Shown in pieces: positions 1-64,000 of a stretch of 64,000 bases of DNA. How positions within the stretch are numbered: the stretch's first letter is position 1; every line of letters begins with the position of its first letter. Origin of the DNA: Pelagibius marinus (GTDB lineage Bacteria; Pseudomonadota; Alphaproteobacteria; Kiloniellales; Kiloniellaceae); NCBI RefSeq assembly GCF_014925385.1, contig NZ_JACSDK010000003.1, positions 310,001 through 374,000 of the forward strand, written 5' to 3'. The notes under the pieces were generated by a model that made no database searches, had not been told where the DNA came from, and was given only the letters and a program-made list of their open reading frames with translations. The position numbers and the translations under genes are program-made.

Positions 1-1191
1 TCCCGCAACGGCCTCTACTATCTGGAGCGCGCCTACAGCTACCGCTGCCTCGGCTACACCTACCTCGCCATCGACGACTTCGAGCGCGCCGGCATCCATG
101 GCGCCGGCTGGGCGGCGGCTCATAACGGCATGGGCATGGTGCGCCGGGAGAAGGGCGACCTGACCGGGGCGCTCTGCGACTTCGAGAACGCCATCCACCA
201 CGACGCGGGCTTTGCCGCGGCCTATTCCAACCGCGGGCTCTGCCACCTGGACCGCTACGACGACCTGAAAGCGGTGGCCGACTTCACCCGCGCCCTCGAC
301 CTGGGCGGCGAGCAGGTGGTGACGCTGTTTCACCGCGCCGCTGCCTACTATCGTCTGAAGCGCTACGCCGAGGCCGAGGCCGACCTGACCCGCGCCGTGG
401 GCTTCGCGCCGGATGAGCCCTCGATCCTCAACCGGCGCGGCATCACGCGCGAGGCTCAGGGCAAGCTGACCGAGGCGCTGGAGGACTTCGATCGTACCAT
501 CGCCGCCGATCCGACCTTCGCCCCGGTCTACGCCAACCGGGCCCGCCTGCTGCAACGCCTGGAGGACTATCGCGGCGCCATCGAGGACTTCACCCGCGAG
601 CTGGAGTTCGACCCGGGGTCCTGGCAGGCCCACGCCCGCCGCGGCCAGTGCTACAGCAAGCTGGGCCAGCTGCGCTACGCGGTGATCGACTTCAACGCGG
701 CGCTGACCCGCGGCGAAGGGCGGGCCTCGCTGTTTCTGGAGCGGGCCCGCTGCTACGGCGAGATCAAGAACTACGCCAAGGCCATCGGCGACTGCGACCA
801 GGCTCTGCAGCTGTCGCCGAACTGCGCGCGCGCTTACGCCGAGCGGGCCTCTTGGCGTGAGCGGCTGCGCGACCGGGCAGGCGCTTTGGCGGATCTGAAC
901 CGCGCCGTTGAGCTGGAGCCCGGCAACGGCAGCTATTTCCAGAAGCGCGGGCGTTTCCTGCTGCGCCAGGAGCGCTTCGAGGCGGCGCTGCCGGATTTCG
1001 AGCACGACGTGACGCTCAATCCGACCGAGCCCTGGGCCTACATGGGCCGCGGCGACTGCCGCGCGCGCATGGGCAATGGCCTGGGCGCGGCCGAGGACTA
1101 CCGCCGCGCCGCCTCCCTCTTCAGCGAGCTGGGCGAGACCGATTCCCGGGGCACCGCCCTCCGGCGGATGGAGCAGGCCCTGGTTGCCTGA
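1..1191 (+). CDS. TPR-repeat protein (5' end outside window)
   Basis: The reading frame is open from the first base, so the N-terminus lies outside the window; an ATG at 130 is only an internal methionine. The visible 396 residues are an unbroken run of about eleven tetratricopeptide repeats of about 34 residues. They have the usual small-residue and aromatic pattern and recurrent YxxAxxDxxRA and FxxAxxDF signatures. Such arrays are protein-interaction scaffolds. No catalytic domain, signal peptide or membrane segment is visible here, and the partner cannot be inferred. A strong hairpin terminator follows at 1268. Confidence 0.85.
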   Translation, partial: SRNGLYYLERAYSYRCLGYTYLAIDDFERAGIHGAGWAAAHNGMGMVRREKGDLTGALCDFENAIHHDAGFAAAYSNRGLCHLDRYDDLKAVADFTRALDLGGEQVVTLFHRAAAYYRLKRYAEAEADLTRAVGFAPDEPSILNRRGITREAQGKLTEALEDFDRTIAADPTFAPVYANRARLLQRLEDYRGAIEDFTRELEFDPGSWQAHARRGQCYSKLGQLRYAVIDFNAALTRGEGRASLFLERARCYGEIKNYAKAIGDCDQALQLSPNCARAYAERASWRERLRDRAGALADLNRAVELEPGNGSYFQKRGRFLLRQERFEAALPDFEHDVTLNPTEPWAYMGRGDCRARMGNGLGAAEDYRRAASLFSELGETDSRGTALRRMEQALVA

Positions 1192-1559
1192 CGAGGTCGC
1201 GTGAGGCGCGTGCCCTCAAGGGGCGCCTGCAACTTCTCACGCGAGCAAAAAGTTGCGGATGTACACAGGGGAGCCCCAGGGCTCCCCTTTTTTCCGGCCT
1301 CGGGAAACAATCAATACACTTTGCCCCGTGGCGCGAAAACAGGCTGAAACATTCGTCTGCCAGTTTGTCCATGGCGTGCGGTGCTGGGGCCGGGGCTCGG
1401 TCGGCATCAAGCTCCCGCGGCGGTTCATGCGGCGACTCCGTCGCAGAAGCTTGAGGCAGTGGCCTCTGGTTCCGGTAACCCGCACTGCACGCACCCCATC
1501 CAACTCAGTCCATCCACCAGTGTGCCGTTCCACGCCGACATGAAGGCAAGTAGCGAGCC
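1192..1559. other. Intergenic region
   Basis: Apart from the terminator at 1268-1293 I see no convincing gene. Short ORFs here have no ribosome binding site or recognisable family. The last 50 bases presumably hold the promoter and leader of the GNAT gene, but there is no clear sigma70 consensus. Confidence 0.5.
1268..1293 (+). terminator. Rho-independent terminator of the TPR gene
   Basis: GGGGAGCC pairs with GGCTCCCC around a CCAG loop and is followed by six T residues (1288-1293). It lies 77 bases after the TPR stop codon. Confidence 0.85.
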
Positions 1560-2162
1560 ATGACCGAAAAATCGAAGAAGTGTAAGAAACAGCAGGACGC
1601 TGCAGCGAAGCTGACGCTGCGCCGCGCCACGCCGGCGGACATCCCCGCCATCGACGCGATGCACTTCCTGTCCGTGCATGGCCTCGGTTCGGCCGACTAC
1701 AGCCCGGCCGAACTGGAAGCCTTCATCACCCACGGCACCTACGACCAGTCGATGGTCTATGGCGGCACCTATTATCTGATCGAGGACCGCGGCCAGGTCG
1801 TCGCCAGCGGTGGCTGGGCGCAGCACTTGCCGGTCTCGGAGGCCGCCGGCGCCGGCATCGACGAACAGACCTCGATCCTCTCGGCGACCTCGGCGAAGAT
1901 CCGTTCCGTCTTCGTGCATCCCAAGTACGCCCGCCGCGGCCTGGGCTCGCGGCTGGTGCACCACGCGGAGGAAGAGGCGCAGGCCGCCGGCTTCCGCCTG
2001 CTGGAGCTTTGGGCGAGCCTCACCGGCGTGCCGCTCTACCGCAGGCTCGGCTACCAGCAGATCCGCCGGCTGTCCATTCCGGGCGGCAACGGCACCGAGG
2101 TGCCCGCGGTCCATATGGCCAAGCTGATCGCCCTCGACACCAACGACGCCACCGCCGCCTGA
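1560..2162 (+). CDS. GNAT family N-acetyltransferase
   Basis: A 200-residue protein with a lysine-rich N-terminal tail and a single GNAT fold. Motif A is clear: a beta4 strand (IRSVFVHP) followed by the acetyl-CoA pyrophosphate loop RRGLGS at about residues 128-133. The C-terminal half has the LYRRLGY element common in this fold. It should transfer an acetyl group from acetyl-CoA to an amine, but the substrate cannot be told from sequence. It is monocistronic; bS21 follows convergently. Confidence 0.85.
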   Translation: MTEKSKKCKKQQDAAAKLTLRRATPADIPAIDAMHFLSVHGLGSADYSPAELEAFITHGTYDQSMVYGGTYYLIEDRGQVVASGGWAQHLPVSEAAGAGIDEQTSILSATSAKIRSVFVHPKYARRGLGSRLVHHAEEEAQAAGFRLLELWASLTGVPLYRRLGYQQIRRLSIPGGNGTEVPAVHMAKLIALDTNDATAA

Positions 2163-2405
2163 GCCGCACAGCGCCGCCGGCCGCGGAGGTCGCTGGCCGC
2201 CAGGCCCGCCGCGGCAAACGACAAAGGCCGCGCACCCTCGGGTGGCGGCCTGGCGGCACATCCTTCGTCTTACGATCGGAAGCGGCTGCTGGCAGCCTGA
2301 CTTCCCGGCCCGCCGTTGCGGGCGCTTCTTCCGGGGCCTGAGCGGGCGCTCCTCAAGCGGACACGCCCCTCGGTTCCCCTCTCCGACCAGGGGGCCGGAA
2401 AGGCT

Positions 2406-2609
2406 CTAGAAGCCTTCGCGCTCCATGCGCTTGCGCAGCAGCTTGCGATAGCGGCGCACGGCTTCGGCCCGCTCCCGCTTCTTGCGGGCGGAGGGCTTCT
2501 CAAAGTTGCGGCGCAGCTTCATTTCCCGGAAGACACCCTCGCGCTGCAGCTTCTTCTTCAGCGCGCGGAGGGCTTGATCGACGTTGTTGTCTCGAACCTG
2601 AACTTGCAC
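2406..2609 (-). CDS. rpsU: 30S ribosomal protein bS21
   Basis: Small basic protein of 67 residues with the S21 signature: [16 protein letters not shown], then [11 protein letters not shown], and a very basic arginine/lysine-rich C-terminus. It binds the 30S subunit near the mRNA exit and aids initiation. I chose the GTG at 2607-2609 because homologs begin directly with the (M)QVxVRDNN segment and an AAAGGAG lies about 12 bases upstream. The frame is open further upstream to 2744 but that extension has no S21 character. Single-gene unit. Confidence 0.9.
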
Positions 2610-2981
2610 AGACGCTCTGCGCTCCTTTCTTAAGCCGTGAAAGCCTGTCTCCCGACAGACCTTCGGGCCGGATTGCTCAACAATAAGGGCAAAAAAATCA
2701 TTTCCGCGGCACAGCTGCCGCAGAGACAGGGGCGTTGGTATCACAGGGTTTGGGAAAAAGGAAGGGGTTTCTAAGGGTTTTTCCCCGCCTCAGAGGGCCT
2801 CACGCGGCCTCTCCGGGCCCCGCAGCGGCCGGGCTGCGGCGTGATCGGAAAATATTCCTTTTTGCCCCGGAAAGCGCGGCCGGTCCCCGGGGCTGGACGG
2901 GCCCCGGGGCGCCCGAGTCGCCCGCCCTAGACGTCCACCCGGCGCCTTTACCCGGCCGCGGGGGCGGGCCATATTGACTCC
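2610..2981. other. Intergenic region between rpsU and def
   Basis: Divergent spacer of about 370 bases, AT-richer beside rpsU and very GC-rich beside def. An inverted repeat GGGAAAAA (2752-2759) / TTTTTCCC (2778-2785) is visible, without a T-tract, so its role is unclear. Promoters for rpsU and def must lie here, but neither has a clear consensus. Confidence 0.4.
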
Positions 2982-3578
2982 ATGGCCATTCTGAAGATCG
3001 CCCGCATGGGCCATCCGGTGCTGCGCCAGAAGGCGGCCCCGGTGGCCGACCCGAGCGCGCCGGAGATCACGGCGCTGGTGCGCGACATGCTGGAAACCAT
3101 GGATGACGCCGGCGGCACGGGACTGGCGGCGCCGCAGGTGCATGTGCCGCTGCGGGTCGTGGTGTTCTTCGTGTCCGGCCGCCGCGCGGCGGCGGAGGAG
3201 GGCTCCGGGGCCGGCCGGGAGGACGTGCCGCTGACGGTGCTCATCAACCCGGTCATCGAACCGCTGACCGACGAACTGGCCCTGGGGCCGGAGGCCTGCC
3301 TCTCGGTTCCCGGCCTGGTCGGCCAGGTGCCCCGGGTAACGCGGATCCGCTATCGCGGCCTCTCCCTGGAAGGCGCTCCCATCGAGCGCGAGGCCGCGGG
3401 ATTCCATGCCCGCGTCGTGCAGCACGAGTGCGACCACCTGGACGGCATCCTTTATCCGCAGCGCATGACCGACCTCTCGCTGCTGGCCTTCACCAGCGAG
3501 GCCGGCCGAGAGCCGCTGGATGGCGGGGCGGAAGAGGCGGGCCGCCTGGCAGAGGAAAGGGCAGAGAGCCATGGCTGA
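2982..3578 (+). CDS. def: Peptide deformylase
   Basis: Removes the N-formyl group from initiator methionine of nascent proteins. All three family motifs are present: GTGLAAPQ (residues 45-52), EACLS (104-108, metal-ligand Cys106) and HECDH (148-152, two metal-ligand histidines and catalytic Glu149). Length (198 aa) is normal, with an alanine/glycine-rich insertion at about 68-80. It overlaps the next gene by 8 bases, suggesting translational coupling. Alphaproteobacteria often carry more than one def paralog. This copy is not next to fmt, so it may be the secondary one. Confidence 0.93.
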   Translation: MAILKIARMGHPVLRQKAAPVADPSAPEITALVRDMLETMDDAGGTGLAAPQVHVPLRVVVFFVSGRRAAAEEGSGAGREDVPLTVLINPVIEPLTDELALGPEACLSVPGLVGQVPRVTRIRYRGLSLEGAPIEREAAGFHARVVQHECDHLDGILYPQRMTDLSLLAFTSEAGREPLDGGAEEAGRLAEERAESHG

Positions 3579-4293
3579 AGCGCAGGAGCGCGAAACCCCG
3601 ATCGACGACGCGGTGGCCGAGAAGCTGGCGCGCCAGCGCCGCAGCCTGCTGGACGCGGCCTTGCGGCACGTTCCCTTCGACGGCTGGACCTGGACGGCGC
3701 TCGACGCCGGGGCCCGCGACCTGGGCCTGGACGCGGGCGAGGCGCAGCGCCTCTTCCCCGGCGGCCCGCTGGAGTTGATCCGCGCCTTCAGCAGCGAGGC
3801 CGACCGCCAGTTGCTGGAGACGCTGGAAGGCCTCGACCTGGACGCCATGAAGGTGCGCGAGAAAATCGCCGCCGGCGTGCGCGTCCGCCTGGAGGCCGTC
3901 GCCGCCCACCGGGAGGCGGTACGCAGCGGCCTCAACTTTTTCGCCCTGCCGCAAAACGCGGCGGCGGGCCTCGCCTGTCTCTACCGCACGGTGGACGCCA
4001 TCTGGTACGCCGCCGGTGACAAGGCGACGGACTACAACTTCTACAGCAAGCGCGCGCTCCTGGGCGCGGTCTACTCTTCCACGCTGCTGTTCTGGCTGAA
4101 CGACAAGTCGGAGGACTATGCGGCGACCTGGGCCTTTCTCGACCGCCGCATTTCCGAGGTGCTGCAGGTGGCCGGGCGTCTGGGCAAGGGGGTGGGCGCG
4201 GTCCTCAACCTGCCCGAGCGTTTCGTCGGCGCCATGACCGCCAGCAGACAGCCCGGCCGGCAGTCCGGGCCGCGGCGCAGCGCGCGACGCTGA
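3571..4293 (+). CDS. COQ9 family ubiquinone biosynthesis protein
   Basis: 240-residue COQ9-family protein. The N-terminal part resembles a TetR-like three-helix fold and the C-terminal part contains the conserved FFALPQN and W(Y)AAGDKATDYNFY(S)KR stretches. In mitochondria and alphaproteobacteria COQ9 binds quinone intermediates and helps COQ7-type hydroxylation. The ATG at 3571 is chosen over the upstream frame because an AGAGGAAAGG purine-rich site lies 11 bases before it and it overlaps the def stop codon. The last 20 residues are basic and low-complexity. Confidence 0.9.
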   Translation: MAEAQERETPIDDAVAEKLARQRRSLLDAALRHVPFDGWTWTALDAGARDLGLDAGEAQRLFPGGPLELIRAFSSEADRQLLETLEGLDLDAMKVREKIAAGVRVRLEAVAAHREAVRSGLNFFALPQNAAAGLACLYRTVDAIWYAAGDKATDYNFYSKRALLGAVYSSTLLFWLNDKSEDYAATWAFLDRRISEVLQVAGRLGKGVGAVLNLPERFVGAMTASRQPGRQSGPRRSARR

Positions 4294-4309
4294 TGCGGGA
4301 GGCGGCGGC

Positions 4310-4828
4310 CTAGTTGCCGGAGCCTTCCGTGCCGGCCTTGTAGACCCGCCCGGCTAAGAGCGTGAAGTCGCGCTCTATGTTCTCGTAGCATTCCAGCGAC
4401 AGCGCCATGTTGGCGGTCTTCCCGTCGTCCGAAAGCGGCAGGAAGCAGACGTCGTACTCGGCGACGATGTCCGGGGAGAGGCTCCACTTGATGCGGGTGA
4501 TGACCGGCGACTTCGTCTCGCAGGCGACCTGGTAACACTCCTCGAAAGGGCCTTCGAAGTTCGGCAGGGCGATTTCGTCAAGGTATTTGCCGGTGAACTC
4601 GAAGCCGGTCATCTCGACGATGCGGGTGCCGACCAGACGGTACTTGACCCGGAATGGGCCATATTCGATGTCGACGATCAGCAGGTTGGGCATCAGCCGC
4701 GGGATTTCCACGGGGTCGATGTCGGCCCGGCGCGGGATGCCGCCTTCGGGACACTTGCTTTGCCAATATCTGAAAAGCGCGCGGATGGCGGCGCTTTCTA
4801 TCTCGTCCTCATGGGTAATGCGTTTCAT
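4310..4828 (-). CDS. PAS_5-family sensory protein, copy 1
   Basis: First of three tandem paralogs of the alphaproteobacterial PAS_5 family (stand-alone PAS domain, about 170 aa). Shared core: YW(Q)SKC, IPRRADIDP, PFRVKYRLVGTRIVEMTG(F/Y)EFTGKYLDE and a C-terminal LECYENIER. The start at 4828 aligns with the paralogs; an in-frame ATG at 4897 would add 23 unmatched residues. No output domain, so it probably senses a small ligand or works through a partner. The ligand is unknown. It shares clear identity with the copy at 4940-5458. Confidence 0.8.
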   Translation of the reverse strand: MKRITHEDEIESAAIRALFRYWQSKCPEGGIPRRADIDPVEIPRLMPNLLIVDIEYGPFRVKYRLVGTRIVEMTGFEFTGKYLDEIALPNFEGPFEECYQVACETKSPVITRIKWSLSPDIVAEYDVCFLPLSDDGKTANMALSLECYENIERDFTLLAGRVYKAGTEGSGN

Positions 4829-4939
4829 CAATATGGCATTGTCTCGCGATGGTCGGCCCTCTCCACCTTCGGTTTCCCGATCTTGCATGATAGCCAACGT
4901 GGTTGGGGCTGTCCTCCCCCCCGACGCGCCGCCGGCAAT

Positions 4940-5458
4940 CTACTTGACGGGGTTCCTTGTAGCGGGCGCCGCCGCCGGTTTGCCGGCGAACTTGTAGGCG
5001 CGCCTGACGGTGGCGTAGCACTCGATCGCCACGGCTTTGTTCACCGTCTCGCCGTCGTCGGACAGGGGCAGGATGCAGATGTCGTATTCCTCGATCGTGT
5101 CTTCGGCCAGATGCCACCTGATCCGTTGCAGCACCGGCAGACGGCTTTCGCAGGCGGCCTGATAGCATTCCTGGAACGGCCCTTCGTCGTTCGGCAGGGC
5201 GATCTCATCCAGGTACTTGCCGGTGAACTCATAGCCCGTCATCTGCACCACCTTGGTCCCCACCAGGCGGTATCTGACGCGGAAGGGGTCGTGCTCGATG
5301 TCGGTGATCATGATGTTCGGCATAAGGCTCGGGATGTCCACCGGGTCGATGTCGGCGCGCCGGGGAATGCGCCCGTCAACACACTTGCTGCGCCAGTAGA
5401 GGAACAGCTGGCGGATCGCGGCGCTCTCGATCTGGTCGGCCTGGGTGATGCACTGCAT
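4940..5458 (-). CDS. PAS_5-family sensory protein, copy 2
   Basis: 172-residue PAS_5 protein, the best preserved of the three tandem copies. It keeps FLYWRSKC, IPRRADIDPVDIPSLMPN, RYRLVGTKVVQMTGYEF and AIECYATV. A GAGGGA lies about 10 bases before the ATG at 5456-5458. The 111-base gap to copy 1 and the separate start signals suggest these arose by tandem duplication and may be transcribed together on the minus strand. No catalytic residues are expected for the fold; function is unknown beyond sensing. Confidence 0.82.
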   Translation of the reverse strand: MQCITQADQIESAAIRQLFLYWRSKCVDGRIPRRADIDPVDIPSLMPNIMITDIEHDPFRVRYRLVGTKVVQMTGYEFTGKYLDEIALPNDEGPFQECYQAACESRLPVLQRIRWHLAEDTIEEYDICILPLSDDGETVNKAVAIECYATVRRAYKFAGKPAAAPATRNPVK

Positions 5459-5516
5459 GGGGCGTCATTCCCTCGCCAAGCGGTGGCCCTTTCGGGCCGG
5501 CGCTGTTGCTACCGCT

Positions 5517-5990
5517 TCAGGGCAGGTATTGCTTTTCAAGCTTCGCATAGCACTCCACCGCTATCGCCCGCGTGGCGATCCGCCCGTCGTCGTCCGGAGG
5601 CATTGCGGAAAAGTCGTAATTGCCCGTGGTCTCCTCGTCGAAGCGCCACAGGATGCGGGTCGGCACCGGGATCATCCGCAAGCTTGCAGTACGATAGCAC
5701 TCTGCGAAATCTCCTTCGACGTCCCTGGCGACGATCTCGTCCAGATAACACCCGCTAAACTAGTACCCCGTGACCTCCACGATGCGGGTGCCGACCAGGC
5801 GGACCTTCACCCGGAAAGGGTCCTGCTCGAAGTCAACAATAAGGATGTTCGGCAGGATCGGGAAAATTTCGCCGGGATCGATATCGTTGCGTTTTGGGAT
5901 CGCGCCGGGACCGCACTTGCTGTGCCAGTAGCCGAAGCGTTGGCGGATGATCTCGCTGTCGGTCTGGGCGGCATCAGTGAAGCTTTGCAT
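5517..5990 (-). pseudogene. PAS_5-family protein, copy 3, interrupted by an amber codon
   Basis: Reading on the minus strand from the ATG at 5990 gives an N-terminus aligned with copies 1 and 2 (FGYWHSKC, IPKRNDIDP, VRLVGTRIVEVTGY). A TAG then falls at 5760-5762 exactly where the other copies have Glu (TGYEFTG). The same frame continues without shift (FSGCYLDEIVARDVEGDF, then AIAVECYAKLEKQYLP) to a TGA at 5517-5519. It is therefore full length except for one GAG/GAA-to-TAG change. The C-terminal half is more diverged than between copies 1 and 2. A TGAGGT lies just before the start. Either a recent pseudogene or a sequencing error. Confidence 0.85.
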
Positions 5991-6378
5991 GCGACCTCAG
6001 ACGGCTGGACTACCGGCAAGGGAATCCCGGGTGAGGAAACAGAATTCCACGCTTCGTCCGCTCAGTCCAACTCTTGCACGAGGCGGGCGCCGCTGGTTCC
6101 CGTGCTGTTGGCGGCCGGCCGAAAGGGGCCGCCGGCAGCGACCCGGCTGTCGGATAGTGGTCCTACGGGGGCAAGTTCGTCCTGCAGTTGCCATGCTATG
6201 GAATCACTGGCAAAACAATCCATGTCTAAACGAAACACTGCGATTTATTCCGATTTTGGTATCGTTAAGTTCCGCTGCGATAGTGTTGGATGGCGCGACG
6301 CCCCGAGGGCAATTCCGGGTATTTCCATGGTATCCAGGTGAATTGATTACTGACCATCTATTAGAGTCTGAAATTGAG
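5991..6378. other. Intergenic region before the HisKA_2 kinase
   Basis: The frame of the kinase is open upstream to about 5947 but has no family character there. The region holds a hairpin GGCGGCC (6110-6116) / GGCCGCC (6127-6133) without a T-tract, and an AT-rich stretch at 6190-6370 that probably carries the kinase promoter. No gene is supported. Confidence 0.45.
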
Positions 6379-7902
6379 ATGCGGCCGTCGCGATGGCGTG
6401 CCAGGGACCGGTTCTTGAAGCGACTTGCGGCGTTCCTTGCCGCGATCGTGGTTTTACTATCAAGTTGTGTGCTTTTGGTTGGCTGGGGGCTCGACGTCGC
6501 CCTCCTGCGCAGTTTCCTGCCCGGGCTGCCGGGGATGGCCATGAGCACGGCGCTCGGGCTGCTGGCTTGCGGCCTCTGCCTCCTGCAGGCCTTGGCGGAC
6601 AACCGGGCCGCCAGGCGATCCGGCTGCCACTTCGTGGCCATGGCCGCCCTGGCGCTGGCGCTGGTGAACCTGGCGCTGCTCGCGCTGGAGCCAGGACGCG
6701 GCATTGATCAGCTCTTCTTCACCTTTTCCGACGAGCGCGCCGCGATCCACATGGCGCCCGCGACGTCCATTTGCCTGGCCATCGCTGCCAGCGCCTTGCT
6801 GGTGCGCCGCCGCCGCGCGGTCTTCTTAAACGGTGAACTCTACGGCCTGCTGACGGGAATCGGCCTCTTCATCACGCTGCTGGCCCTGACCGGCTATGTG
6901 TTCGACAGCCAGGCCCTCTTCGAGATCCTGGCCTTTTCGGCCATGGCGCTGCATACCGCCGCCGCCTTCTTCCTGCTGTTCCTGGCTCTCCTGCTGTCAC
7001 GGCCGGCGTGGGGGTGGATGAGCATCCTCGTCGGTCCGGGCCCCGGCAGCGCGATGCTGCGGCGCACCCTGCCGTTTGCGGTGCTCGGCCCCTTCGTCTT
7101 CTGCTGGCTGGCGCTGGTCGCGGTCGAGGGCGGCTTCATCAATGCCAACTTCCGGCTCAGCATCATGGCGATCACCGGTGCCGGTTGCCTGGTCATCCTG
7201 TTGCTGTGGACCGCCTGGCGCGAGAACGCAGATGCCAAGTTGCTGCTCAAGTCCAACGACGAACTGCGCCGCGCGCTCAGCGATCGCGAGATCCTGCTGA
7301 GAGAGGTCTATCACCGCGTAAAGAACAATCTGCAGTTCATCGACGCCATGCTGGCGCTGGAGGCGATGGACGGCGACGACAGCTCCCTGGAAGAGCGCCT
7401 CTCCGGCATTCGCACCCGCGTGCATGCGCTGAGCCTCGTCCACCAGCACCTCATTGGCGCGCGCGACCTGGCGACGGTGAACCTGCGCGGCTTCCTGGAA
7501 GATCTGTGCAGCTACCAGGCCCGGGGTGCCGGGCTCGACGCGCGGGGCGTGCGCATCGAAACCGCCATCTCCTCGGTGCCGCTCCATCTGGAACGCGCCA
7601 TTCCCATCGGCCTGGTAATCACCGAACTTGTGTCCAACGCCGCCAAGCACGCCTTTCCGGACGGCCGGGCGGGCGTGATTTCCATCGTCGCCGAGCGCGA
7701 GGGAGAGGACCTGCTGCGGCTCTCGGTCAGCGACGACGGGGTTGGCCGTTCCGGCGCGCAAGGCGGCCAGAACGACGGCGGACGCGAAGGGGTCGGCGGC
7801 ATGATCTTACGTTCCCTGGCCTCCCAGCTGGGCGCCGAAATCCAAACCACTTCCAAGGACGGTTTTGGGGTAATTTTGACGATCCCCCTGGCATCGGATT
7901 GA
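6379..7902 (+). CDS. Membrane histidine kinase, HisKA_2 family
   Basis: About 507 residues. The N-terminal 285 residues hold roughly eight hydrophobic segments with short loops, a membrane sensor region without a recognisable periplasmic domain. It is followed by a HisKA_2 dimerisation domain with phospho-acceptor His312 in REVYHRVKNNLQ and a HATPase domain with N-box ELVSNAAKHAF (Asn420) and a glycine-rich DDGVG / GVGGMI region. This kinase type often feeds the alphaproteobacterial general stress response or partners with single-domain receivers, and the next gene is one. The start at 6379 is the first ATG before the hydrophobic region; its ribosome site is weak. Confidence 0.85.
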   Translation: MRPSRWRARDRFLKRLAAFLAAIVVLLSSCVLLVGWGLDVALLRSFLPGLPGMAMSTALGLLACGLCLLQALADNRAARRSGCHFVAMAALALALVNLALLALEPGRGIDQLFFTFSDERAAIHMAPATSICLAIAASALLVRRRRAVFLNGELYGLLTGIGLFITLLALTGYVFDSQALFEILAFSAMALHTAAAFFLLFLALLLSRPAWGWMSILVGPGPGSAMLRRTLPFAVLGPFVFCWLALVAVEGGFINANFRLSIMAITGAGCLVILLLWTAWRENADAKLLLKSNDELRRALSDREILLREVYHRVKNNLQFIDAMLALEAMDGDDSSLEERLSGIRTRVHALSLVHQHLIGARDLATVNLRGFLEDLCSYQARGAGLDARGVRIETAISSVPLHLERAIPIGLVITELVSNAAKHAFPDGRAGVISIVAEREGEDLLRLSVSDDGVGRSGAQGGQNDGGREGVGGMILRSLASQLGAEIQTTSKDGFGVILTIPLASD

Positions 7903-7910
7903 GGAACTTG

Positions 7911-8285
7911 ATGGAAGTTGCACCCAAGGTTCTTATCGTCGAGGACGAACGTATGATCGCCGAGTACTTCAAGGTGCTCGTCGAGTCTCTGGGTTACGAC
8001 GTCTGCGGGATCGCCAAGTCGGCGGACGAAGCTGTCCGCCTGGCCCGCGAGGAGGATCCGGCGATGGTCTTCATGGACGTGCGCCTTGTGGGCGCCAAGG
8101 ACGGCGTGGATGCAGCCAACGAGATTTGCCGGTTCAAGTCCGTGCCCACGGTCTATGTGACCGGCTCGAACGAGCAGGAAACCATCGACCGCATCAAGAC
8201 CGACCATCCCGCCGACATTCTCATCAAGCCGGTCCTGGCCGAACAGATCGAAGACGCCCTCATCCGCTTCTGCCCGCGCCCCTGA
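7911..8285 (+). CDS. Single-domain response regulator
   Basis: A 124-residue receiver domain with no output domain. The acidic pocket is EDE (11-13), the phospho-acceptor Asp56 is in VFMDVRL, and the conserved Thr/Lys are in VTGS and ILIKP (Lys106). GAGGA ends 5 bases before the ATG, and the gene starts 8 bases after the kinase stop, so the two form an operon and almost certainly a cognate pair. Output would be through phosphotransfer or protein binding. Confidence 0.9.
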   Translation: MEVAPKVLIVEDERMIAEYFKVLVESLGYDVCGIAKSADEAVRLAREEDPAMVFMDVRLVGAKDGVDAANEICRFKSVPTVYVTGSNEQETIDRIKTDHPADILIKPVLAEQIEDALIRFCPRP

Positions 8286-8304
8286 GCGCCGGGCCGGCGG
8301 TCCG

Positions 8305-9414
8305 TCAGCGGCGGATCAGCCGGGTAACGTGGCCCATCTTGCGCCCGGGCCGGGCCGAGGCCTTGCCGTAGAGGTGCAGCTTGTTGCCGGGGTCGCCAAG
8401 GATCTTCTTCCAGTCGTCGATCTCGTCGCCCAGCAGGTTTTTCATCACCGCATCGCACAGCCGTTCGGTCGATCCGAGGGGTAGCCCCGCGACGGCGCGC
8501 ACGAACTGCTCGAACTGCGAGGTCACGCAGGCGTCGATGGTCCAGTGGCCCGAGTTGTGCGGGCGCGGCGCCATTTCGTTGACCAGCACCTTGTTGTCAT
8601 GGGTGACGAACATCTCCACCGCCAGCAGGCCGACCAGTTCCATCTCCTGCGCCAGGTGGCGGGCGATGGCCTCGGCGCGGTCGGAGATTTCGTCGGGCAG
8701 GTTGGCCGGCGCGATGGTCTCATCCAGGATGTGGTTCTTGTGGCGGTTTTCCACGGGCACATAGGCGCGCGTCGTGCCGTTGGCGCCACGCGCGACGATG
8801 ACCGAGATCTCCATGCGGAACTCGACGACGGCCTCGACGATGCCGATGGCCTGGGCGGCATGGCCGCGCATGGCGTTCCAGGCTTCGCCCAGGTCGCTGT
8901 CCGCGGTGATGCGGACCTGGCCCTTGCCGTCGTAGCCCAGCTCGGCGCTCTTCAGGATGCAGGGGGTGCCGATCTCGTTGACCGCCTGCTGCAGGCTGTC
9001 CACGTCCTCGGCCGGGCGGTAGTCCGCGGTGGGCACGGAGGCGCCGTGGCAGAACTCCTTCTCGCGCAGCCGGTGCTGGCAGATCGACAGCACCTTGGCG
9101 CTGGGCCTGAGCGGCACCAGCTTCTCCAGCACCTCAACCGTGGCCAGGGGAATGTTCTCGAACTCGAAGGTGACCACGTCGACTGCCGCGGCGAAGCGCG
9201 CCAGGGCGGCTTCGTCGTCGTAGGCCGCCACCGTGGCGGCATCGCAGACCTGGTTGGCCGGCCCGTCGGCTTCGGGGCCGTAGGCATGGCAGCGGTAGCC
9301 CAGGCGCGCGGCGGCCAGCGCCGCCATACGGCCGAGCTGGCCGTTGCCGAGAATGCCGAGGGTGGCGCCGGGGGCCAGGGGGCCGCTCAGATCAGGCACA
9401 GGGTGATCGGGCAA
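8305..9414 (-). CDS. purK: N5-carboxyaminoimidazole ribonucleotide synthase
   Basis: ATP-grasp enzyme of purine synthesis that carboxylates AIR with bicarbonate and ATP to N5-CAIR. Recognised by the N-terminal GILGNGQLGRM, the ILKSAELGYDGKGQ glycine loop and the C-terminal EMAPRPHNSGHWTIDA signature. Length 369 aa is typical. The likely start is a TTG at 9412-9414 with GGGGGAAG six bases upstream; a GTG at 9399 is the alternative. It lies 15 bases after purE on the minus strand, forming a purEK operon. Confidence 0.94.
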   Translation of the reverse strand: MPDHPVPDLSGPLAPGATLGILGNGQLGRMAALAAARLGYRCHAYGPEADGPANQVCDAATVAAYDDEAALARFAAAVDVVTFEFENIPLATVEVLEKLVPLRPSAKVLSICQHRLREKEFCHGASVPTADYRPAEDVDSLQQAVNEIGTPCILKSAELGYDGKGQVRITADSDLGEAWNAMRGHAAQAIGIVEAVVEFRMEISVIVARGANGTTRAYVPVENRHKNHILDETIAPANLPDEISDRAEAIARHLAQEMELVGLLAVEMFVTHDNKVLVNEMAPRPHNSGHWTIDACVTSQFEQFVRAVAGLPLGSTERLCDAVMKNLLGDEIDDWKKILGDPGNKLHLYGKASARPGRKMGHVTRLIRR

Positions 9415-9429
9415 GGTCGCTTCCCCCGG

Positions 9430-9927
9430 TCAGCCGTCGTCGGAGGGATGCTCGGCCACGGCCTCGGTCTGCCGGGCCCGCCACTCGTCCAGCGCCGCGG
9501 CGATCCTGGGGTCGTTCAGCGCCAGCACGGCGGCGGCCAGCAGGGCGGCGTTCATCGCCCCGGCTTTGCCGATGGCCAGGGTGCCGACCGGCACGCCGCC
9601 GGGCATCTGCACGATGGAGAGCAGCGAATCCTGGCCCTTCAGCGACTTGCTTTCGATGGGCACGCCGAAGACCGGCAGCGGTGTCATGGAGGCCGCCATG
9701 CCCGGCAGGTGGGCGGCGCCGCCGGCCCCGGCGATAACCACCTTCAGGCCGCGCTCGCGCGCGCCGCTGGCGTAGTCGTAGAGCCGCTGGGGCGTGCGGT
9801 GGGCCGAGACGATGCGCGCCTCATAGGCGACACCCAGCGTTTCCAGGACCTCGGCGGCGTGCTTCATGGTCGGCCAGTCGGACTGGCTGCCCATGATGAT
9901 GCCGACCTGGGGCGTTGCTTCCGCCAT
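9430..9927 (-). CDS. purE: N5-carboxyaminoimidazole ribonucleotide mutase
   Basis: Converts N5-CAIR to CAIR, the step after PurK. 165 residues with the PurE class I signature: [12 protein letters not shown] at the phosphate loop, SAHRTP with catalytic His, and [11 protein letters not shown]. Genes purE and purK are consecutive with a 15-base gap, so they are co-transcribed and probably translationally linked. The class I form agrees with the presence of PurK. Confidence 0.95.
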
Positions 9928-10223
9928 CTCTTGTTCCGTTTCCTGCAGCCTTGGGGGCGTTCCCGAAAAAGGGGCGCATTATCCGGACTAGCCCCTCCGC
10001 ACGCAAGCGGGGCGCAGGCAGGGCCGCGTCCGGGGGGAGGGCGGGACCTGAAGGGCGCGGAAAAGGGCGGTTTTCCGGGCTTTGGCGCTGGCCCACGGCG
10101 GTTCCCCGGTTCCGGCGCCGCAAGGAAGCGTTTACCCTCCCGCACTAAGCTTCGTGCTAGATTCGGGGCGTCGCCGGGGGTTCACCGGGCGGAGCGGCCG
10201 CTGGGCAAGTGACGGAAGCCAGG
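9928..10223. other. Divergent spacer between purE and the GGDEF gene
   Basis: GC-rich divergent promoter region of about 300 bases. No small ORF, RNA or clear operator is seen. A PurR-like palindrome was looked for and not found. Confidence 0.4.
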
Positions 10224-10955
10224 ATGAAGGTAAGCAAGACAGGTGGGGCCACCCCCGTGACCGGCGGCAGCGCGGTCAGGGCCGAGACCGCCTACCGCAA
10301 CGCGGCCCAGCCCCAGCCGGTGCCGCGGGCCGAAGACGTGGCGACCGTGATGGGGATCCCCGAATCGGAGCTGACGCCGAAGGTCCGCAAGGCCCTGCAG
10401 GAGCTCATGGCGGAGGTCTATTCCCTGCGCCAGGATCTGGAGGAGGCGCGCCAGCGGGTCGGCTACCTGGAGCAGCTGGCCGACCAGGATTCCCTGGCCC
10501 CGGTGCTGAACCGCCGGGCCTTCGTGCGCGAACTGGGCCGCATGGCGGCCTTCGAGGAACGCTATGGCGCGGCCGGCGCGGTCCTCTATTTCGACGTCAA
10601 CGACCTGAAGGTCATCAACGACACCCACGGCCATGCCGCCGGTGACGCGGTGCTGAAGCGGATTTGCGAGGTGCTGCTGCGTGACACCCGCGCCTCCGAC
10701 GTGGTCGGGCGTCTGGGCGGCGACGAGTTCGGCGTCATCCTGGCCCAGTCGGGCCTCGACGTCGCCGCCGACAAGGCGGACCGGCTGGCCGCGGCCATCG
10801 CCGCCGAGGAGGTGGTCTGGGAGGGCGAGCCCCTGCGCGTCAGCGTCGCCTACGGCGCCCACGCGCTGAGCGGCGGCCAGCAGGCCGACGACGCCCTCAA
10901 GGCGGCGGACCGGGCGATGTACGCGAACAAGCGCGGCGGCCGCGGGGAACCCTGA
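10224..10955 (+). CDS. GGDEF-domain diguanylate cyclase
   Basis: About 243 residues. The N-terminal 60 residues are low-complexity, then a short coiled coil (LMAEVYSLRQDLEEARQRV) leads into a complete GGDEF domain with active-site GGDEF at about 165-169. It should make cyclic di-GMP from two GTP. An RxxD inhibitory site (RASD) lies exactly five residues before GGDEF, so product inhibition is expected. There is no sensor domain or membrane segment; the coiled coil presumably drives dimerisation. GGAAG precedes the ATG at 10224; an in-frame GTG at 10209 is an alternative. Confidence 0.9.
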   Translation: MKVSKTGGATPVTGGSAVRAETAYRNAAQPQPVPRAEDVATVMGIPESELTPKVRKALQELMAEVYSLRQDLEEARQRVGYLEQLADQDSLAPVLNRRAFVRELGRMAAFEERYGAAGAVLYFDVNDLKVINDTHGHAAGDAVLKRICEVLLRDTRASDVVGRLGGDEFGVILAQSGLDVAADKADRLAAAIAAEEVVWEGEPLRVSVAYGAHALSGGQQADDALKAADRAMYANKRGGRGEP

Positions 10956-11014
10956 GCGGATCCCTTGCCCCGGGGCCATGAGGCCCCGGCGATAATACCC
11001 CCGGCGATAATACC

Positions 11015-11221
11015 CTAGGCGATGATGTCGGGCAGGAGCGCGTCTTCCAGCTTCAGAATCTGATCTTTCAGCGCCAGCTTGCGCTTTTTGAGGCGCTGCA
11101 GCTGAAGCTGGTCGAAAGGCCGGGTTTCCACTAGATGGCTGATCACGTCGTCGAGGTCGCGGTGCTCTGACTTCAGCTCCGCCAGCCTGCGACGCATCTG
11201 CTCAAAATCGGGTTGGTCCAT
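11015..11221 (-). CDS. DUF465 (YdcH-like) small protein
   Basis: 68-residue, highly charged helical protein: RRRLAELKSEHRDLDDVISHL, then LQLQRLKKRKLALKDQILKLED. This is the DUF465/YdcH pattern, a two-helix protein with the conserved LKxxKLxLKDxI motif. Function is unknown. A second member is encoded at 14052. The open frame extends far upstream but only this C-terminal part belongs to the family, so the ATG at 11221 is used. Confidence 0.85.
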   Translation of the reverse strand: MDQPDFEQMRRRLAELKSEHRDLDDVISHLVETRPFDQLQLQRLKKRKLALKDQILKLEDALLPDIIA

Positions 11222-11437
11222 TGCGCTCTGGAACGGTTCTCGAGGTGCGCCAGTATACTCTTTTGGCGCCCGGGGTGGGAGTCCTGCGCGGCTTCTTTCC
11301 ACAAAGCCGCGGTTCTTGGAGCCCGCGCCGGGCTGCCGCGGGCGGGGTCTCGCCCGGCAGGACGGTTCAATCTGACTTAAAAGGACTCTAAAGTCTCCCG
11401 GAGAGGACTTTTTTCGCGCGGAAGGTGACGGGGGACC

Positions 11438-12553
11438 ATGGTTGCAGTCAAACCCACAGGGCATAAACGCATCGGGGTACTGACCAGCGGCGGCGACTGC
11501 GCCGGCCTCAACGCGATCCTGCGGGCGGTGGTCCTGCGCGCGGTCGGGCACTACGGCTGGCAGGTGGTCGGCATCCGCAACGGCACAGCCGGCCTGCTGG
11601 CGCGGCCGGTGGAGGCGCAGACCCTGGAACTGGGACTCGATCTCTTCGACGGCAGCCTGCTGCGCCGTGGCGGCACCATCCTGGGCACCACCAACAAGGG
11701 CAATCCCTTCGACTACCCGCTGCCCGACGGCAGCCGCGTCAACCGGGCCGGCGAGGTTATCGAGGGCTACCGCGAGCTGGACCTCGACGCCCTGATCGGC
11801 ATCGGCGGCGACGGCAGCCAGGCGATCCTGCGGCGCCTGGCCCAGGAGGGCGGCATCGACCTGGTCACCGTGCCCAAGACCATCGACAACGATCTGGGCC
11901 ACACGGAGTTGTCCATCGGCTATTCCACCGCGGTGAAGGTGGCGACCGACGCCCTGGACCAGCTGCAGCCGACGGCGGCCAGCCACTCACGGGTCATGGT
12001 GCTGGAGGTCATGGGCCGCGACGCCGGCCACATCGCCATAGCCGCCGGCATCGCCGGCGGCGCCGACGTCATCCTGATCCCGGAAATTCCCTATACCGTG
12101 ACCGGCATCGCCGCCAAACTGGAGCAGATCCGCCAGGGCGGGCGCAACTTCGCCCTGGTGGTGGTGGCCGAGGCGGTGAAGACCGAGGAAGGTGAACTGG
12201 TGAAGCAGACACAGGCGAGCGGCGCGCAGACCTACGGCGGTGTCGGCCACTACCTGGCCGCGCGCATCGCCGAGGAGACGGGCGCGGAGACCCGGGTGAC
12301 CGTGCTGGGCCACCTGCAGCGCGGCGGCATGCCGACCGACCGCGACCGGCTCATGGCCTCCATTTTCGGCGTCCACGCGGTGGACCTCATCGCCGAGGGC
12401 AAGTTCGACCGCATGGTGGCCTGGAGCGGCCGCCAGGTTGTCGACATCCCCATCGCCGAGGCCATCGCCGGCTACAAGGCCGTCGATCTGGACGGACCGC
12501 TGGTGCACACCGCCCGCGGGCTGGGCACCTATCTCGGGGAGTTCTCGCCATGA
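11438..12553 (+). CDS. 6-phosphofructokinase (ATP- or PPi-dependent)
   Basis: 371-residue PfkA-superfamily enzyme that phosphorylates fructose 6-phosphate. Motifs: N-terminal LTSGGDCAGLNA, phosphate-donor loop GGDGS (123-127), VPKTIDND with catalytic Asp150, and EVMGRDAGHIA. The two donor-selecting positions are mixed. Gly126 (E. coli Gly104) is of ATP type, whereas Lys147 (E. coli 124) is the lysine typical of PPi enzymes. The donor is therefore uncertain. It overlaps the next gene by 4 bases (ATGA). Confidence 0.92.
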   Translation: MVAVKPTGHKRIGVLTSGGDCAGLNAILRAVVLRAVGHYGWQVVGIRNGTAGLLARPVEAQTLELGLDLFDGSLLRRGGTILGTTNKGNPFDYPLPDGSRVNRAGEVIEGYRELDLDALIGIGGDGSQAILRRLAQEGGIDLVTVPKTIDNDLGHTELSIGYSTAVKVATDALDQLQPTAASHSRVMVLEVMGRDAGHIAIAAGIAGGADVILIPEIPYTVTGIAAKLEQIRQGGRNFALVVVAEAVKTEEGELVKQTQASGAQTYGGVGHYLAARIAEETGAETRVTVLGHLQRGGMPTDRDRLMASIFGVHAVDLIAEGKFDRMVAWSGRQVVDIPIAEAIAGYKAVDLDGPLVHTARGLGTYLGEFSP

Positions 12554-13101
12554 CGCAGAGGGAGGCTGTCACCGCACCGGACAAGACGCCTTTCTGGCTC
12601 TTTTCCGGCAGCGTCTACGGACGGCCCGGCGTGGCCGAGGCCTGCCTCGATCTGCAGGACCGCCACGGCCTGGACGTGAACCTGCTGCTGTTCTGCGCCT
12701 GGGCGGGCACCCGCGGCCGGCGGCTCGACAACGCCGACCTGGGGCTGCTGCGCTCGGCCTCGCGGCCCTGGCACGACGAGGTGGTGGCGCCGCTGCGCGC
12801 GGCGCGGCGCTGGCTGAAGCAGCAGGTCGTCGTGCCCGACGACCTGGGCGAGGCCTTCCGCGAGGAGGTCAAGGGCCTGGAGCTGCAGGCCGAGATGCTG
12901 GAGCAGCTGGTGCTCTACCAGGAACTGGAGGTGCCGGAAGGCGCGGGCGACGCCGAGGCCGTCGCCGCCAACCTGCGGCTCTATCTCACGCGCTTCAAGC
13001 CGCTGCCCACCGACGACGACCTCGCCGATCTCGCGGCCATCCTGCACGGCGCCTGCCCTGAGGTGGCCCCGGTGCACGCGATCCGCATCCTCGAAGACTG
13101 A
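12550..13101 (+). CDS. TIGR02444 family protein
   Basis: 183-residue soluble protein matching the TIGR02444/DUF2390 family: N-terminal FWLFSGSVYGRPGVAEACL, then LDLQDRHGLDVNLLLFCAW, and a helical charged C-terminal half. No catalytic motif is known for the family. It starts inside the stop codon of the phosphofructokinase gene, so the two are translationally coupled; whether it modulates that enzyme is unknown. Confidence 0.82.
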   Translation: MTQREAVTAPDKTPFWLFSGSVYGRPGVAEACLDLQDRHGLDVNLLLFCAWAGTRGRRLDNADLGLLRSASRPWHDEVVAPLRAARRWLKQQVVVPDDLGEAFREEVKGLELQAEMLEQLVLYQELEVPEGAGDAEAVAANLRLYLTRFKPLPTDDDLADLAAILHGACPEVAPVHAIRILED

Positions 13102-13105
13102 AAAT

Positions 13106-13336
13106 TCAGTCCTGGCGAAAGTACATGAAGAGCAGGGGAGCCCAGAGGACAAGGGTGGCCAGGAAGGTGACGCCAAAGGGTACGATGGGCTTCAACAGAT
13201 AAGGCGCAAGCGCGATAGAGCAGAGGCAGGCGAGCGCGAAGACAAGGCCGTAGGTGAAGGGCCGCTCTTGTCGCTTCCGGCCCATCCACCAGAATATTCG
13301 CTGATAGAAGCTGTAGATCTGGGATAGGGCGTACAT
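13106..13336 (-). CDS. Small two-TM membrane protein
   Basis: 76-residue protein with a basic N-terminus (RIFWWMGRKRQERPF) and two hydrophobic helices separated by a KPIVPFG turn. It starts 15 bases after the ubiX stop on the same strand, which suggests co-transcription. The ribosome site is weak (GGTAAG). I do not recognise the family; function unknown. Confidence 0.55.
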   Translation of the reverse strand: MYALSQIYSFYQRIFWWMGRKRQERPFTYGLVFALACLCSIALAPYLLKPIVPFGVTFLATLVLWAPLLFMYFRQD

Positions 13337-13351
13337 GGTTGGCGCTTACCC

Positions 13352-13948
13352 TCAGCCCCTGAGCGGGCGCACCTTGCCCGACTCCTCGCCCCAGCGTTTC
13401 ACTTTGCCGGCCTCGAGCCCGAAGAGGTCGAGCACGCGGCCCACCGTGTGGTCGACCATCTCGTCGAGCGACTCCGGCTTGGCGTAGAAGCCGGGCACCG
13501 GCGGGGCGATGACCGCGCCCATTTCCGAGAGCGCCAGCAGGGAGCGCAGGTGGCCCGTGTGCAGTGGCGTTTCGCGCAGCATCAGCACCAGGCGGCGGCG
13601 CTCCTTCAACACCACGTCGGCAGCGCGGGTCAACAGGTTGGAGGTGACGCCGGTGGCGATCTCCGACATGGAGCGAATCGAGCAGGGGGCGATCACCATG
13701 CCGAGCGTCTGGAAGGAGCCGCTGGCGATCGCCGCGCCCACGTCGCCCACCGGGTAGACCACGTCGGCCAGGGCCTTGACCTGGGCGACCTTGAGGTCGG
13801 TTTCATAGGCCAGGGTGGTTTCCGCCGCCTTGGAGAGCACCAGGTGGCTCTCAACCGGCAGATCGCGCAGGATTTCCAGCATCCGCACGCCATATCGCAC
13901 GCCGCTTGCCCCCGTAATTCCGACGATCAGCCGTTGATTTTGCGTCAC
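13352..13948 (-). CDS. ubiX: Flavin prenyltransferase UbiX
   Basis: Makes prenylated FMN, the cofactor of UbiD-type decarboxylases in ubiquinone synthesis. 198 residues with the signature GITGASGVRYGVRML (FMN/prenyl binding), MVIAPCSIRSMSEIATG and LRETPLHTGHLR near the C-terminus. No ubiD is in the window. Together with COQ9 at 3.6 kb it indicates aerobic ubiquinone biosynthesis. The small membrane gene follows it. Confidence 0.93.
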   Translation of the reverse strand: MTQNQRLIVGITGASGVRYGVRMLEILRDLPVESHLVLSKAAETTLAYETDLKVAQVKALADVVYPVGDVGAAIASGSFQTLGMVIAPCSIRSMSEIATGVTSNLLTRAADVVLKERRRLVLMLRETPLHTGHLRSLLALSEMGAVIAPPVPGFYAKPESLDEMVDHTVGRVLDLFGLEAGKVKRWGEESGKVRPLRG

Positions 13949-14051
13949 AATTTTAACCCGGATCCGTGCAATTTCAGGGCGTCACGTAATTGCAAAAAAA
14001 TGCGTCCTAGGCTAGCATATGGAGGTACCCAAGGCTCATTGGAGGTTCCGA

Positions 14052-14222
14052 ATGCCAGCAGATGAGCGTATCGCGTCATTGCGCACCAAGCATGCGGCCA
14101 TCGAAAACGCAATTGACGACGAAGAGCACCGGCCGCATCCCGATGATCTCCGCATCATTGAACTTAAACGTGAAAAGCTCCGCATCAAGGACGAAATAGC
14201 GGGGCATCTAGACCACGCCTAG
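14052..14222 (+). CDS. DUF465 (YdcH-like) small protein
   Basis: 56-residue charged helical protein: ERIASLRTKHAAIENAIDDE, then LRIIELKREKLRIKDEI, the DUF465 core. The ATG at 14052 has a perfect GGAGG six bases upstream, which rules out the ATG at 14019. It is a paralog of the gene at 11015. Function unknown. Confidence 0.88.
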   Translation: MPADERIASLRTKHAAIENAIDDEEHRPHPDDLRIIELKREKLRIKDEIAGHLDHA

Positions 14223-14535
14223 CAAAACTCCCAAGCAAAGCCTCAGTCTCAGGCGCTGACCAATCAGCCGCCAGGCAGGCTCGTGCCGGGGGAGATGTCC
14301 CCAAAGGAGTAAAGCTAGGACCAAGCGTCGGCACGACGAGAAGACAAGCAGGCATTTGACGCTTTTACCCGCGTCCCCCGCCCTCCGTTTCAGGAGGTGC
14401 CGAGGGGCGCGGTTTTGTTTCTGGGATGATTGACCTCGTGCTTCGAGACGCCCGCTCCTCAACATGAGGTCGGTTCTCCAGCCTCACCCTGAGGAGCGGT
14501 CCGAAGGATCGCGTCTCGAAGGGTGTGATCGAGGA
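14223..14535. other. Intergenic region with palindromic repeat
   Basis: No gene is seen. The distal part is occupied by the 81-base palindromic element at 14441-14521, which sits between the end of the DUF465 gene and the convergent acyl-CoA ligase. Confidence 0.5.
14441..14521. repeat. Extragenic palindromic repeat, copy 1
   Basis: Outer arms CTTCGAGACGC (14441-14451) and GCGTCTCGAAG (14511-14521) are perfect inverted repeats. Inner arms CCGCTCCTCA (14452-14461) and TGAGGAGCGG (14490-14499) pair as well. The same building blocks recur at 25604-25645. This resembles the interspersed palindromes of many alphaproteobacterial genomes and may act as a bidirectional terminator or be a miniature mobile element. 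Confidence 0.8.
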
Positions 14536-16167
14536 CTACAGCCCCTTCGCCTCTTCGCGCAGAACGAATTTCTGGATCTTGCCGGTGGAGGTCTTGGGCA
14601 GGGGGCCGAAGACCACGGTCTTGGGCGCCTTGAAGTGGGCCAGGTGGTCGCGGCAGAATTCGATGATCTCCGCCTCCTCGGCGCTCGCGCCCGGCTTCAG
14701 CTCGATGAAGGCGCAAGGGGTCTCGCCCCACTTGTCGTCGGGCCGGGCGACGACCGCCGCGCCGGCGACGGCCGGGTGGCGGTAGAGCGCGTCCTCGATC
14801 TCGATGGAGGAGATGTTCTCGCCGCCGGAGATGATGATGTCCTTGGAGCGGTCCTTCAGCTCGATGTAGCCGTCGGGATGCCACACGGCGAGGTCGCCGG
14901 TGTGGAACCAGCCGCCCTTGAAGGCCTTGTCCGTCGCGCTCTCGTTCTTCAGATAGCCCTTCATCACCACGTTGCCGCGCATGAAGACCTCGCCCAGGGT
15001 CTCGCCGTCGCGCGGCACCGGTTCCAGCGTTTCGGCGTCTGCGACCATGAGGCCTTCCAGCGCCGGATAGTTCACGCCCTGGCGCGCCTTCATCGCCGCC
15101 TGCTGATCGATGTCCAGGCCGTCCCACTCGCTGTGCCAGGCGCAGACCACGGCAGGGCCGTAGACTTCGGTCAGGCCGTAGACGTGGGTGACCTCGATGC
15201 CCGCGTCCTGCATGGCGGCCAGCACCGCGGCCGGCGGCGGCGCGGCGGCGGTCATGAACTTTGCCTGCTGATCGAAGTCGCGGCGCTCTTCCTCAGGGGC
15301 ATTCAGGATCATCTGCATGACGATGGGCGCGCCGCACATATGGGTCACGCCGTGGTCGGCCAGGGCGTCGTAGATCGCCGCGGCGCGCACGTGGCGCAGG
15401 CAGACGTGGGTGCCGGCCAGCGCGGTGATCGTCCAGGGAAAGCACCAGCCGTTGCAGTGGAACATCGGCAGCGTCCAGAGGTAGATCGGGTGCGGGCCCA
15501 TGCCCCAGACCTGGATGTTGCCGATGGCGTTCAGGTAGGCGCCGCGGTGGTGATAGACCACGCCCTTGGGGTCGCCGGTGGTGCCGGAGGTGTAGAGCAG
15601 GGAGAGCGACTCCCATTCGTCGCCGGGCAGGGTCCAGGGAAAGTCGGGGTCGCCGGTGGCGAGGAAGCTCTCGTAGTCCGTCTCGCCCAGCAGCTCGCCG
15701 CCTTCTCCGAGCGGGTCGTCGATGTCGATCACCAGGATCTCGCGGCCAATCTCCGCCAGGGCCTCCTTGATGACGGGTGAGAACTCGCGGTCGGTGATCA
15801 GCACCTTGGCCTCGCCGTGGTTCAGCATGAAGGCGATGGTCGCGGCGTCGAGGCGCACGTTGAGGGCGTTCAGCACCGCGCCGGCGGCGGGCACGCCGAA
15901 GTGGGCCTCCAGGCAGGGCGGGGTGTTGGGCGCCATGATGGCCACGGTGTCGCCGCGCCCGATGCCGCGCTGCTGCAGCGCCGAGGCGAGGCGCCGGCTG
16001 CGCGCGTAGGCCTCCGCCCAGGTGTAGGTGAGATCGCCGTGGATGACCGCGCAGCGCTCTGGGTAGACCGCGGCCGCGCGCGGCAGGAAGCTCAGGGGGC
16101 TGAGCGCCAGGTGGTTGGCCGGCCCCTGGTCCAGGTTGTCTTCGAAGGGATTTACGCTGTTGCCCAT
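14536..16167 (-). CDS. Acyl-CoA synthetase (AMP-forming)
   Basis: 543-residue ANL-superfamily ligase that activates a carboxylic acid with ATP and CoA. Motifs: P-loop LLYTSGTTGDPKGVV, YGLTEVYGP (A5), GWFHTGDLAVWHPDGY (A7), DRSKDIIISGGENIS hinge (A8) and C-terminal PKTSTGKIQK with catalytic lysine (A10). The pattern of LWTLPMFHCNGWCFPW matches the alphaproteobacterial medium/long-chain and methylmercaptopropionate (DmdB-like) ligases, so the substrate is unresolved. The start at 16167 precedes the conserved LSPLSFL segment; an in-frame ATG at 16188 is possible. Confidence 0.88.
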   Translation of the reverse strand: MGNSVNPFEDNLDQGPANHLALSPLSFLPRAAAVYPERCAVIHGDLTYTWAEAYARSRRLASALQQRGIGRGDTVAIMAPNTPPCLEAHFGVPAAGAVLNALNVRLDAATIAFMLNHGEAKVLITDREFSPVIKEALAEIGREILVIDIDDPLGEGGELLGETDYESFLATGDPDFPWTLPGDEWESLSLLYTSGTTGDPKGVVYHHRGAYLNAIGNIQVWGMGPHPIYLWTLPMFHCNGWCFPWTITALAGTHVCLRHVRAAAIYDALADHGVTHMCGAPIVMQMILNAPEEERRDFDQQAKFMTAAAPPPAAVLAAMQDAGIEVTHVYGLTEVYGPAVVCAWHSEWDGLDIDQQAAMKARQGVNYPALEGLMVADAETLEPVPRDGETLGEVFMRGNVVMKGYLKNESATDKAFKGGWFHTGDLAVWHPDGYIELKDRSKDIIISGGENISSIEIEDALYRHPAVAGAAVVARPDDKWGETPCAFIELKPGASAEEAEIIEFCRDHLAHFKAPKTVVFGPLPKTSTGKIQKFVLREEAKGL

Positions 16168-16466
16168 AACCGCCGTCGCCCGCCCCATCCGCAGTGTTTT
16201 TCTTGTTCCCGCCCAGCCAGCAGAGGTAGCGCCTCGCCCTGAGCCGCGCAACTTTCTTCGCCGCTGCCGCGCCGGTTGCGCCTTGCCGGCCTGATCTAAT
16301 CGTTTCGGCTAAAGGTTGTGTTTGTTTCTCCATTCTGAACCGTAAGTCAATAGACCCCTGATTCTTGGGCATTTTTTGTTAATTGCTTGGTGCTAAAGCT
16401 ACGTATTCCTATTCAACAGGCCTGCGGCAGCTGGGACCCGCGGCGGGCGCAGGAGTGACCTTTCCC
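16168..16466. other. Divergent spacer between acyl-CoA ligase and chemoreceptor
   Basis: About 300 bases, with an AT-rich core at 16310-16420. No flagellar sigma28 consensus could be recognised upstream of the chemoreceptor gene and no small gene is supported. Confidence 0.4.
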
Positions 16467-18536
16467 ATGACCATAGCGACCGGTTTGAGTTTCCTTCGCG
16501 GGCAGAGCGTGAAGGCGAAGATTCTCGGCTGTTTCGTGACCCTGGCCGTGCTGACCGCGGTGACCGGCCTGATCGGCGGCTGGACCGCCAACAGCATCGG
16601 CCGCGAGGGTGTCGAGGTGGCCGAGCGGCTGGCGCCGCTGGGCGATGCCGCCATGGAGATCAAGCTGTCGGCCACCGAGGCCCACCTGATCTTCGAGGAG
16701 ATCATGGCCGGGGACACCGGCGAAGATATCCAGGTGGTCTGGGATCTGCTCGACGAAGCGCGCTTCTACGCCAATGCCATCCTCAACGGCGGCGAGAACG
16801 ACGAGGGCCGCTTCTACGCCAGCGAAGACCCGGTCGTGCGCGGCGACGTCACCAAGGTCCTGGAGAATCTCGACAGCTTTATCGCTGTGGCGGAGCAGCG
16901 TTACGCCTCGCTGAACGACAACCAGGGTGTCGGCAGCGACGCCGACGTGCGCTTCGACGAGCTCTACGACGGCCTGCTGGCCGGGATCGCCGAGGGCGCC
17001 GGCGACGGGTTCCTGAGCAACGTCGCCGAAGCGCAGCAGCTCGCCGGCGAGGCGCGCTTCCTGCTGGCCAACGGTCACCTGATGGTGGAAGAGGTAGTGG
17101 GCGGCGACGCCGGCGAGGATATCGTGGAGGCCACCGGCAATTTCGCCGAGGCCCAGGCGCGCATCGCCCAACTGGGCGAGACCTACCGCATGGCCGGTGC
17201 CTCGGAACTGCTGAGCGGCATTCAGGAGCTGAGCGACCTGGCACAGTCCCGCTACCAGTCCAGCCTTGACGTGTCCGGCGCCGGCAGCGAGGCCGACGAG
17301 ATTTTCGATACCTCCTTCGAGACCCTGATCGCCACCGCCGACGCCGCAGAGGAGGCGATCCACGATGCCATGGAGCTGGGCGTGGAGAACCTGCGCGGCC
17401 ACAGGAGCGACGGCGTCATCCTGATCATCATCGCCACGGTGGTCTCCTTCGTGGTGGCGGTGACCCTGGCGCTGGTCATGGGCCGCGGCATCTCCGTGCG
17501 CATCGGCCGTCTGGCCGGCGCCATGCTGAAGCTGGCCGAGGACGACTTCTCCGTCACCGTGCCCTTCGCCGCCGACAAGGACGAGATCGGCGCCATGGCC
17601 GGCACGGTCGAGGTCTTCAAGCAGAACGGCGTGAAGGCGAAGGAACTCGCGGCGGCACAGCAGCAGGAACAGGCCGCCAAGGAAGCGCGCGCCAGGCAGA
17701 TCGAGGGCTTCTGCCAGAGCTTCGACCAGAAGGCCGCGGCGGTGCTGAAGGCCGTCACGACCTCCTGCGAGGAGATGCGCGCGGTCGCCCAGAAGATGAA
17801 CCTGACGGCGGAAGAGACGGCTGATAACGCGAAGCTGGTCACCGGCGCGGCGGAGGAGGCGTCTTCCAACGTGCAGACCGCGGCCTCCGGCGCCGAGGAG
17901 CTGTCCGCCTCGATCGGCGAGATCTCGCGCCAGGTCGCCCAGTCCAACGACTACACCACCAAGGCGGTGGCGGAGACCGAGAACATCACCGGGCGGGTCA
18001 AGGGCCTGGACGATGCGGCGCAGAAGATCGGCGACGTCGTCGGCCTGATCCAGGACATCGCCGAGCAGACCAACCTGCTGGCCTTGAACGCCACCATCGA
18101 GGCGGCGCGCGCCGGCGAGGCGGGCAAGGGTTTTGCCGTGGTGGCCAGCGAGGTGAAGACCCTGGCGACCCAGACCGCCAAGGCGACCGAGGAGATCGGC
18201 CTGCAGATCGGCGGCATGCAGGACGCCACCGGCGGCGCAGTGACGGCCATCGACGGCATCCGCGGGATCATCGCCAGCATCAACGAGAACGCCTCGGCCA
18301 TCGCCGCGGCGGTGGAGCAGCAGAACGCGGCCACCTCGGAGATCGCCCGCAACGTGCAGCAGGCCTCGGCCGGCACCAGCGACGTCTCCGCCAACATCGG
18401 CAACGTCAACCAGGGGGCGGCCCAGACCGGCGCCGCCGCGTCGCAGGTGCTGAGCGCCGCCGACGCCCTGACGGCCCAGGCCGACGAGCTGCAGCGCGAG
18501 GTGCAGGACTTCCTGGACTCCGTGCGCGCGGCCTAG
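16467..18536 (+). CDS. Methyl-accepting chemotaxis protein
   Basis: 689 residues: TM1 at about 18-39, a helical periplasmic sensor (40-315), TM2 at 316-338, HAMP, and a cytoplasmic signalling domain with the hairpin tip [21 protein letters not shown]. It transmits ligand binding to CheA/CheW. The sensor contains an internal duplication. EExxxGDxGEDI recurs at about 78 and 208, and a QRYxSxxDxxGxGSxAD block recurs at about 144 and 261, so it is a bimodular helical sensor. No C-terminal CheR-tethering pentapeptide is present. AGGAG precedes the ATG at 16467. Confidence 0.93.
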
Positions 18537-19053
18537 GCGCGGGCCCAAGCTTCCGTTCTTCTCCTGCGCCGTCTCGGGCGGGCCCGGCCGGGCTTCTTCC
18601 CGAGGCGGCGCAACTTTCTTCGCGCTTCACCGCCGCGAACTTTCACGATTGGTCTTTTTTCGCCTCAACCGCAGGTTCGGGTTGATTTCCGACTCCGACC
18701 TGGCCTATACCCCGCCTCCCGGACGCACTCCCGCGCGCCGGACAACGCGAAACGGAAACCCGATGACCTTTATGGATCGTCACATAAGCCCCGACGAAAG
18801 GGCCAACACACACCGGGTCTAGAGCCCGCGGTTTCCGCGCGACTCCTGCCCCGGCGACAACGCAAGACGGAGGCAGGAACGAAATGAATTCAAGACAGAC
18901 ATAACGACGAACGGCATCCCTCGCGAGAGGATCAGGAGCCCTATTCGTTTGGTACTTGGCAGACCGCTCTATGGTCCGGGTTCTGTAGGCCCGGCCGGCG
19001 CGATCGGCGTTGGTAATGCGCCCTTCGTGTGTCGAGCAATAGGTACCTTAGCG
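18537..19053. other. Intergenic region before the tRNA pair
   Basis: Over 500 bases without a recognisable protein gene. A 19-codon ORF starts at 18763 after a GGAAA purine run, but nothing supports translation. The distal part (18951-19047) can fold into a branched RNA (separate entry). The promoter of the tRNA pair is presumably here; no -24/-12 consensus was found. Confidence 0.45.
18951..19047 (+). ncRNA. Possible structured RNA upstream of the tRNA pair
   Basis: Closing arms GGTAC (18951-18955) and GTACC (19043-19047) enclose two hairpins. One has CCGGG (18976-18980) with CCCGG (18990-18994), the other GGCGC (18997-19001) with GCGCC (19018-19022). This gives a possible three-way junction of about 97 bases ending 6 bases before the tRNA-Asp-like gene. 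In GC-rich DNA such pairings arise by chance, so this is only a candidate RNA; tRNA-mimicking Y RNAs near slipin genes make it worth noting. Confidence 0.25.
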
Positions 19054-19129
19054 GCCGAATTAGCTCAGCGGTGAGAGCACCGGATTGTCGATCCGGAGGT
19101 CGCGGGTTCGATTCCCGCATTCGGCGCCA
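19054..19129 (+). tRNA. tRNA-Asp (GTC)-like
   Basis: Complete cloverleaf with encoded CCA. Acceptor GCCGAAT pairs perfectly with ATTCGGC and the discriminator is G. The D-arm is GCTC/GAGC, and the anticodon arm is CCGGA/TCCGG with loop TTGTCGA (anticodon GTC at 19087-19089). The T-arm GCGGG/CCCGC has loop TTCGATT. The anticodon loop is unusual: positions 32 and 38 (T-A) can pair, position 37 is G, and position 38 is A instead of the C usual in tRNA-Asp. It directly abuts a second tRNA-like sequence and is followed by a slipin gene. Confidence 0.8.
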
Positions 19130-19205
19130 TGGATGTAGCTCAGAGGGTAAGAGCACTAGCTTTCAACGCTAGATGTCGCGGGTTCAACTCCCGCCATCAC
19201 ACTCA
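19130..19205 (+). tRNA. Degenerate tRNA-like sequence, anticodon TCA
   Basis: Starts at the base after the CCA of the previous tRNA. The D-arm (GCTC/GAGC), anticodon arm (CTAGC/GCTAG, loop TTTCAAC) and T-arm (GCGGG/CCCGC, loop TTCAACT) are perfect. In the acceptor only the inner four pairs (GATG/CATC) form cleanly and the 3' end reads CTCA, not CCA. The anticodon (19163-19165) would be UCA, which reads UGA. It is too short in the variable arm to be a selenocysteine tRNA. It may be a tRNA pseudogene or a non-translational tRNA mimic. Confidence 0.6.
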
Positions 19206-19616
19206 GCCTTTAACGCTGATCCGAAACGAAGGATGCCGGAAGAGCGCCAGGCCCCGCCTCGCGCTGCTGCGTGCCGCTTCGGCGGTGCGCCGCGGCAACG
19301 GGCAGGGGCCAGGCGGCGGCCTGCTTCCGCGCGTCCCCACCGCGCTCTCCGACGCTGTCCACAAGAGATTCCGGCACGCCCTTTCCGCATTTTCGGGAAG
19401 GGAACCCCGGGGTCCCGCGCGGGCGGGGGAGGGAGAGGGCCGGGGCCGTCCAGCAGCCGGCGTCGGGGCTCTTCCGGTGTTCCTCAACCGATATTTTTTA
19501 GGAGCATTTCCCGGCCCCCGAAACGGGGCGAAAAACATAAACAAGCAATGCTCCGATCCCTCGCGGGACAACGACAGAAGAAGAGAAGAGAGAAAGAAGA
19601 AGAAAGGAACAGACCG
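19206..19616. other. Long leader between tRNA-like pair and slipin
   Basis: 411 bases with no supported protein gene. The frame of slipin is open upstream but lacks family similarity. Contents are GC-rich hairpins (for example around 19398-19414), the nested stem-loop at 19501-19554, and a purine tract at 19575-19610 that ends in the slipin ribosome site. Confidence 0.5.
19501..19554 (+). promoter_or_regulatory. Nested stem-loop in slipin leader
   Basis: GGAGCATT (19501-19508) pairs with AATGCTCC (19547-19554). Inside it CCCCG (19516-19520) and CGGGG (19524-19528) form a tight hairpin with an AAA loop. The perfect 8-bp outer stem 62 bases before the start codon suggests a structured RNA leader or processing site. 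No T-tract follows the outer stem, so it is not a simple terminator. Confidence 0.45.
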
Positions 19617-20744
19617 ATGGTTTTCAAGACCGAGAAGATCGCGGACTACGAGCTCGGTCTCCTCTACCGGGACCGGGCCTTCCAGAAGGTGCTGGCGCCG
19701 GGCGTGTACCGCTTCCTGCCGGGCCGGGCGGAGATCGAGGTCGTGAAGCTCGACCTGCGGGCCCTGCCGGTTCGCGACGCGGCCCTGGCGGCGCTCTACC
19801 TGACCCACCCCCGGGTGGTCGAGGAGCACTTCCTCGTCGCCGACATGGGGGATGGCGATCTGGGCATCGTCTATGCCGACGGCAAGCTGGCGGGCCTGGT
19901 GGCGCCGCGTAGCGTGGCGTTCTACGCCAAGGCGCTGCGGCAGGTGAAGCTGGAGGTGGTCGACGCGGCCGCCGCTTTCGAGCTGCCGGAGCGGCTGGTC
20001 GGCCCTTTGGCGCGGCTGGGCGCGAAGGACCTGGTGGCGGTGGTTGAGGTGGTCTCCGACCACGTCGGTCTGCTCTACCTGGACGGCGTGCTGCAGAAGC
20101 AGCTGAAGCCGGGCCGCTACGCCTTCGTGAAGGCGTTGCACCGGATCGACGTGGCCTCCTTCGATCTGCGGCTGCAGACCCTGGAGGTGACCGGCCAGGA
20201 GTTGCTGACCAAGGACCGGGTCGGCCTGCGTGCCAACCTGACCGCCGTCTTCCGGATCGTCGATCCGCTGAAGGCGGTCGCCCTGACCAGCGACCTGAAG
20301 GACTTCCTTTACAAGGAGCTTCAGTTCGCGCTGCGGCAGGTCATCGGCACCCGGACCCTGGAGCAGGTGCTCGGCGACAAGCTGGGCATCAACCAGGCGA
20401 TCGAGGCGCTGGTGCTGCCCAAGCTGGGTGACGCGGGCCTTGCGGTACCCTCCGTCGGTGTGAAGGACATCATCCTGCCCGGAGACGTGCGGGAGCTGAT
20501 GAACCGGGTCATCGAGGCGGAGAAGACCGCCCAGGCCAACGTCATCAAGCGGCGTGAGGAGACCGCGGCCACGCGGTCCCTGCTGAACACCGCCAAGCTG
20601 ATGGAGGACAACCCCATCCTCCTGCGGCTGAAGGAGCTCGAGGCGCTTGAGAAGGTGTCGGAGAAGTTCGGCAACGTCGTCGTGACCAACGGTATCGACG
20701 GCGTTCTAGAGGATCTGGTGCGGATCCGGCCCAAGCGTGCGTAA
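19617..20744 (+). CDS. Slipin (SPFH/band 7) family protein
   Basis: 375 residues. The C-terminal two thirds form an SPFH/band-7 domain of slipin type: DLRLQTLEVTGQELLTKDRV, RANLTAVFRIVDPLKAV, then YKELQFALRQVIGTRTLEQVLGDK. It ends with a helical IEAEKTAQANVIKRREETAATRS stretch (residues about 300-323). The N-terminal 190 residues contain two repeat-like modules (GLLYRDRAFQKVLAPGVYRF and GLLYLDGVLQKQLKPGRYAF). There is no N-terminal membrane anchor. Slipins of this kind occur in RtcR/RtcB-type RNA-repair operons; no rtc gene is in the window, but two tRNA-like sequences lie upstream. AAAGGA precedes the ATG. Confidence 0.85.
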   Translation: MVFKTEKIADYELGLLYRDRAFQKVLAPGVYRFLPGRAEIEVVKLDLRALPVRDAALAALYLTHPRVVEEHFLVADMGDGDLGIVYADGKLAGLVAPRSVAFYAKALRQVKLEVVDAAAAFELPERLVGPLARLGAKDLVAVVEVVSDHVGLLYLDGVLQKQLKPGRYAFVKALHRIDVASFDLRLQTLEVTGQELLTKDRVGLRANLTAVFRIVDPLKAVALTSDLKDFLYKELQFALRQVIGTRTLEQVLGDKLGINQAIEALVLPKLGDAGLAVPSVGVKDIILPGDVRELMNRVIEAEKTAQANVIKRREETAATRSLLNTAKLMEDNPILLRLKELEALEKVSEKFGNVVVTNGIDGVLEDLVRIRPKRA

Positions 20745-20778
20745 GCACGCGAAGGCCGGCTGAGCCCGGACTGCCGGC

Positions 20779-20824
20779 GGGGCCGGACCCATCGAACGAA
20801 CGGTGGGTCCGGCCCCGTTTTTTT
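20779..20824 (+). terminator. Rho-independent terminator of slipin
   Basis: A 13-bp stem, GGGGCCGGACCCA with TGGGTCCGGCCCC, followed by G and seven T residues. It is 35 bases after the slipin stop. Confidence 0.95.
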
Positions 20825-20919
20825 ATCCCTCTCCCCATTCCTGCGTTCCCCTCCCCCTTGATGGGGGAGGGTCAGGGTGGGGGTGGGGCGGCGGACTCGC
20901 GGGCCCGCCTCGCCCTTTG

Positions 20920-21612
20920 TCAGGCCCAGGTCAGCACGAAGAGGCCGGCGAAGACCAGCGGCACCAGGCTCAGCGCGGCGACGATCAGCACCGGGTAGCC
21001 GAAGACGGCGACGCCGGCGGCCAGCAGCAGGAAGCAGTTGAAGGCGAAGAAGGCCTTGGCGCTGGCACGGCCGTTGGCCGCGTCCTTCACCAGCCAGCCG
21101 ACGAGCGGCACGGCGTAGAGCGCGCGCAAGGCGCCGCCGCCCAGGGCCGCCAGGCCCGCGCCGCGCGGCCGGCTGTCGGCGGCGGCCTTCGCGCGCAGGC
21201 GGTGGCGGTCCTGCGTCCGCGCCTTCTCGCCGAAGCGGATGGCGAAGAAGATCAGCGCGCCGACGACCGGCGGCAGCGCCAGCAGGGCCGGTTGCAATCC
21301 TTCGGCAGCCAGCAAGGGCACGCTGGCCAGGCTGCCGCCCAGGGAGATCCAGGGCAGAGCAGCAATGGTGAGGCGCACGGCCGGGTTCCGCGGCCGCTCG
21401 AACTCGCAGGCGCCGCTCATGGAGTTGGCGAGGAAGCCCAGGTTCACCAGGAAGAACCAGGCCAGCAGCGGCAGGCAGACGGCGGTCAGCGCCGCCACCA
21501 GCGGCAGGTCCAGGTTGCGGGTCGAGCCCGGCAGGATGGTCAGGTCCAGGCCCAGCCACACCGCGAAGGGCAGCAGCATGAAGAGGCCGACAACGTAGGG
21601 AAGATGACGCAT
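20920..21612 (-). CDS. Multi-pass membrane protein, unknown function
   Basis: 230 residues with about seven hydrophobic helices: N-terminal VVGLFMLLPFAVWLGLDL, then a pair near 40-60, further helices at about 85-130 and two at the C-terminus. A basic cytoplasmic loop (RFGEKARTQDRHRLRAKA) divides the two halves. I do not recognise a family or transport motif. The start at 21612 is the ATG before the first helix. It is a single gene, convergent with slipin. Confidence 0.65.
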   Translation of the reverse strand: MRHLPYVVGLFMLLPFAVWLGLDLTILPGSTRNLDLPLVAALTAVCLPLLAWFFLVNLGFLANSMSGACEFERPRNPAVRLTIAALPWISLGGSLASVPLLAAEGLQPALLALPPVVGALIFFAIRFGEKARTQDRHRLRAKAAADSRPRGAGLAALGGGALRALYAVPLVGWLVKDAANGRASAKAFFAFNCFLLLAAGVAVFGYPVLIVAALSLVPLVFAGLFVLTWA

Positions 21613-21790
21613 AGGTAAGGGGTCCAGCCTTGCAGTTGGGGGGATCGGTTTTTGTTGTTCTGATTTGCCAGTCAGGTGCCCCGGATATAGGGCAGGCCCC
21701 CCGCGCGATCGACTTGCAGAAGTGTCGCAGGGCGTTTTGCCGCACTGCGGTAAGTTGCCGCAGTAGTGCGATTTTTCCCCGTCGCTCCGC

Positions 21791-22279
21791 CTAGCGTCCG
21801 CCCTTGATCTCGCGCTCGTAGATGATGGCGCCGCTGTTTTTGGCCACGGCATCGTAGAGCCGCCGCGCCGTCGCGTTGTCGCCTTGCGTCTGCCAGTAGA
21901 CGCGCTTGGCGCCCGCCGCCATGGCCGCGTCGCAGACCGCCTCGATCAGCGCCCGCCCGACGCCTTGCCCGCGCGCCGCCTCGGCGGTGAAGAGGTCCTC
22001 CAGGTAGCACAGCGAGCCCAGGACATTGGTGCTCAGGTGATAGAGGTAGTGGGTGAAGCCCAGCAGCCTGCCGTCCGCCGCTTCCGCCACCAGTCCCCAC
22101 AGCGGCTGGGCGTCGTCGAAGAGCCGCCCCCAGGTCATCGCCGTCACGTCGGGCTCCACCGGCGGCTCGCCGCCCGGCCCCCAGGCGTGCCCGTAGAAGA
22201 CGTTGTAGGCGTGCCAGAGCGGCAGCCACTGATCGTAGTCGTCGGGGCGCGGCGGGCGGATGAGGGCGGTGGAGGGCAT
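21791..22279 (-). CDS. GNAT family N-acetyltransferase
   Basis: 162-residue acetyltransferase: N-terminal IRPPRPDDYDQWLPLWHAY, acetyl-CoA loop RGQGVGRALI after LEDLFTAEAA, and C-terminal YWQTQGDNATARRLYDAV. It is of the type often annotated as histone-like HPA2 acetyltransferase; the substrate is unknown. AAGGAA lies 8 bases before the ATG at 22277-22279. It marks the edge between GC-rich core DNA and the AT-richer island that follows. Confidence 0.87.
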   Translation of the reverse strand: MPSTALIRPPRPDDYDQWLPLWHAYNVFYGHAWGPGGEPPVEPDVTAMTWGRLFDDAQPLWGLVAEAADGRLLGFTHYLYHLSTNVLGSLCYLEDLFTAEAARGQGVGRALIEAVCDAAMAAGAKRVYWQTQGDNATARRLYDAVAKNSGAIIYEREIKGGR

Positions 22280-22619
22280 GAGGGTATTCCTTGCTAAATG
22301 CTCGCTATGCCTCAATTGCGTCAACTCTGTTGCTTCCAAGCACTTAGCGATACTGCAGACAGGATTATCCCCGCTATACCGAACTGTCCCCAGGAATGCT
22401 CCTTTCAAAGGCCTGCTTGCTGCAGGCATTGTGGTCCTGAGCGATTGCTGGGTGATTCCCGAAAATTTCACAGATTTCGCGGTACTCTGAACGTTGCTTG
22501 TATCATGCACAAAATATGGTGATCGGTTGGAACCTGGGCACTACATCATGTGCTATTCTCCGATTCGGATTGTTGATATGATGTTCTTGTTTTGTACTAC
22601 TATGTGATGGGGAAGAAAG
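22280..22619. other. Intergenic region at island boundary
   Basis: 340 bases where base composition drops sharply. Short ORFs on both strands have no ribosome sites or families. No tRNA, integrase or direct repeat that would mark an attachment site was recognised. Confidence 0.45.
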
Positions 22620-22892
22620 ATGACACAGGTTCTCAAGCTCAAGTCGGCTGAGTCGATCAGAGAGCTTATAACGCGCTCTCCAGTCCTCTTTATCCACGAA
22701 AATGAAACCCCTGAAGATACCCAGGCAAAACAACTACTGTTCCAAGAATTTGGCTCAGCTATGTCGGTAGTGTCGCGCCAAAGCACAGGTGAGGATGAGA
22801 TAGTCCCGGAGTTAGTAGCATCTGGAACCAGCTACTATGGACTAGATGGCATAAGAAGATTTGTCGAATACATCCGTAACCTGAGAGATTGA
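22620..22892 (+). CDS. Small protein, possibly thioredoxin-like fold
   Basis: 90 residues, AT-rich codon use. After an N-terminal helix (SAESIRELITRS) comes a hydrophobic strand (PVLFIHEN). The C-terminal half has DEIVPELVASGTSYYGLDGI, resembling the cis-proline strand and final helix of glutaredoxin-like folds. No CxxC or other cysteine is present, so it would not be a redox enzyme. GGGGAAGAAAG precedes the ATG. It is first in a same-strand run of four island genes. Fold assignment is inference. Confidence 0.6.
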   Translation: MTQVLKLKSAESIRELITRSPVLFIHENETPEDTQAKQLLFQEFGSAMSVVSRQSTGEDEIVPELVASGTSYYGLDGIRRFVEYIRNLRD

Positions 22893-22991
22893 TGCTGGCG
22901 CATACAATTTTGTGGTAGGAAAGTTTTCGACTCTTTCAATCTAATGTAGGATGGCCACCTTTAGCGTGGCCCAATGTTCCGCCGATGCATT

Positions 22992-23017
22992 GGCCGCGCT
23001 AGAGCGCGGCCATTTTT
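22992..23017 (+). terminator. Terminator or attenuator inside the island operon
   Basis: GGCCGCGC (22992-22999) pairs with GCGCGGCC (23004-23011) around TAGA and is followed by ATTTTT. It ends 11 bases before the ATG of the next gene, so it may end the first gene's transcript or attenuate expression of the next. Its presence argues against the ATG at 22951 as the start of that gene. Confidence 0.75.
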
Positions 23018-23028
23018 GTGAGGTCGGC

Positions 23029-24393
23029 ATGACTTTGCCGGACAAGGTTCGTGTATTGGTTACTGGACATACCGGGCTATACAAGCGCGGTGTCTTAGAC
23101 CGATTCTGCAAGTTTCTGGGTACTGAACTGCCGAACCGAACTGCTGCCCATTACTGTGTCGAGGACTACATCGACGACATGGGCTTGTTCATGACCTTTT
23201 CATTAGCTGCACAACAAGAGATTTGGCGCAAAGCTGTCGGAAAGGCTCTTAGCGCATGGCAAAAGGCCAATCCAGCGCCTGACTACACCTTTTTTTCTCT
23301 TCATCTGACCTTTCATTGGCATAGCCATGTCTTCTCACCAATGTCGTGGAGGGTCCCAAAGGATACCGGCGATTTTGATGAAGAGACCTGCCTGGAAGAT
23401 TCATTCATGAGGTACATCCATGGTGTGTACAAGCCACATTATTGCATAAATCTGATCGACGATATCCAAGCCGTTCAAAGTAGAATCAAGCATCATCATT
23501 TCCGGCTTCGTGAGCTCTTAAGCTGGCGCGACATCGAAGTGATGATGACCGACTTGGCGGCGAAGCTGGTTGTTCCAGCAGAGTACACGCATGGCGATCA
23601 ACCAAGTTTTCAATTTGAACGAAGCCCTGTTATTCCCATTCGCCATCCTCCGAAGATGCTAGCGCGATATCTCTTTGAACCTGAAGTTCCACGGATCTAT
23701 GCCTCCTTTCCGATAGGATCTCCACGTCGCCTGGAGGATTCTTCAGAGCGGAGTAGAGCGATGGCCGAAATAGATGACTTTCGGAACACACTCCACAGCT
23801 CTTATTGCGTTTTTGATCCCTTGACGATCGACGAACTGCCTCTTCGAGATTTGCTAAGACGGCATCAACAGAGTGCTGCCGCGAAAGTGGAACTCACTGA
23901 GTCCGATCAATGGCCAATACCGGGGCTACAGACGTTGTGTGGAGAGGACCGTAGCAAACATGAGATGAGCAAGGATGAACTCGTTGAGGTGGCTGGTCCT
24001 ATGTCCCGAGGTGCGAAGAGCGAGTTAGCTCGACAAGTGGAGGGACGCGACTTTCGATTAATTGATCAATCAGATTGTGTGGTCGTCTACCGGCCAACAT
24101 ACAACACAAAAGCCTGGGGTGAGGAGCCATGGAAGTGGAGTACGGGTACTTACCATGAGGCAATGCGAGCGCGCGAGACTGGTAAGCAGCTCTTCGTTAT
24201 TCGCGACCCCGCGTGTGACAACGAACTGACAGCACCAAACATAGGTATTGAGTTGACGCCGAGTCAGGTTTTTGAAGGCCAGCCGAACTTGAACGACCCA
24301 GAAAACAGAAAGAAGGTGCTCACTCAATTGATGGAAGAGTTGGATAGGCGCAGGGAAACGATGATTTCACGCAGGCGCTCAAGCGAATGCTAG
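23029..24393 (+). CDS. Degenerate P-loop plus deoxyribosyltransferase-like protein
   Basis: 454 residues. The N-terminus reads VRVLVTGHTGLYKRGVLDRF, a strand and glycine loop like a nucleoside-kinase P-loop but with Tyr and Arg where Walker A has Gly and Ser/Thr (GHTGLYKR at 13-20). The C-terminal part (about 220-400) resembles nucleoside 2-deoxyribosyltransferases: RIYASFPIGSP, DFRLIDQSDCVVVYRP, then STGTYHEAMRARETGKQ with Glu377 at the nucleophile position. Codon use is foreign to the core genes. It is followed 38 bases later by a membrane protein. A nucleotide-sensing or nucleotide-destroying role in a conflict system is inference. Confidence 0.55.
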   Translation: MTLPDKVRVLVTGHTGLYKRGVLDRFCKFLGTELPNRTAAHYCVEDYIDDMGLFMTFSLAAQQEIWRKAVGKALSAWQKANPAPDYTFFSLHLTFHWHSHVFSPMSWRVPKDTGDFDEETCLEDSFMRYIHGVYKPHYCINLIDDIQAVQSRIKHHHFRLRELLSWRDIEVMMTDLAAKLVVPAEYTHGDQPSFQFERSPVIPIRHPPKMLARYLFEPEVPRIYASFPIGSPRRLEDSSERSRAMAEIDDFRNTLHSSYCVFDPLTIDELPLRDLLRRHQQSAAAKVELTESDQWPIPGLQTLCGEDRSKHEMSKDELVEVAGPMSRGAKSELARQVEGRDFRLIDQSDCVVVYRPTYNTKAWGEEPWKWSTGTYHEAMRARETGKQLFVIRDPACDNELTAPNIGIELTPSQVFEGQPNLNDPENRKKVLTQLMEELDRRRETMISRRRSSEC

Positions 24394-24431
24394 GCGATCT
24401 GTTTTGGACGGATAAGGGGGAGGAGCATCCG

Positions 24432-24887
24432 ATGGTGGATACTTCAACTGATTATCAAGTGGTGGCACGGGATCTGGCGTGGAAGTGGTTTGAGTACCAT
24501 GCTGGTCAGCGTTTGGCTGTATTTCGCTTCTTCCTGCTCGTTATAGCCTTCATATCCGCAGGCTATGTGTCATCGTTGTTGGCGAAGGAGCACTTAGTTT
24601 CAGGGATTTTGGCATTAGTCCTCCTGGTTTCTACTTTTCTCTTTTATCGCCTCGATAGACGCAACCGTGCTTTGGTGAAGATCTCAGAGGCATATCTCAA
24701 GGATGATCAGGCGGAATTGGCTCAGCAACTTGGGAAGTCGGGGATCAAGCTCATTGAAATATCTGATGACGAAAAAGAATATCGTTCGCTCTGCTCGTTT
24801 AGCCAGATCAACAAGGCGATATTTGCTTTAGTCGGAGCCTTCGGCGCTGTTGGCCTGATCATATCTGCCCTTAAGTCTTGCTGGTAG
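24432..24887 (+). CDS. Small membrane protein of accessory island
   Basis: 151 residues. WKWFEYHAGQRLAVFRFFLLV leads into TM1 (about 28-50), closely followed by TM2 (about 54-75). A charged cytoplasmic segment (residues about 80-120) precedes a C-terminal TM3. The W-x-x-F-x-x-HAxQR entry into TM1 resembles membrane components found near phage-defence and nucleotidyltransferase loci, but I cannot name the family firmly. The ATG at 24432 has GGAGGAG upstream. It may be the effector or anchor for the preceding protein. Confidence 0.6.
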   Translation: MVDTSTDYQVVARDLAWKWFEYHAGQRLAVFRFFLLVIAFISAGYVSSLLAKEHLVSGILALVLLVSTFLFYRLDRRNRALVKISEAYLKDDQAELAQQLGKSGIKLIEISDDEKEYRSLCSFSQINKAIFALVGAFGAVGLIISALKSCW

Positions 24888-24899
24888 TCTATCCTGTCG

Positions 24900-25403
24900 G
24901 TGTGCGACAACGACTCTTGCTGGGCGAGTCAATTGAAAGAATGTGATCACACTAGCGTCGGTATCCTTGTCTGGAGAAATGACAAGTTGCTCCTTATTGA
25001 GCGGAAGAGGCCACCATATGGTATGGCGCCGCCGGCTGGCCATGTTGACGGTCATGGTTCCTATATGGACGCAGCGATTGCTGAACTCCGGGAAGAAGTA
25101 GGTCTCAGTTTGAGGCGGCTTTCGCTTATTGTTGAGGGAAGGAAAGACAATCCATGCAGAAGAGTGTCTGGTAATTGGCACTATTGGAAAGTCTACAGAG
25201 GTGAGGCGATTGGTAGAGTGAGTCCGAGTTCCATAGAAACTAAAAGCTATCGATGGGTCAGTGTGCCCCAGTTGCGTGAACTCGCTCATCGGACCCAGCA
25301 GTACTTGTCAGGGCAAGTCTCCGAGACCTCATGGCGACAGAATCCTGGACTAGAGCCTGTATGGTTGGATTGGCTGACAGAGATAGAAGTTTTAAAGTCA
25401 TAG
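24900..25403 (+). CDS. Nudix hydrolase
   Basis: 167 residues starting at a GTG 12 bases after the membrane-protein stop. The Nudix box is recognisable as G-x5-G-x7-AELREEVGL. The metal-binding glutamates of REUxEE are kept, but the upstream Glu is Gly and the Arg is Ala. An APPAGHVD strand precedes it. It should hydrolyse a nucleoside diphosphate linked to another group; the substrate is unknown. Co-location with a deoxyribosyltransferase-like protein points to nucleotide metabolism in the island. Confidence 0.75.
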   Translation: MCDNDSCWASQLKECDHTSVGILVWRNDKLLLIERKRPPYGMAPPAGHVDGHGSYMDAAIAELREEVGLSLRRLSLIVEGRKDNPCRRVSGNWHYWKVYRGEAIGRVSPSSIETKSYRWVSVPQLRELAHRTQQYLSGQVSETSWRQNPGLEPVWLDWLTEIEVLKS

Positions 25404-25603
25404 AGCTAGAACGTGGCAGAGTTCAGTGCTCAGTTCTCCATCCCGCTTGACCTAAATCACAGCCCCCCACCCCACTCTCCGATAGGCTTTTTTTCGCGGG
25501 ATTCCGGGACTATTCTCGGATCCAACGACGGGTGGGCCGCGGATTTCCGCGGCGGGCAGCCGCCCGCACAGAGGTGCTATCTGGGGCCGAGCCTCCGGCA
25601 TAT

Positions 25604-25645
25604 CCTTCGAGACGCCTTGCTGCGCAAGGCTCCTCAGGATGAGGG
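25604..25645. repeat. Extragenic palindromic repeat, copy 2
   Basis: CCTTCGAGACGCC followed by the hairpin GCCTTGC-TGC-GCAAGGC (25614-25630) and CTCCTCAGGATGAGG. It shares the CTTCGAGACGC, CTCCTCA and TGAGG blocks with the element at 14441-14521 and sits between the Nudix gene and prpE, at the island edge. Confidence 0.75.
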
Positions 25646-25691
25646 CGGAGGGCGGCTTTACGGCTGAGCGCATAGAGGGAGTGACGTGACC

Positions 25692-27587
25692 ATGGGGCGT
25701 TTCGATGAGGTCTATCAGGCCGCCAAGGCGGATCCTGAGGGGTTCTGGGGCCAGGCGGCGGAGGAGATCCACTGGATCGAGAAGTGGGACAAGGTCCTGG
25801 ACGACTCGGACCCGCCCTACTACCGCTGGTTTGCCGGCGGCACCCTGAACACCTGCTACAATGCCGTCGACCGCCACGTGAAGGACGGGCGCGGCGACCA
25901 GGCGGCCATCATCTACGACAGCCCGGTCACCGACACCGTCAGCCACCTGACCTACAGGCAGCTCCAGGACGCCGTGGCCAAGTGCGCCGGGGCCCTGGCC
26001 GCGCGCGGGGTCGAGAAGGGCGACCGGGTCATCATCTACATGCCCATGGTGCCCGAGGCGCTCATCGCCATGCTGGCCTGCGCAAGGCTTGGGGCCATTC
26101 ACTCCGTCGTCTTCGGCGGCTTCGCGGCCAACGAGCTGGCGACCCGCATCGACGACGCACGGCCCAAGGCCATCCTCTCCGCCTCCTGCGGCATCGAGGT
26201 GAACCGCGTCATCCCCTACAAGCCGCTGCTGGACGCCGCCATCCAGATGGCGATCCACAAGCCGGAGTTCTGCCTCCTGCTGCAGCGCCCGCAGGAGCAG
26301 GCGGAGATGACCGCCGGGCGCGACCACGACTGGAACGAGGCCGTGGATGCTGCCGAACCGCACGACTGCGTGCCGGTGGCCGCCACCGACCCGCTCTACA
26401 TCCTCTACACCTCCGGCACCACGGGCCAGCCCAAGGGCATCGTGCGCGACAACGGCGGCCACGCGGTGGCGCTCAAGTGGTCGATGAAGAACATCTACAA
26501 CATCGATCCGGGCGAGGTGTACTGGGCGGCCTCCGACGTCGGCTGGGTGGTCGGCCACTCCTACATCTGCTACGCCCCGCTGCTACACGGCGCGACCACG
26601 GTGATCTACGAGGGCAAGCCGGTCGGCACCCCGGACCCGGGCGCCTTCTGGCGGGTCATCGAGCAGCACAAGGTGGTCAGCCTCTTCACCGCGCCCACGG
26701 CCTTCCGCGCCATCCGCCAGCAGGACCCGGAGGCCGAGCACCTGGCCAGGTACGACCTCTCGCAGTTCCGCGTGCTCTACCTGGCGGGCGAGCGCTGCGA
26801 CCCCGACACCCTGGAGTGGGCGCTGGAGAAGCTGCAGGTGCCGGTCATCGACCACTGGTGGCAGACCGAGACCGGCTGGTCCATCGCCGCCAACTGCATG
26901 GGCATCGAGTATCTTCCCGTCAAACCGGGCTCGCCGACGCGCCCCGTGCCGGGCTGGGACCTGCGGGTGCTGGACGCCGACGGCAAGGAGGTCCCGGCCG
27001 GGACCATCGGCGCCCTGGCCGGCAAGCTGCCGATGCCGCCGGGCTGCTTCCCGACGCTGTGGAACGCCAAGGAGCGCTACCACAACGCCTACCTGAAGAA
27101 CTTCCCCGGCTACTACGAGACGGGGGACGCCGGCATCATCGACGAGGACGGCTACGTCCACGTCATGGCGCGCACCGACGACATCATCAACGTCGCCGGC
27201 CACCGGCTCTCGACCGGCGCCATGGAGGAAGTCCTGGCCGCCCACCCGGACGTGGCCGAGTGCGCCGTCATCGGCGTCGCCGACCAGCTGAAGGGCCAGC
27301 TGCCGGTCGGTTTCCTGGTGCTGAAGGCCGGCGCCGACTCCTCCAACGAGGTGACCAAGGAAGTGGTGCAGATGGTGCGCGACCGCATCGGCCCGGTGGC
27401 CGCCTTCAAGTCCGCCGCCGTGGTCAAGCGCCTGCCCAAGACCCGCTCCGGCAAGATCCTGCGCGCCACCATGCGCCAGATCGCCGACGGCGCCGAGGTC
27501 AAGGTGCCCGCCACCATCGACGACCCGGCCATCCTGGACGAGATCAAGGAGACCCTCGCCAGCATCGGCTACCCGAAGGCAAGTTGA
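25692..27587 (+). CDS. prpE: Propionyl-CoA synthetase
   Basis: 631-residue ANL-superfamily ligase of the acetyl/propionyl-CoA synthetase group. Motifs: ILYTSGTTGQPKGIVRDNGG (P-loop), DVGWVVGHSYICYAPL, DHWWQTETGWSI with the acyl-pocket Trp, GYYETGDAG, TDDIINVAGHRLSTG and C-terminal PKTRSGKILR with the acetylatable lysine. The RDNGGHAVALKWSM stretch favours propionate. It feeds propionate or acetate into central metabolism. An AGAGGGAG lies upstream; a GTG at 25686 is an alternative start. This GC-rich gene is sandwiched between two AT-richer islands. Confidence 0.9.
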   Translation: MGRFDEVYQAAKADPEGFWGQAAEEIHWIEKWDKVLDDSDPPYYRWFAGGTLNTCYNAVDRHVKDGRGDQAAIIYDSPVTDTVSHLTYRQLQDAVAKCAGALAARGVEKGDRVIIYMPMVPEALIAMLACARLGAIHSVVFGGFAANELATRIDDARPKAILSASCGIEVNRVIPYKPLLDAAIQMAIHKPEFCLLLQRPQEQAEMTAGRDHDWNEAVDAAEPHDCVPVAATDPLYILYTSGTTGQPKGIVRDNGGHAVALKWSMKNIYNIDPGEVYWAASDVGWVVGHSYICYAPLLHGATTVIYEGKPVGTPDPGAFWRVIEQHKVVSLFTAPTAFRAIRQQDPEAEHLARYDLSQFRVLYLAGERCDPDTLEWALEKLQVPVIDHWWQTETGWSIAANCMGIEYLPVKPGSPTRPVPGWDLRVLDADGKEVPAGTIGALAGKLPMPPGCFPTLWNAKERYHNAYLKNFPGYYETGDAGIIDEDGYVHVMARTDDIINVAGHRLSTGAMEEVLAAHPDVAECAVIGVADQLKGQLPVGFLVLKAGADSSNEVTKEVVQMVRDRIGPVAAFKSAAVVKRLPKTRSGKILRATMRQIADGAEVKVPATIDDPAILDEIKETLASIGYPKAS

Positions 27588-27668
27588 CACACTGGCTATA
27601 AGAACTTCTACTTCTGGTGGAGACGCTATTTGCTTAAGCGTCGAGAGCTAGGAGAGTGAGGTGACTAA

Positions 27669-28367
27669 ATGGCCAGTATCGAGAATGAATCCTTGGCAGT
27701 TGCTTCATATGAGATTGGGACATCAGATGAAGAACGAAGGTTGTATGTCCAAATCTGGCAGAAAGCTGTTGATACGCAAATGCACTTCAATGAGATGGCA
27801 GTGAAGTCTCGACAACTGGGGCTTACGTTTGTTGCGGCGGCTTTGGGTGTCGGCATCGTTTTGCTCAGTCGCGGAAACGATTTCGCGCTACCGGTTCCTT
27901 GGGACAACCTTGAGTTCCAAGTCCATGTCTCGGCTCTGATAGTTTTTGCATCTGCTCTGGCGCTATGGGCGGTGAGCATATTTGACCTCAACGTCTATCA
28001 TAAGATGCTGAGAGGAGCCGTGACATTCGGCGAAGACTTCGAGCAAGTCTATATGAAGGAAATATTCGATCTTGAGAAGGGCATGACTCAAGCGATCTCC
28101 CATTACAACCGGTTCAGCGATGCTAAGAAGGAGCTTGTAGACGGAAAGTATCAATACTCAGGCAAACGAGAGACGACAGCCGAGTCTAAAATTCGAAGCT
28201 TCTATCGAGTTACCATTGGTGCGCTGTTCGCTGTCACGATCGGCTTATTCGTTGTGACAAACTGGTCGCCGATGATGGTGATAACGGGCTTCGATAACGT
28301 CTCAAACGCCGAACAAATGAGCGACACAGAAATGAATGGTGCAAACTCAGATGAGCCAAGTCGCTAA
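27669..28367 (+). CDS. Membrane protein of second accessory island
   Basis: 232 residues. A soluble N-terminal helix (YVQIWQKAVDTQMHFNEMAV) precedes two TM helices (about 50-68 and 86-106). A charged cytoplasmic region (about 110-170) and a third TM (about 178-197) follow. The pattern of an IWxKxVDxQMHFNE helix before TM1 is shared with uncharacterised membrane proteins of mobile islands; no firm family name. Good ribosome site (GAGGTGA, 5 bases). Overlaps the HAD gene, so the two are coupled. Confidence 0.65.
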   Translation: MASIENESLAVASYEIGTSDEERRLYVQIWQKAVDTQMHFNEMAVKSRQLGLTFVAAALGVGIVLLSRGNDFALPVPWDNLEFQVHVSALIVFASALALWAVSIFDLNVYHKMLRGAVTFGEDFEQVYMKEIFDLEKGMTQAISHYNRFSDAKKELVDGKYQYSGKRETTAESKIRSFYRVTIGALFAVTIGLFVVTNWSPMMVITGFDNVSNAEQMSDTEMNGANSDEPSR

Positions 28368-29271
28368 GAAGCTCCTTGTCTGTGACTTGGACAACACGCT
28401 GTACGATTGGGTTGGGTTTTTCGTCCCGTCCTTCTACGCAATGGTCGACAAGGCTGTAGAGATAATTGGCTGCGATAGAGATGCGTTACTAGACGATCTA
28501 AAAGCGGTCCATCAGCGGCACCACGATTCTGAACATCCATTCTCCTTGCTAGAAACGTCTATTGTTCGCGAGAGGTTTACAGGCAAGTCAATGGATGAGG
28601 TCGCTCGGCTCCTAGACCCTGCTTTCCACGCTTATAATTCTACAAGAAAAAAGACTCTCAAACTGCATCCAGGTATTCCCGAGGCACTTGATCAACTAAA
28701 CCGCTCGGGCGTGAGGGTTGTGGCGCACACCGAGAGCAAGCTATACGCGATTGTGAGCCGGTTCAGGCTGCTCGGGCTGACGAACTCCTTTTCAAGGATT
28801 TATTGTCGCGAGAGGAGTATCTCGCAACACCTTGGAGTGGGGACTGATGACAAATTCCTCGAAGATTTTCCAATGAACCGAGTTGTTGAGCTGTCTAAGC
28901 ATCAGACAAAGCCAAACGTAGATGTGCTCCTGGAAATTTGTAGTAGAGAAGGTGTGCGGCCATCGTCTTCAGCGTATGTCGGCGATAGCATGGCGCGGGA
29001 TATGTTGATGGCGAAACAGGCGGGAGTGTTTGCGATTTGGGCAGCTTATGGCGCCAAACATGACCCGAAAGAGTACAATAAGTTGGTGCGGATCTCGCAT
29101 TGGACTACAGAAGATGTAAGGCGGGAAAAAAGCCTAAAACTAGCTGCTGAGCAGGTTCGGCCTGACTTCGTTGCCCGCGGCTCATTTTCCGAGGTATTGC
29201 CGGTGATCCTGCTTGGCAACAATGGCAGTCGAGACGTCCATTCGGATGCAAGGGCGTCTCATTCAAGATAG
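28336..29271 (+). CDS. HAD-superfamily hydrolase
   Basis: About 306-311 residues; start uncertain between ATG at 28336 and 28351. HAD motif I is LLVCDLDNTLYDW (nucleophile Asp). Motif II is likely VVAHTES, with a motif III lysine near HQTKPN and motif IV YVGDSMARDMLMA. A helical cap lies between motifs I and II. It is a soluble phosphatase-type enzyme of unknown substrate. AT-rich codon use and overlap with the membrane gene mark a two-gene module. The C-terminal 60 residues have no recognised domain. Confidence 0.75.
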   Translation: MVQTQMSQVAKKLLVCDLDNTLYDWVGFFVPSFYAMVDKAVEIIGCDRDALLDDLKAVHQRHHDSEHPFSLLETSIVRERFTGKSMDEVARLLDPAFHAYNSTRKKTLKLHPGIPEALDQLNRSGVRVVAHTESKLYAIVSRFRLLGLTNSFSRIYCRERSISQHLGVGTDDKFLEDFPMNRVVELSKHQTKPNVDVLLEICSREGVRPSSSAYVGDSMARDMLMAKQAGVFAIWAAYGAKHDPKEYNKLVRISHWTTEDVRREKSLKLAAEQVRPDFVARGSFSEVLPVILLGNNGSRDVHSDARASHSR

Positions 29272-29291
29272 CTTCTAAGGGGACCAGAATT

Positions 29292-30083
29292 ATGCGCGTG
29301 AAGGACCAGGTCGTCGTGATCACCGGCGCGGCGGCGGGGATCGGTTATGGCTGCGCCCGGCGCTTCGCCGCCGAGGGCGCCAAGGTGGTGCTCTCCGACA
29401 TCGACGCGGAGAAGGGCAAGGCGGCCCTGGAGAGCCTGAAGGGCGAGGGCGCCGAGGCCGTCTTCGTCGCCTGTGACGTCGGCGACAAGGCCCAGGTCGA
29501 GGCGCTGATCGCCGAAGCCGTGAAGGCCTTCGGGCGCATCGACTGCCTGGTCGCCAATGCCGGCATCGTGAAGGGCGCCGACTTCCTGGATTTCACGGAG
29601 GAGGATTTCGACGCGGTGATCCGCGTGAACCTGAAGGGCGTCTTCCTCTGCGGCCAGGCGGCGGCGCGGCAGATGGTGCAGCAGGGCCCCCGTGCGGACG
29701 GCACCAGCGGGACCATCGTCAACATGTCCTCCGTCAACGCCGTGATGGCGATCCCGACCATCACGCCCTACTGCGTCGCCAAGGGCGGGGTGAACCAGCT
29801 CACCCACGTCATGGCGCTGGCCCTGGCCGACAAGGGCATCCGCGTGAACGCCGTCGGCCCCGGCTCCATCAACACCGAGATGGTGCGCGCGGTGAACAAC
29901 GATCCGGCGGCCTGGAACAGGCTCATGTCGCGCACCCCCATGGGGCGTCTGGGCGAGCCGGAGGAGATGGGCAACGTCGCCGTCTTCCTGGCCTCTTCGG
30001 ATTCCAGCTACGTCACCGGGCAGACGATCTACGCCGACGGCGGCCGCCTGCCGCTGAACTACACCGTGCCCGTGAAGGAATAG
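29292..30083 (+). CDS. SDR family oxidoreductase
   Basis: 263-residue classical short-chain dehydrogenase. Features: cofactor loop VITGAAAGIGYG (TGxxxGxG), Asp at the end of beta2 (SDID), which favours NAD(H), NAGI, catalytic Ser in NMSSVN, YCVAK (Tyr and Lys), and GPGSINTEM after the active site. The substrate is unknown. It is followed 26 bases later by an Ldh-type dehydrogenase gene, probably in one operon. Confidence 0.9.
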   Translation: MRVKDQVVVITGAAAGIGYGCARRFAAEGAKVVLSDIDAEKGKAALESLKGEGAEAVFVACDVGDKAQVEALIAEAVKAFGRIDCLVANAGIVKGADFLDFTEEDFDAVIRVNLKGVFLCGQAAARQMVQQGPRADGTSGTIVNMSSVNAVMAIPTITPYCVAKGGVNQLTHVMALALADKGIRVNAVGPGSINTEMVRAVNNDPAAWNRLMSRTPMGRLGEPEEMGNVAVFLASSDSSYVTGQTIYADGGRLPLNYTVPVKE

Positions 30084-30109
30084 TTCCGGCCACCGGGGGG
30101 GAGGGCCGG

Positions 30110-31123
30110 ATGGCCGAGATCACCGTCAGCTTCAACGAGGCGCTGGCCGCCGCGGTGGCGGCGCTGAAGGCCGCCGGGGCCTCGCCGGAGCAGGCGGCGG
30201 CGACCGCCCGCGCGGTGGTGACGGCCGAGGCCGAGGGCAATCGTGGTGTGGGGTTGAAGCACCTCTTCACCTACGGCGACGCGCTGGCCGCCGGACGTGC
30301 CAAGGGCGAGGCCGAGCCGGTCATCGAGGCGGTCACCGAGGTGGTGACCCGCGTCGACGCCGCCGAGGGCCTGCCGCACCTGGGCTTCGAGCGCGCCCTG
30401 CCGCGCCTGGCCGAAGGCGCTCGCAAACAAGGTCTCGCCCTGCTGGCGCTCAGCAACGGCTATCCCTGCGGCGCGCTCGGCTATTTCGCGCGCAAGCTGG
30501 CCGAGGAGCACGGTCTCGCCGCCCTGGCCGCGGCCAACGCCGGCCCGGCGGTCATGGCGGCCTCCGGCGGCAGGACGCCGGTCTTCTGCACCAACCCCAT
30601 CGCCTTCGCCGTGCCGACCGGACCCGGCGGGCCGAACGGCGAGGCGCTCCCGGCGCTGGTCATCGACCAGTCGTCGTCCTCCGCCTCCCTGGCCAAGCTC
30701 CGCGAGTATGCCGAAGCGGGCCGGGAGATCCCGGAGGGTTGGGGGCTCGACCCCGCCGGCCACCCCACCACCGACGCCCGCGCGGCCCTGGCCGGCAGTC
30801 TCTTGCCTTTCGGCGGCGCGCGCGGCGCCAACATCGCCCTCATGGTCGAGATGCTGGCCGCGGGGCTTACCGGCGCCAACTGGTCGAAGGACGCGCCGGC
30901 CTACAACAAGGGCAACCGCTCGCCGGGCGCGGGGCTCTTCATCCTCGCGGTCTCACCGCAATCCGGCTTCCATGCACGCCTGCACGACTGGTTCGAGGCG
31001 GTGCAAGCCGACGAGGGCGTGCACCTGCCCGGCCTCGCCAAGGGCGAAGCCCTGCACCACGCCCGCCACCGCGGCTTCACTGTCGACGCCGATCTGTGGA
31101 CGCGGGTGAAGGCGCTGGCTTGA
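30110..31123 (+). CDS. Ldh family oxidoreductase
   Basis: 337 residues of the malate/L-lactate/ureidoglycolate dehydrogenase (Ldh_2) family, which uses NAD(P)H with its own fold. Signature: NRGVGLKHLFTYG near the N-terminus (catalytic His and substrate loop), MAASGGRTPVFCTNPIAFAVP and LPFGGARGANIALMVEMLAAGL. Family members include delta1-piperideine-2-carboxylate and pyrroline reductases, so an imino or keto acid is the likely substrate. Co-oriented with the SDR gene. Confidence 0.87.
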   Translation: MAEITVSFNEALAAAVAALKAAGASPEQAAATARAVVTAEAEGNRGVGLKHLFTYGDALAAGRAKGEAEPVIEAVTEVVTRVDAAEGLPHLGFERALPRLAEGARKQGLALLALSNGYPCGALGYFARKLAEEHGLAALAAANAGPAVMAASGGRTPVFCTNPIAFAVPTGPGGPNGEALPALVIDQSSSSASLAKLREYAEAGREIPEGWGLDPAGHPTTDARAALAGSLLPFGGARGANIALMVEMLAAGLTGANWSKDAPAYNKGNRSPGAGLFILAVSPQSGFHARLHDWFEAVQADEGVHLPGLAKGEALHHARHRGFTVDADLWTRVKALA

Positions 31124-31142
31124 GTAGGGGAGCTACGCCGGC

Positions 31143-31802
31143 ATGATTCTTCGCGATATCCACCTCTACCCCGACTTAGTGGAGTTCAACGGGCACCCTC
31201 GCCTTGGTCAATTTCGCGACCGGACGCGTTGCCTGTGTCATTTTGTCGGTAAGCGGGTTGCTCGGGAAAATTTCAAAGCCCCCTTCGGCAGGATCTGTGT
31301 GATCGGCAAGAGCAGTCCTGGCGCGGTTTGCTTCGTCAACACGAGCAAAGTGCTCACGGTTGATGTGCCGTTCTCCACCGCCGACTTCGGAAAGCTCGAT
31401 GATGAGCAGCCGAGCGACTACTTCATCGATTTGCTTCGGCTTGGCCTCGACAAGGTGTGCGGTCAGTATGAGATTCCCCTTGTGGCGTTCCACGAAGCGA
31501 TCGACGAGTTTCGGGCCGGCGGATACCGGAACGAGTGGATTTGGAAGAGAAAATGCCCGCGTGGACTGGGCCTCACGTTGTCCTTTGACTGTAGTTTGAC
31601 GATGGACAGCTTTCAGCTTTGGCTGCGCGTCTATCGAAAGGACATACTAGTTCTGGAAGACCAGATAATGAAAACCGTTCCTGACGAGGTTGTTTTTGTT
31701 CCGAACTTCAAGAAGCTGGAGATCGCGGGGCCAAAAGTGTCGGTCCTGGCAAACTCGGGCCTGCCTGTCTACAGTCGGGACTTGAGCCCCTTGGTCAATT
31801 AA
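31143..31802 (+). CDS. Hypothetical protein
   Basis: 219-residue soluble protein with no family I recognise. It is mostly beta-rich, with a hydrophobic C-terminal stretch (VVFVPNFKKLEIAGPKVSVL). GGGGAG lies upstream of the ATG. Base use is less GC-biased than its neighbours, suggesting later acquisition. No signal peptide, membrane segment or catalytic motif is evident. Confidence 0.6.
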   Translation: MILRDIHLYPDLVEFNGHPRLGQFRDRTRCLCHFVGKRVARENFKAPFGRICVIGKSSPGAVCFVNTSKVLTVDVPFSTADFGKLDDEQPSDYFIDLLRLGLDKVCGQYEIPLVAFHEAIDEFRAGGYRNEWIWKRKCPRGLGLTLSFDCSLTMDSFQLWLRVYRKDILVLEDQIMKTVPDEVVFVPNFKKLEIAGPKVSVLANSGLPVYSRDLSPLVN

Positions 31803-31837
31803 GCAGGAAATGACCAAGTGCCAGTCAGGGCGCCGGC

Positions 31838-33391
31838 TCAGCGGATCTGGAAGCCGACTTCGGCCTTGTCCGTCACGCCGGTATTGCGCTGGATGAGGTC
31901 GGCCAGGCTGTTGGTGTTCTCGATGATCTCGAGGCCTTCCGGTGAGAAGGTCTCGGCGTTGTAGACCCGTTCGGCGAGCAGCGGGTTGGTGAGGGCCTGG
32001 GTGAAGGCGTCGTTGGCGACCATGGTCTTCAGCAGCTCGCCCATCATCTCCTTGTCGTCGTAACCCTCGGCGAAGATGCCGACGAACCACTCCAGCTTGT
32101 CGATGTCGCCGTAGACCTCTTTCAGCTTCGCCGCCAGGGCCGGGTCGCGGGTCAGTTCCTCGAAGCTCCTGATCGGCTCCTTGCCGTAGTGTTCGCGGTA
32201 GGCGTTGTAGGGCGCCAGCGCGCAGCGCCGCGCCATGGCCAGGCTGCTCTCCTTCACCTTCATCAGGAAGTCCGGCGTGTTGCCCAGGCCGATCTTGCCG
32301 GCCAGCTGCCGGGAGGCCTCGCGGCAGGCCTGGTCGACGCCGACCTGCAGCAACCAGCCGTTGCCGTGGCGCAGGGCGCTGGAATCCCGCGTCTCGCCGT
32401 TGAAGATGACCGTCGAGGGAATGAGGTCGTGCCAGCGGTAGAGCAGGGCGAACTCAACGGCAATCCAGTTGGTGCGGTACCAGCGCTCCTTCTCCGCCAT
32501 GCCGGGAACCACCATCAGCGGGAAGTCCGCCGGCGCGATGTGGACGATGTAGTCGCCGATGACGATCTTCAGCAGGATCACGATGCAGATGTTGCGCGCG
32601 GTCTGGAACAGGCGCTCGTCGTCCCAGTCCGGATGCGCCTTCTGCAGCTCCCCGGCGATGCGGTTGTGCTCGCGCAGGAAAAGCGTGTTCATCAGCGTGT
32701 TGCCGAGCGTGGAGTTGCCGTGCTCCAGGCCGACGGCGAAGCTGTTCTTCTTGTGGGCGTCGTCGGCGTTGGCGAAGACGCGGTCGAAGTTCTCTTCGCT
32801 GTAGAGCCTCTCGAACTCAGGGCGCAGCACGACTGCGCCGTTGCGTTCCTCGAAGAGCGGTGCGGGAAAGACTTCGCCATTGATCGTCTGGGACTTCAGA
32901 CGGCCGCCTTCGAAGGCGCGCAGCATGCCGGTCTGAACTTCGCTGATGCCGTAGATCTGGCAGAGGTCGATCTCGTGATTGCTCTCGTTCTCGGCGAAGT
33001 CCTGTTCGTCCGGCTTCTTCCACTTGGTGCGCAGGAAGCTGTCGGTGAACCACTGCGCGAAGAAGGGAAACAGCAGGCTGGTGTCGCGGGCGCGCAGGTC
33101 GCCCGTTTTCTTGAACAGCTTCAGCACCTCTTCGGCCGGCGGCAGGGCGGCGTTGTAGGCAGGCGCCGCGGGCAGGTGGCGGCCGGAATAGCGCCGGTCG
33201 GTCAGCCCGCGCCAGGTCGTGTAGTCCGCGGCCATGGAGAAGGCGCGCGGGCGAAAGCCGGCGGCGTAGGCGTAGGAGTTGATGAGACGCTTGTTCACCA
33301 GGCGGTGCAGCGGCGGCACCGCGGCGACGACCTTGAGCGCCGCACCCAGCAGCCGGTCTTTCAGGGAGGTCCCGCCCCTGTCGTCGGCCAT
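31838..33391 (-). CDS. Cyclooxygenase-like haem peroxidase (animal-peroxidase superfamily)
   Basis: 517 residues that follow animal prostaglandin G/H synthase along most of the length: FAQWFTDSFLRT, LxQIYG, GGRLKSQTINGEVFP, TLFLREHNRIAGELQKAHP, LFQTAR, KIVIGDYI, WIAVEFALLYRWHDLIP, and VYGDIDKLEWFVG. The radical tyrosine (Tyr318), Trp320 and proximal haem ligand (His321) of the YxWH motif are present. The distal Gln113 is kept, but the distal histidine is replaced by Asp117, and Ser530 of COX corresponds to Thr464. No signal peptide or membrane-binding EGF region. It probably oxygenates fatty acids; substrate unknown. Confidence 0.85.
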   Translation of the reverse strand: MADDRGGTSLKDRLLGAALKVVAAVPPLHRLVNKRLINSYAYAAGFRPRAFSMAADYTTWRGLTDRRYSGRHLPAAPAYNAALPPAEEVLKLFKKTGDLRARDTSLLFPFFAQWFTDSFLRTKWKKPDEQDFAENESNHEIDLCQIYGISEVQTGMLRAFEGGRLKSQTINGEVFPAPLFEERNGAVVLRPEFERLYSEENFDRVFANADDAHKKNSFAVGLEHGNSTLGNTLMNTLFLREHNRIAGELQKAHPDWDDERLFQTARNICIVILLKIVIGDYIVHIAPADFPLMVVPGMAEKERWYRTNWIAVEFALLYRWHDLIPSTVIFNGETRDSSALRHGNGWLLQVGVDQACREASRQLAGKIGLGNTPDFLMKVKESSLAMARRCALAPYNAYREHYGKEPIRSFEELTRDPALAAKLKEVYGDIDKLEWFVGIFAEGYDDKEMMGELLKTMVANDAFTQALTNPLLAERVYNAETFSPEGLEIIENTNSLADLIQRNTGVTDKAEVGFQIR

Positions 33392-33668
33392 TTGCTTTGC
33401 CCCCTGTTGTGATCAGAACTTTTCTTATGTGGAGCGCCGCTCGGCGCGGCAAGCACAATTCGGGGGGTTGGGGCGGGGCATCGGGCGACTCTCCTCATGC
33501 CGCGCGGAGTAAGTCGCGGCGGCGCATCGGCGACCACTGCTACTCCCAAAGCGCCGGCGCCATTGTGCGAAGCATCACAGAGTATTGCCGCGCGGTCTGA
33601 CACCTTCGCGCCGCCCGGTTGAGGCGAATCAGTCCGGGGCCTGTCTATCAATCCGGGAGAGAAGATAA

Positions 33669-34301
33669 ATGTCCAAGTTTCGTTTTGCCGCTCTGGCCGC
33701 TGGTCTGTTCTGCGCGCTGCCGGCGGCGATGACGGCAGCGGCGCCGGCCCAGGCGCAGGCCGCCCTCAACGCCTTGCAGGCGATCAACGACAAGATCGAT
33801 GCCCAGGTGGTGCCCTTCAAGGTGGTCATCCCCGGCGGCCTTTGCGACAGCGCCGGGCAGGGCACCTCGACGGCGGAGATTGTCATCGACAGCGACGGCG
33901 CCGAGGGCGAGTTCGTCGTCACCAGCATCATCTTCGGCACGACGGTGCCGGGCGTGCCGCTGACGGGCTTCGAGGCTTTCTCAATCAATCACCTGGAAGT
34001 CGACGGCGACCGCTTCTATATCCGCAGCGGCAATCTGCTGGGGCCGACCGACGGGTCCGGCGTCTACGAGGCGACCGATATCATGGGTACGCCGTCGCGG
34101 CGCAACGGCGACAGCGAGGCGCCGCTCGCCGGCGGTAACTTCCCGCATCAGATCGTCGCGCAGAGCAACGACACCGACGATATCCACATCAACTTCTTCT
34201 GCAGTTCCGACGACGACGATCTCAGCTTCGCCAATATCCTGGTCGCCGGCTGGAAGCGCCCGGCCGACACCATCACGGTGACCTACACGCCGGGGAACTG
34301 A
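33669..34301 (+). CDS. Secreted protein of unknown function
   Basis: 210 residues with a Sec signal peptide (basic start, hydrophobic LAAGLFCALPAAMTAAAPAQAQA, cleavage near residue 30). The mature part is acidic and beta-rich (EIVIDSDGAEGEFVVTSIIF), with two cysteines that could form a disulfide. GGGAGA precedes the ATG. No enzyme motif. Probably periplasmic or extracellular. Confidence 0.75.
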   Translation: MSKFRFAALAAGLFCALPAAMTAAAPAQAQAALNALQAINDKIDAQVVPFKVVIPGGLCDSAGQGTSTAEIVIDSDGAEGEFVVTSIIFGTTVPGVPLTGFEAFSINHLEVDGDRFYIRSGNLLGPTDGSGVYEATDIMGTPSRRNGDSEAPLAGGNFPHQIVAQSNDTDDIHINFFCSSDDDDLSFANILVAGWKRPADTITVTYTPGN

Positions 34302-34326
34302 CGGGCGGCGCTGCGCTGCCTGAATG

Positions 34327-34363
34327 AAAAACCCCTCCTGCGGTGCGCGCAGGAGGGGTTTTT
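34327..34363. terminator. Bidirectional terminator
   Basis: AAAAACCCCTCCTGCG pairs with CGCAGGAGGGGTTTTT over 16 bases with flanking A and T runs. It serves the secreted-protein gene on the plus strand and trcR on the minus strand. Confidence 0.95.
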
Positions 34364-34383
34364 CACTTCCAATGCCCTGGATA

Positions 34384-35034
34384 TCAGCCGCCGCTCTTGG
34401 GCAGGCCGAAGTTCTCCAGCGAGAAGGGGTTGTCCGGATCGCCGGCGGGCTCGGGCGCGGGGGCCTCTTCCTGCTCGTACTCCGGCTTGGGCAGGGTGAT
34501 GCCGGCCTTCTCGGCCGCCTTGCGGGCCTTCTCCACCGCCACGTTCAGGTCGCCCTGGCTGCACAGGCCCAGCAGTACCGGATCGCGCGGGCGGATGTTC
34601 GGTGAGTTCCAGTGGGTGCGCTCGCGCACCGCCTGGATGGTGGTCTTGGTGGTGCCGATCAGGCGGGCGATCTGGGAATCCTTCAGCTCCGGGTGATGGC
34701 GCACCAGCCAGGCGATGCCGTCGGGCTTGTCCTGGCGCTTGGCCACCGGCGTGTAGCGCGGGCCCTTGGTGCGCTTGGACGGCTGCGGCAGGGTGGTCTT
34801 GGCCATGACCAGCCGCGCCGAGGGATCGCCCTCGCAGCGCTGGATCTCCTCGCGGGTCAACTCGCCGCTGGTGATCGGGTCCATGCCCTGGATCCCCACG
34901 GCCACCTCGCCGTCGGCGATGCCCTGCACTTCCAGGGCATGCAAGCCGCAGAAATCGGCAACCTGCTCGAAGGTCAGGCCGGTATTGTCGATCAGCCAGA
35001 CGGCCGTCGCCTTCGGCATGAGCGGTAGTGACAT
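34384..35034 (-). CDS. trcR: Cell-cycle transcriptional regulator TrcR (DUF1013)
   Basis: 216 residues, highly conserved in alphaproteobacteria. The N-terminal half is FEQVADFCGLHALEVQGIAD then VGIQGMDPITSGELTREEI. A helix-turn-helix-like DSQIARLIGTTKTTIQAVR follows near 120-138, then ERTHWNSPNIRPRDPV. Caulobacter TrcR acts with CtrA-associated transcription. The C-terminal 40 residues are acidic and disordered. AAGGAGG lies 8 bases before the ATG. Monocistronic. Confidence 0.9.
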   Translation of the reverse strand: MSLPLMPKATAVWLIDNTGLTFEQVADFCGLHALEVQGIADGEVAVGIQGMDPITSGELTREEIQRCEGDPSARLVMAKTTLPQPSKRTKGPRYTPVAKRQDKPDGIAWLVRHHPELKDSQIARLIGTTKTTIQAVRERTHWNSPNIRPRDPVLLGLCSQGDLNVAVEKARKAAEKAGITLPKPEYEQEEAPAPEPAGDPDNPFSLENFGLPKSGG

Positions 35035-35227
35035 CAGATAATCCTCCTTCCTTCCGACCGGCGCAGTCCCCTGCGCCCGGCCGGCGGCACGTTATTCATG
35101 CCGACGTGGGAATACCCCCAATATAGGGCCCAGCCAAGCCGGAATAAAGCTCAGGCCGGTTGTTTGTCCTGAATTTCTCCCGTGGGAGCCCCGGCCAGCC
35201 GCAGAGGCGCGGAATCCCGCGATTTTT

Positions 35228-36232
35228 TTAGTCCAGCGTCAGGACGATCTTGCCGATGTGGCTGGAGGATTCCATCAGCTCGTGGGCCTTGGCGGCCTCG
35301 GCCAGGGGGAAGCTGGCGGCCATGACGGGGGCGATCTCTCCGGCCTCCAGCAGGGGCCAGGCCTTCGCCTTCAGGGCTTCGGCCAGGGCCGCCTTCACCG
35401 CCACAGGGCGCGCGCGCAGGGTCGAGCCGGTGATGGTCAGGCGCTTCATCATGACGGCGGCGAAGTTGACCTCCGCCTTGGGCCCGCCCAGGAAGGCGAT
35501 GAAGCTCAGCCGCCCGTCCGGGGCCATGGCCTTGATGTCGCGGGGGATGTAGCTGCCGCCGACCATGTCCAGGATGACGTCGACACCCTTGCCGCCGGTG
35601 GCTTCCTTGACCACCTCGACGAAGTCCTCCTCGCGGTAGTTGATGGCGCGGTCGGCGCCCAGGTCCTCGCAGGCCTTCACCTTCTCCGGCGAGCCGGCGG
35701 TGGCGAAGACGGTGCAGCCGAAGGCCTTGGCCAGCTGGATCGCCGTGGTGCCGATGCCCGAGGTGCCGCCGTGTACCAGGAAGCTTTCGCCGGGCTTGAG
35801 GGCGGAGCGGTCGAAGACGTTGACCCAGACGGTGAAGAAGGTCTCCGGCAGGGCCGCCGCCTGCTCCAGGGAATAACCCTTGGGGAGCGGCAGGCACTGG
35901 GGCGCCGGGGCCGCGCAGTACTCGGCATAGCCGCCGCCGGTCACCAGGGCGCAGACCCTGTCGCCGATCTTAGGCTCCGTCACACCGGCGCCCAGGGCGA
36001 CCACCTCGCCGGCGATCTCCAGGCCGGGGATGTCGGAGGCGCCCGGCGGCGGCGGATAGCTGCCCTGGCGCTGCAGGCAGTCCGGGCGGTTGACGCCGGC
36101 CGCGGCCACCTTGATCAGCACCTCGCCCTCGCCCGGCTGGGGGACCGGCCGCTCGGCCGGCTTCAGCACCTCCGGACCGCCGGCCTCGCTGATCTCGATC
36201 ACCTTCATCGTGGCGGGCAGGCTCTGGCTCAT
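35228..36232 (-). CDS. NAD(P)H-quinone oxidoreductase (zeta-crystallin type)
   Basis: 334-residue zinc-free MDR-family reductase. The N-terminal GroES-like domain carries AAGVNRPDCLQRQG and PGLEIAGEV. The Rossmann domain carries LVHGGTSGIGTTAIQLAKA and the conserved IDMVGG-like ILDMVGGSYI. It should reduce quinones or enals with NADPH. It is divergent from the DUF1192 gene, an arrangement common in alphaproteobacteria. AAGGAG lies 8 bases before the start. Confidence 0.9.
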   Translation of the reverse strand: MSQSLPATMKVIEISEAGGPEVLKPAERPVPQPGEGEVLIKVAAAGVNRPDCLQRQGSYPPPPGASDIPGLEIAGEVVALGAGVTEPKIGDRVCALVTGGGYAEYCAAPAPQCLPLPKGYSLEQAAALPETFFTVWVNVFDRSALKPGESFLVHGGTSGIGTTAIQLAKAFGCTVFATAGSPEKVKACEDLGADRAINYREEDFVEVVKEATGGKGVDVILDMVGGSYIPRDIKAMAPDGRLSFIAFLGGPKAEVNFAAVMMKRLTITGSTLRARPVAVKAALAEALKAKAWPLLEAGEIAPVMAASFPLAEAAKAHELMESSSHIGKIVLTLD

Positions 36233-36415
36233 GGGGGCGGCTCCTTGGCTTTAAGGTCTTGCGGTGCGGGGGAAGAATCGCCTTCCTGGAGGTGAGTTAG
36301 TATAGTGCCGCCGGGAAAATGAAAAGGGGCCGGGCGGCCCCGAAGCCGCGCCGGTCTGATGGCAAGACCGGCGGAGAACTGCCGATTTGACTGCGAAAAC
36401 GGGAGGCTGTGACCC

Positions 36416-36598
36416 ATGGATGTGGATGACCTGGAGCCGCGCAAGCAGCAGCCCAAGCCGAAGGATCTGGAAAGCCTGGGCGTGGACGAGCTGGAGGAAT
36501 ACCTGGCCGAGCTGGAAGCAGAGGCCGAACGCGTGCGCGCGAAGATCGCGGCCAAGAAGAGCTACCTGAGCGGTGCCGACTCCCTCTTCAAGAGCTGA
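36416..36598 (+). CDS. DUF1192 family protein
   Basis: 60 residues, acidic-basic helical: DLESLGVDELEEYLAELEAE, then ERVRAKIAAKK and a short tail SGADSLFKS. This is the complete DUF1192 pattern. Function unknown. It overlaps the possible GTG start of the following sensor kinase by 26 bases. Confidence 0.88.
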   Translation: MDVDDLEPRKQQPKPKDLESLGVDELEEYLAELEAEAERVRAKIAAKKSYLSGADSLFKS

Positions 36599-38468
36599 GG
36601 CGGCCACAGGCCGCAGCCACCTGCGCACGGCCGTGCAGGTCGGCCTGGCGCTGGCCGCCTGCGCGCTGGTCGTCCTGCTGACGCGGACCTGGGCCGAGGA
36701 CCTGTTCCTGGAGCAGACCCGCGCCCGCGCGGCGGCCAAGCTGGACCTCTACGCCAGCAACCTCTCCGGGGCCCTGGCCAAGTACCAGGCGGTGCCGCGC
36801 CTGCTGGCCCTCAACGGCGACGTGGTGGCGCTGTTCCGCCGGGCCGGGGACCCGGAAGCCCAGGCGCGTGCCAACCTGCTGACCGCGACGATCAACGACC
36901 TGACCGGCGCCGAGGACACCTACCTCATGGACGCCCAGGGCATGACCTTCGCCGCCAGCAACTGGGACAGCGAGCGCCCCTTCGTCGGGCACAACTTCAG
37001 CTACCGGCCCTACTTCCAGCAGGCCATGGAGGGCCGCCTGGGGCGCTACTTCGCGCTCGGCACCACCTCCGGCAAGCGCGGCTACTACTTCGCCTCGCGG
37101 GTCTCCGCCCCTAAGGCCGAGGGGGGCGAGGCGCTGGGCGCCGTGGTGGTGAAGGTCAGCCTGGACGACATCGAGGCCGCCTGGACCGCCAGCGAGGAAG
37201 ACGTCATCGTCACCGACCCCTACGGCGTGATCTTCATCGCCAGCCAGCCGGACTGGCGCTTCCGCAGCCTGGCGCCCCTCGACGACGCGGCGCTGAAGGC
37301 CATCGCCGAGAACCGGCGCTACGAGTCGGTGGACCTGCGCCCGCTGGAACTGGAACGCCGCGCGCTCGGCTCCACCGGGGCCGAACTGCTCACCTTCACC
37401 GGCCAGGCGGCGCCGGAGGCCGGGGCCGAGTACATCATGGTCGACGAGGAGATGCCGGAGGCGGGCTGGACCCTGCACGTCCTGGCCTCCACCCAGCTGG
37501 CGCGATCCCAGACCGTCACGGCGATGGTGGTGGCGGCGCTGGCCTGCGCCATCACCCTGCTGATCGCCACCCTGATCCTGCAGCGCCGCAGCCGCTTCAT
37601 CGAGCGCATCGAATACCAGCGCCGCGCCTCGGTGGAACTGGAACACCGGGTCGAGGAGCGCACCGCCGACCTGACCGAGGCCAATGTCCAGCTGGAGCGC
37701 GAGATCGCCGAGCGCCAGGCCGCGGAGGCCGAGCTGCGCCAGGCCCAGGACGACCTGATCCAGGCCGGCAAGCTGGCGGCCCTGGGCCAGATGTCGGCGG
37801 CCCTCAGCCACGAGTTCAACCAGCCCCTGGCGGCCATCCGCTCCTACGCCGACAACGCCCAGCTGCTCATCGAACGCAACCGCGAGGCCGAGGCCTGCGG
37901 CAACCTGAAGCTCATCAAGGACCTGACCGCGCGCATGGCGGAGATCAGCAAGCACCTCATGACCTTCGCGCGCAAGCCGCGCAGCGAGCTCAGGCCCGTG
38001 GTGCTGGCGGAGGTGCTGGACGACACCCTGGATTTCCTGCGCATCCGCCTGGAGCGGGCCGGCGCCGAGGTCACGCTCGACCAGCCCGACTGCGGCCTGA
38101 CGGTGCGGGCGGGGCGCGTGCGCCTGCAATCGGTGATCCTGAACCTCGTCTCCAACGCCCTCGACGCCATGCAGGGGCAGGCGGCGCCGAAGCTGGAGAT
38201 CACGGTAGCCGAAGTGGGCGAGCGGGTGACGATCACCCTGCGCGACCATGGTCCGGGCATTCCCGCCGGGCAGATCGGGCGTATCTTCGATCCCTTCTTC
38301 ACCACCAAGGAAGTGGGTGAAGGGCTCGGCCTGGGACTCTCCATCTCCTACAACATCATGAAGGACTTCGACGGCACCCTGCGCGCCGAGAACCATCCCG
38401 AAGGCGGGGCGGTCTTCATCATCGACCTGCCGCTGCTGCCGGCCGCGGCTTTGAGGGTCTCCGCGTGA
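36573..38468 (+). CDS. dctB: C4-dicarboxylate sensor histidine kinase DctB
   Basis: Up to 631 residues. TM1 near 24-40, a periplasmic double-Cache sensor (FVGHNFSYRPYFQQAMEGRLGRYFALG), and TM2 near 315-340. A coiled coil is followed by HisKA with phospho-acceptor His413 (ALSHEFNQPLAAIRSYADNA), and HATPase with NLVSNALDAM, DHGPGI and GLGLGLSI. Tandem Cache plus HEFNQPL is the DctB pattern. It should sense a C4-dicarboxylate or related acid and phosphorylate DctD. The start is either the GTG at 36573, inside the DUF1192 gene, or the GTG at 36633. Overlaps dctD by 4 bases. Confidence 0.9.
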   Translation: MPTPSSRAEAATGRSHLRTAVQVGLALAACALVVLLTRTWAEDLFLEQTRARAAAKLDLYASNLSGALAKYQAVPRLLALNGDVVALFRRAGDPEAQARANLLTATINDLTGAEDTYLMDAQGMTFAASNWDSERPFVGHNFSYRPYFQQAMEGRLGRYFALGTTSGKRGYYFASRVSAPKAEGGEALGAVVVKVSLDDIEAAWTASEEDVIVTDPYGVIFIASQPDWRFRSLAPLDDAALKAIAENRRYESVDLRPLELERRALGSTGAELLTFTGQAAPEAGAEYIMVDEEMPEAGWTLHVLASTQLARSQTVTAMVVAALACAITLLIATLILQRRSRFIERIEYQRRASVELEHRVEERTADLTEANVQLEREIAERQAAEAELRQAQDDLIQAGKLAALGQMSAALSHEFNQPLAAIRSYADNAQLLIERNREAEACGNLKLIKDLTARMAEISKHLMTFARKPRSELRPVVLAEVLDDTLDFLRIRLERAGAEVTLDQPDCGLTVRAGRVRLQSVILNLVSNALDAMQGQAAPKLEITVAEVGERVTITLRDHGPGIPAGQIGRIFDPFFTTKEVGEGLGLGLSISYNIMKDFDGTLRAENHPEGGAVFIIDLPLLPAAALRVSA

Positions 38469-39832
38469 GCATGGAGGAAGGTCAGGTCCTCTTCGTCGAC
38501 GACGAGGAACCCCTGCGCCACGCGGTGCAGCAGGGCCTGGAGCTCTGCGGCCACAAGACCACCTGCTTCGCCGCGGCCCGCCAGGCCGAGGCGCGCCTCA
38601 GCCGAACCCTCTACGGCGTGCTGGTCACCGACATCAAGATGCCCGACATGGACGGCCTCGCCCTGCTGCGCCGGGCGCTGGAGATCGACCCGGCCCTGCC
38701 GGTGGTGCTGGTGACCGGCCACGGCGACGTGCCCCTGGCGGTGGAGGCCATGCGCGCCGGCGCCTACGACTTCATCGAGAAGCCCTTCGACACCTCGCAC
38801 CTGGCCAGCGTCGTGGCGCGGGCGCTGCAGACCCGCCGCCTGGTGCTGGAGAACCGCGTGCTGCGCCAGGAACTGGAGGAAAGCCGCGCCGGGCTGGAGG
38901 CCCGCCTGGTCGGCCGCAGCCCCGCCATGGAGCGGCTGCGCGGCCAGGTGAAGGCCCTGGCCGACACCGACGCCGACGTGCTGGTGGTGGGGGAGACCGG
39001 CAGCGGCAAGGAGGTCGTGGCCCGCGCCCTGCACGACTTCGGCGCCCGCAGCAAGGGCCCCTTCGTCGCCATCAACTGCGGCGCCGTGCCCGCCGACATC
39101 ATCGAGAGCGAGCTCTTCGGCCACGTCGCCGGCGCCTTCACCGGCGCCCAGAAGGCGCGCACCGGCAAGCTGGAGTTCGCCGACGGCGGCACCGTGCTGC
39201 TGGACGAGATCGAGTCCATGCCGCCCGATCTGCAGGTGAAGCTGCTGCGCGCCATCGAGACCCGCAGCATCGAGCGCCTGGGCTCCAACACCCCGGTGCC
39301 GCTCGACATCCGCTTCGTGGCGGCCAGCAAGGCCGACCTGGCCGAGGCCTGCCGCGAAGGCCGCTTCCGCGAGGATCTCTACTACCGTCTCAACGTGGTC
39401 TCGCTGACCATCCCGCCGCTGCGCGAACGGCGCGAGGACATTCCGCTGCTGTTTCATCACCTGGCGCGCGAGGCGCGGGCGCGCTACCGCCGCGAGATCC
39501 CGGAGCTCGACGGCGCGCTGCTGGCGGCGCTCGCCTCCTATGACTGGCCCGGCAACGTGCGCGAGCTGAGGAATGCCGCCGACCGCTTCGTGCTGGGCCT
39601 GGAGGACGTGGTGCCCGGCCTCTCCGCGGCGGCGGTGGGCCCCGCCGAAGGGCCGCTGCCGGAGCGCCTGGAGGCAGTCGAAAAATCGATCCTGGAGGCC
39701 GAGCTGCGCCGCCACAACGGCAGCCTCAAGGCCACCTACGAGGCCCTCGGCCTGTCGCGCAAGACCCTCTACGACAAGCTGCAGCGCCACGGCCTGAAGC
39801 GCGAGGACTTCGTGGGGAGCGAGGAAGGCTAG
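38465..39832 (+). CDS. dctD: Sigma54-dependent response regulator DctD
   Basis: 455 residues: receiver (phospho-acceptor Asp56 in VTDIKMPDMDG), AAA+ sigma54 activation domain with Walker A GETGSGKE (176-183) and the sigma54-contact loop GAFTGA (223-228), and a C-terminal Fis-type helix-turn-helix (LKATYEALGLSRKTLYDKL). GTG start overlapping the dctB stop (GTGA). The likely target is the -24/-12 promoter at 46135 before dctPQM. Convergent with the TPR gene, with a 4-base overlap of stop codons. Confidence 0.94.
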   Translation: MSMEEGQVLFVDDEEPLRHAVQQGLELCGHKTTCFAAARQAEARLSRTLYGVLVTDIKMPDMDGLALLRRALEIDPALPVVLVTGHGDVPLAVEAMRAGAYDFIEKPFDTSHLASVVARALQTRRLVLENRVLRQELEESRAGLEARLVGRSPAMERLRGQVKALADTDADVLVVGETGSGKEVVARALHDFGARSKGPFVAINCGAVPADIIESELFGHVAGAFTGAQKARTGKLEFADGGTVLLDEIESMPPDLQVKLLRAIETRSIERLGSNTPVPLDIRFVAASKADLAEACREGRFREDLYYRLNVVSLTIPPLRERREDIPLLFHHLAREARARYRREIPELDGALLAALASYDWPGNVRELRNAADRFVLGLEDVVPGLSAAAVGPAEGPLPERLEAVEKSILEAELRRHNGSLKATYEALGLSRKTLYDKLQRHGLKREDFVGSEEG

Positions 39833-41112
39833 TCCGTGTTGCCGGCCCGGGAAGCTGCCTCGATAAGCATCGCCCGGAAGCCGTCCAGATCCTGGCGGCG
39901 GGCGGGGTAGCGGTCCTTCAGAAAGGCGATCTCTGCCTGCATCAGCTTGGACACCTGCGGTAGGAAGCGCGGCGCGGCGGCCCAGTCCTGAATCAAAGCG
40001 CGAGCCTCCTGCTTACGGCCCAGCAGGGCCGCCGAAAGCCCTGCCGATACATCGAGGAAGGCGAGCTTCTCCTCGCGCGCCGAAAGGGTCTCCGTCGTAT
40101 CCGCGATCACGATCAGCCAGCCGGGGTCGTTCTTGCCGCCCTTGGTGAAGAGGCGGTTTCTGTTCTCCTCCGTCGCCAGGTAAGCCCTGGTCTGGCGCAG
40201 GGCGTTATAGCTCTCGGCGTAGCGCTCTTCGGCGCGCAGCGTCAGGCAGAGTTCCGCAATGGGCGCGAGGCGGTCGGGATCCAGCCTGGCCACCTCCAGG
40301 AAGAAGGTGATGGCGTCCTCGTGCCTGGCGACGAGCCGCAGCGCCGAGGCGAGGTTCGCCAGGTAGTCCGGGTTTTCCGGGTAAAGCTCGTGGGCGCGCC
40401 GGTAGCGCGCCTCCGCGCCGGCGAAATCGCCGGCATCGTAGGCGATGTGACCCAGGCCCAAGACCGCGTGCGCAAGGGTCGGGCGCGCCGCCAGCGCGGC
40501 GTCGTAGGCCGAGGTGGCCGCGGAGGAATCGCCGGACCAGCGATAGAAGTCGCCCAGGTAGGCCAGAACATGGGGATCGTGGACTTGGGGCTCGGAGGAA
40601 GCATCAGAGTCCGCCGCCGTTTCGCCGAAGAGGGAGACTACGCGCGTCTTGAAAACGCTGGGGCTGTATTCCGCGAAGGCGTCCTGCTTGAAGAGTTCGG
40701 CCGTCCTGATGGCAAGCGCGGCAGGGATGCTGTCCACGGAGATCACCTGTGCGGCCTTGAACTCGGCGAGGGCGTCGTCCTGCAGCCCCTGGTCCAGCAG
40801 TTTGTAGCCCAGTTCCAGGTGCCGCCGCGTCAGGTCCTCCCGGTACTCGTGCATCCGCAGCTCGGCGGAGACCTTCCGGTCCTCGGCGGCGATCTTCTTG
40901 AAGTAGTAGAGGGGAGAGGCGCCCTCGTAGGCGATGGCGCCGAAGAAGCTGACGGCGGAGAGCAGCAGGACGGTAAGCGGCCAGTTGGTCAGGAAGAACC
41001 CGCCGACTTTGACGAGCCCGCTCCTGGCGGGCGCCTCATCGGCTTTGGTCTCTGTGGCGGCTGCGACGATCCGGGCGATCTGTTCGATTTCTTCCTCGGA
41101 CAGCTTGGACAT
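39829..41112 (-). CDS. Membrane-anchored TPR protein (partner of caspase-like protein)
   Basis: 427 residues. A short N-terminal cytoplasmic segment (KLSEEEIEQIARIVAAA) is followed by one TM helix (about 37-60, NWPLTVLLLSAVSFFGAIAY). A large domain follows with TPR-like repeats at about 170-320, including a LGLGHIAYDAGDFAGAEARY repeat. Orientation suggests the TPR region is periplasmic. It starts 3 bases after the stop of the WD40-caspase gene, so the pair are co-translated and probably interact. Confidence 0.8.
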   Translation of the reverse strand: MSKLSEEEIEQIARIVAAATETKADEAPARSGLVKVGGFFLTNWPLTVLLLSAVSFFGAIAYEGASPLYYFKKIAAEDRKVSAELRMHEYREDLTRRHLELGYKLLDQGLQDDALAEFKAAQVISVDSIPAALAIRTAELFKQDAFAEYSPSVFKTRVVSLFGETAADSDASSEPQVHDPHVLAYLGDFYRWSGDSSAATSAYDAALAARPTLAHAVLGLGHIAYDAGDFAGAEARYRRAHELYPENPDYLANLASALRLVARHEDAITFFLEVARLDPDRLAPIAELCLTLRAEERYAESYNALRQTRAYLATEENRNRLFTKGGKNDPGWLIVIADTTETLSAREEKLAFLDVSAGLSAALLGRKQEARALIQDWAAAPRFLPQVSKLMQAEIAFLKDRYPARRQDLDGFRAMLIEAASRAGNTD

Positions 41113-41115
41113 CGC

Positions 41116-44043
41116 TTATTCGGCATCCTTCGCAAAGATGAACTCGAGCTTGCCGCTGACGGTCCCCATCGGCACCTGGGCCCGCCCGAAGACCTGCTTG
41201 GAGAGTTTCGGCACCTCTTCGCTGAGGTAGCTGTTCAACTCGCCGATATCGACCAGCTCGTTGCCGTTGCCGAAGCGCTTGTCCGACTCCGCGACGGCCT
41301 TCAGCAGCACCCAGGTGAAGAGGCCGTGCCCTTGGTAGCCCTCCAGAGCTTCCTGGCGGGCGCTGGAGGCGGCGAGCACCGCGCGGCCGGACTGGCGCAT
41401 CAGCCGGTCGATGGCGAACTTGGTCTTTGCGCCGCGCGTCTGCGCCAGGGCCAGCTGGCTGGTGCCCACCGGCGAGAAGGCGCCCGATTCGCAGGTGTCG
41501 AGGATGATCAGGCTCTTGGTGGTGTTGATGCCGGCGAGGAACTCGATGATCTGTTCCTCGGCGATGCTCGCCTCGCGCAGCGCGTCGCTGTTCGTGAAGC
41601 GCGCTTCCTGCGGCACGAAATGGTAGCGGCCGTCGGTTGCAAATCCGTGCCCCGCTATATAAAGCACGAAGACATCGCTCGGCTGCACCTCGCGTGCGAG
41701 CGTCTCGAAGGTCTCCTTGATCTTCGCCTTGGTCGCGTCTTCATCCAGCAGGGGAACGACCTTGATCTGCTGGTAGAGCCCGCGGCCTTGGGATTCCAGC
41801 ATCTTTCCGACGCGCTCCGCATCGTCGCGCGCCCACATGAGGCCGAGCGAACTGTCGAAATAGTCGTCGATGCCGATGACCAGGGCATAGAGCTTCGGGG
41901 GGCGGTAGCGCGGATCGTCGATGCAGACTGTCTGGGTGACGCTGGGTGAACGCAACGCCCCGTCGGCCGTTTCGGCATAGACCTCGATGCGGTTGCATAC
42001 CTCTCCCGGCAGTGTTGGATCCAGCGTAAGAGGCTGGGTCAGCACCACGCTGCGGCGGTCGCGGCGGGCGGCCCGGGCGCCCGGCCTGGCGATGCGCACG
42101 CCGTTGACGATGTAGACCAGCTCCAGGTCTTGCTGATCCGGCCCCTCGATCCGGATTTCGCTCTCGAAGTCGATGCGGTTGTGATCGACGTGTTCGGGGC
42201 CGACCAGGGTGATTCTCGGCGCCTGCCGCTTCCGGAGCAGGTCGTCGACGGGGCCGAGCGCGGCGACCGCCGCAGCGATCACTTCCTCGTCTCCGGCGAG
42301 GCGCGCGGCGATCAGGTCCGGCCGGAAATAGTGCTCCGCCAGTTGCTCGACCGCGACCACTTCGGGCAGGCGGTCGGCGCCGCGGTTGATGATGTACTGC
42401 AGCAGGCTCGACCCGTTGGCGGAGGCCGTGAAGAAGCCCTCGGGCATCCAGGCGACCCAGCGTCCGTCGGGGTGGACGAAGGCGCGCAGCAGCTCGCGGC
42501 CGTCTTCCACCGTGAACCATCGCAGGGTGCCGTCGCCCATGCCGACGACGGCGACCTGCCGGGCCTGCGCGACCGTGACGGCCCAGGTTACCGTGTCCTG
42601 CTTGGTCCCCCAGATCTGCCGGCCCGTGGCGTCGAAGGCGCGCAGCGAGTAGTCGGTGCCGAGCAGGAAGCGTTGCTGGCCGGGGACGATGGCAATCGAG
42701 CGCGCGGTTTCGAAGGGCTCCAGGTCCAGCAGGCGGTCGTTCAGCGTCGGCTCGGTGGTGTTGATCCAGTTTTCGATGTCCATTCCGGTCTCGAGGGCCG
42801 GTGCCAGTTTGTGCCAGGGCAGCGCTTCGGGGCTAAATTCTCCGGCGGAGAGGTCGAGCACCGCACGGTCCTCGCCCCAGGTCAGGAAACCGAACTCGAC
42901 GACGTCGCCGGTCGCGGAGACGCGCAGGCTGCGTCCGTCGGTTTCCCGCTGGCCTCTGAAGTCGGCTTTCTCTCCGCGGACCGCCCAGTCGACCTGTCCC
43001 GCCGGGTCGAGACGCGCCACGAGAGAATCGTGGGCCGAGACCAGCAGGTCACCACCCTTCAAGAAGGTGAGATCGACCACGGTATCGGTGGCGCCCGCAT
43101 CGACGACCTGCATCGGCCCTCGGCCGGCGTCGTCCCAGCATATTACCGGGTTCTCGTCGCCGGTCAGCGATCGCCCGGCGGCGCAGAGCCGCGACCCGTC
43201 CTGGGACCAGACGGCCTTGAACAGGCTCGACGTTTCCACCTGCAGAGTGTCGGTGAAGGCCAGGTGGCTGAGGTCCGCTGCCGAGAGGATTTCAACGACC
43301 GGCACATCGTCGTAACCGACGGCGATCTCTTCGCCGTCGGGGGAGAAGCGGGCTGTGAAGGGATAGCGGCCGGAATCGCCCTGCTTCCGCAGGACCAGGT
43401 TCAACGCCGCGTCGTAGAGGCGGAGGTCGCCGTCGTCGGAGGTCGCGATCAGGCGGCCGTCCTTGGCGATGTCGATGGAATAGGAACTGTCGCCATAGTC
43501 GCTGTCCCGCCGGATCTCCGTCCAGCCGGACGTTTCGTAAAGGCGAACTCCGTGCGCGCCCCAGAGCGACGCCGCCAGGCGGCTGCCGTCCGCCGAGATC
43601 GTCAGGTCGATGGCCATGTCCGGCAGGTCTTCGATCACATGGATCTGCGTGCCGCTCGCGCGGTCCAGGATGTAAATCCGGTGATCGTCACCGAGGGTGC
43701 CCGTCAAGCCGCCCGCGGCGATCCATTGACCGTCCGGTGAAATCGCCACGGAAAAAATCTGGCCGAGCTTTCTCGGGCCAAGCGGCACGCGCAGGGTTGA
43801 GATCAGCTGCCCTGTTGCCGCTTCCCAGATCCTGATGGATTTGTCGTCCGATCCCGTGACGATCCAGCGTTCCGCCTGGTCGGTGGACATGCTCCGGATC
43901 GGTGCCCCATGCGCGCCGATTTCCACCACCGCGACCGGGTTCTCCGGGAACTGCGGCTCCGCCTGGCTCGCGGGAGCGGCCAGCAGGGCAATCAGAAAAA
44001 GGATAAGGTTCTTAACGTCCGAGTGGAGCATCGCGGATAGCAT
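41116..44043 (-). CDS. Exported WD40-caspase (peptidase C14) protein
   Basis: About 975 residues. N-terminal signal peptide (VKNLILFLIALLAAPASQA), then an irregular WD40/YVTN beta-propeller region (about 30-500, for example IVTGSDDKSIRIWEAATG). A linking beta domain leads to a C-terminal caspase fold: LYALVIGIDDYF, catalytic His799 in YIAGHGF and catalytic Cys851 in ILDTCESGAF. Both catalytic residues are intact. Export is unusual for caspase homologs tied to cytoplasmic immunity. The ATG at 44043 has GGAGG just upstream; ATGs at 44061 and 44031 are alternatives. Operon with the TPR protein. Confidence 0.85.
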   Translation of the reverse strand: MLSAMLHSDVKNLILFLIALLAAPASQAEPQFPENPVAVVEIGAHGAPIRSMSTDQAERWIVTGSDDKSIRIWEAATGQLISTLRVPLGPRKLGQIFSVAISPDGQWIAAGGLTGTLGDDHRIYILDRASGTQIHVIEDLPDMAIDLTISADGSRLAASLWGAHGVRLYETSGWTEIRRDSDYGDSSYSIDIAKDGRLIATSDDGDLRLYDAALNLVLRKQGDSGRYPFTARFSPDGEEIAVGYDDVPVVEILSAADLSHLAFTDTLQVETSSLFKAVWSQDGSRLCAAGRSLTGDENPVICWDDAGRGPMQVVDAGATDTVVDLTFLKGGDLLVSAHDSLVARLDPAGQVDWAVRGEKADFRGQRETDGRSLRVSATGDVVEFGFLTWGEDRAVLDLSAGEFSPEALPWHKLAPALETGMDIENWINTTEPTLNDRLLDLEPFETARSIAIVPGQQRFLLGTDYSLRAFDATGRQIWGTKQDTVTWAVTVAQARQVAVVGMGDGTLRWFTVEDGRELLRAFVHPDGRWVAWMPEGFFTASANGSSLLQYIINRGADRLPEVVAVEQLAEHYFRPDLIAARLAGDEEVIAAAVAALGPVDDLLRKRQAPRITLVGPEHVDHNRIDFESEIRIEGPDQQDLELVYIVNGVRIARPGARAARRDRRSVVLTQPLTLDPTLPGEVCNRIEVYAETADGALRSPSVTQTVCIDDPRYRPPKLYALVIGIDDYFDSSLGLMWARDDAERVGKMLESQGRGLYQQIKVVPLLDEDATKAKIKETFETLAREVQPSDVFVLYIAGHGFATDGRYHFVPQEARFTNSDALREASIAEEQIIEFLAGINTTKSLIILDTCESGAFSPVGTSQLALAQTRGAKTKFAIDRLMRQSGRAVLAASSARQEALEGYQGHGLFTWVLLKAVAESDKRFGNGNELVDIGELNSYLSEEVPKLSKQVFGRAQVPMGTVSGKLEFIFAKDAE

Positions 44044-44327
44044 CTCGCCTCCATGCCGCAATGGACGATCCGCGATGATATCACAGATTTGCGGGCCTAC
44101 TCTAATTTGTGCGCTGCGCAGATTTGCCGTTGGGACTCAGGCGGACCATGCCGGCCGCCGGCTGCAGGTTCTTCGTGCTGATTTCTGTTGTTTCCTCTCC
44201 ATTGCAGGAGGGACCGGTCGCAGCCTTTCCGCCCGCCGGCCAGCTATCCGTGCATAAAAGAATCCTGTTCGCCGATCGCGCGGAAGAATACTGCACTGCA
44301 CAAATTTTTCTTGAAATGCCATCGTGG

Positions 44328-44342
44328 TTAAAGAATTCTTAA
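44328..44342. promoter_or_regulatory. CtrA binding site
   Basis: TTAA-N7-TTAA, here TTAAAGAATTCTTAAC, is a perfect match to the full alphaproteobacterial CtrA consensus. It lies 70 bases before the start of the HExxH protein gene, so that gene is probably cell-cycle or CtrA controlled. Confidence 0.7.
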
Positions 44343-44345
44343 CTG

Positions 44346-44363
44346 TGCACTGCAAAAAGTGCA
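44346..44363. promoter_or_regulatory. Inverted repeat beside the CtrA box
   Basis: TGCACT (44346-44351) and AGTGCA (44358-44363) form an inverted repeat three bases after the CtrA box. It may be a second operator or a 5' leader hairpin. Confidence 0.4.
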
Positions 44364-44412
44364 GCGTTTAGGGAGGTGCGCTCAACGAAACCCGCAAGAG
44401 GGAAGTTTCGAG

Positions 44413-45054
44413 ATGCAGCACCCAAAGCTGGGCCTTTTGTTGTTCGGTTTGTTTTTCCTGGCGGGCGCCGTCTGCGCGCCCTCTGCCGCGCCGCACGCCG
44501 CGCCGGCATCCCAACACCAACCGCCACAAACACCCCACGGCCGGGCCGGTGTCACCACGGCCGCTTTGCCTCTTTCCCGCTTCTCCCCTCCCTCGCAGCG
44601 GCCCGCCGCTTTACCGCTGTCCGGTGTTGCCATGGCCGACCTTCAGTCCGTCATCGTGAACTGGCTGGCGGCCAGGTTCGGCCTGCCGGCAATCCATGAC
44701 CATCCCCGGGTCGAGCTGTTGCCCGCCGAGCAGATTTCGGAACTTCGCTATGGCAACAGCGGCCTCATGAGCCACCGCGACGTGGTGGCGGTCTATGACG
44801 ACTCCTCAAAGACGATCTACCTGAACCTGGCCTGGACCGGCCGGAGCGTCGCGGACCTCTCTGTCCTGGTTCACGAGATGGTGCACCACCTGCAGAACGT
44901 GGGGAGAGCCAGATTCGCCTGCCCGGCGGCGCGCGAAGAGCTTGCCTACCACGCCCAGGCGCAATGGCTCGCCTCTTTCGGTGCGGACCTGTTTCAGGAG
45001 TTCGAGCTGGATCCCATCACTCTGAAGCTGACCACGGCCTGCCTGCCGTACTAG
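44413..45054 (+). CDS. Secreted HExxH protein
   Basis: 213 residues. Signal peptide (LGLLLFGLFFLAGAVCA) followed by a proline/alanine-rich linker to about residue 70, then a globular domain with LVHEMVHHLQ. The HEMVH motif is a zinc-metallopeptidase signature, and a downstream Glu (EELAYHAQAQWLA) could be the third ligand. Two conserved cysteines remain. It may be a periplasmic peptidase or wall-associated protein; the family is not firmly known. GGGAAG precedes the ATG at 44413, and a CtrA box lies upstream. Confidence 0.75.
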   Translation: MQHPKLGLLLFGLFFLAGAVCAPSAAPHAAPASQHQPPQTPHGRAGVTTAALPLSRFSPPSQRPAALPLSGVAMADLQSVIVNWLAARFGLPAIHDHPRVELLPAEQISELRYGNSGLMSHRDVVAVYDDSSKTIYLNLAWTGRSVADLSVLVHEMVHHLQNVGRARFACPAAREELAYHAQAQWLASFGADLFQEFELDPITLKLTTACLPY

Positions 45055-45069
45055 GCCAGCAACGCTCCT

Positions 45070-45635
45070 TCAGCCCGGCGCGTCGATGTCCTTCACGATT
45101 CTGAAGCCGATATGGTTGGAGCCGAGTTCCTGCTCGCTGGGCAGGCGCCCGCCGGCCCAGGCGGCGTAGGCCGCCGCGTCCTCCGGCGAGACCTGCACCA
45201 CCGGGTGGGTTTCCTTGCCCTCGATGCTGCTGCCCGGCCCCGTCGGGTGGCGCCAGTCGGCGCCGGGCACGTAGGACCACCACTGCATGATGTCGGCGCG
45301 GCCGCGGACCTTCCCGGGCACGGCGAAAACCATGGTGCCGGGCAGCAGCAGGTCCTTGGGACAGTTGGGATAGGCGACCGGGTGGGGCCGCGCTCGGCGA
45401 GGGTGACGCAGCCGGTGGCCGCGACGAAGGCGGCACTGGTGATCTCGGTATGCGAGATGAGGAAGGGGCTGACCGTCACGCGGCGCAGCGGGCCCTCCTC
45501 GCGGTAGAATTCCTGTGAGCCCATGGTGAAGGTGCCGCCCTCGAGGCGCACAAAGTCGGCGGCTGTGACCGTTGTCGAGAACGCAACGCCAAAAGCCGCA
45601 CCCCAAGCGGCGAGATGACGGATCATTCCGGCCAT
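45070..45635 (-). pseudogene. Formylglycine-generating-enzyme-like pseudogene
   Basis: Starts at 45635 with a signal peptide and the SUMF1/FGE N-terminus FVRLEGGTFTMGS, then EEGPLRRVTVSPFLISHTEI. A one-base loss in the G run at 45384-45387 (C run on the coding strand) shifts the frame after LAERGP. The next frame resumes with HPVAYPNCPKDLLLPGTM, WWSYVPGADWRHPTGPGSS, HPVVQVSPEDAAAYAAWAGG and RLPSEQE. It then jumps directly to NHIGFRIVKD, the usual C-terminal end. The central catalytic region, with its cysteines, is deleted. Gene is dead. Confidence 0.88.
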
Positions 45636-45849
45636 ACGATTTTCCAGTCCTTGGCCATATCGATAACGGTCCAGCCCTTGGCCGCGGCCTCGTCCAGGCC
45701 CTCATCGAGCTTGCCGATGTGGCTTTCGCGATCGTAGGCGAACTCGCGCTTGTTTTCGGTGTAGTGCACGAAGAGGGCGAAGCGCGGGCCGTCCGCTGCC
45801 GTCGCCTGCTACGCCATGGCGAGGTCGCGGTCGGAGTTGCCGCTTGAAG
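45623..45849 (-). pseudogene. HAD hydrolase remnant
   Basis: Only the C-terminal part remains: SGNSDRDLAMA (HAD motif IV), an in-frame TAG at 45809-45811 where homologs have Gln, then GPRFALFVHYTENKREFAYD, SHIGKLDEGLDEAAAKGWTV and VIDMAKDWKIVW. It ends by overlapping the FGE-like start. The HAD-plus-FGE pair usually accompanies an arylsulfatase; no sulfatase gene remains. Confidence 0.8.
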
Positions 45850-45996
45850 TGAGGCAACTTCGGAGCGAAAAATACTATTGCGACCGGCGGAAAAGTTGTT
45901 TGTTCTGCAAAGGCTTTCGGGAACTACGACATTTCAGGGAAAGAGGATATGCGCGGGGCTCCGGCGGGTGAGGGCGGGGCCATCGCCGCCTTGGCC

Positions 45997-46014
45997 TGTG
46001 TAGATTCCTACACA
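45997..46014. promoter_or_regulatory. Candidate upstream activator site
   Basis: TGTGTAG (45997-46003) and CTACACA (46008-46014) form a perfect 7-base inverted repeat with a 4-base spacer, about 120 bases upstream of the -24 element. That distance is right for a bacterial enhancer such as a DctD site. Confidence 0.5.
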
Positions 46015-46134
46015 TCGCCGGCCGCCGGTGGGTGGCCGGCCACACACCGACGCCGGCCACGGACGTTGATCTTCCGGCGCCCGGGTCTAGATCAAACAAC
46101 AACTTAGTGCGGTTCGGCCGGCGTGCCGGAAAAC

Positions 46135-46150
46135 TGGCACGCCCATTGCT
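46135..46150 (+). promoter_or_regulatory. Sigma54 (-24/-12) promoter of dctPQM
   Basis: TGGCACG-CCCA-TTGCT matches the RpoN consensus TGGCACG-N4-TTGCW at every fixed position. It lies 77 bases before the dctP start, and the window encodes the matching activator pair DctB/DctD. Confidence 0.93.
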
Positions 46151-46226
46151 CATGAAAAGTCAGCGTTCCGGCGCGGGGGCAAGCGGTCCCGGCGTCGCGG
46201 GCGAAAGAATAACGGGAGGAATTCCA

Positions 46227-47237
46227 GTGAAGACTCATCTGATTGCCACGGCGGCCGCCGTGGCGCTAGCCACGACCCTGTCCGCGACCTCGGCTTTCGC
46301 GTCCTGCGAAGACGGCGAGATCGTCATCAAGTTCAGCCACGTCACCAACACCGACAAGCATCCCAAGGGCATCGCCGCCAGCCTGCTGGCCAAGCGCGTC
46401 AACGAGGAGATGAACGGCAAGGCCTGCATGGAGGTCTTCCCCAACTCCCAGCTCTACAACGATGACCAGGTGCTGGAGGCCATGCTGGCCGGCGACGTGC
46501 AGCTCGCCGCGCCCTCGCTGTCGAAGTTCGAGAAGTTCACCAAGAAGTTCCGCCTCTTCGATCTGCCATTCCTCTTCGACGACATCAACGCGGTCGACCG
46601 CTTCCAGACCTCGGCGGACGGCGAGAAGCTGAAGGGCTCCATGAAGCGCCGCGGCCTGCAGGGCCTGGCCTTCTGGCACAACGGCATGAAGCAGATCTCG
46701 GCCAACAAGCCGCTGATCGAGCCGAGCGACGCCGCCGGGCTGAAGTTCCGCGTCCAGCCCTCCGACGTGCTGGTCGCCCAGATGGAGGCCCTGAAGGCCA
46801 ATCCGCAGAAGATGGCCTTCTCCGAGGTCTACGGCGCCCTGCAGACCGGCGTTGTCGACGGTCAGGAGAACACCTGGTCCAACGTCTACGGGCAGAAGTT
46901 CTTCGAGGTCCAGGACGGCGTCACCGAGTCCAACCACGGCGTCATCGACTACCTGGTCGTGACCTCCACCGAGTGGTGGGACGGCCTGCCGGATGACGTG
47001 CGAGGCCAGCTGAAAACCATCCTCGACGAGGTGACCGAGACCCGCAACGCCGAGTCCACGGCGGTCAACGAGGAGGCCAAGAAGGCCGTCATCGCCGCCG
47101 GCGGCAAGGTGCGAAGCCTGACCGCCGAGCAGCGCGCCCTGTGGGTCGCCGCCATGAAGCCGGTCTGGGACAAGTTCGCGGACGACATCGGCGAGGACCT
47201 GATCGCCGCCGCGCAGGCTGCCAACGCGACCAACTGA
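46227..47237 (+). CDS. dctP: TRAP transporter solute-binding protein DctP
   Basis: 336 residues, GTG start with GGGAGGA upstream. Signal peptide (LIATAAAVALATTLSATSAFA) and a DctP-fold binding protein: IKFSHVTNTDKHPKG, then DVQLAAPSLSKF. The ligand-carboxylate arginine is in GLKFRVQPSD, and PQKMAFSEVYGALQTGVVDGQENTW is the typical family signature. Binds a C4-dicarboxylate or similar acid in the periplasm and delivers it to DctQM. First gene of the sigma54-controlled operon. Confidence 0.94.
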   Translation: MKTHLIATAAAVALATTLSATSAFASCEDGEIVIKFSHVTNTDKHPKGIAASLLAKRVNEEMNGKACMEVFPNSQLYNDDQVLEAMLAGDVQLAAPSLSKFEKFTKKFRLFDLPFLFDDINAVDRFQTSADGEKLKGSMKRRGLQGLAFWHNGMKQISANKPLIEPSDAAGLKFRVQPSDVLVAQMEALKANPQKMAFSEVYGALQTGVVDGQENTWSNVYGQKFFEVQDGVTESNHGVIDYLVVTSTEWWDGLPDDVRGQLKTILDEVTETRNAESTAVNEEAKKAVIAAGGKVRSLTAEQRALWVAAMKPVWDKFADDIGEDLIAAAQAANATN

Positions 47238-47370
47238 CGGGCTTCGCCTGTCGGCGACTTCGTGATCTACTGGCGCGGTCCGGAGTTTCCGGGCCGCGCC
47301 GGACGATCGCGCGCCGGACCCGAATAGAAGACAGCCCGGCCAACAAGGGCTTCGCTAAGGGGGGAATGAC

Positions 47371-48024
47371 ATGCACGACCAGCCGAAGACCCGGCTCGGG
47401 CGCGTGGTCAACGACTTAGAGGAGACGCTGATCGCGGTGCTCCTCGGCCTCATGACGCTGGTCACTTTCGCCAACGTCGTCGCGCGCTACGTTTTCAACA
47501 GCAATATCCTCTGGGCGCTGGAGACGACGGTCTTCCTCTTCGCCTGGCTGGTTCTCATCGGCGCCTCCTACTGCGTGAAGACCCGCGCGCATCTGGGCGT
47601 CGACGTGGTGCTGCACATGGTCGGCCCCGGTGCCCGCCGGGTGCTGGCGCTGCTCGCGGTGACGGCCTCCCTCGCGTTCTCGCTGCTGCTGCTGATCGGC
47701 GCCTGGAACTACTGGGCGCCCTTCGCGGCCCTGCCGGAGCTCGACGGTTCCTTCAGGGATCAGGCCTGGTACGAAGTCAACGACATCCCCATGCTGGACT
47801 TCCTGCGCTTCATCGAGGGGCCGATGAACGCCGGCGAAGCCTATGAAAAGCTGCCACGCTTCATTCCCTACGCGGCGCTGCCCTTCGGTATGGCGCTACT
47901 GACCTTCCGCTTTCTGCAGGTCGCCTGGCGGGTCGTGACCGGCCAGCAGGACGTCATCATCGCCAGTCACGAGGCGGAAGACCTGGTTGAAGAAGCCGCC
48001 GCCCAGGCGAAGAAGGAGGACTGA
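47371..48024 (+). CDS. dctQ: TRAP transporter small permease DctQ
   Basis: 217 residues with four TM helices (about 20-40, 48-66, 90-112, 165-185). The family signature is FANVVARYVFNSNILWALE at the first helix. An insertion of about 40 residues between TM3 and TM4 (ALPELDGSFRDQAWYEVND and on) makes it longer than the usual 160-180 aa, as in the DctQ of larger C4-dicarboxylate systems. Forms the membrane complex with DctM; 3-base gap to it. Confidence 0.92.
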   Translation: MHDQPKTRLGRVVNDLEETLIAVLLGLMTLVTFANVVARYVFNSNILWALETTVFLFAWLVLIGASYCVKTRAHLGVDVVLHMVGPGARRVLALLAVTASLAFSLLLLIGAWNYWAPFAALPELDGSFRDQAWYEVNDIPMLDFLRFIEGPMNAGEAYEKLPRFIPYAALPFGMALLTFRFLQVAWRVVTGQQDVIIASHEAEDLVEEAAAQAKKED

Positions 48025-48027
48025 GCC

Positions 48028-49401
48028 ATGGATGTGCTCTTCCTCTTTGCCATGGTGATCGGCCTGCTGCTGATCGGCGTGCCCATCGCCATTTCGCTGG
48101 GTCTCAGTTCGATCATCTTTCTGCTGGTCTATTCCGATTCCTCGTTGGGCTCCATCGCCCAAACCTTCTTCAATGCCTTTGCCGGGCACTTCACGCTGCT
48201 GGCCATTCCCTTCTTCATCCTGGCCTCGGTCTTCATGTCGACCGGCGGCGTGGCGCGGCGCATCATCCGTTTTTCCATCGCTTGCGTCGGCCACGTGCAG
48301 GGCGGGCTGGCCATCGCCGGCGTCTTCGCCTGCATGATGTTCGCCGCGCTCTCCGGCTCCTCGCCGGCCACGGTGGTCGCCATCGGCACCATCGTCATCG
48401 CCGGCATGCGCCAGGTCGGCTACTCCAAGGACTTCGCCGCGGGCGTGATCTGCAACGCCGGCACGCTGGGCATCCTGATTCCGCCCTCCATCGTCATGGT
48501 GGTCTACGCTTCCGCCGTGGACGTCTCGGTCGGCCGCATGTTCCTGGCCGGCATCATCCCCGGGCTCCTGGCCGGCGTCATGCTGATGATCGGCATCTAT
48601 GTCGCCGCCAAGATCCGTAACCTGCCCTCGGAGGACTGGGCCGGCTGGGGCGAGATTTTCGCCGCCGCGCGGGATTCCTCCTGGGGCCTCTTCCTCATCG
48701 TCATCATCCTGGGCGGCATCTACGGCGGCATCTTCACGCCCACGGAGGCCGCCGCGGTGGCCGCCGTCTATGCCTTCGTGATCGCCAACTTCGTCTATAA
48801 GGACATGGGGCCGCTGAAGGGGGAGGGCGAGCATCGCCATTCCTTCCTGTCCCGGCCGCAAAGCCTCATCACGGTGTTCTTCCACCCGGACACCAAGCAT
48901 GCCCTCTTCGAGGCCGGCAAGATCACCATCATGCTGCTCTTCATCATCGCCAACGCGCTGATCCTCAAGCACGTGCTGACCGACGAGCAGATCCCCCAGG
49001 CCATCGCCGGGGCGATGCTGGAGGCCGGCTTCGGGCCGGTCATGTTCCTGGTCATCGTCAACGTGATCCTGCTGATCGGGGGCCAGTTCATGGAGCCCTC
49101 GGGCCTGATCGTCATCGTCGCGCCGCTGGTCTTTCCCATTGCCATCGAGCTGGGGATCGATCCGATCCACCTGGGTATCATCATGGTGGTGAACATGGAG
49201 ATCGGCATGATTACGCCGCCGGTGGGCCTCAACCTCTTCGTCACCTCGGGTGTGGCGGGAATGCCGGTCCTGGACGTGGTGAAGGCGGCGCTGCCCTGGC
49301 TGGGAATCCTCTTCGTCTTCCTGATCATCATCACCTACGTGCCCTGGATCTCCACCGTGGTGCCGACGGCGCTGATGGGCCCGGAGGTGATCGTCAACTA
49401 G
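48028..49401 (+). CDS. dctM: TRAP transporter large permease DctM
   Basis: 457 residues, about 12 hydrophobic segments. Signature features: GVPIAISLGLSS at the N-terminus, LLAIPFFILASVFMSTGGVA, FAALSGSSPATVVAIG, GTLGILIPPSIVMVVYA and the C-terminal GMITPPVGLNLFVTSGVAG. Catalyses sodium-driven import of the acid handed over by DctP. Last gene of the operon. Confidence 0.95.
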   Translation: MDVLFLFAMVIGLLLIGVPIAISLGLSSIIFLLVYSDSSLGSIAQTFFNAFAGHFTLLAIPFFILASVFMSTGGVARRIIRFSIACVGHVQGGLAIAGVFACMMFAALSGSSPATVVAIGTIVIAGMRQVGYSKDFAAGVICNAGTLGILIPPSIVMVVYASAVDVSVGRMFLAGIIPGLLAGVMLMIGIYVAAKIRNLPSEDWAGWGEIFAAARDSSWGLFLIVIILGGIYGGIFTPTEAAAVAAVYAFVIANFVYKDMGPLKGEGEHRHSFLSRPQSLITVFFHPDTKHALFEAGKITIMLLFIIANALILKHVLTDEQIPQAIAGAMLEAGFGPVMFLVIVNVILLIGGQFMEPSGLIVIVAPLVFPIAIELGIDPIHLGIIMVVNMEIGMITPPVGLNLFVTSGVAGMPVLDVVKAALPWLGILFVFLIIITYVPWISTVVPTALMGPEVIVN

Positions 49402-49627
49402 GCGGCGGGTGTCCGGGCCTGGTCCGCTTGCGGCTGCGCCAGAACATGAACCAGCCGACCGGGCCGAGCAGCAGGACCAGCACGATCCAGCCGACGCGCG
49501 GGCCCAGCGGGCAGCCGCTGCCCGGCGGCGGCCGCCAGCTGCCGCCGCGCCGCGACAGCACCACGTGGGCCAGGGGCAGCAGGTAGCCGAAGATGACGAT
49601 CAGCCAGGCCGTGAGTTTCGGGTCCAT
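49394..49627 (-). CDS. Small PLDc_N-like membrane protein
   Basis: 77 residues with two TM helices (LTAWLIVIFGYLLPLAHVVL and WIVLVLLLGPVGWFMFW) and a basic C-terminus. The GPVGWFMFWRSRKR end resembles the phospholipase-D N-terminal-like small membrane family. Convergent with dctM, overlapping its stop by 8 bases. Function unknown. Confidence 0.55.
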   Translation of the reverse strand: MDPKLTAWLIVIFGYLLPLAHVVLSRRGGSWRPPPGSGCPLGPRVGWIVLVLLLGPVGWFMFWRSRKRTRPGHPPPS

Positions 49628-49723
49628 GGCTGCTATTGTGGCCCATAGCGGCGGCGGCCTCCAGCCGCTTGCTGACCCCAGACTTGTAGATTTTCCGGCG
49701 GTTCCCACGCGCTTCCGACACCC

Positions 49724-50659
49724 ATGCTGTCCATCCTAGAAACCGTGCTGCCGATCTTCGGCCTGGTGCTCTGCGGCTACGTGGTGGGCCGCCGGCGCTG
49801 GATGAGCGAGGAGGCGATCAAGGGCCTCAACACCTTCGTCTTCTACTTCGCCATTCCGGCCCTGCTGTTCCGCGCCATGGCGCGCGGCATAGGGCCGGTG
49901 GAGTTCACCATCGTCGGCGCCTATTTCGCGGGCGTGCTGGCCACCTTCCTGCTGGCCCTGGTTGTGGCCCGCCTGGCCTTCCGCACCGGACCGGTGGAGC
50001 AGGTGCTCTTCGGCATGGGCTCGATCTTCTCCAACACCGTGCTGCTGGGCATCCCGCTGGTCTTCACCGTGCTGGGCGAGGCCGCCGGCTTGCAGCTGAT
50101 GCTGATCATCACCTTCCATGCGGTGATCATCCTGCCGGTCATCACCGTGCTGATCGAACTGCGGCGCGGCGCCGGGCAGGGCTGGCGGCGGCTCTTCGGC
50201 CAGACCTTCCGGGCCATCGCCCTCAACCCCATCATCCTGGCCCTCATTCTCGGCATCGCCTATGGCCTTACCGGCGCGCCCCTGCCGGGGGCGGCCGAGC
50301 GCTTCCTGGCGCTGCTCGGCGGGGCGGCGGCGCCCTGCGCGCTCTTCGCCCTGGGCGCCTCGCTGACTTCCTTCGAGCTGCGCGGCGATATCAAGGAGAC
50401 CCTGGCCATCGTCGCCATGAAGCTGCTGGTCCACCCGGCGGTCATGGCGGTCCTGGCCTTCTGGGTCTTCGAGCTGCCGCCCCTGGCCGCCACTGTGGCC
50501 GTCATCACCGCGGCGATCCCGGCCGGGGCCAATGTCTTCATCATGGCCCGCCAGTACGACATCTACCTGGGCCGCGCCGCCTCGGCGGTGCTGATCTCCA
50601 CTGCCCTCTCGGTGGTGACCCTGACCTTCCTGCTTGCCACGCTGCGCCCCGGGGGGTAG
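49724..50659 (+). CDS. AEC family transporter
   Basis: 311 residues, ten hydrophobic helices in two five-helix halves, as in auxin-efflux-carrier family proteins. Typical elements: LPIFGLVLCGYVVGRRRW, LNTFVFYFAIPALLFRAMA, FSNTVLLGIPLVFTVLG, ALGASL and IPAGANVFIMA. Bacterial members carry malonate or other organic acids. It is next to a 3-hydroxybutyrate dehydrogenase gene 46 bases downstream, so a short-chain acid is a plausible substrate. Confidence 0.88.
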   Translation: MLSILETVLPIFGLVLCGYVVGRRRWMSEEAIKGLNTFVFYFAIPALLFRAMARGIGPVEFTIVGAYFAGVLATFLLALVVARLAFRTGPVEQVLFGMGSIFSNTVLLGIPLVFTVLGEAAGLQLMLIITFHAVIILPVITVLIELRRGAGQGWRRLFGQTFRAIALNPIILALILGIAYGLTGAPLPGAAERFLALLGGAAAPCALFALGASLTSFELRGDIKETLAIVAMKLLVHPAVMAVLAFWVFELPPLAATVAVITAAIPAGANVFIMARQYDIYLGRAASAVLISTALSVVTLTFLLATLRPGG

Positions 50660-50705
50660 CAACGGCGCCAAGCAAGGACCTCATTTCAGCGGAGGACGAA
50701 GGAGC

Positions 50706-51488
50706 ATGTTGAAGGGAAAGACCGCGCTGGTGACCGGCTCGACCAGCGGCATCGGCCAGGGCATCGCCGAGGCCCTGGCGGCCGGGGGCGCCAACGTCGT
50801 GCTGAACGGCTTCGGCGAGGGCGCGGCCATCGAGGCGCTGCGCGCGGAGATCGCGGAAAAGAACGGCGTCACCGTCACCTACGACGGCGCCGACATGACC
50901 AAGCCGGCGGAGATCGCCCGCATGGTGAAGGACGCCGAGGCGCAGTTCGGCGCCGTCGATATCCTGGTGAACAACGCCGGCATCCAGTACGTCTCGCCGA
51001 TCGAGGAGTTCCCCGACGAGCGCTGGGACGCGGTCATCGCCATCAACCTCTCCTCGGCCTTCCATACCACCAAGGCGGCGCTGCCGGCCATGCGGAGCAA
51101 GGGCTGGGGCCGCATCATCAACATCGCCTCGGCGCACGGCCTCTCTGCCTCGGCCAACAAGTCGGCCTACGTGGCCGCCAAGCACGGTATCGTCGGCCTG
51201 ACCAAGGTGACGGCGCTGGAGACCGGCGGCAGCGGCATCACCTGCAACGCCATCTGCCCGGGCTGGGTGCTGACGCCCCTGGTGAAGAAGCAGATCGAGG
51301 ATCGCGCCGCGGCTTCGGGCAAGAGCTACGAGGAGGAGAAGCTGGCCCTGGTAGCGGAGAAGACGCCGTCCAAGGACTTCTCGACGCCCGAGCAGATCGG
51401 CGGCCTGGCGGTCTTCCTCTGCTCGCCCTCGGCCGACCAGATCACCGGCGCGCCGCTTTCCATCGACGGCGGCTGGATGGCGCAATAG
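50706..51488 (+). CDS. 3-hydroxybutyrate dehydrogenase
   Basis: 260-residue SDR of the BdhA type. Features: VTGSTSGIGQGIAEALA, NNAGIQ, NIASAHG with catalytic Ser, YVAAKHG (Tyr, Lys), and the substrate-lid CNAICPGWVLTPLVKKQIEDR typical of 3-hydroxybutyrate dehydrogenases, ending in IDGGWMAQ. Interconverts (R)-3-hydroxybutyrate and acetoacetate with NAD, usually linked to polyhydroxybutyrate turnover. Likely co-transcribed with the AEC transporter. Confidence 0.9.
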   Translation: MLKGKTALVTGSTSGIGQGIAEALAAGGANVVLNGFGEGAAIEALRAEIAEKNGVTVTYDGADMTKPAEIARMVKDAEAQFGAVDILVNNAGIQYVSPIEEFPDERWDAVIAINLSSAFHTTKAALPAMRSKGWGRIINIASAHGLSASANKSAYVAAKHGIVGLTKVTALETGGSGITCNAICPGWVLTPLVKKQIEDRAAASGKSYEEEKLALVAEKTPSKDFSTPEQIGGLAVFLCSPSADQITGAPLSIDGGWMAQ

Positions 51489-51501
51489 GAAGGTGTCAAG
51501 T

Positions 51502-52470
51502 TCACGCCTCTTGAACGGCGGGTTTCCGAGACTTGGCCGGGGATTTGCGCGCCTGTGCCTTCGGGGTCTGCTGCTCACGTAAGGCCTCGGCGGACTGGCG
51601 AACCGCCTCGGCGACCTGCTGGAGCTGTGCGGCCAGGGGGCTCGTCTTGCGCCAGATCATGCCGATGGTCCGCGACGGCCGAGGGTTCTTGAAGCGGGCG
51701 ATGGAGACGGCGGCCGAGCGTGTCTCCACCGCCACGGCCATTTCGGGGATCAAGGTGACACCGATGCCGGCGCCGACCATCTGCACCAAGGTGGAGAGGG
51801 AACTGCCGTCCAGCAGTTCGCGCGGCCGCGCCGAATGGAAATCGCAGAACGACAGGGCCTGATCGCGGAAGCAGTGGCCCTCTTCCAGGAGCAGCAGCCT
51901 CATGCTGCGCAGCGCTTCGTGATTGGGCACGGGCTTTCCTTCGTCGGCGGCCGGCCGCACCAGCACGAACTCCTCGGTAAAGAGCGCAACCTCGGTCAAG
52001 GAAGGCTCGGACACCGGCAGGGCGACGATGGCCGTGTCGATCCGGCCTTCCGCCAGCTCTTGAATCAGCTTGGAGGTCAGGGTCTCGCGTACATGGATGT
52101 CGAGGCCGTCATACAGGCGGGTGAGGTCGGCGATGATCGCCGGCAGCAGGTAGGGGGCGATCGTCGGGATCACGCCGATCCGCAGCCGTCCCACCAGCCT
52201 CTCGTGCGAGGCGCGCGCCAGGTCCCCCAGTTCATCGACCGACCGCAGGATGTCGCGGACGCGCAGGGCAAGTTCCTCACCGAAGGCGGTCAGCCGGATC
52301 TTGCGCGCGCTCCTTTCGAAGAGCTCAGTCCCCAAGGATTCTTCTAATTCCTTGATTTGCATGGATAAAGCGGGCTGGGAGATCGCGCAGTCTTCGGCCG
52401 CATGCCCGAAGTGGCCATGCCGCGCCACGGCCTCGAAGTAGCGGAGCTGTTTGAGCGTCAGATTTATCAT
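51502..52470 (-). CDS. oxyR: Peroxide-sensing LysR regulator OxyR
   Basis: 322 residues: LysR helix-turn-helix (GHFGHAAEDCAISQPALSMQ, 19-38) and a regulatory domain with redox cysteines Cys200 and Cys209 in EEGHCFRDQALSFCD, the OxyR spacing. Peroxide oxidation forms the disulfide that activates it. It is divergent from katG, its classic target, with 164 bases between. The basic C-terminal tail (AQARKSPAKSRKP) is an extension seen in some alphaproteobacteria. Confidence 0.93.
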   Translation of the reverse strand: MINLTLKQLRYFEAVARHGHFGHAAEDCAISQPALSMQIKELEESLGTELFERSARKIRLTAFGEELALRVRDILRSVDELGDLARASHERLVGRLRIGVIPTIAPYLLPAIIADLTRLYDGLDIHVRETLTSKLIQELAEGRIDTAIVALPVSEPSLTEVALFTEEFVLVRPAADEGKPVPNHEALRSMRLLLLEEGHCFRDQALSFCDFHSARPRELLDGSSLSTLVQMVGAGIGVTLIPEMAVAVETRSAAVSIARFKNPRPSRTIGMIWRKTSPLAAQLQQVAEAVRQSAEALREQQTPKAQARKSPAKSRKPAVQEA

Positions 52471-52488
52471 AAGCTGATCTTATCATAA
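52464..52488. promoter_or_regulatory. Candidate OxyR operator
   Basis: Direct repeats TTATCATAA (52464-52472 and 52480-52488) and a central inverted repeat ATAAG-CTGAT-CTTAT (52469-52483) overlap the oxyR start codon. Position and symmetry suit an OxyR site that also represses oxyR. Confidence 0.5.
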
Positions 52489-52527
52489 CAATCAGAAAAT
52501 CAAAATTTCTCTGATGCTTCGTGTTGG

Positions 52528-52543
52528 TTAGAATTATTCCAAT
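52528..52543. promoter_or_regulatory. Irr/iron-control-element-like box before katG
   Basis: TTAGAA-TTA-TTCCAAT fits the alphaproteobacterial iron-control element (TTxxGAA-N3-TTCxxAA). A near-identical palindrome precedes the peroxiredoxin gene at 62148. Confidence 0.5.
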
Positions 52544-52547
52544 GTAA

Positions 52548-54794
<2,247 letters not shown>

Positions 54795-54818
54795 TCCCCG
54801 GCCGAGGTAGGTACAACA

Positions 54819-54858
54819 GGGGCGCTTCATGGTGTCATGGAGCGCCCCTTTGCTTTTT
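54819..54858 (+). terminator. Rho-independent terminator of katG
   Basis: GGGGCGCTTCATG pairs with CATGGAGCGCCCC (one G-T wobble) and is followed by TTTGCTTTTT, 25 bases after the katG stop. Confidence 0.92.
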
Positions 54859-54929
54859 CGGGCAGCAGCGTGCCCGTGACGGCGCGAGGAAGAACGCCCC
54901 GCCGCAAGGCGGTCCGTTTCACGCGTCTC

Positions 54930-55793
54930 CTAGGACGATGCGAGATCGCTGCGGGCGTCCTTCACGATGCGCCAAGCCGAATGCAGGAACAGGCCGGCGA
55001 TGACGAGCGCCACGGCCAGGTCCGGCCAGGGGGTGGCGGTCCAGTAGACAAGCCCCGCCGCCGCCACGACGGCGATGTTGCCGATGGCGTCGTTGCGGCT
55101 GAACAGCCACACGGCCCTTACGTTGGCGTCGCCGGTTCTGTGCGGTATCAGGACCAGGGCCGCGGTCACGTTCACCACGAGCGCAACCGCCCCGAAGGTG
55201 CCCATCAGTTCGGCGGCCGGGATGTTCAGGACAAGCACGCGGTACAGCGTGTTGACGAAGACGCCGCACCCGAGGGCACCCAGGAATATCCCTTGCAACA
55301 GCGCCGAGCGCGCCCGCCAGGCCAGGCTCCAGCCGATGGCGAGCAGGCCGAGGAAGGTGATCAGGCCATCGCCCAGGAAGTCCAGCGCATCGGCCTTGAG
55401 CGCCTGTGATCCGGAAATGAACCCGCCGGCCATTTCGACCACGCCGTAGCCTATGTTCAGCAGAACGACGGTCCAGAGCGCCTTTCGGTAGCCGGCCGCA
55501 AGGTGTGCAGGCAGTTTGCCGTCTTCCTCGTCTGGTCCGCCCGCCCGGCCGCGGGAGTCGTCGAGCCGGCTGAGCTGATAGCCGAGAGCCGTCACCGCGC
55601 GTTCGGCCGCCGCTGTGCTCTCGGCGCCGCTCGTCGCAAGCGACATCACCTGCGAGGCGAGCGAGACTCTCACCTGCCGGACGCCCGCCACCGCGCGTAC
55701 CGCGTCTTCGATCTTCCCGGCGCAGGAAGCGCAGTCCATTCCGGCGACGCTGTAGCGCAGGTCTTCGCCGCTGTTCGAAGGGCGCGTGGTCAC
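54930..55793 (-). CDS. HMA-domain cation diffusion facilitator
   Basis: About 287 residues. An N-terminal heavy-metal-associated domain has YSVAGMDCASCAGKIEDAV (CxxC) and is followed by six TM helices of a CDF-like transporter. TM2 carries ADALDFLGDGLITF, and WLFSRNDAIGNIAVV is near TM5, the pattern of the Co/Zn/Cd-type subfamily. It probably exports a divalent metal. A GTG at 55791-55793 is the most plausible start just before the HMA domain, since the upstream open frame is low-complexity. Confidence 0.82.
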   Translation of the reverse strand: MTTRPSNSGEDLRYSVAGMDCASCAGKIEDAVRAVAGVRQVRVSLASQVMSLATSGAESTAAAERAVTALGYQLSRLDDSRGRAGGPDEEDGKLPAHLAAGYRKALWTVVLLNIGYGVVEMAGGFISGSQALKADALDFLGDGLITFLGLLAIGWSLAWRARSALLQGIFLGALGCGVFVNTLYRVLVLNIPAAELMGTFGAVALVVNVTAALVLIPHRTGDANVRAVWLFSRNDAIGNIAVVAAAGLVYWTATPWPDLAVALVIAGLFLHSAWRIVKDARSDLASS

Positions 55794-55909
55794 GACGCTG
55801 CCCCGGTCCCGCGGCCGCCCCTGTTCTCGCGCCTGAGGGGCACCCGACGCCTGTCGGGTGTCTTGGGGTGGGCCAGGGTCGGTTCTGCAGCAGGCAACGT
55901 CGGGTCCTC

Positions 55910-57283
55910 TTATGGTGATCCGAAAGCATAGAGGGGAAGCCAGGTGGCGAGCAGCGGGAACAGCAATACCAAGGCTATGCCGACGACCTGAAGGACGACG
56001 AAGGGGGCGACTCCGCGATAGACGGCTTCCAGCTTGACCTCCGGTGGCGCTGCCCCTTTCAGGAAGAACAGTGCAAAGCCGAAGGGCGGTGTCAGGAAGG
56101 ATGCCTGAAGGTTCAGCGCCACCAGGACGGCAATCCACAACATGGAGAGATCCGGCGAGCCCAGGTAGTCGGTAAAGTCGAGCGCGCCGAGGGCCGGCGC
56201 CACGATGGGAAGGACAATGACGGTGATCTCGATCCAGTCGATGAAGAACCCCATGACGAAGAGCAGGCCGAGCACCGACAAAAGGGTCCCCCAGCGCCCG
56301 AGGCCCAATCCGTAGAGGGCATCGGTCATGGCGTCGCCGCCGCCGAGGAAGATGAAGACGAAGGAAAACACCGTGGCCGCCATGATGATCAGGAACACCA
56401 TGGCCGTCATCATGGCCGTCGCCATCGCCACCTCGTAGAACAGGCGGAAGGACAGGCTGCGGTTCAGTGCCATCAGCAGGATGGCGCCGGCCGCGCCCAC
56501 CGCGCTCGACTGGGTCGGCGTCGCGATACCGGCAACGATCGAGCCCAACACCAGGAACACCAGAAGCAGCGGCAGCGCGAGGCTGCGCAGCGCATAAACC
56601 GTGAACTGTACCGCCGAAATCGTCTCCGGCTTTGCCGAGCGCGGGGCCACGGCGGGATCGGCGAGCGTCCGCCCCAGCAGGTAGACGACGTAGAGGACGG
56701 TCAGAAGCAACCCGGGAACGACGGTGGCGAGAAACATGGGCCCGAGCCGCACATCGAGACGTTCGGCCAGGAAAAACAGCATGAGCCCGGGCGGGAAGAT
56801 CAAGCCCAGGGTGCCTGCCGCCGCCACCGATCCGGATGCGAAGGGGATGCGGTAGCCCTGGGCCAGCATGCTCGGCAGCGCGATGAGGGCAAGGGTCGCA
56901 ACGGACGCGCCGATCAGCCCGGCCGAAGGCGCCAGTACGATGCCGATGATGACAACCGCAATGGCGAGGCTTCCGGGCACCCGGCGCAGCAGAAGGTCGA
57001 GACAGGTCAGCAGTTCCCGCGCGACGCCGCTGCGCTCCAGCGCGATCCCCATGAACAGCAGCATCGGTACCGCCGGGTAAATCAGGTTCTCGCCGAGGTT
57101 CGAGTACATCCGCAGCGGCAGGTTGAAAAGGGCGACGAGGGGGATCAGGTCGAACAGATAGCCGACCGCGAAGAAGAGGAAGCCGACGGCGGAAAGCGTC
57201 AGGGCCACCGGATAGCCCGCGAAGAGGCAGACCGCCAAGGTTGCCGCCATCAGGAAGGGCAGGGCATCGATCAAGCTGTCCAT
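55910..57283 (-). CDS. TRAP transporter large permease (second system)
   Basis: 457 residues, about 12 TM segments, DctM family: AGYPVALTLSAVGF, YPAVPMLLFMGIALERSGVA, APSAGLIGASVATLALIALP, TLGLIFPPGLMLFFLAERLD and FLTPPFGFALFFLKGAAPPEV at the C-terminus. It is of the mannitol/chloroaromatic-like branch (FcbT3-type), diverged from the dctM at 48 kb. The start at 57283 overlaps nothing and lies 7 bases after dctQ. No solute-binding protein gene is nearby. Confidence 0.9.
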   Translation of the reverse strand: MDSLIDALPFLMAATLAVCLFAGYPVALTLSAVGFLFFAVGYLFDLIPLVALFNLPLRMYSNLGENLIYPAVPMLLFMGIALERSGVARELLTCLDLLLRRVPGSLAIAVVIIGIVLAPSAGLIGASVATLALIALPSMLAQGYRIPFASGSVAAAGTLGLIFPPGLMLFFLAERLDVRLGPMFLATVVPGLLLTVLYVVYLLGRTLADPAVAPRSAKPETISAVQFTVYALRSLALPLLLVFLVLGSIVAGIATPTQSSAVGAAGAILLMALNRSLSFRLFYEVAMATAMMTAMVFLIIMAATVFSFVFIFLGGGDAMTDALYGLGLGRWGTLLSVLGLLFVMGFFIDWIEITVIVLPIVAPALGALDFTDYLGSPDLSMLWIAVLVALNLQASFLTPPFGFALFFLKGAAPPEVKLEAVYRGVAPFVVLQVVGIALVLLFPLLATWLPLYAFGSP

Positions 57284-57290
57284 GGCGGCG

Positions 57291-57836
57291 CTACCTGTCG
57301 CCGCCCGGCGCCGGCCGGGGTTCCTCTCCAAGAAGAAAGAGAACGTTCCGCCCAAAGGCGCAGCTTCCGGCCAGCAGCAGTATCAGTGCGCCGAACGGCA
57401 GGGTGCTCTTGATGATCCATCGCATCGGCAGGCCCATTGCCGCGCGCGATCTCTCGCCGGTCGTAAAGGCCATCGCCGCAAGCTCCGACCCGTAGGCCAC
57501 AACGACGAGGCAAAAGGGCACCAGCGCAACAAAATAGCCGACGATCTCGACAATGGCCTTGGTCCGGTCGCTGGCCCGGTCCCGGAATACGTCGATACGC
57601 ACGTGGATGTCGCGAAGGTAGGCATAGCCGATGGACACCATCACAAGAGTGAGGAACAGATGCCACTCCAGTTCCTGAAGACGGGTGGAGCCGGTGTTGT
57701 AGAACTGCCGCCCGATGATGTCGTAGACGCTGACCCCGATGAGCAGCGGAAGAATGACCATTACCGGGAGGGTGCAGCACCAGGCGACAGCCGCCTCCAC
57801 CCTTCCGATGAGATAGCGCAGTCGTGAAACGGCCAT
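57291..57836 (-). CDS. TRAP transporter small permease (second system)
   Basis: 181 residues with four TM helices; the first carries LLIGVSVYDIIGRQFYNTGS, the family's N/D-x-xxR-Y element. The R-D-I-H-V-R-I-D-V-F segment between TM2 and TM3 matches FcbT2-like subunits that pair with large FcbT3-type permeases. Upstream, across a divergent promoter with a palindromic operator, is an ArsR regulator. Confidence 0.87.
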   Translation of the reverse strand: MAVSRLRYLIGRVEAAVAWCCTLPVMVILPLLIGVSVYDIIGRQFYNTGSTRLQELEWHLFLTLVMVSIGYAYLRDIHVRIDVFRDRASDRTKAIVEIVGYFVALVPFCLVVVAYGSELAAMAFTTGERSRAAMGLPMRWIIKSTLPFGALILLLAGSCAFGRNVLFLLGEEPRPAPGGDR

Positions 57837-57910
57837 TCTCGCCCCCCCTTTTTATGCGATCCGCTTTACCCCGCCTGCTCGAGCCCGGCCCGAAAACAGT
57901 TCATCATATC

Positions 57911-57923
57911 ATCATTCAATGAT
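57911..57923. promoter_or_regulatory. Operator between TRAP genes and ArsR gene
   Basis: ATCATT-C-AATGAT is a perfect palindrome in the divergent promoter, with further ATCAT/ATGAT half sites around it. It is well placed for ArsR-family autoregulation. Confidence 0.55.
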
Positions 57924-57958
57924 ACGATGACAACGCATTGGAAAGGCGATTCCATCAG

Positions 57959-58345
57959 ATGGGCAACAACGAGACCTACGAACTGCAGGCCAAGCTGTTC
58001 CGGGGCTTTTCCGACGACTCGCGGCTCGCGATTCTCGAGGCGCTTCGCGAGGGACCGCTGGCGGTCGGGCGTATCGTCGAGGTCACCGGTCTGTCGCAGT
58101 CGAATACCTCGAACCACCTGCGCTGCCTGAGCGCGTGCGGCCTGGTCGAGGCTGAGCAACGGGGGCGTTTCGTCTACTACCGCCTCAGCGATGCCCGCAT
58201 CGAGACCATGCTCCGTCTGGCGGACGAAGTGCTCGCGGACCTCGGCCGCCGAATCTTTGAATGCGCGAACTATCGAAGCTCATCGGAGGTCGATGCGGCC
58301 TGCGTGACCGAGCAGGCTCAGAAAAAGCGCCGTTCACGGCTGTAG
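57959..58345 (+). CDS. ArsR-family transcriptional regulator
   Basis: 128 residues: winged helix-turn-helix LFRGFSDDSRLAILEALREG, recognition helix GLSQSNTSNHLRCLSACGLV and wing RGRFVYYRLSD. The classical ELCVCDL metal site is absent. Four cysteines lie in the recognition helix and the C-terminus (ECANY, AACVTE), so metal, thiol or organic-ligand sensing is open. The ATG at 57959 is preferred over an upstream TTG at 57938. It is divergent from the TRAP pair, which it probably represses. Confidence 0.85.
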   Translation: MGNNETYELQAKLFRGFSDDSRLAILEALREGPLAVGRIVEVTGLSQSNTSNHLRCLSACGLVEAEQRGRFVYYRLSDARIETMLRLADEVLADLGRRIFECANYRSSSEVDAACVTEQAQKKRRSRL

Positions 58346-58350
58346 CGGCG

Positions 58351-58406
<56 letters not shown>

Positions 58407-58594
58407 GCGCCGGCACGGCAGGCGATCCGCAGTTCATCTCTAACGGCCGGTACGCCGCTCTCCATCGACGGCGGCAGGCGCAACCCTGGAGCTATCGGTG
58501 GTACAGTTGCTCGCTTTTCCTGCAAACGGGTAACTTAGTCCTGCGCTTCCGGCGAAAGGGCCGCCGGCGAAGCTGCGAGGGGGGAGGCCTCCTG

Positions 58595-60010
58595 ATGGTT
58601 ACGTCTGACGCCAAGCGCGATCCGGCGATCCTCAGCGGTGTCCATGTGATCCCGCCATTCATCGGATTTTTCCGCGATCCGATCCGCGCCGCGCTGCGCC
58701 TTTCCTCGGCGCACGGGGATTTCGTCAAGCTTCAGATTCCCTGCGCCGTGGGACGAATGCCGTCCTCGGTGATCTTCACAGCCGCGGCTCCGCACTTCCG
58801 TGAGATTCTCGGTGACCCGGGCAAATGGCGGACCGTCAACATCGCAGCGGCGGGCCGCAGGGGTCATGCTTCGTCCCGCCTGTCCAAGGGACTGGTCCGC
58901 ATGCGCGGCGCCAGGCACGAGCACTACAGGCGGCTCGTCACACCGCCTCTGCGCCGGGCCAGCGTCCTTAACATGAGCGAGAGTCTCGGCAAGACGGCCG
59001 AGCGCATCTGCGAGCGCTGGCCGCAGGATGAAACAGTCGACCTGCTGTCGCTGTCCCGCGACATGATGCGGGAACTCGCCGCGCTGCACCTGTTCGGCGA
59101 CGGCGACGAAGAAGCGCTACAGATCGCGCGCATGATCAGCGATTACGTGGCGGCCAGCTGGTCACTGTCGATCAACCTTCTCCGCTTGGACCTGGCGGGT
59201 ACGCCCTACCGGAAGTTCCTCCGGCTCACCGAAGCCTTGGAGGCGCGGATACTGGACTGGGCGGCGGGGAAGAAGGGAGAGATCGACCCGCAGGACCTGC
59301 TGTCCATTGTCGTCAACAGCAAAGACGAGAACGGTGATGCGCCGAGTAAGCGTGTTGTCTGCGGCCATGTTCCCACGCTGTTCGGTGCCGCCTATGAGAC
59401 TTGCCAGAACGCCCTGATCTGGTCGCTTATACTCGTCGCCACGCACCCCAGGGTCGAAGCGTCGCTTCGCGACGAAATCAGCACGGCTGTCGGCGCCGGG
59501 TCTTTGACGCTCGAAAAGGTGGACGGCCTGCCGTTCCTCGGCGCCGTCATCAAGGAAACCTTCCGAATTCTGCCGCCCGTACCGAATCAGTATCGCGTAG
59601 CCGTACAGGATACCAGCTTGTCGGCATTCCCGGTCGACGCGGGCACCCGCGCCGTGCTGTGCGCCTTCGTCGTGAACAGGAATCCCTCGATCTACGTCAA
59701 CCCGGCCCGCTTCGTTCCGGATCGCTGGGCCGAGATCGACCCCTCCCCCTTCCAATATGCTGTGTTTAGTGCCGGGCCGAGGGCCTGTCCCGGGTTCGGC
59801 TTTGGCAATGCCGTGCTGAAGGTGGCGCTGGCGGCGATCATCCGCCGCTACCGTCTGAGGATCGATGAGCACAGCCGCATCGGCTACAAGGTGACGGTCT
59901 CGTTGTCGCCGCATCCGAGCGTGCCGGGCAGGTTGTCGGCGCCGGGCAGGGTGGGCGAAAGCCCACCGATCCAGGGCAGGATCAGGGAACTCGTACAGTT
60001 TCCCCACTGA
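58595..60010 (+). CDS. Cytochrome P450
   Basis: 471 residues. Haem-binding loop FSAGPRACPG (391-400, thiolate ligand Cys398), K-helix ExxR at 321-324 (ETFR), and an I-helix with GAAYET, where Glu268-Thr269 take the place of the usual acid-alcohol pair. No membrane anchor, so it is a soluble bacterial P450 needing separate redox partners; none is adjacent. GGGAGG lies 8 bases before the ATG. The substrate is unknown. Followed by a terminator and a flavin monooxygenase gene. Confidence 0.92.
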   Translation: MVTSDAKRDPAILSGVHVIPPFIGFFRDPIRAALRLSSAHGDFVKLQIPCAVGRMPSSVIFTAAAPHFREILGDPGKWRTVNIAAAGRRGHASSRLSKGLVRMRGARHEHYRRLVTPPLRRASVLNMSESLGKTAERICERWPQDETVDLLSLSRDMMRELAALHLFGDGDEEALQIARMISDYVAASWSLSINLLRLDLAGTPYRKFLRLTEALEARILDWAAGKKGEIDPQDLLSIVVNSKDENGDAPSKRVVCGHVPTLFGAAYETCQNALIWSLILVATHPRVEASLRDEISTAVGAGSLTLEKVDGLPFLGAVIKETFRILPPVPNQYRVAVQDTSLSAFPVDAGTRAVLCAFVVNRNPSIYVNPARFVPDRWAEIDPSPFQYAVFSAGPRACPGFGFGNAVLKVALAAIIRRYRLRIDEHSRIGYKVTVSLSPHPSVPGRLSAPGRVGESPPIQGRIRELVQFPH

Positions 60011-60100
60011 GGCGGTCCGGCGGCTTGTTCACCGAAGTGCCGGAAAGTGCCCGCTCCTTTCCACCCCCAAACTTGAGCAGCCTGCGCCGCGAATGAAATA

Positions 60101-60122
60101 CGGCCCGCCGGGCGGCGGGCCG
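60101..60122 (+). terminator. Terminator-like hairpin after P450
   Basis: CGGCCCGCC pairs with GGCGGGCCG, followed by CTTCTT. The same AATACGGCCCGCCGGG element recurs after the next gene at 61466. Confidence 0.7.
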
Positions 60123-60250
60123 CTTCTTGTGACTGTGGCCTCCTGAAAGTGGCATGTTTGCCTCTTTTTCGGCTTATTGGCCTCTTAACGCGCCCGGCGC
60201 CAGCGCCTAACTTGCGGGCCGCCGCGCCAGAGACTCAAGGAGTTCGAGAC

Positions 60251-61456
60251 ATGAGCAATCGTACGCAGCCGCGCGGCGAGGTGATCGTCATCGGCGCCGG
60301 CGCCGCCGGCCTCGCCGCGGCCCAGGCGCTGCAGCAGCGCGGCATCGCGGTGCGGGTCCTCGAGGCCTCCGACAGGGTTGCCGAGGCCTGGCGTCACCGC
60401 CATCCCCATCTGCGGCTCAACACCCATCGCTGGCTTTCCAGCCTTCCGGGCATGAAGCTGCCGCGGTCGGCCGGCGCCTTTCCGGACCGTGACTCGCTGA
60501 TCCGCTACCTGGAGAACTATGCGGCGCGCTTCGACCTGCCGATTGATTTCGGCGTCCGCGTCGAGGGGATCGAGCGCGACGGCGACGGCTGGCTGCTGCA
60601 GACCAGCCGGGGCAGCGAAGCGGCACGGCAGGTTGTCGTGGCGACGGGAGAGAACAGGGTGCCGCGCCTGCCGGACTGGCCCGGCGCTTCCGACTTTCGC
60701 GGCGAGATCCTGCACAGCGCCGATTTCGGGCCCCGCGAGCGCTACCGCGGCAAGCGGGTCCTCGTGGTCGGGGCCGGCAATTCCGGCACCGACGCGCTGA
60801 ACCACCTGAGCCGTGTCGAGACCGGACAGCTGTGGGTGTCGCTGCGCCACGGGCCGGTGATCTTTCCCACCCGGATGCTCGGATTCCCGATCCAGCTGAC
60901 GGGACCCTTGATGGAGAGGCTGCCGCTGGCGACCGTCGACCGTTTGCTTGTCATCACGGAGCGCCTGGCCTTTGGCCGCCTGTCCCGCTGGGGCCTGCGC
61001 CGGCATCCGGTGGGGGCTGCGACCCGCATGGCGACGACCGGTACGGCGCCGGCCATCGACAACGGATTTATCGCGGCGCTGAAGGCCGGGAAGGTCGAGG
61101 TCGTGCCGGAAATCGAGGCCTTCGAGCCGGAGGGGGTCCGCCTCATCGACGGCCGCCGCCTCACACCGGACATGGTCGTCGCCGCGACCGGCTACGGCAC
61201 CGGCCTGGAGAAACTGCTCGGTCCTCTCGGCGTGCTCGACGGGCGTGGGGTGCCGCTGGTCAACGGTGCGGAAACGGTGCCCGGCTGCCCGGGGCTGCGC
61301 TTTACCGGCATGCGCCCCTACCTGGGCGGCTATCTGCGCGATGCGGGCCGCGCGGGCAAGGCCATTGCCGCTGCGATCGAGGCCGAGCTTGCGCGCCGGC
61401 CGCGGGCCGAAGCCCGGGACCTGTCGCAGCCGCGCCAGGCCGGTGAAGCCGCATGA
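60251..61456 (+). CDS. Flavin-dependent monooxygenase (FMO/BVMO-like)
   Basis: 401 residues with an N-terminal FAD motif VIVIGAGAAGLAAAQ (11-25), the monooxygenase fingerprint FRGEILHSADF (149-159, FxGxxxHxxxF) and an NADPH motif VVGAGNSGTD (172-181). It oxygenates a nucleophilic or carbonyl substrate with NADPH and oxygen; the exact substrate is unknown. AGGAG lies 8 bases before the ATG at 60251. It could act in the same oxidation pathway as the P450, but each has its own terminator. Confidence 0.88.
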   Translation: MSNRTQPRGEVIVIGAGAAGLAAAQALQQRGIAVRVLEASDRVAEAWRHRHPHLRLNTHRWLSSLPGMKLPRSAGAFPDRDSLIRYLENYAARFDLPIDFGVRVEGIERDGDGWLLQTSRGSEAARQVVVATGENRVPRLPDWPGASDFRGEILHSADFGPRERYRGKRVLVVGAGNSGTDALNHLSRVETGQLWVSLRHGPVIFPTRMLGFPIQLTGPLMERLPLATVDRLLVITERLAFGRLSRWGLRRHPVGAATRMATTGTAPAIDNGFIAALKAGKVEVVPEIEAFEPEGVRLIDGRRLTPDMVVAATGYGTGLEKLLGPLGVLDGRGVPLVNGAETVPGCPGLRFTGMRPYLGGYLRDAGRAGKAIAAAIEAELARRPRAEARDLSQPRQAGEAA

Positions 61457-61465
61457 AACAGAATA

Positions 61466-61490
61466 CGGCCCGCCGGGTGGCGGGCCGTTT
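61466..61490 (+). terminator. Rho-independent terminator of the monooxygenase gene
   Basis: CGGCCCGCC (61466-61474) pairs with GGCGGGCCG (61479-61487) and is followed by TTT. It is a near copy of the hairpin at 60101. Confidence 0.8.
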
Positions 61491-61517
61491 CTCGCTGTCT
61501 CGAAGGGAAGCCTGCCT

Positions 61518-62072
61518 TTAGGCGGCTTCGACCTTCTCGCCGAGAACCTCGTTGGTGAGCTTCTCGTAGACGTTCTGCGGCGAGGACTCGCCGTAGGGAT
61601 CGGTCTCGCAGTTGTCGGAGAAGCCGGGCTCTTCGAACCAGGCCTTCACCACGCCGTCGTCGATCACGGCGGCGTAGCGCCAGGAGCGCATGCCGAAGCC
61701 CAGATTGTCCTTGCAGACCAGCATGCCCATCTTGCGGGTGAACTCGCCGGAGCCGTCCGGGATGAGCTTGATGTTCTTCAGGCCCTGCTGCTTGCCCCAG
61801 GCGTTCATCACGAAGGCGTCATTGACCGAGAGGCAGTAGATCTCGTCGATGCCCTTGGCCCGGAAGTCTTCGGCCATCTTGTCGAAGTCGGGCAGCTGGT
61901 AGGTGGAGCAGGTCGGCGTGAAGGCGCCGGGCAGGGAGAAGAGCACGACCTTCTTGCCCTTGAAGTAGTCGTCGGTGGTCTTGTTTTCCCAACGGAAGGG
62001 GTTCGGGCCCTCGATGGACTCGTCACGGACGCGGGTTCGGAAGGTCACGGGGGGAAGCTTTCGGCCGATCAT
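61518..62072 (-). CDS. Peroxiredoxin (Prx5-type)
   Basis: 184 residues of the redoxin/Prx5 group: LFSLPGAFTPTCSTYQLPDF with peroxidatic Cys55 in PGAFTPTC, followed by the conserved SVNDAFVMNAWGK and FEEPGFSDNCETDPYGESSP. Reduces hydrogen peroxide and organic hydroperoxides. GAGGAG lies 7 bases before the ATG at 62072. An iron-control-like palindrome is upstream at 62148. Confidence 0.93.
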   Translation of the reverse strand: MIGRKLPPVTFRTRVRDESIEGPNPFRWENKTTDDYFKGKKVVLFSLPGAFTPTCSTYQLPDFDKMAEDFRAKGIDEIYCLSVNDAFVMNAWGKQQGLKNIKLIPDGSGEFTRKMGMLVCKDNLGFGMRSWRYAAVIDDGVVKAWFEEPGFSDNCETDPYGESSPQNVYEKLTNEVLGEKVEAA

Positions 62073-62147
62073 CAATAATCTCCTCGCAGCAGCAAACAGG
62101 GTGTCTGAAAAACCCAGGGTCTTGGCCCAACGGATCTTTTTCTGTTA

Positions 62148-62164
62148 ATTGGAATTATTCCAAT
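62148..62164. promoter_or_regulatory. Irr/iron-control-element-like box before peroxiredoxin
   Basis: ATTGGAAT-T-ATTCCAAT is a perfect 17-base palindrome, 76 bases before the peroxiredoxin start. It shares 13 consecutive bases with the box before katG. Confidence 0.6.
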
Positions 62165-62301
62165 ATAATATGCTGCACTGCAAAATCAAGAGGGAAGAGG
62201 GCGGTTTTCTGTGGAAAAGCGGAATCGCGGAAACCGGCGGATTTCCGGACTTTTTAGGCCTTCCGGGCCCAGGGAGGCAAGGCGCCGCGCCGGGGCGGGC
62301 G

Positions 62302-63260
62302 TCAGACCTCGACCGGGGTGGCGAAGAGGATGACGGCGAGGGCGATCGCCGTGGCGGCCAGAAAGAGGGTGGCCTGCAGGTAGCGGCGCTGGCGCCAGGC
62401 CGAGAGGAAGGCCTGGCCCGACTGCAGGGCGTAGTAGGCCACGAAGGCCTTGGAGGCGTAGGCGATGATCTCGTAGATGTTGGCCGACCAGGTGATGGCG
62501 ATGGCGATCAGGGCGGTGATGAGGTTGCCGATCCTGACCTTCAGGCGCCGGCCGAAGATTTCCGTTAGCAGGCCCCCGGCGCCGTTCATGTCGGCGACCG
62601 CGGCGGAGAGCTGGGAGGCCAGGGCCGCGATGATGATCGCCGGCGCCGCGGCCAGCCGAAGCTGCCGCCGGCCAGCGCCGCCGCGGTGGCGACGGCGAGG
62701 GCGGCGAAGAGCCCGCCGATCAGGCTGAGCTTCAGGCCGACGGCGCCGATCTAGACGCGCTCCAGCCCGCTCAGCCCGCCCAGCGCGCCGACGCTGCCGA
62801 CCGCAACGATGGTAGCCGTCGCCGCCACACGGATCCAGAAGGGGTCGACGATGCCCTCGATCCTGAGGCCGAAGGCGGCAAAGAGGTTCAGGTAGTAGGC
62901 GACGGAGACGAAGTAGGCGAGGGAGAGCGCCAGCTCCGAGGCACGCTCCAGCCCGCGCACCGTCGCGGAGACCCCGCTGTGGTGCCCGCTGGCCAGCAGC
63001 GGCTCCACGTGACGGATGTTGTGGCGCAGGGCGGCGCCAAAGAGATAGGAGACGGCGCAGAGTCCCAGCATGGCGACCCAGGCGTGGCGGCCGGCCGCGT
63101 GGGCCAGGATCGGCCCGGCGACCAGGAAGCCGGAGCCGATGATGGAGGCCAGCGGCGTGACGGTCGCCTGCCAGAAGGGCCACTTCATCAGGCGGGGGTT
63201 GAGCAGCACGGCGGCGAGTAGAATCGCCACGACGGTCAGAACGAGACCGTTGCCCGCCAT
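62302..63260 (-). pseudogene. APC-like permease pseudogene
   Basis: From 63260 the protein begins NGLVLTVVAILLAAVLLNP then IIGSGFLVAGPILAHAAG, a multi-TM permease of the APC type. A TAG at 62751-62753 stops it after GLERV. The same frame continues IGAVGLKLSLIGGLFAALAV, until a one-base loss at about 62652-62657 shifts the frame. The next frame gives LAAAPAIIIAALASQLSAAV and VADMNGAGGLLTEIFG to the true C-terminus (stop at 62302). Some central helices may also be missing. Two lesions make this a dead gene. Confidence 0.85.
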
Positions 63261-63267
63261 GGCCGGT

Positions 63268-64000
63268 TCAGGGACGCCAGAATTCGGGGTCGAAGAGGAT
63301 CAGCACGCTGAAGATCTCCAGGCGCCCGAGCAGCATGGCGACCGAGAGGATCCACTTGGCGGCGTCCGGCAGGACCGCGAAGTTCCCGGCCGGCCCGACG
63401 ATGGGGCCGAGGCCCGGGCCGACGTTGGTGATCGCCGTGGCGCTTGCCGAGAGCGCGGTGACGAGGTCCAGGCCCATGCCGGCCAGGGCGACGGTGAAGA
63501 GCGCGACCGTGGCCAGGAAGACGGCGACGAAGGCCAGCACCGAGGCCGGCACGTCGGCGGGTATGGTGCGGCTGCCGTAGCGCAGCAGCACCACGCGGTG
63601 CGGGCTGACCAGGCGCAGCAGCTGGCTGCGCACGATGATCCACAACACCTGGTAGCGGTAGATCTTGATGGCGCCCGAGGTGGAGCCGGTGCAGCCGCCG
63701 ACGAAGGTGAACATCAGGAAGGCGGCGACCGCAACTGCGCCCCAGCGGCCGTAGTCGTCGCTGGCGAAGCCCGTGGTGGTCACGACCGAGGTGATGTTGA
63801 AGGCGGTCAGGCGCAGGGCGTCGAGCAAGTCGATCTCCCGCGTCGTCCAAAGCCAGAGCGCCATGGCGAGGACGGCGATCAGCAGGAAGCGTAGCAGGCC
63901 GCGGATCTGCGGGTCGCGCCAGAAGGCGCGGCGCTCGCCCTTCAGGAAGCGGATGTAGGCGACGAAGGGAAAGGCGCCGGCCAGCATGAAGACCGTCGCG
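63268..64000 (-). CDS. trkH: Trk potassium uptake protein TrkH (N-terminus outside window)
   Basis: At least 244 residues of the C-terminal half of TrkH; the frame continues past the window edge (ATVFMLAGAFPF). Selectivity-filter segments are visible: NITSVVTTTGFAS, FTFVGGCTGSTSGAIKIYR and ATAITNVGPGLG. C-terminal LLGRLEIFSVLILFDPEFW is typical. It takes up potassium with TrkA. The broken permease follows 7 bases later. Confidence 0.93.
   Translation of the reverse strand, partial: ATVFMLAGAFPFVAYIRFLKGERRAFWRDPQIRGLLRFLLIAVLAMALWLWTTREIDLLDALRLTAFNITSVVTTTGFASDDYGRWGAVAVAAFLMFTFVGGCTGSTSGAIKIYRYQVLWIIVRSQLLRLVSPHRVVLLRYGSRTIPADVPASVLAFVAVFLATVALFTVALAGMGLDLVTALSASATAITNVGPGLGPIVGPAGNFAVLPDAAKWILSVAMLLGRLEIFSVLILFDPEFWRP

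What the first reader, a model, noticed from the sequence alone, without database searches (positions are those of the whole stretch)
18951..20744. Slipin gene led by a tRNA-Asp-like gene, a UCA-anticodon tRNA mimic and a structured leader
Sequence: two tRNA-like RNAs abut with no spacer. The first has a self-complementary anticodon loop. The second has perfect D, anticodon and T arms, a broken acceptor stem and CTCA in place of CCA. A 411-base structured leader then runs into a slipin gene ending in a strong terminator. Known: slipins belong to bacterial RNA-repair operons with RtcB/RtcR, Ro proteins and tRNA-mimicking Y RNAs. Inference: this may be a minimal tRNA-damage sensing unit in which sacrificial tRNA mimics act with slipin, without rtc genes in the window.
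Basis: partly seen in the sequence, partly recalled or inferred. Interest (0 to 1): 0.75.

Follow-up and report, generated by a model that had tools for sequence, protein, structure and literature searches.

The report
Fused tRNA-mimic pair beside slipin gene
Upstream of a soluble slipin-type protein gene, whose relatives sit among bacterial RNA-repair genes, lies a large conserved RNA that carries two fused tRNA look-alikes with ever-changing anticodons; it is probably the protein's RNA partner, a link already proposed in outline, and I could not find this form of it described.

Summary
Two fused tRNA-like RNAs (TLR1 19054-19129, TLR2 19132-19198) precede the slipin (19617-20744). In 58 related genomes the pair (at least 110 bits) occurs in exactly the 14 with this slipin and in none of the other 44. 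In 80 GTDB slipin loci, ARAGORN finds upstream tRNAs in 66 of 75 testable ones, against 2 of 69 downstream. Both cloverleaves covary strongly. TLR2 usually has a 4-bp acceptor (36 of 51); its "anticodon" takes 21 triplets in 43 seven-base loops, and TLR1 loops run from 2 to 15 bases, so the pair is not conserved for decoding. It lies in a larger RNA with 5' and 3' domains. Homologous slipins sit with rtcR, rtcB and rlaP; this genome has rtcB-rlaP elsewhere, without rtcR or rtcA. The protein lacks a membrane segment. Burroughs and Aravind 2016 (recalled, not held) already reported an SPFH-linked tRNA-like RNA, so I rate this a new variant of a known kind. A trans-acting RNA partner is favoured over a cis-regulatory leader; bait for anticodon nucleases is untested.

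The parts
18844..18878 (+). hairpin whose 3' arm overlaps the Shine-Dalgarno-like GGAGGCAGGA of a micro-ORF
   Evidence: 15 loci: 88.6% of 105 cells paired, against 31-54% when slid; covariation modest (2 of 7 pairs change on both sides, no more than in shuffles).
18884..18904 (+). micro-ORF MNSRQT*, a possible leader peptide
   Evidence: ATG to in-frame stop of 21, 24 or 27 nt in 15 of 16 alphaproteobacterial loci looked at (L054 lacks it); sequence otherwise variable.
18951..19047 (+). 5' structured domain: two hairpins within a closing GGTAC/GTACC helix
   Evidence: 16 alphaproteobacterial loci. Related domain in 30 loci (mostly Gamma, two Alpha, two cyanobacteria; chosen with a motif): 94.8% of 540 cells paired, 12 of 18 pairs with changes on both sides. 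The closing helix rests on the single-sequence fold and inspection only.
19054..19129 (+). TLR1, tRNA-like RNA 1 (Asp-GTC-like, 7-bp acceptor, GCCA end)
19132..19198 (+). TLR2, tRNA-like RNA 2 (UCA loop, 4-bp acceptor GATG/CATC)
19203..19219 (+). short hairpin TCAGCCTTTAACGCTGA directly after TLR2
   Evidence: columns 22-38: each of its 5 pairs is formed in 12 to 14 of 16 loci; a second such hairpin precedes it in L043.
19231..19483 (+). 3' structured domain closed by a long-range helix (19231-19252 with 19462-19483)
   Evidence: 95.8% of 284 cells paired, 5 of 18 pairs with changes on both sides, 16 loci.
19617..20744 (+). slipin/SPFH (Band 7) protein, 375 aa, no transmembrane segment, extra N-terminal beta modules
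20776..20819 (+). intrinsic terminator (19-pair stem, T tail)

Best explanation
The stretch 18951-19483 encodes a multi-domain structured RNA (5' domain, TLR1, TLR2, 3' domain), probably made on one transcript with the slipin gene. The RNA is most likely a trans-acting partner of the slipin, a soluble SPFH protein expected to assemble into a ring or cage, and the two act in RNA (tRNA) repair together with the RtcB ligase and RlaP nucleotidyltransferase encoded elsewhere in the genome. Shown: the RNA structure, its strict linkage to this slipin, the link of the family to rtc genes, and loops too variable to be kept for decoding. Inferred: that RNA and protein bind each other; that the conserved tRNA elbow (D and T arms) is what the protein or its clients grip; that the variable anticodon loops serve as bait or reference substrates for anticodon-loop nucleases and the ligase, as in an arms race.
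For: Linkage: pair at or above 110 bits in 14 of 14 genomes with the slipin and 0 of 44 without (Fisher p 1e-13, not corrected for kinship). GTDB loci: ARAGORN hit upstream in 66 of 75, downstream (either strand) in 2 of 69; R1 hit upstream in 75 of 75, weak ones included. Control: 0 of 15 distant SPFH loci have a tRNA in their short flanks. Structure: 97.7% of 1196 cells paired, 29 of 39 pairs with changes on both sides, covariation 0.647 against 0.190 shuffled; 5' domain; 3' helix. Loops: 21 triplets in 43 TLR2 seven-base loops while U33 is kept in 37 and A37 in 34; TLR1 loop 7 bases in only 16 of 51. Between two species with 96.9% identical slipin genes, TLR2's anticodon arm is 11 of 17 identical. 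Repair link: RtcB within the fetched flanks in 40 of 80 loci and RtcR in 8 (the eight RtcR matches are 52-70% identical); Photobacterium, Burkholderia and Citrobacter neighbourhoods; RtcB hits of 400-450 bits, a band set after seeing the list, in 12 of 14 slipin genomes against 3 of 44 others. In the Anabaena TrcR study a table of fold changes lists rtcB (77) and slipin alr0740 (42), beside a tRNA operon under the same repressor (PMC10272220, passages).
Against: No RNA-protein binding, transcript or phenotype was tested. The RNA lies in the 5' leader of the slipin gene, so a purely cis role fits the linkage equally well. Only 51 of 91 slipin loci score 100 bits or more for the pair; 35 score less, and L072 and L075 have no hit, so one or both mimics are often reduced. 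E. coli (L072) and Citrobacter (L075) show only a T-arm-like remnant by eye. G004, the closest relative (98% complete, 5 contigs), has RNA and slipin but no RtcB or RlaP hit; G007 (86% complete) lacks RtcB. The window's TLR1 has the best tRNA score in the genome and could in principle be charged.
Confidence: 0.5

Rival explanations
1. Cis-regulatory leader. The tRNA mimics and the two structured domains control slipin expression in cis, for example as an operator to which free slipin (or a tRNA-binding protein) binds, like the tRNA-like operator of thrS, or as a platform for RNase P cleavage. The upstream micro-ORF would add translational sensing.
For: In the 75 loci tested the RNA lies upstream of the slipin gene on the same strand; the consensus scan found no terminator between RNA and gene in the window; a hairpin plus micro-ORF precedes it in 15 of 16 loci. 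Precedents: T-box and thrS leaders (passage in PMC8394870).
Against: Two full cloverleaves with conserved elbows and some 500 nt of structure are much for an operator. Hypervariable anticodons fit a T-box or thrS type of codon-specific control badly.
Confidence: 0.3
2. Ordinary tRNA genes (Asp plus a decayed one) that lie next to a slipin by chance or as a remnant of an integration site.
For: TLR1 is called tRNA-Asp by ARAGORN and has the highest RF00005 score of the 49 hits in the genome.
Against: Linkage 14 of 14 against 0 of 44, covariation, loops of 2-15 bases in TLR1 across loci, another tRNA-Asp in the genome.
Confidence: 0.01
3. TLR2 (UCA) is a UGA-reading or selenocysteine tRNA.
For: Its anticodon is UCA.
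Against: UCA occurs in 1 of 43 seven-base TLR2 loops and the acceptor stem here has only 4 bp. The genome's two RF01852 hits above cut-off lie on tRNA-Ser genes.
Confidence: 0.01

Closest known systems
SPFH/Band-7 module with a cognate 'novel tRNA-like molecule' in RNA-repair systems (Burroughs and Aravind 2016, NAR 44:8525; recalled abstract, paper not held)
   Same: An SPFH protein beside RtcB-type repair genes and a linked tRNA-like RNA.
   Different: From recall I cannot tell whether a tandem pair, a short second acceptor, the 5' and 3' domains, the loop variability or the rtcR-less alphaproteobacterial form were described there.
Bacterial Ro60 (Rsr) with YrlA Y RNA in the rsr-yrlBA-rtcBA operon
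   Same: A ring-shaped scaffold protein plus an RNA with a tRNA-like domain in RNA-repair operons (passages).
   Different: No TROVE protein found in this genome; no Y RNA family reached the gathering score in the window. Y RNA mimics D, T and acceptor arms of one tRNA (passage); here two full cloverleaves.
RtcR-regulated rtcBA operon
   Same: Homologous slipins sit beside rtcR, rtcB and rlaP.
   Different: No RtcR or RtcA found in this genome, and a TGGCAC-type sigma-54 pattern on the + strand has no match before the RNA.
Eukaryotic vault (MVP plus vault RNA)
   Same: Soluble SPFH protein with extra beta modules before the SPFH domain and a long helix after it; MVP chains align at Z 9.8-12.0, two of them from model residue 4 onwards.
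   Different: About half the length; PHB, stomatin and HflK align better over the SPFH part, and unrelated ribosomal proteins reach Z about 10 on part of it. The N-terminal part alone matches SPFH strands only weakly (Z 6.2 at best). No assembly shown.
Anabaena TrcR regulon (trn tRNA operon, rtcB, slipin alr0740)
   Same: Slipin gene listed with rtcB and tRNAs in a genome said to lack RtcR (PMC10272220, passages).
   Different: I did not test whether alr0740 belongs to this slipin family or has the tRNA-like pair.

Membership tests
tRNA (decoding) | 7-bp acceptor stem and CCA end | tested here: not met
   TLR1 meets it in the window; TLR2 does not. TLR2 has 4 uninterrupted acceptor pairs in 36 of 51. 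TLR1 is followed by CCA in 30 of 51 strong pairs.
tRNA (decoding) | 7-base anticodon loop with a conserved isotype | tested here: not met
   TLR1 loop 7 bases in 16 of 51; TLR2 21 different triplets in 43.
SPFH / Band 7 (slipin) | Band 7 domain | tested here: met
   PF01145 E 2.2e-27; 46 of 46 homologues.
Stomatin-type slipin | N-terminal hydrophobic membrane segment | tested here: not met
   0 of 46 homologues reach mean hydropathy 1.6 over 19 residues.
SPFH plus tRNA-like RNA of RNA-repair systems (2016, recalled) | tRNA-like RNA linked to the SPFH gene | tested here: met
SPFH plus tRNA-like RNA of RNA-repair systems (2016, recalled) | RtcB-type ligase in the system | tested here: met
   Family: near the slipin in 40 of 80 loci. 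Own genome: RtcB plus RlaP, not linked to the slipin. Exceptions G004 and G007.
RtcR-regulated operon | RtcR and a sigma-54 promoter | tested here: not met
   No RtcR match in the genome (98% complete); no TGGCAC-type match before the RNA. RtcR present in 8 of 80 homologous loci.
Ro60/Y RNA | TROVE protein | tested here: not met
   No match in the genome.
Vault (MVP) | MVP repeats plus shoulder domain assembling into a barrel | tested here: inconclusive
   MVP_shoulder hit in 1 of 46 at E 0.023; fold matches Z 9.8-12.0; the N-terminal part alone has no strong match.
T-box / thrS-type leader | tRNA- or synthetase-dependent control of the downstream gene | not testable with these tools
   No expression data. 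No T-box family reached the gathering score in the window.

The most novel reading that the evidence does not exclude
A bacterial vault-like ribonucleoprotein: a cytosolic SPFH cage is loaded with a large RNA whose two tRNA mimics display rapidly evolving anticodon loops as bait for anticodon nucleases. Cleaved mimics signal or are re-sealed by RtcB, and in RtcR-less alphaproteobacteria a 6-8-codon leader peptide couples the RNA's synthesis to failing translation.
Probability: 0.12. Interest if true: 0.9.

Novelty: new variant of a known kind. Interest (0 to 1): 0.6.

Why it matters
It gives a concrete anatomy for the SPFH-linked tRNA-like RNA: two fused cloverleaves within a larger conserved RNA that had only generic tRNA matches in Rfam 15 at gathering scores. 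It ties this RNA to a soluble SPFH protein with some likeness to vaults, and the variable anticodons make the decoy idea directly testable. It also warns that ARAGORN reports such elements as tRNA genes of many isotypes.

Tried and rejected
Ordinary tRNAs, chance adjacency and tRNA-Sec were rejected.

A sigma-54/RtcR promoter in the window was looked for and not found; the sigma-54 pattern was one regular expression on one strand without a chance control. No sigma-70-type promoter reached the scan's threshold either, so the promoter is unknown.

A strict pattern for the micro-ORF matched no locus, the pattern being too narrow; the ORFs were found by script instead. The shuffle test (15 of 15, mean 0.36) was run only on loci already chosen for having the ORF, so it is biased. 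The hairpin statistics are no better than shuffles on two of five measures.

The 5' domain: a short motif occurs within 190 nt before the hit in 45 of 54 loci against a mean of 10 in plain shuffles. Loci for the alignment were then picked with a longer motif, which 41 of 50 loci met and nine, the window's own form among them, did not; 30 were used in A7. So the sequence conservation of its second helix is partly by choice; the covariation is less affected. Alignment A6 mixed window-type and other forms and misaligned the second hairpin; I used A7 and A4 instead.

The N-terminal 142 residues alone gave no strong fold match; the vault comparison rests on the full model, whose best matches are stomatin, PHB and HflK.

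Rows dropped before counts: L120:3349-3499 (tRNA array) from the 52 strongest R1 hits; L054 lacks the micro-ORF and is the miss in 15 of 16; five of 80 loci had under 1.3 kb upstream; L098, L113 and L151 have almost no upstream sequence and no hit; in G011 only a 45-residue slipin remnant matched, so it is counted as without the slipin. Six of the 80 GTDB loci (L076-L081) are the same contigs, by length, as loci of the 58 genomes. R1 was built from 31 pairs of the loci it was then run on, so ARAGORN is the independent test. R1 hits under about 100 bits include single tRNAs and true tRNA arrays; one search used stricter filters because of the number of genomes.

In the listings and passages that I saw, searches showed no paper on an SPFH/slipin protein with a tRNA-like RNA; the 2016 paper that I recall is not held.
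Full report
What is there. The window holds two tRNA-like RNAs back to back (TLR1 19054-19129 and TLR2 19132-19198), a structured leader and a slipin/SPFH gene (19617-20744) with a terminator. The genome has 49 RF00005 hits, among them another tRNA-Asp(GTC) on contig 16, so TLR1 is not the cell's only Asp tRNA. Named contigs with the same lengths as those of two genomes of the same family (Pelagibius sp. Alg239-R121, 39,828 bases; Denitrobaculum tricleocarpae, 138,188 bases) place the window in their family of alphaproteobacteria.

Is the link real? A search with the slipin over 58 related genomes found 14 with a clear ortholog. A covariance model of the pair (R1, built from 31 pairs) found its best hits, 110.7 to 143.6 bits, in exactly those 14 genomes, upstream of the slipin; the next best hit in any genome was 96.9 bits. 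So the counts are 14 of 14 against 0 of 44. G011 keeps only a 45-residue remnant of the slipin and has no strong hit. Fifteen loci of distant SPFH genes have none in their short flanks. Over 91 slipin loci, 51 have a hit of 100 bits or more, 35 only weaker ones, and five none, of which three lack upstream sequence: the full pair is common but not universal.

What kind of RNA? In 31 aligned pairs both cloverleaves are supported: 97.7% of 1196 cells paired, 29 of 39 pairs with changes on both sides, covariation 0.647 against 0.190 shuffled and at most 0.158 when slid. TLR2's acceptor has 4 uninterrupted pairs in 36 of 51 strong pairs, 0 or 3 in 7, and 5 to 7 in 8. Mean column entropy for TLR1 and TLR2 is 0.13 and 0.05 bits in D stems, 0.77 and 0.50 in T stems, 1.27 and 1.22 in anticodon stems, 1.78 and 1.39 in acceptors. 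Among 51 strong pairs the TLR2 loop has 7 bases in 43, with U33 in 37 and A37 in 34, yet 21 different triplets; the TLR1 loop has 7 bases in only 16 and ranges from 2 to 15. Between the window and G004, whose slipin genes are 96.9% identical, TLR2's anticodon arm is 11 of 17 identical. These look like tRNA mimics with a preserved elbow and a freely changing tip rather than decoding tRNAs.

The RNA is larger than the pair. Upstream of TLR1 lies a 5' domain of a hairpin followed by a GGYRCGC..GCGUAUGCC-type helix. Over 30 loci picked with a motif it has 94.8% of 540 cells paired and 12 of 18 pairs with changes on both sides; the window's relatives have a longer second hairpin. Downstream, in 16 loci, a long-range helix closes a 3' domain (95.8% of 284 cells, 5 of 18 pairs with changes on both sides). 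At gathering scores Rfam 15 reports only 'tRNA' for the window and for the leader regions of the 18 loci scanned. Further upstream, 15 of 16 alphaproteobacterial loci looked at have a hairpin that overlaps a Shine-Dalgarno-like stretch and a 6-8-codon ORF, ending in Thr-stop in 14 and Ala-stop in one; lengths of 21, 24 and 27 nt all keep frame. This is suggestive only.

The protein. The slipin lacks a hydrophobic segment (0 of 46 homologues). The model (mean pLDDT 84, pTM 0.58) shows extra five-stranded beta modules before the SPFH domain and a long helix after it. PDB matches are stomatin, PHB and HflK over residues 133-359, and MVP chains at Z 9.8-12.0, two of them aligned from residue 4; ribosomal proteins reach Z about 10 over some 92 residues. 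The N-terminal part alone matches SPFH strands weakly (Z at most 6.2). A soluble SPFH particle resembling a small vault is plausible but not shown.

The repair link. Homologous slipins have these neighbours, with families checked: divergent rtcR and downstream rtcB in Photobacterium; rtcR, rtcB and rlaP in Burkholderia; annotated rtcR, and rlaP, in Citrobacter. In the 80 loci RtcB lies nearby in 40, RtcR in 8 and RlaP in 4. TGGCAC-type patterns precede the RNA in several rtcR-linked loci and not in the window. This genome has RtcB followed by RlaP on contig 1, but no RtcR, RtcA or TROVE match. Across the 58 genomes RtcB is found in 12 of 14 with the slipin and 16 of 44 without; RtcB hits of 400-450 bits, a band chosen after seeing the list, in 12 of 14 against 3 of 44 (G040's hit with stop codons not counted). 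RlaP is found in 9 of 14 against 3 of 44. The exceptions matter: G004, the closest relative, has RNA and slipin but no RtcB or RlaP hit. In Anabaena, TrcR represses a 26-gene tRNA operon and rtcB, a table of the same study lists slipin alr0740, and no RtcR homologue could be identified there (PMC10272220, passages). Six of 80 loci have five or more tRNA calls.

Mechanism. Most likely the RNA works in trans as the slipin's partner in an RNA-repair particle, as Y RNA does with Ro60 (passages). The D/T elbow would be the grip and the changing anticodon loop the working end, either bait for anticodon nucleases or a mimic of repair substrates. Only linkage and structure are shown. The main rival is a cis-acting leader that controls the slipin; nothing here excludes it. 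E. coli and Citrobacter homologues keep only a T-arm-like remnant by eye, so the full pair is not needed by every member.

Known or new. From recall, the abstract of Burroughs and Aravind 2016 names SPFH/Band-7 modules with a 'novel tRNA-like molecule'; the paper is not held. Searches showed no held paper on such a link in their listings or in the passages opened. PMC13086221 notes an SPFH gene in the P. aeruginosa rtc locus (passage). I therefore call this a new variant of a known kind: the tandem fused pair, the short second acceptor, the conserved 5' domain, the variable loops and the rtcR-less form with a micro-ORF are the parts I could not find described.

Noticed in passing
window 18844-18904: Hairpin with a Shine-Dalgarno-like arm and a micro-ORF (MNSRQT*) whose stop lies 149 nt before TLR1; such ORFs occur in 15 of 16 alphaproteobacterial loci looked at, ending in Thr-stop in 14 and Ala-stop in one. 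Possible translation-sensing leader peptide.
   Followed up: partly
L093, L097, L101, L120, L150, L154: Loci with 5 to 13 tRNA calls, several of them tRNA arrays next to the slipin, reminiscent of the TrcR-controlled trn operon of Anabaena.
   Followed up: no
L145:4609-4821: Three tRNA-like RNAs in tandem instead of two upstream of a Colwellia slipin.
   Followed up: no
L075:5720-5830 and L072:5631-5975: Enterobacterial homologues keep, by eye, something like the 5'-domain motif but only a T-arm-like remnant of the tRNA-like pair.
   Followed up: partly
window 22620-25403: Four ORFs downstream: 90 aa and 480 aa without Pfam match, a 166-aa protein with a sub-threshold 8xMP match and a NUDIX protein.
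   Followed up: no
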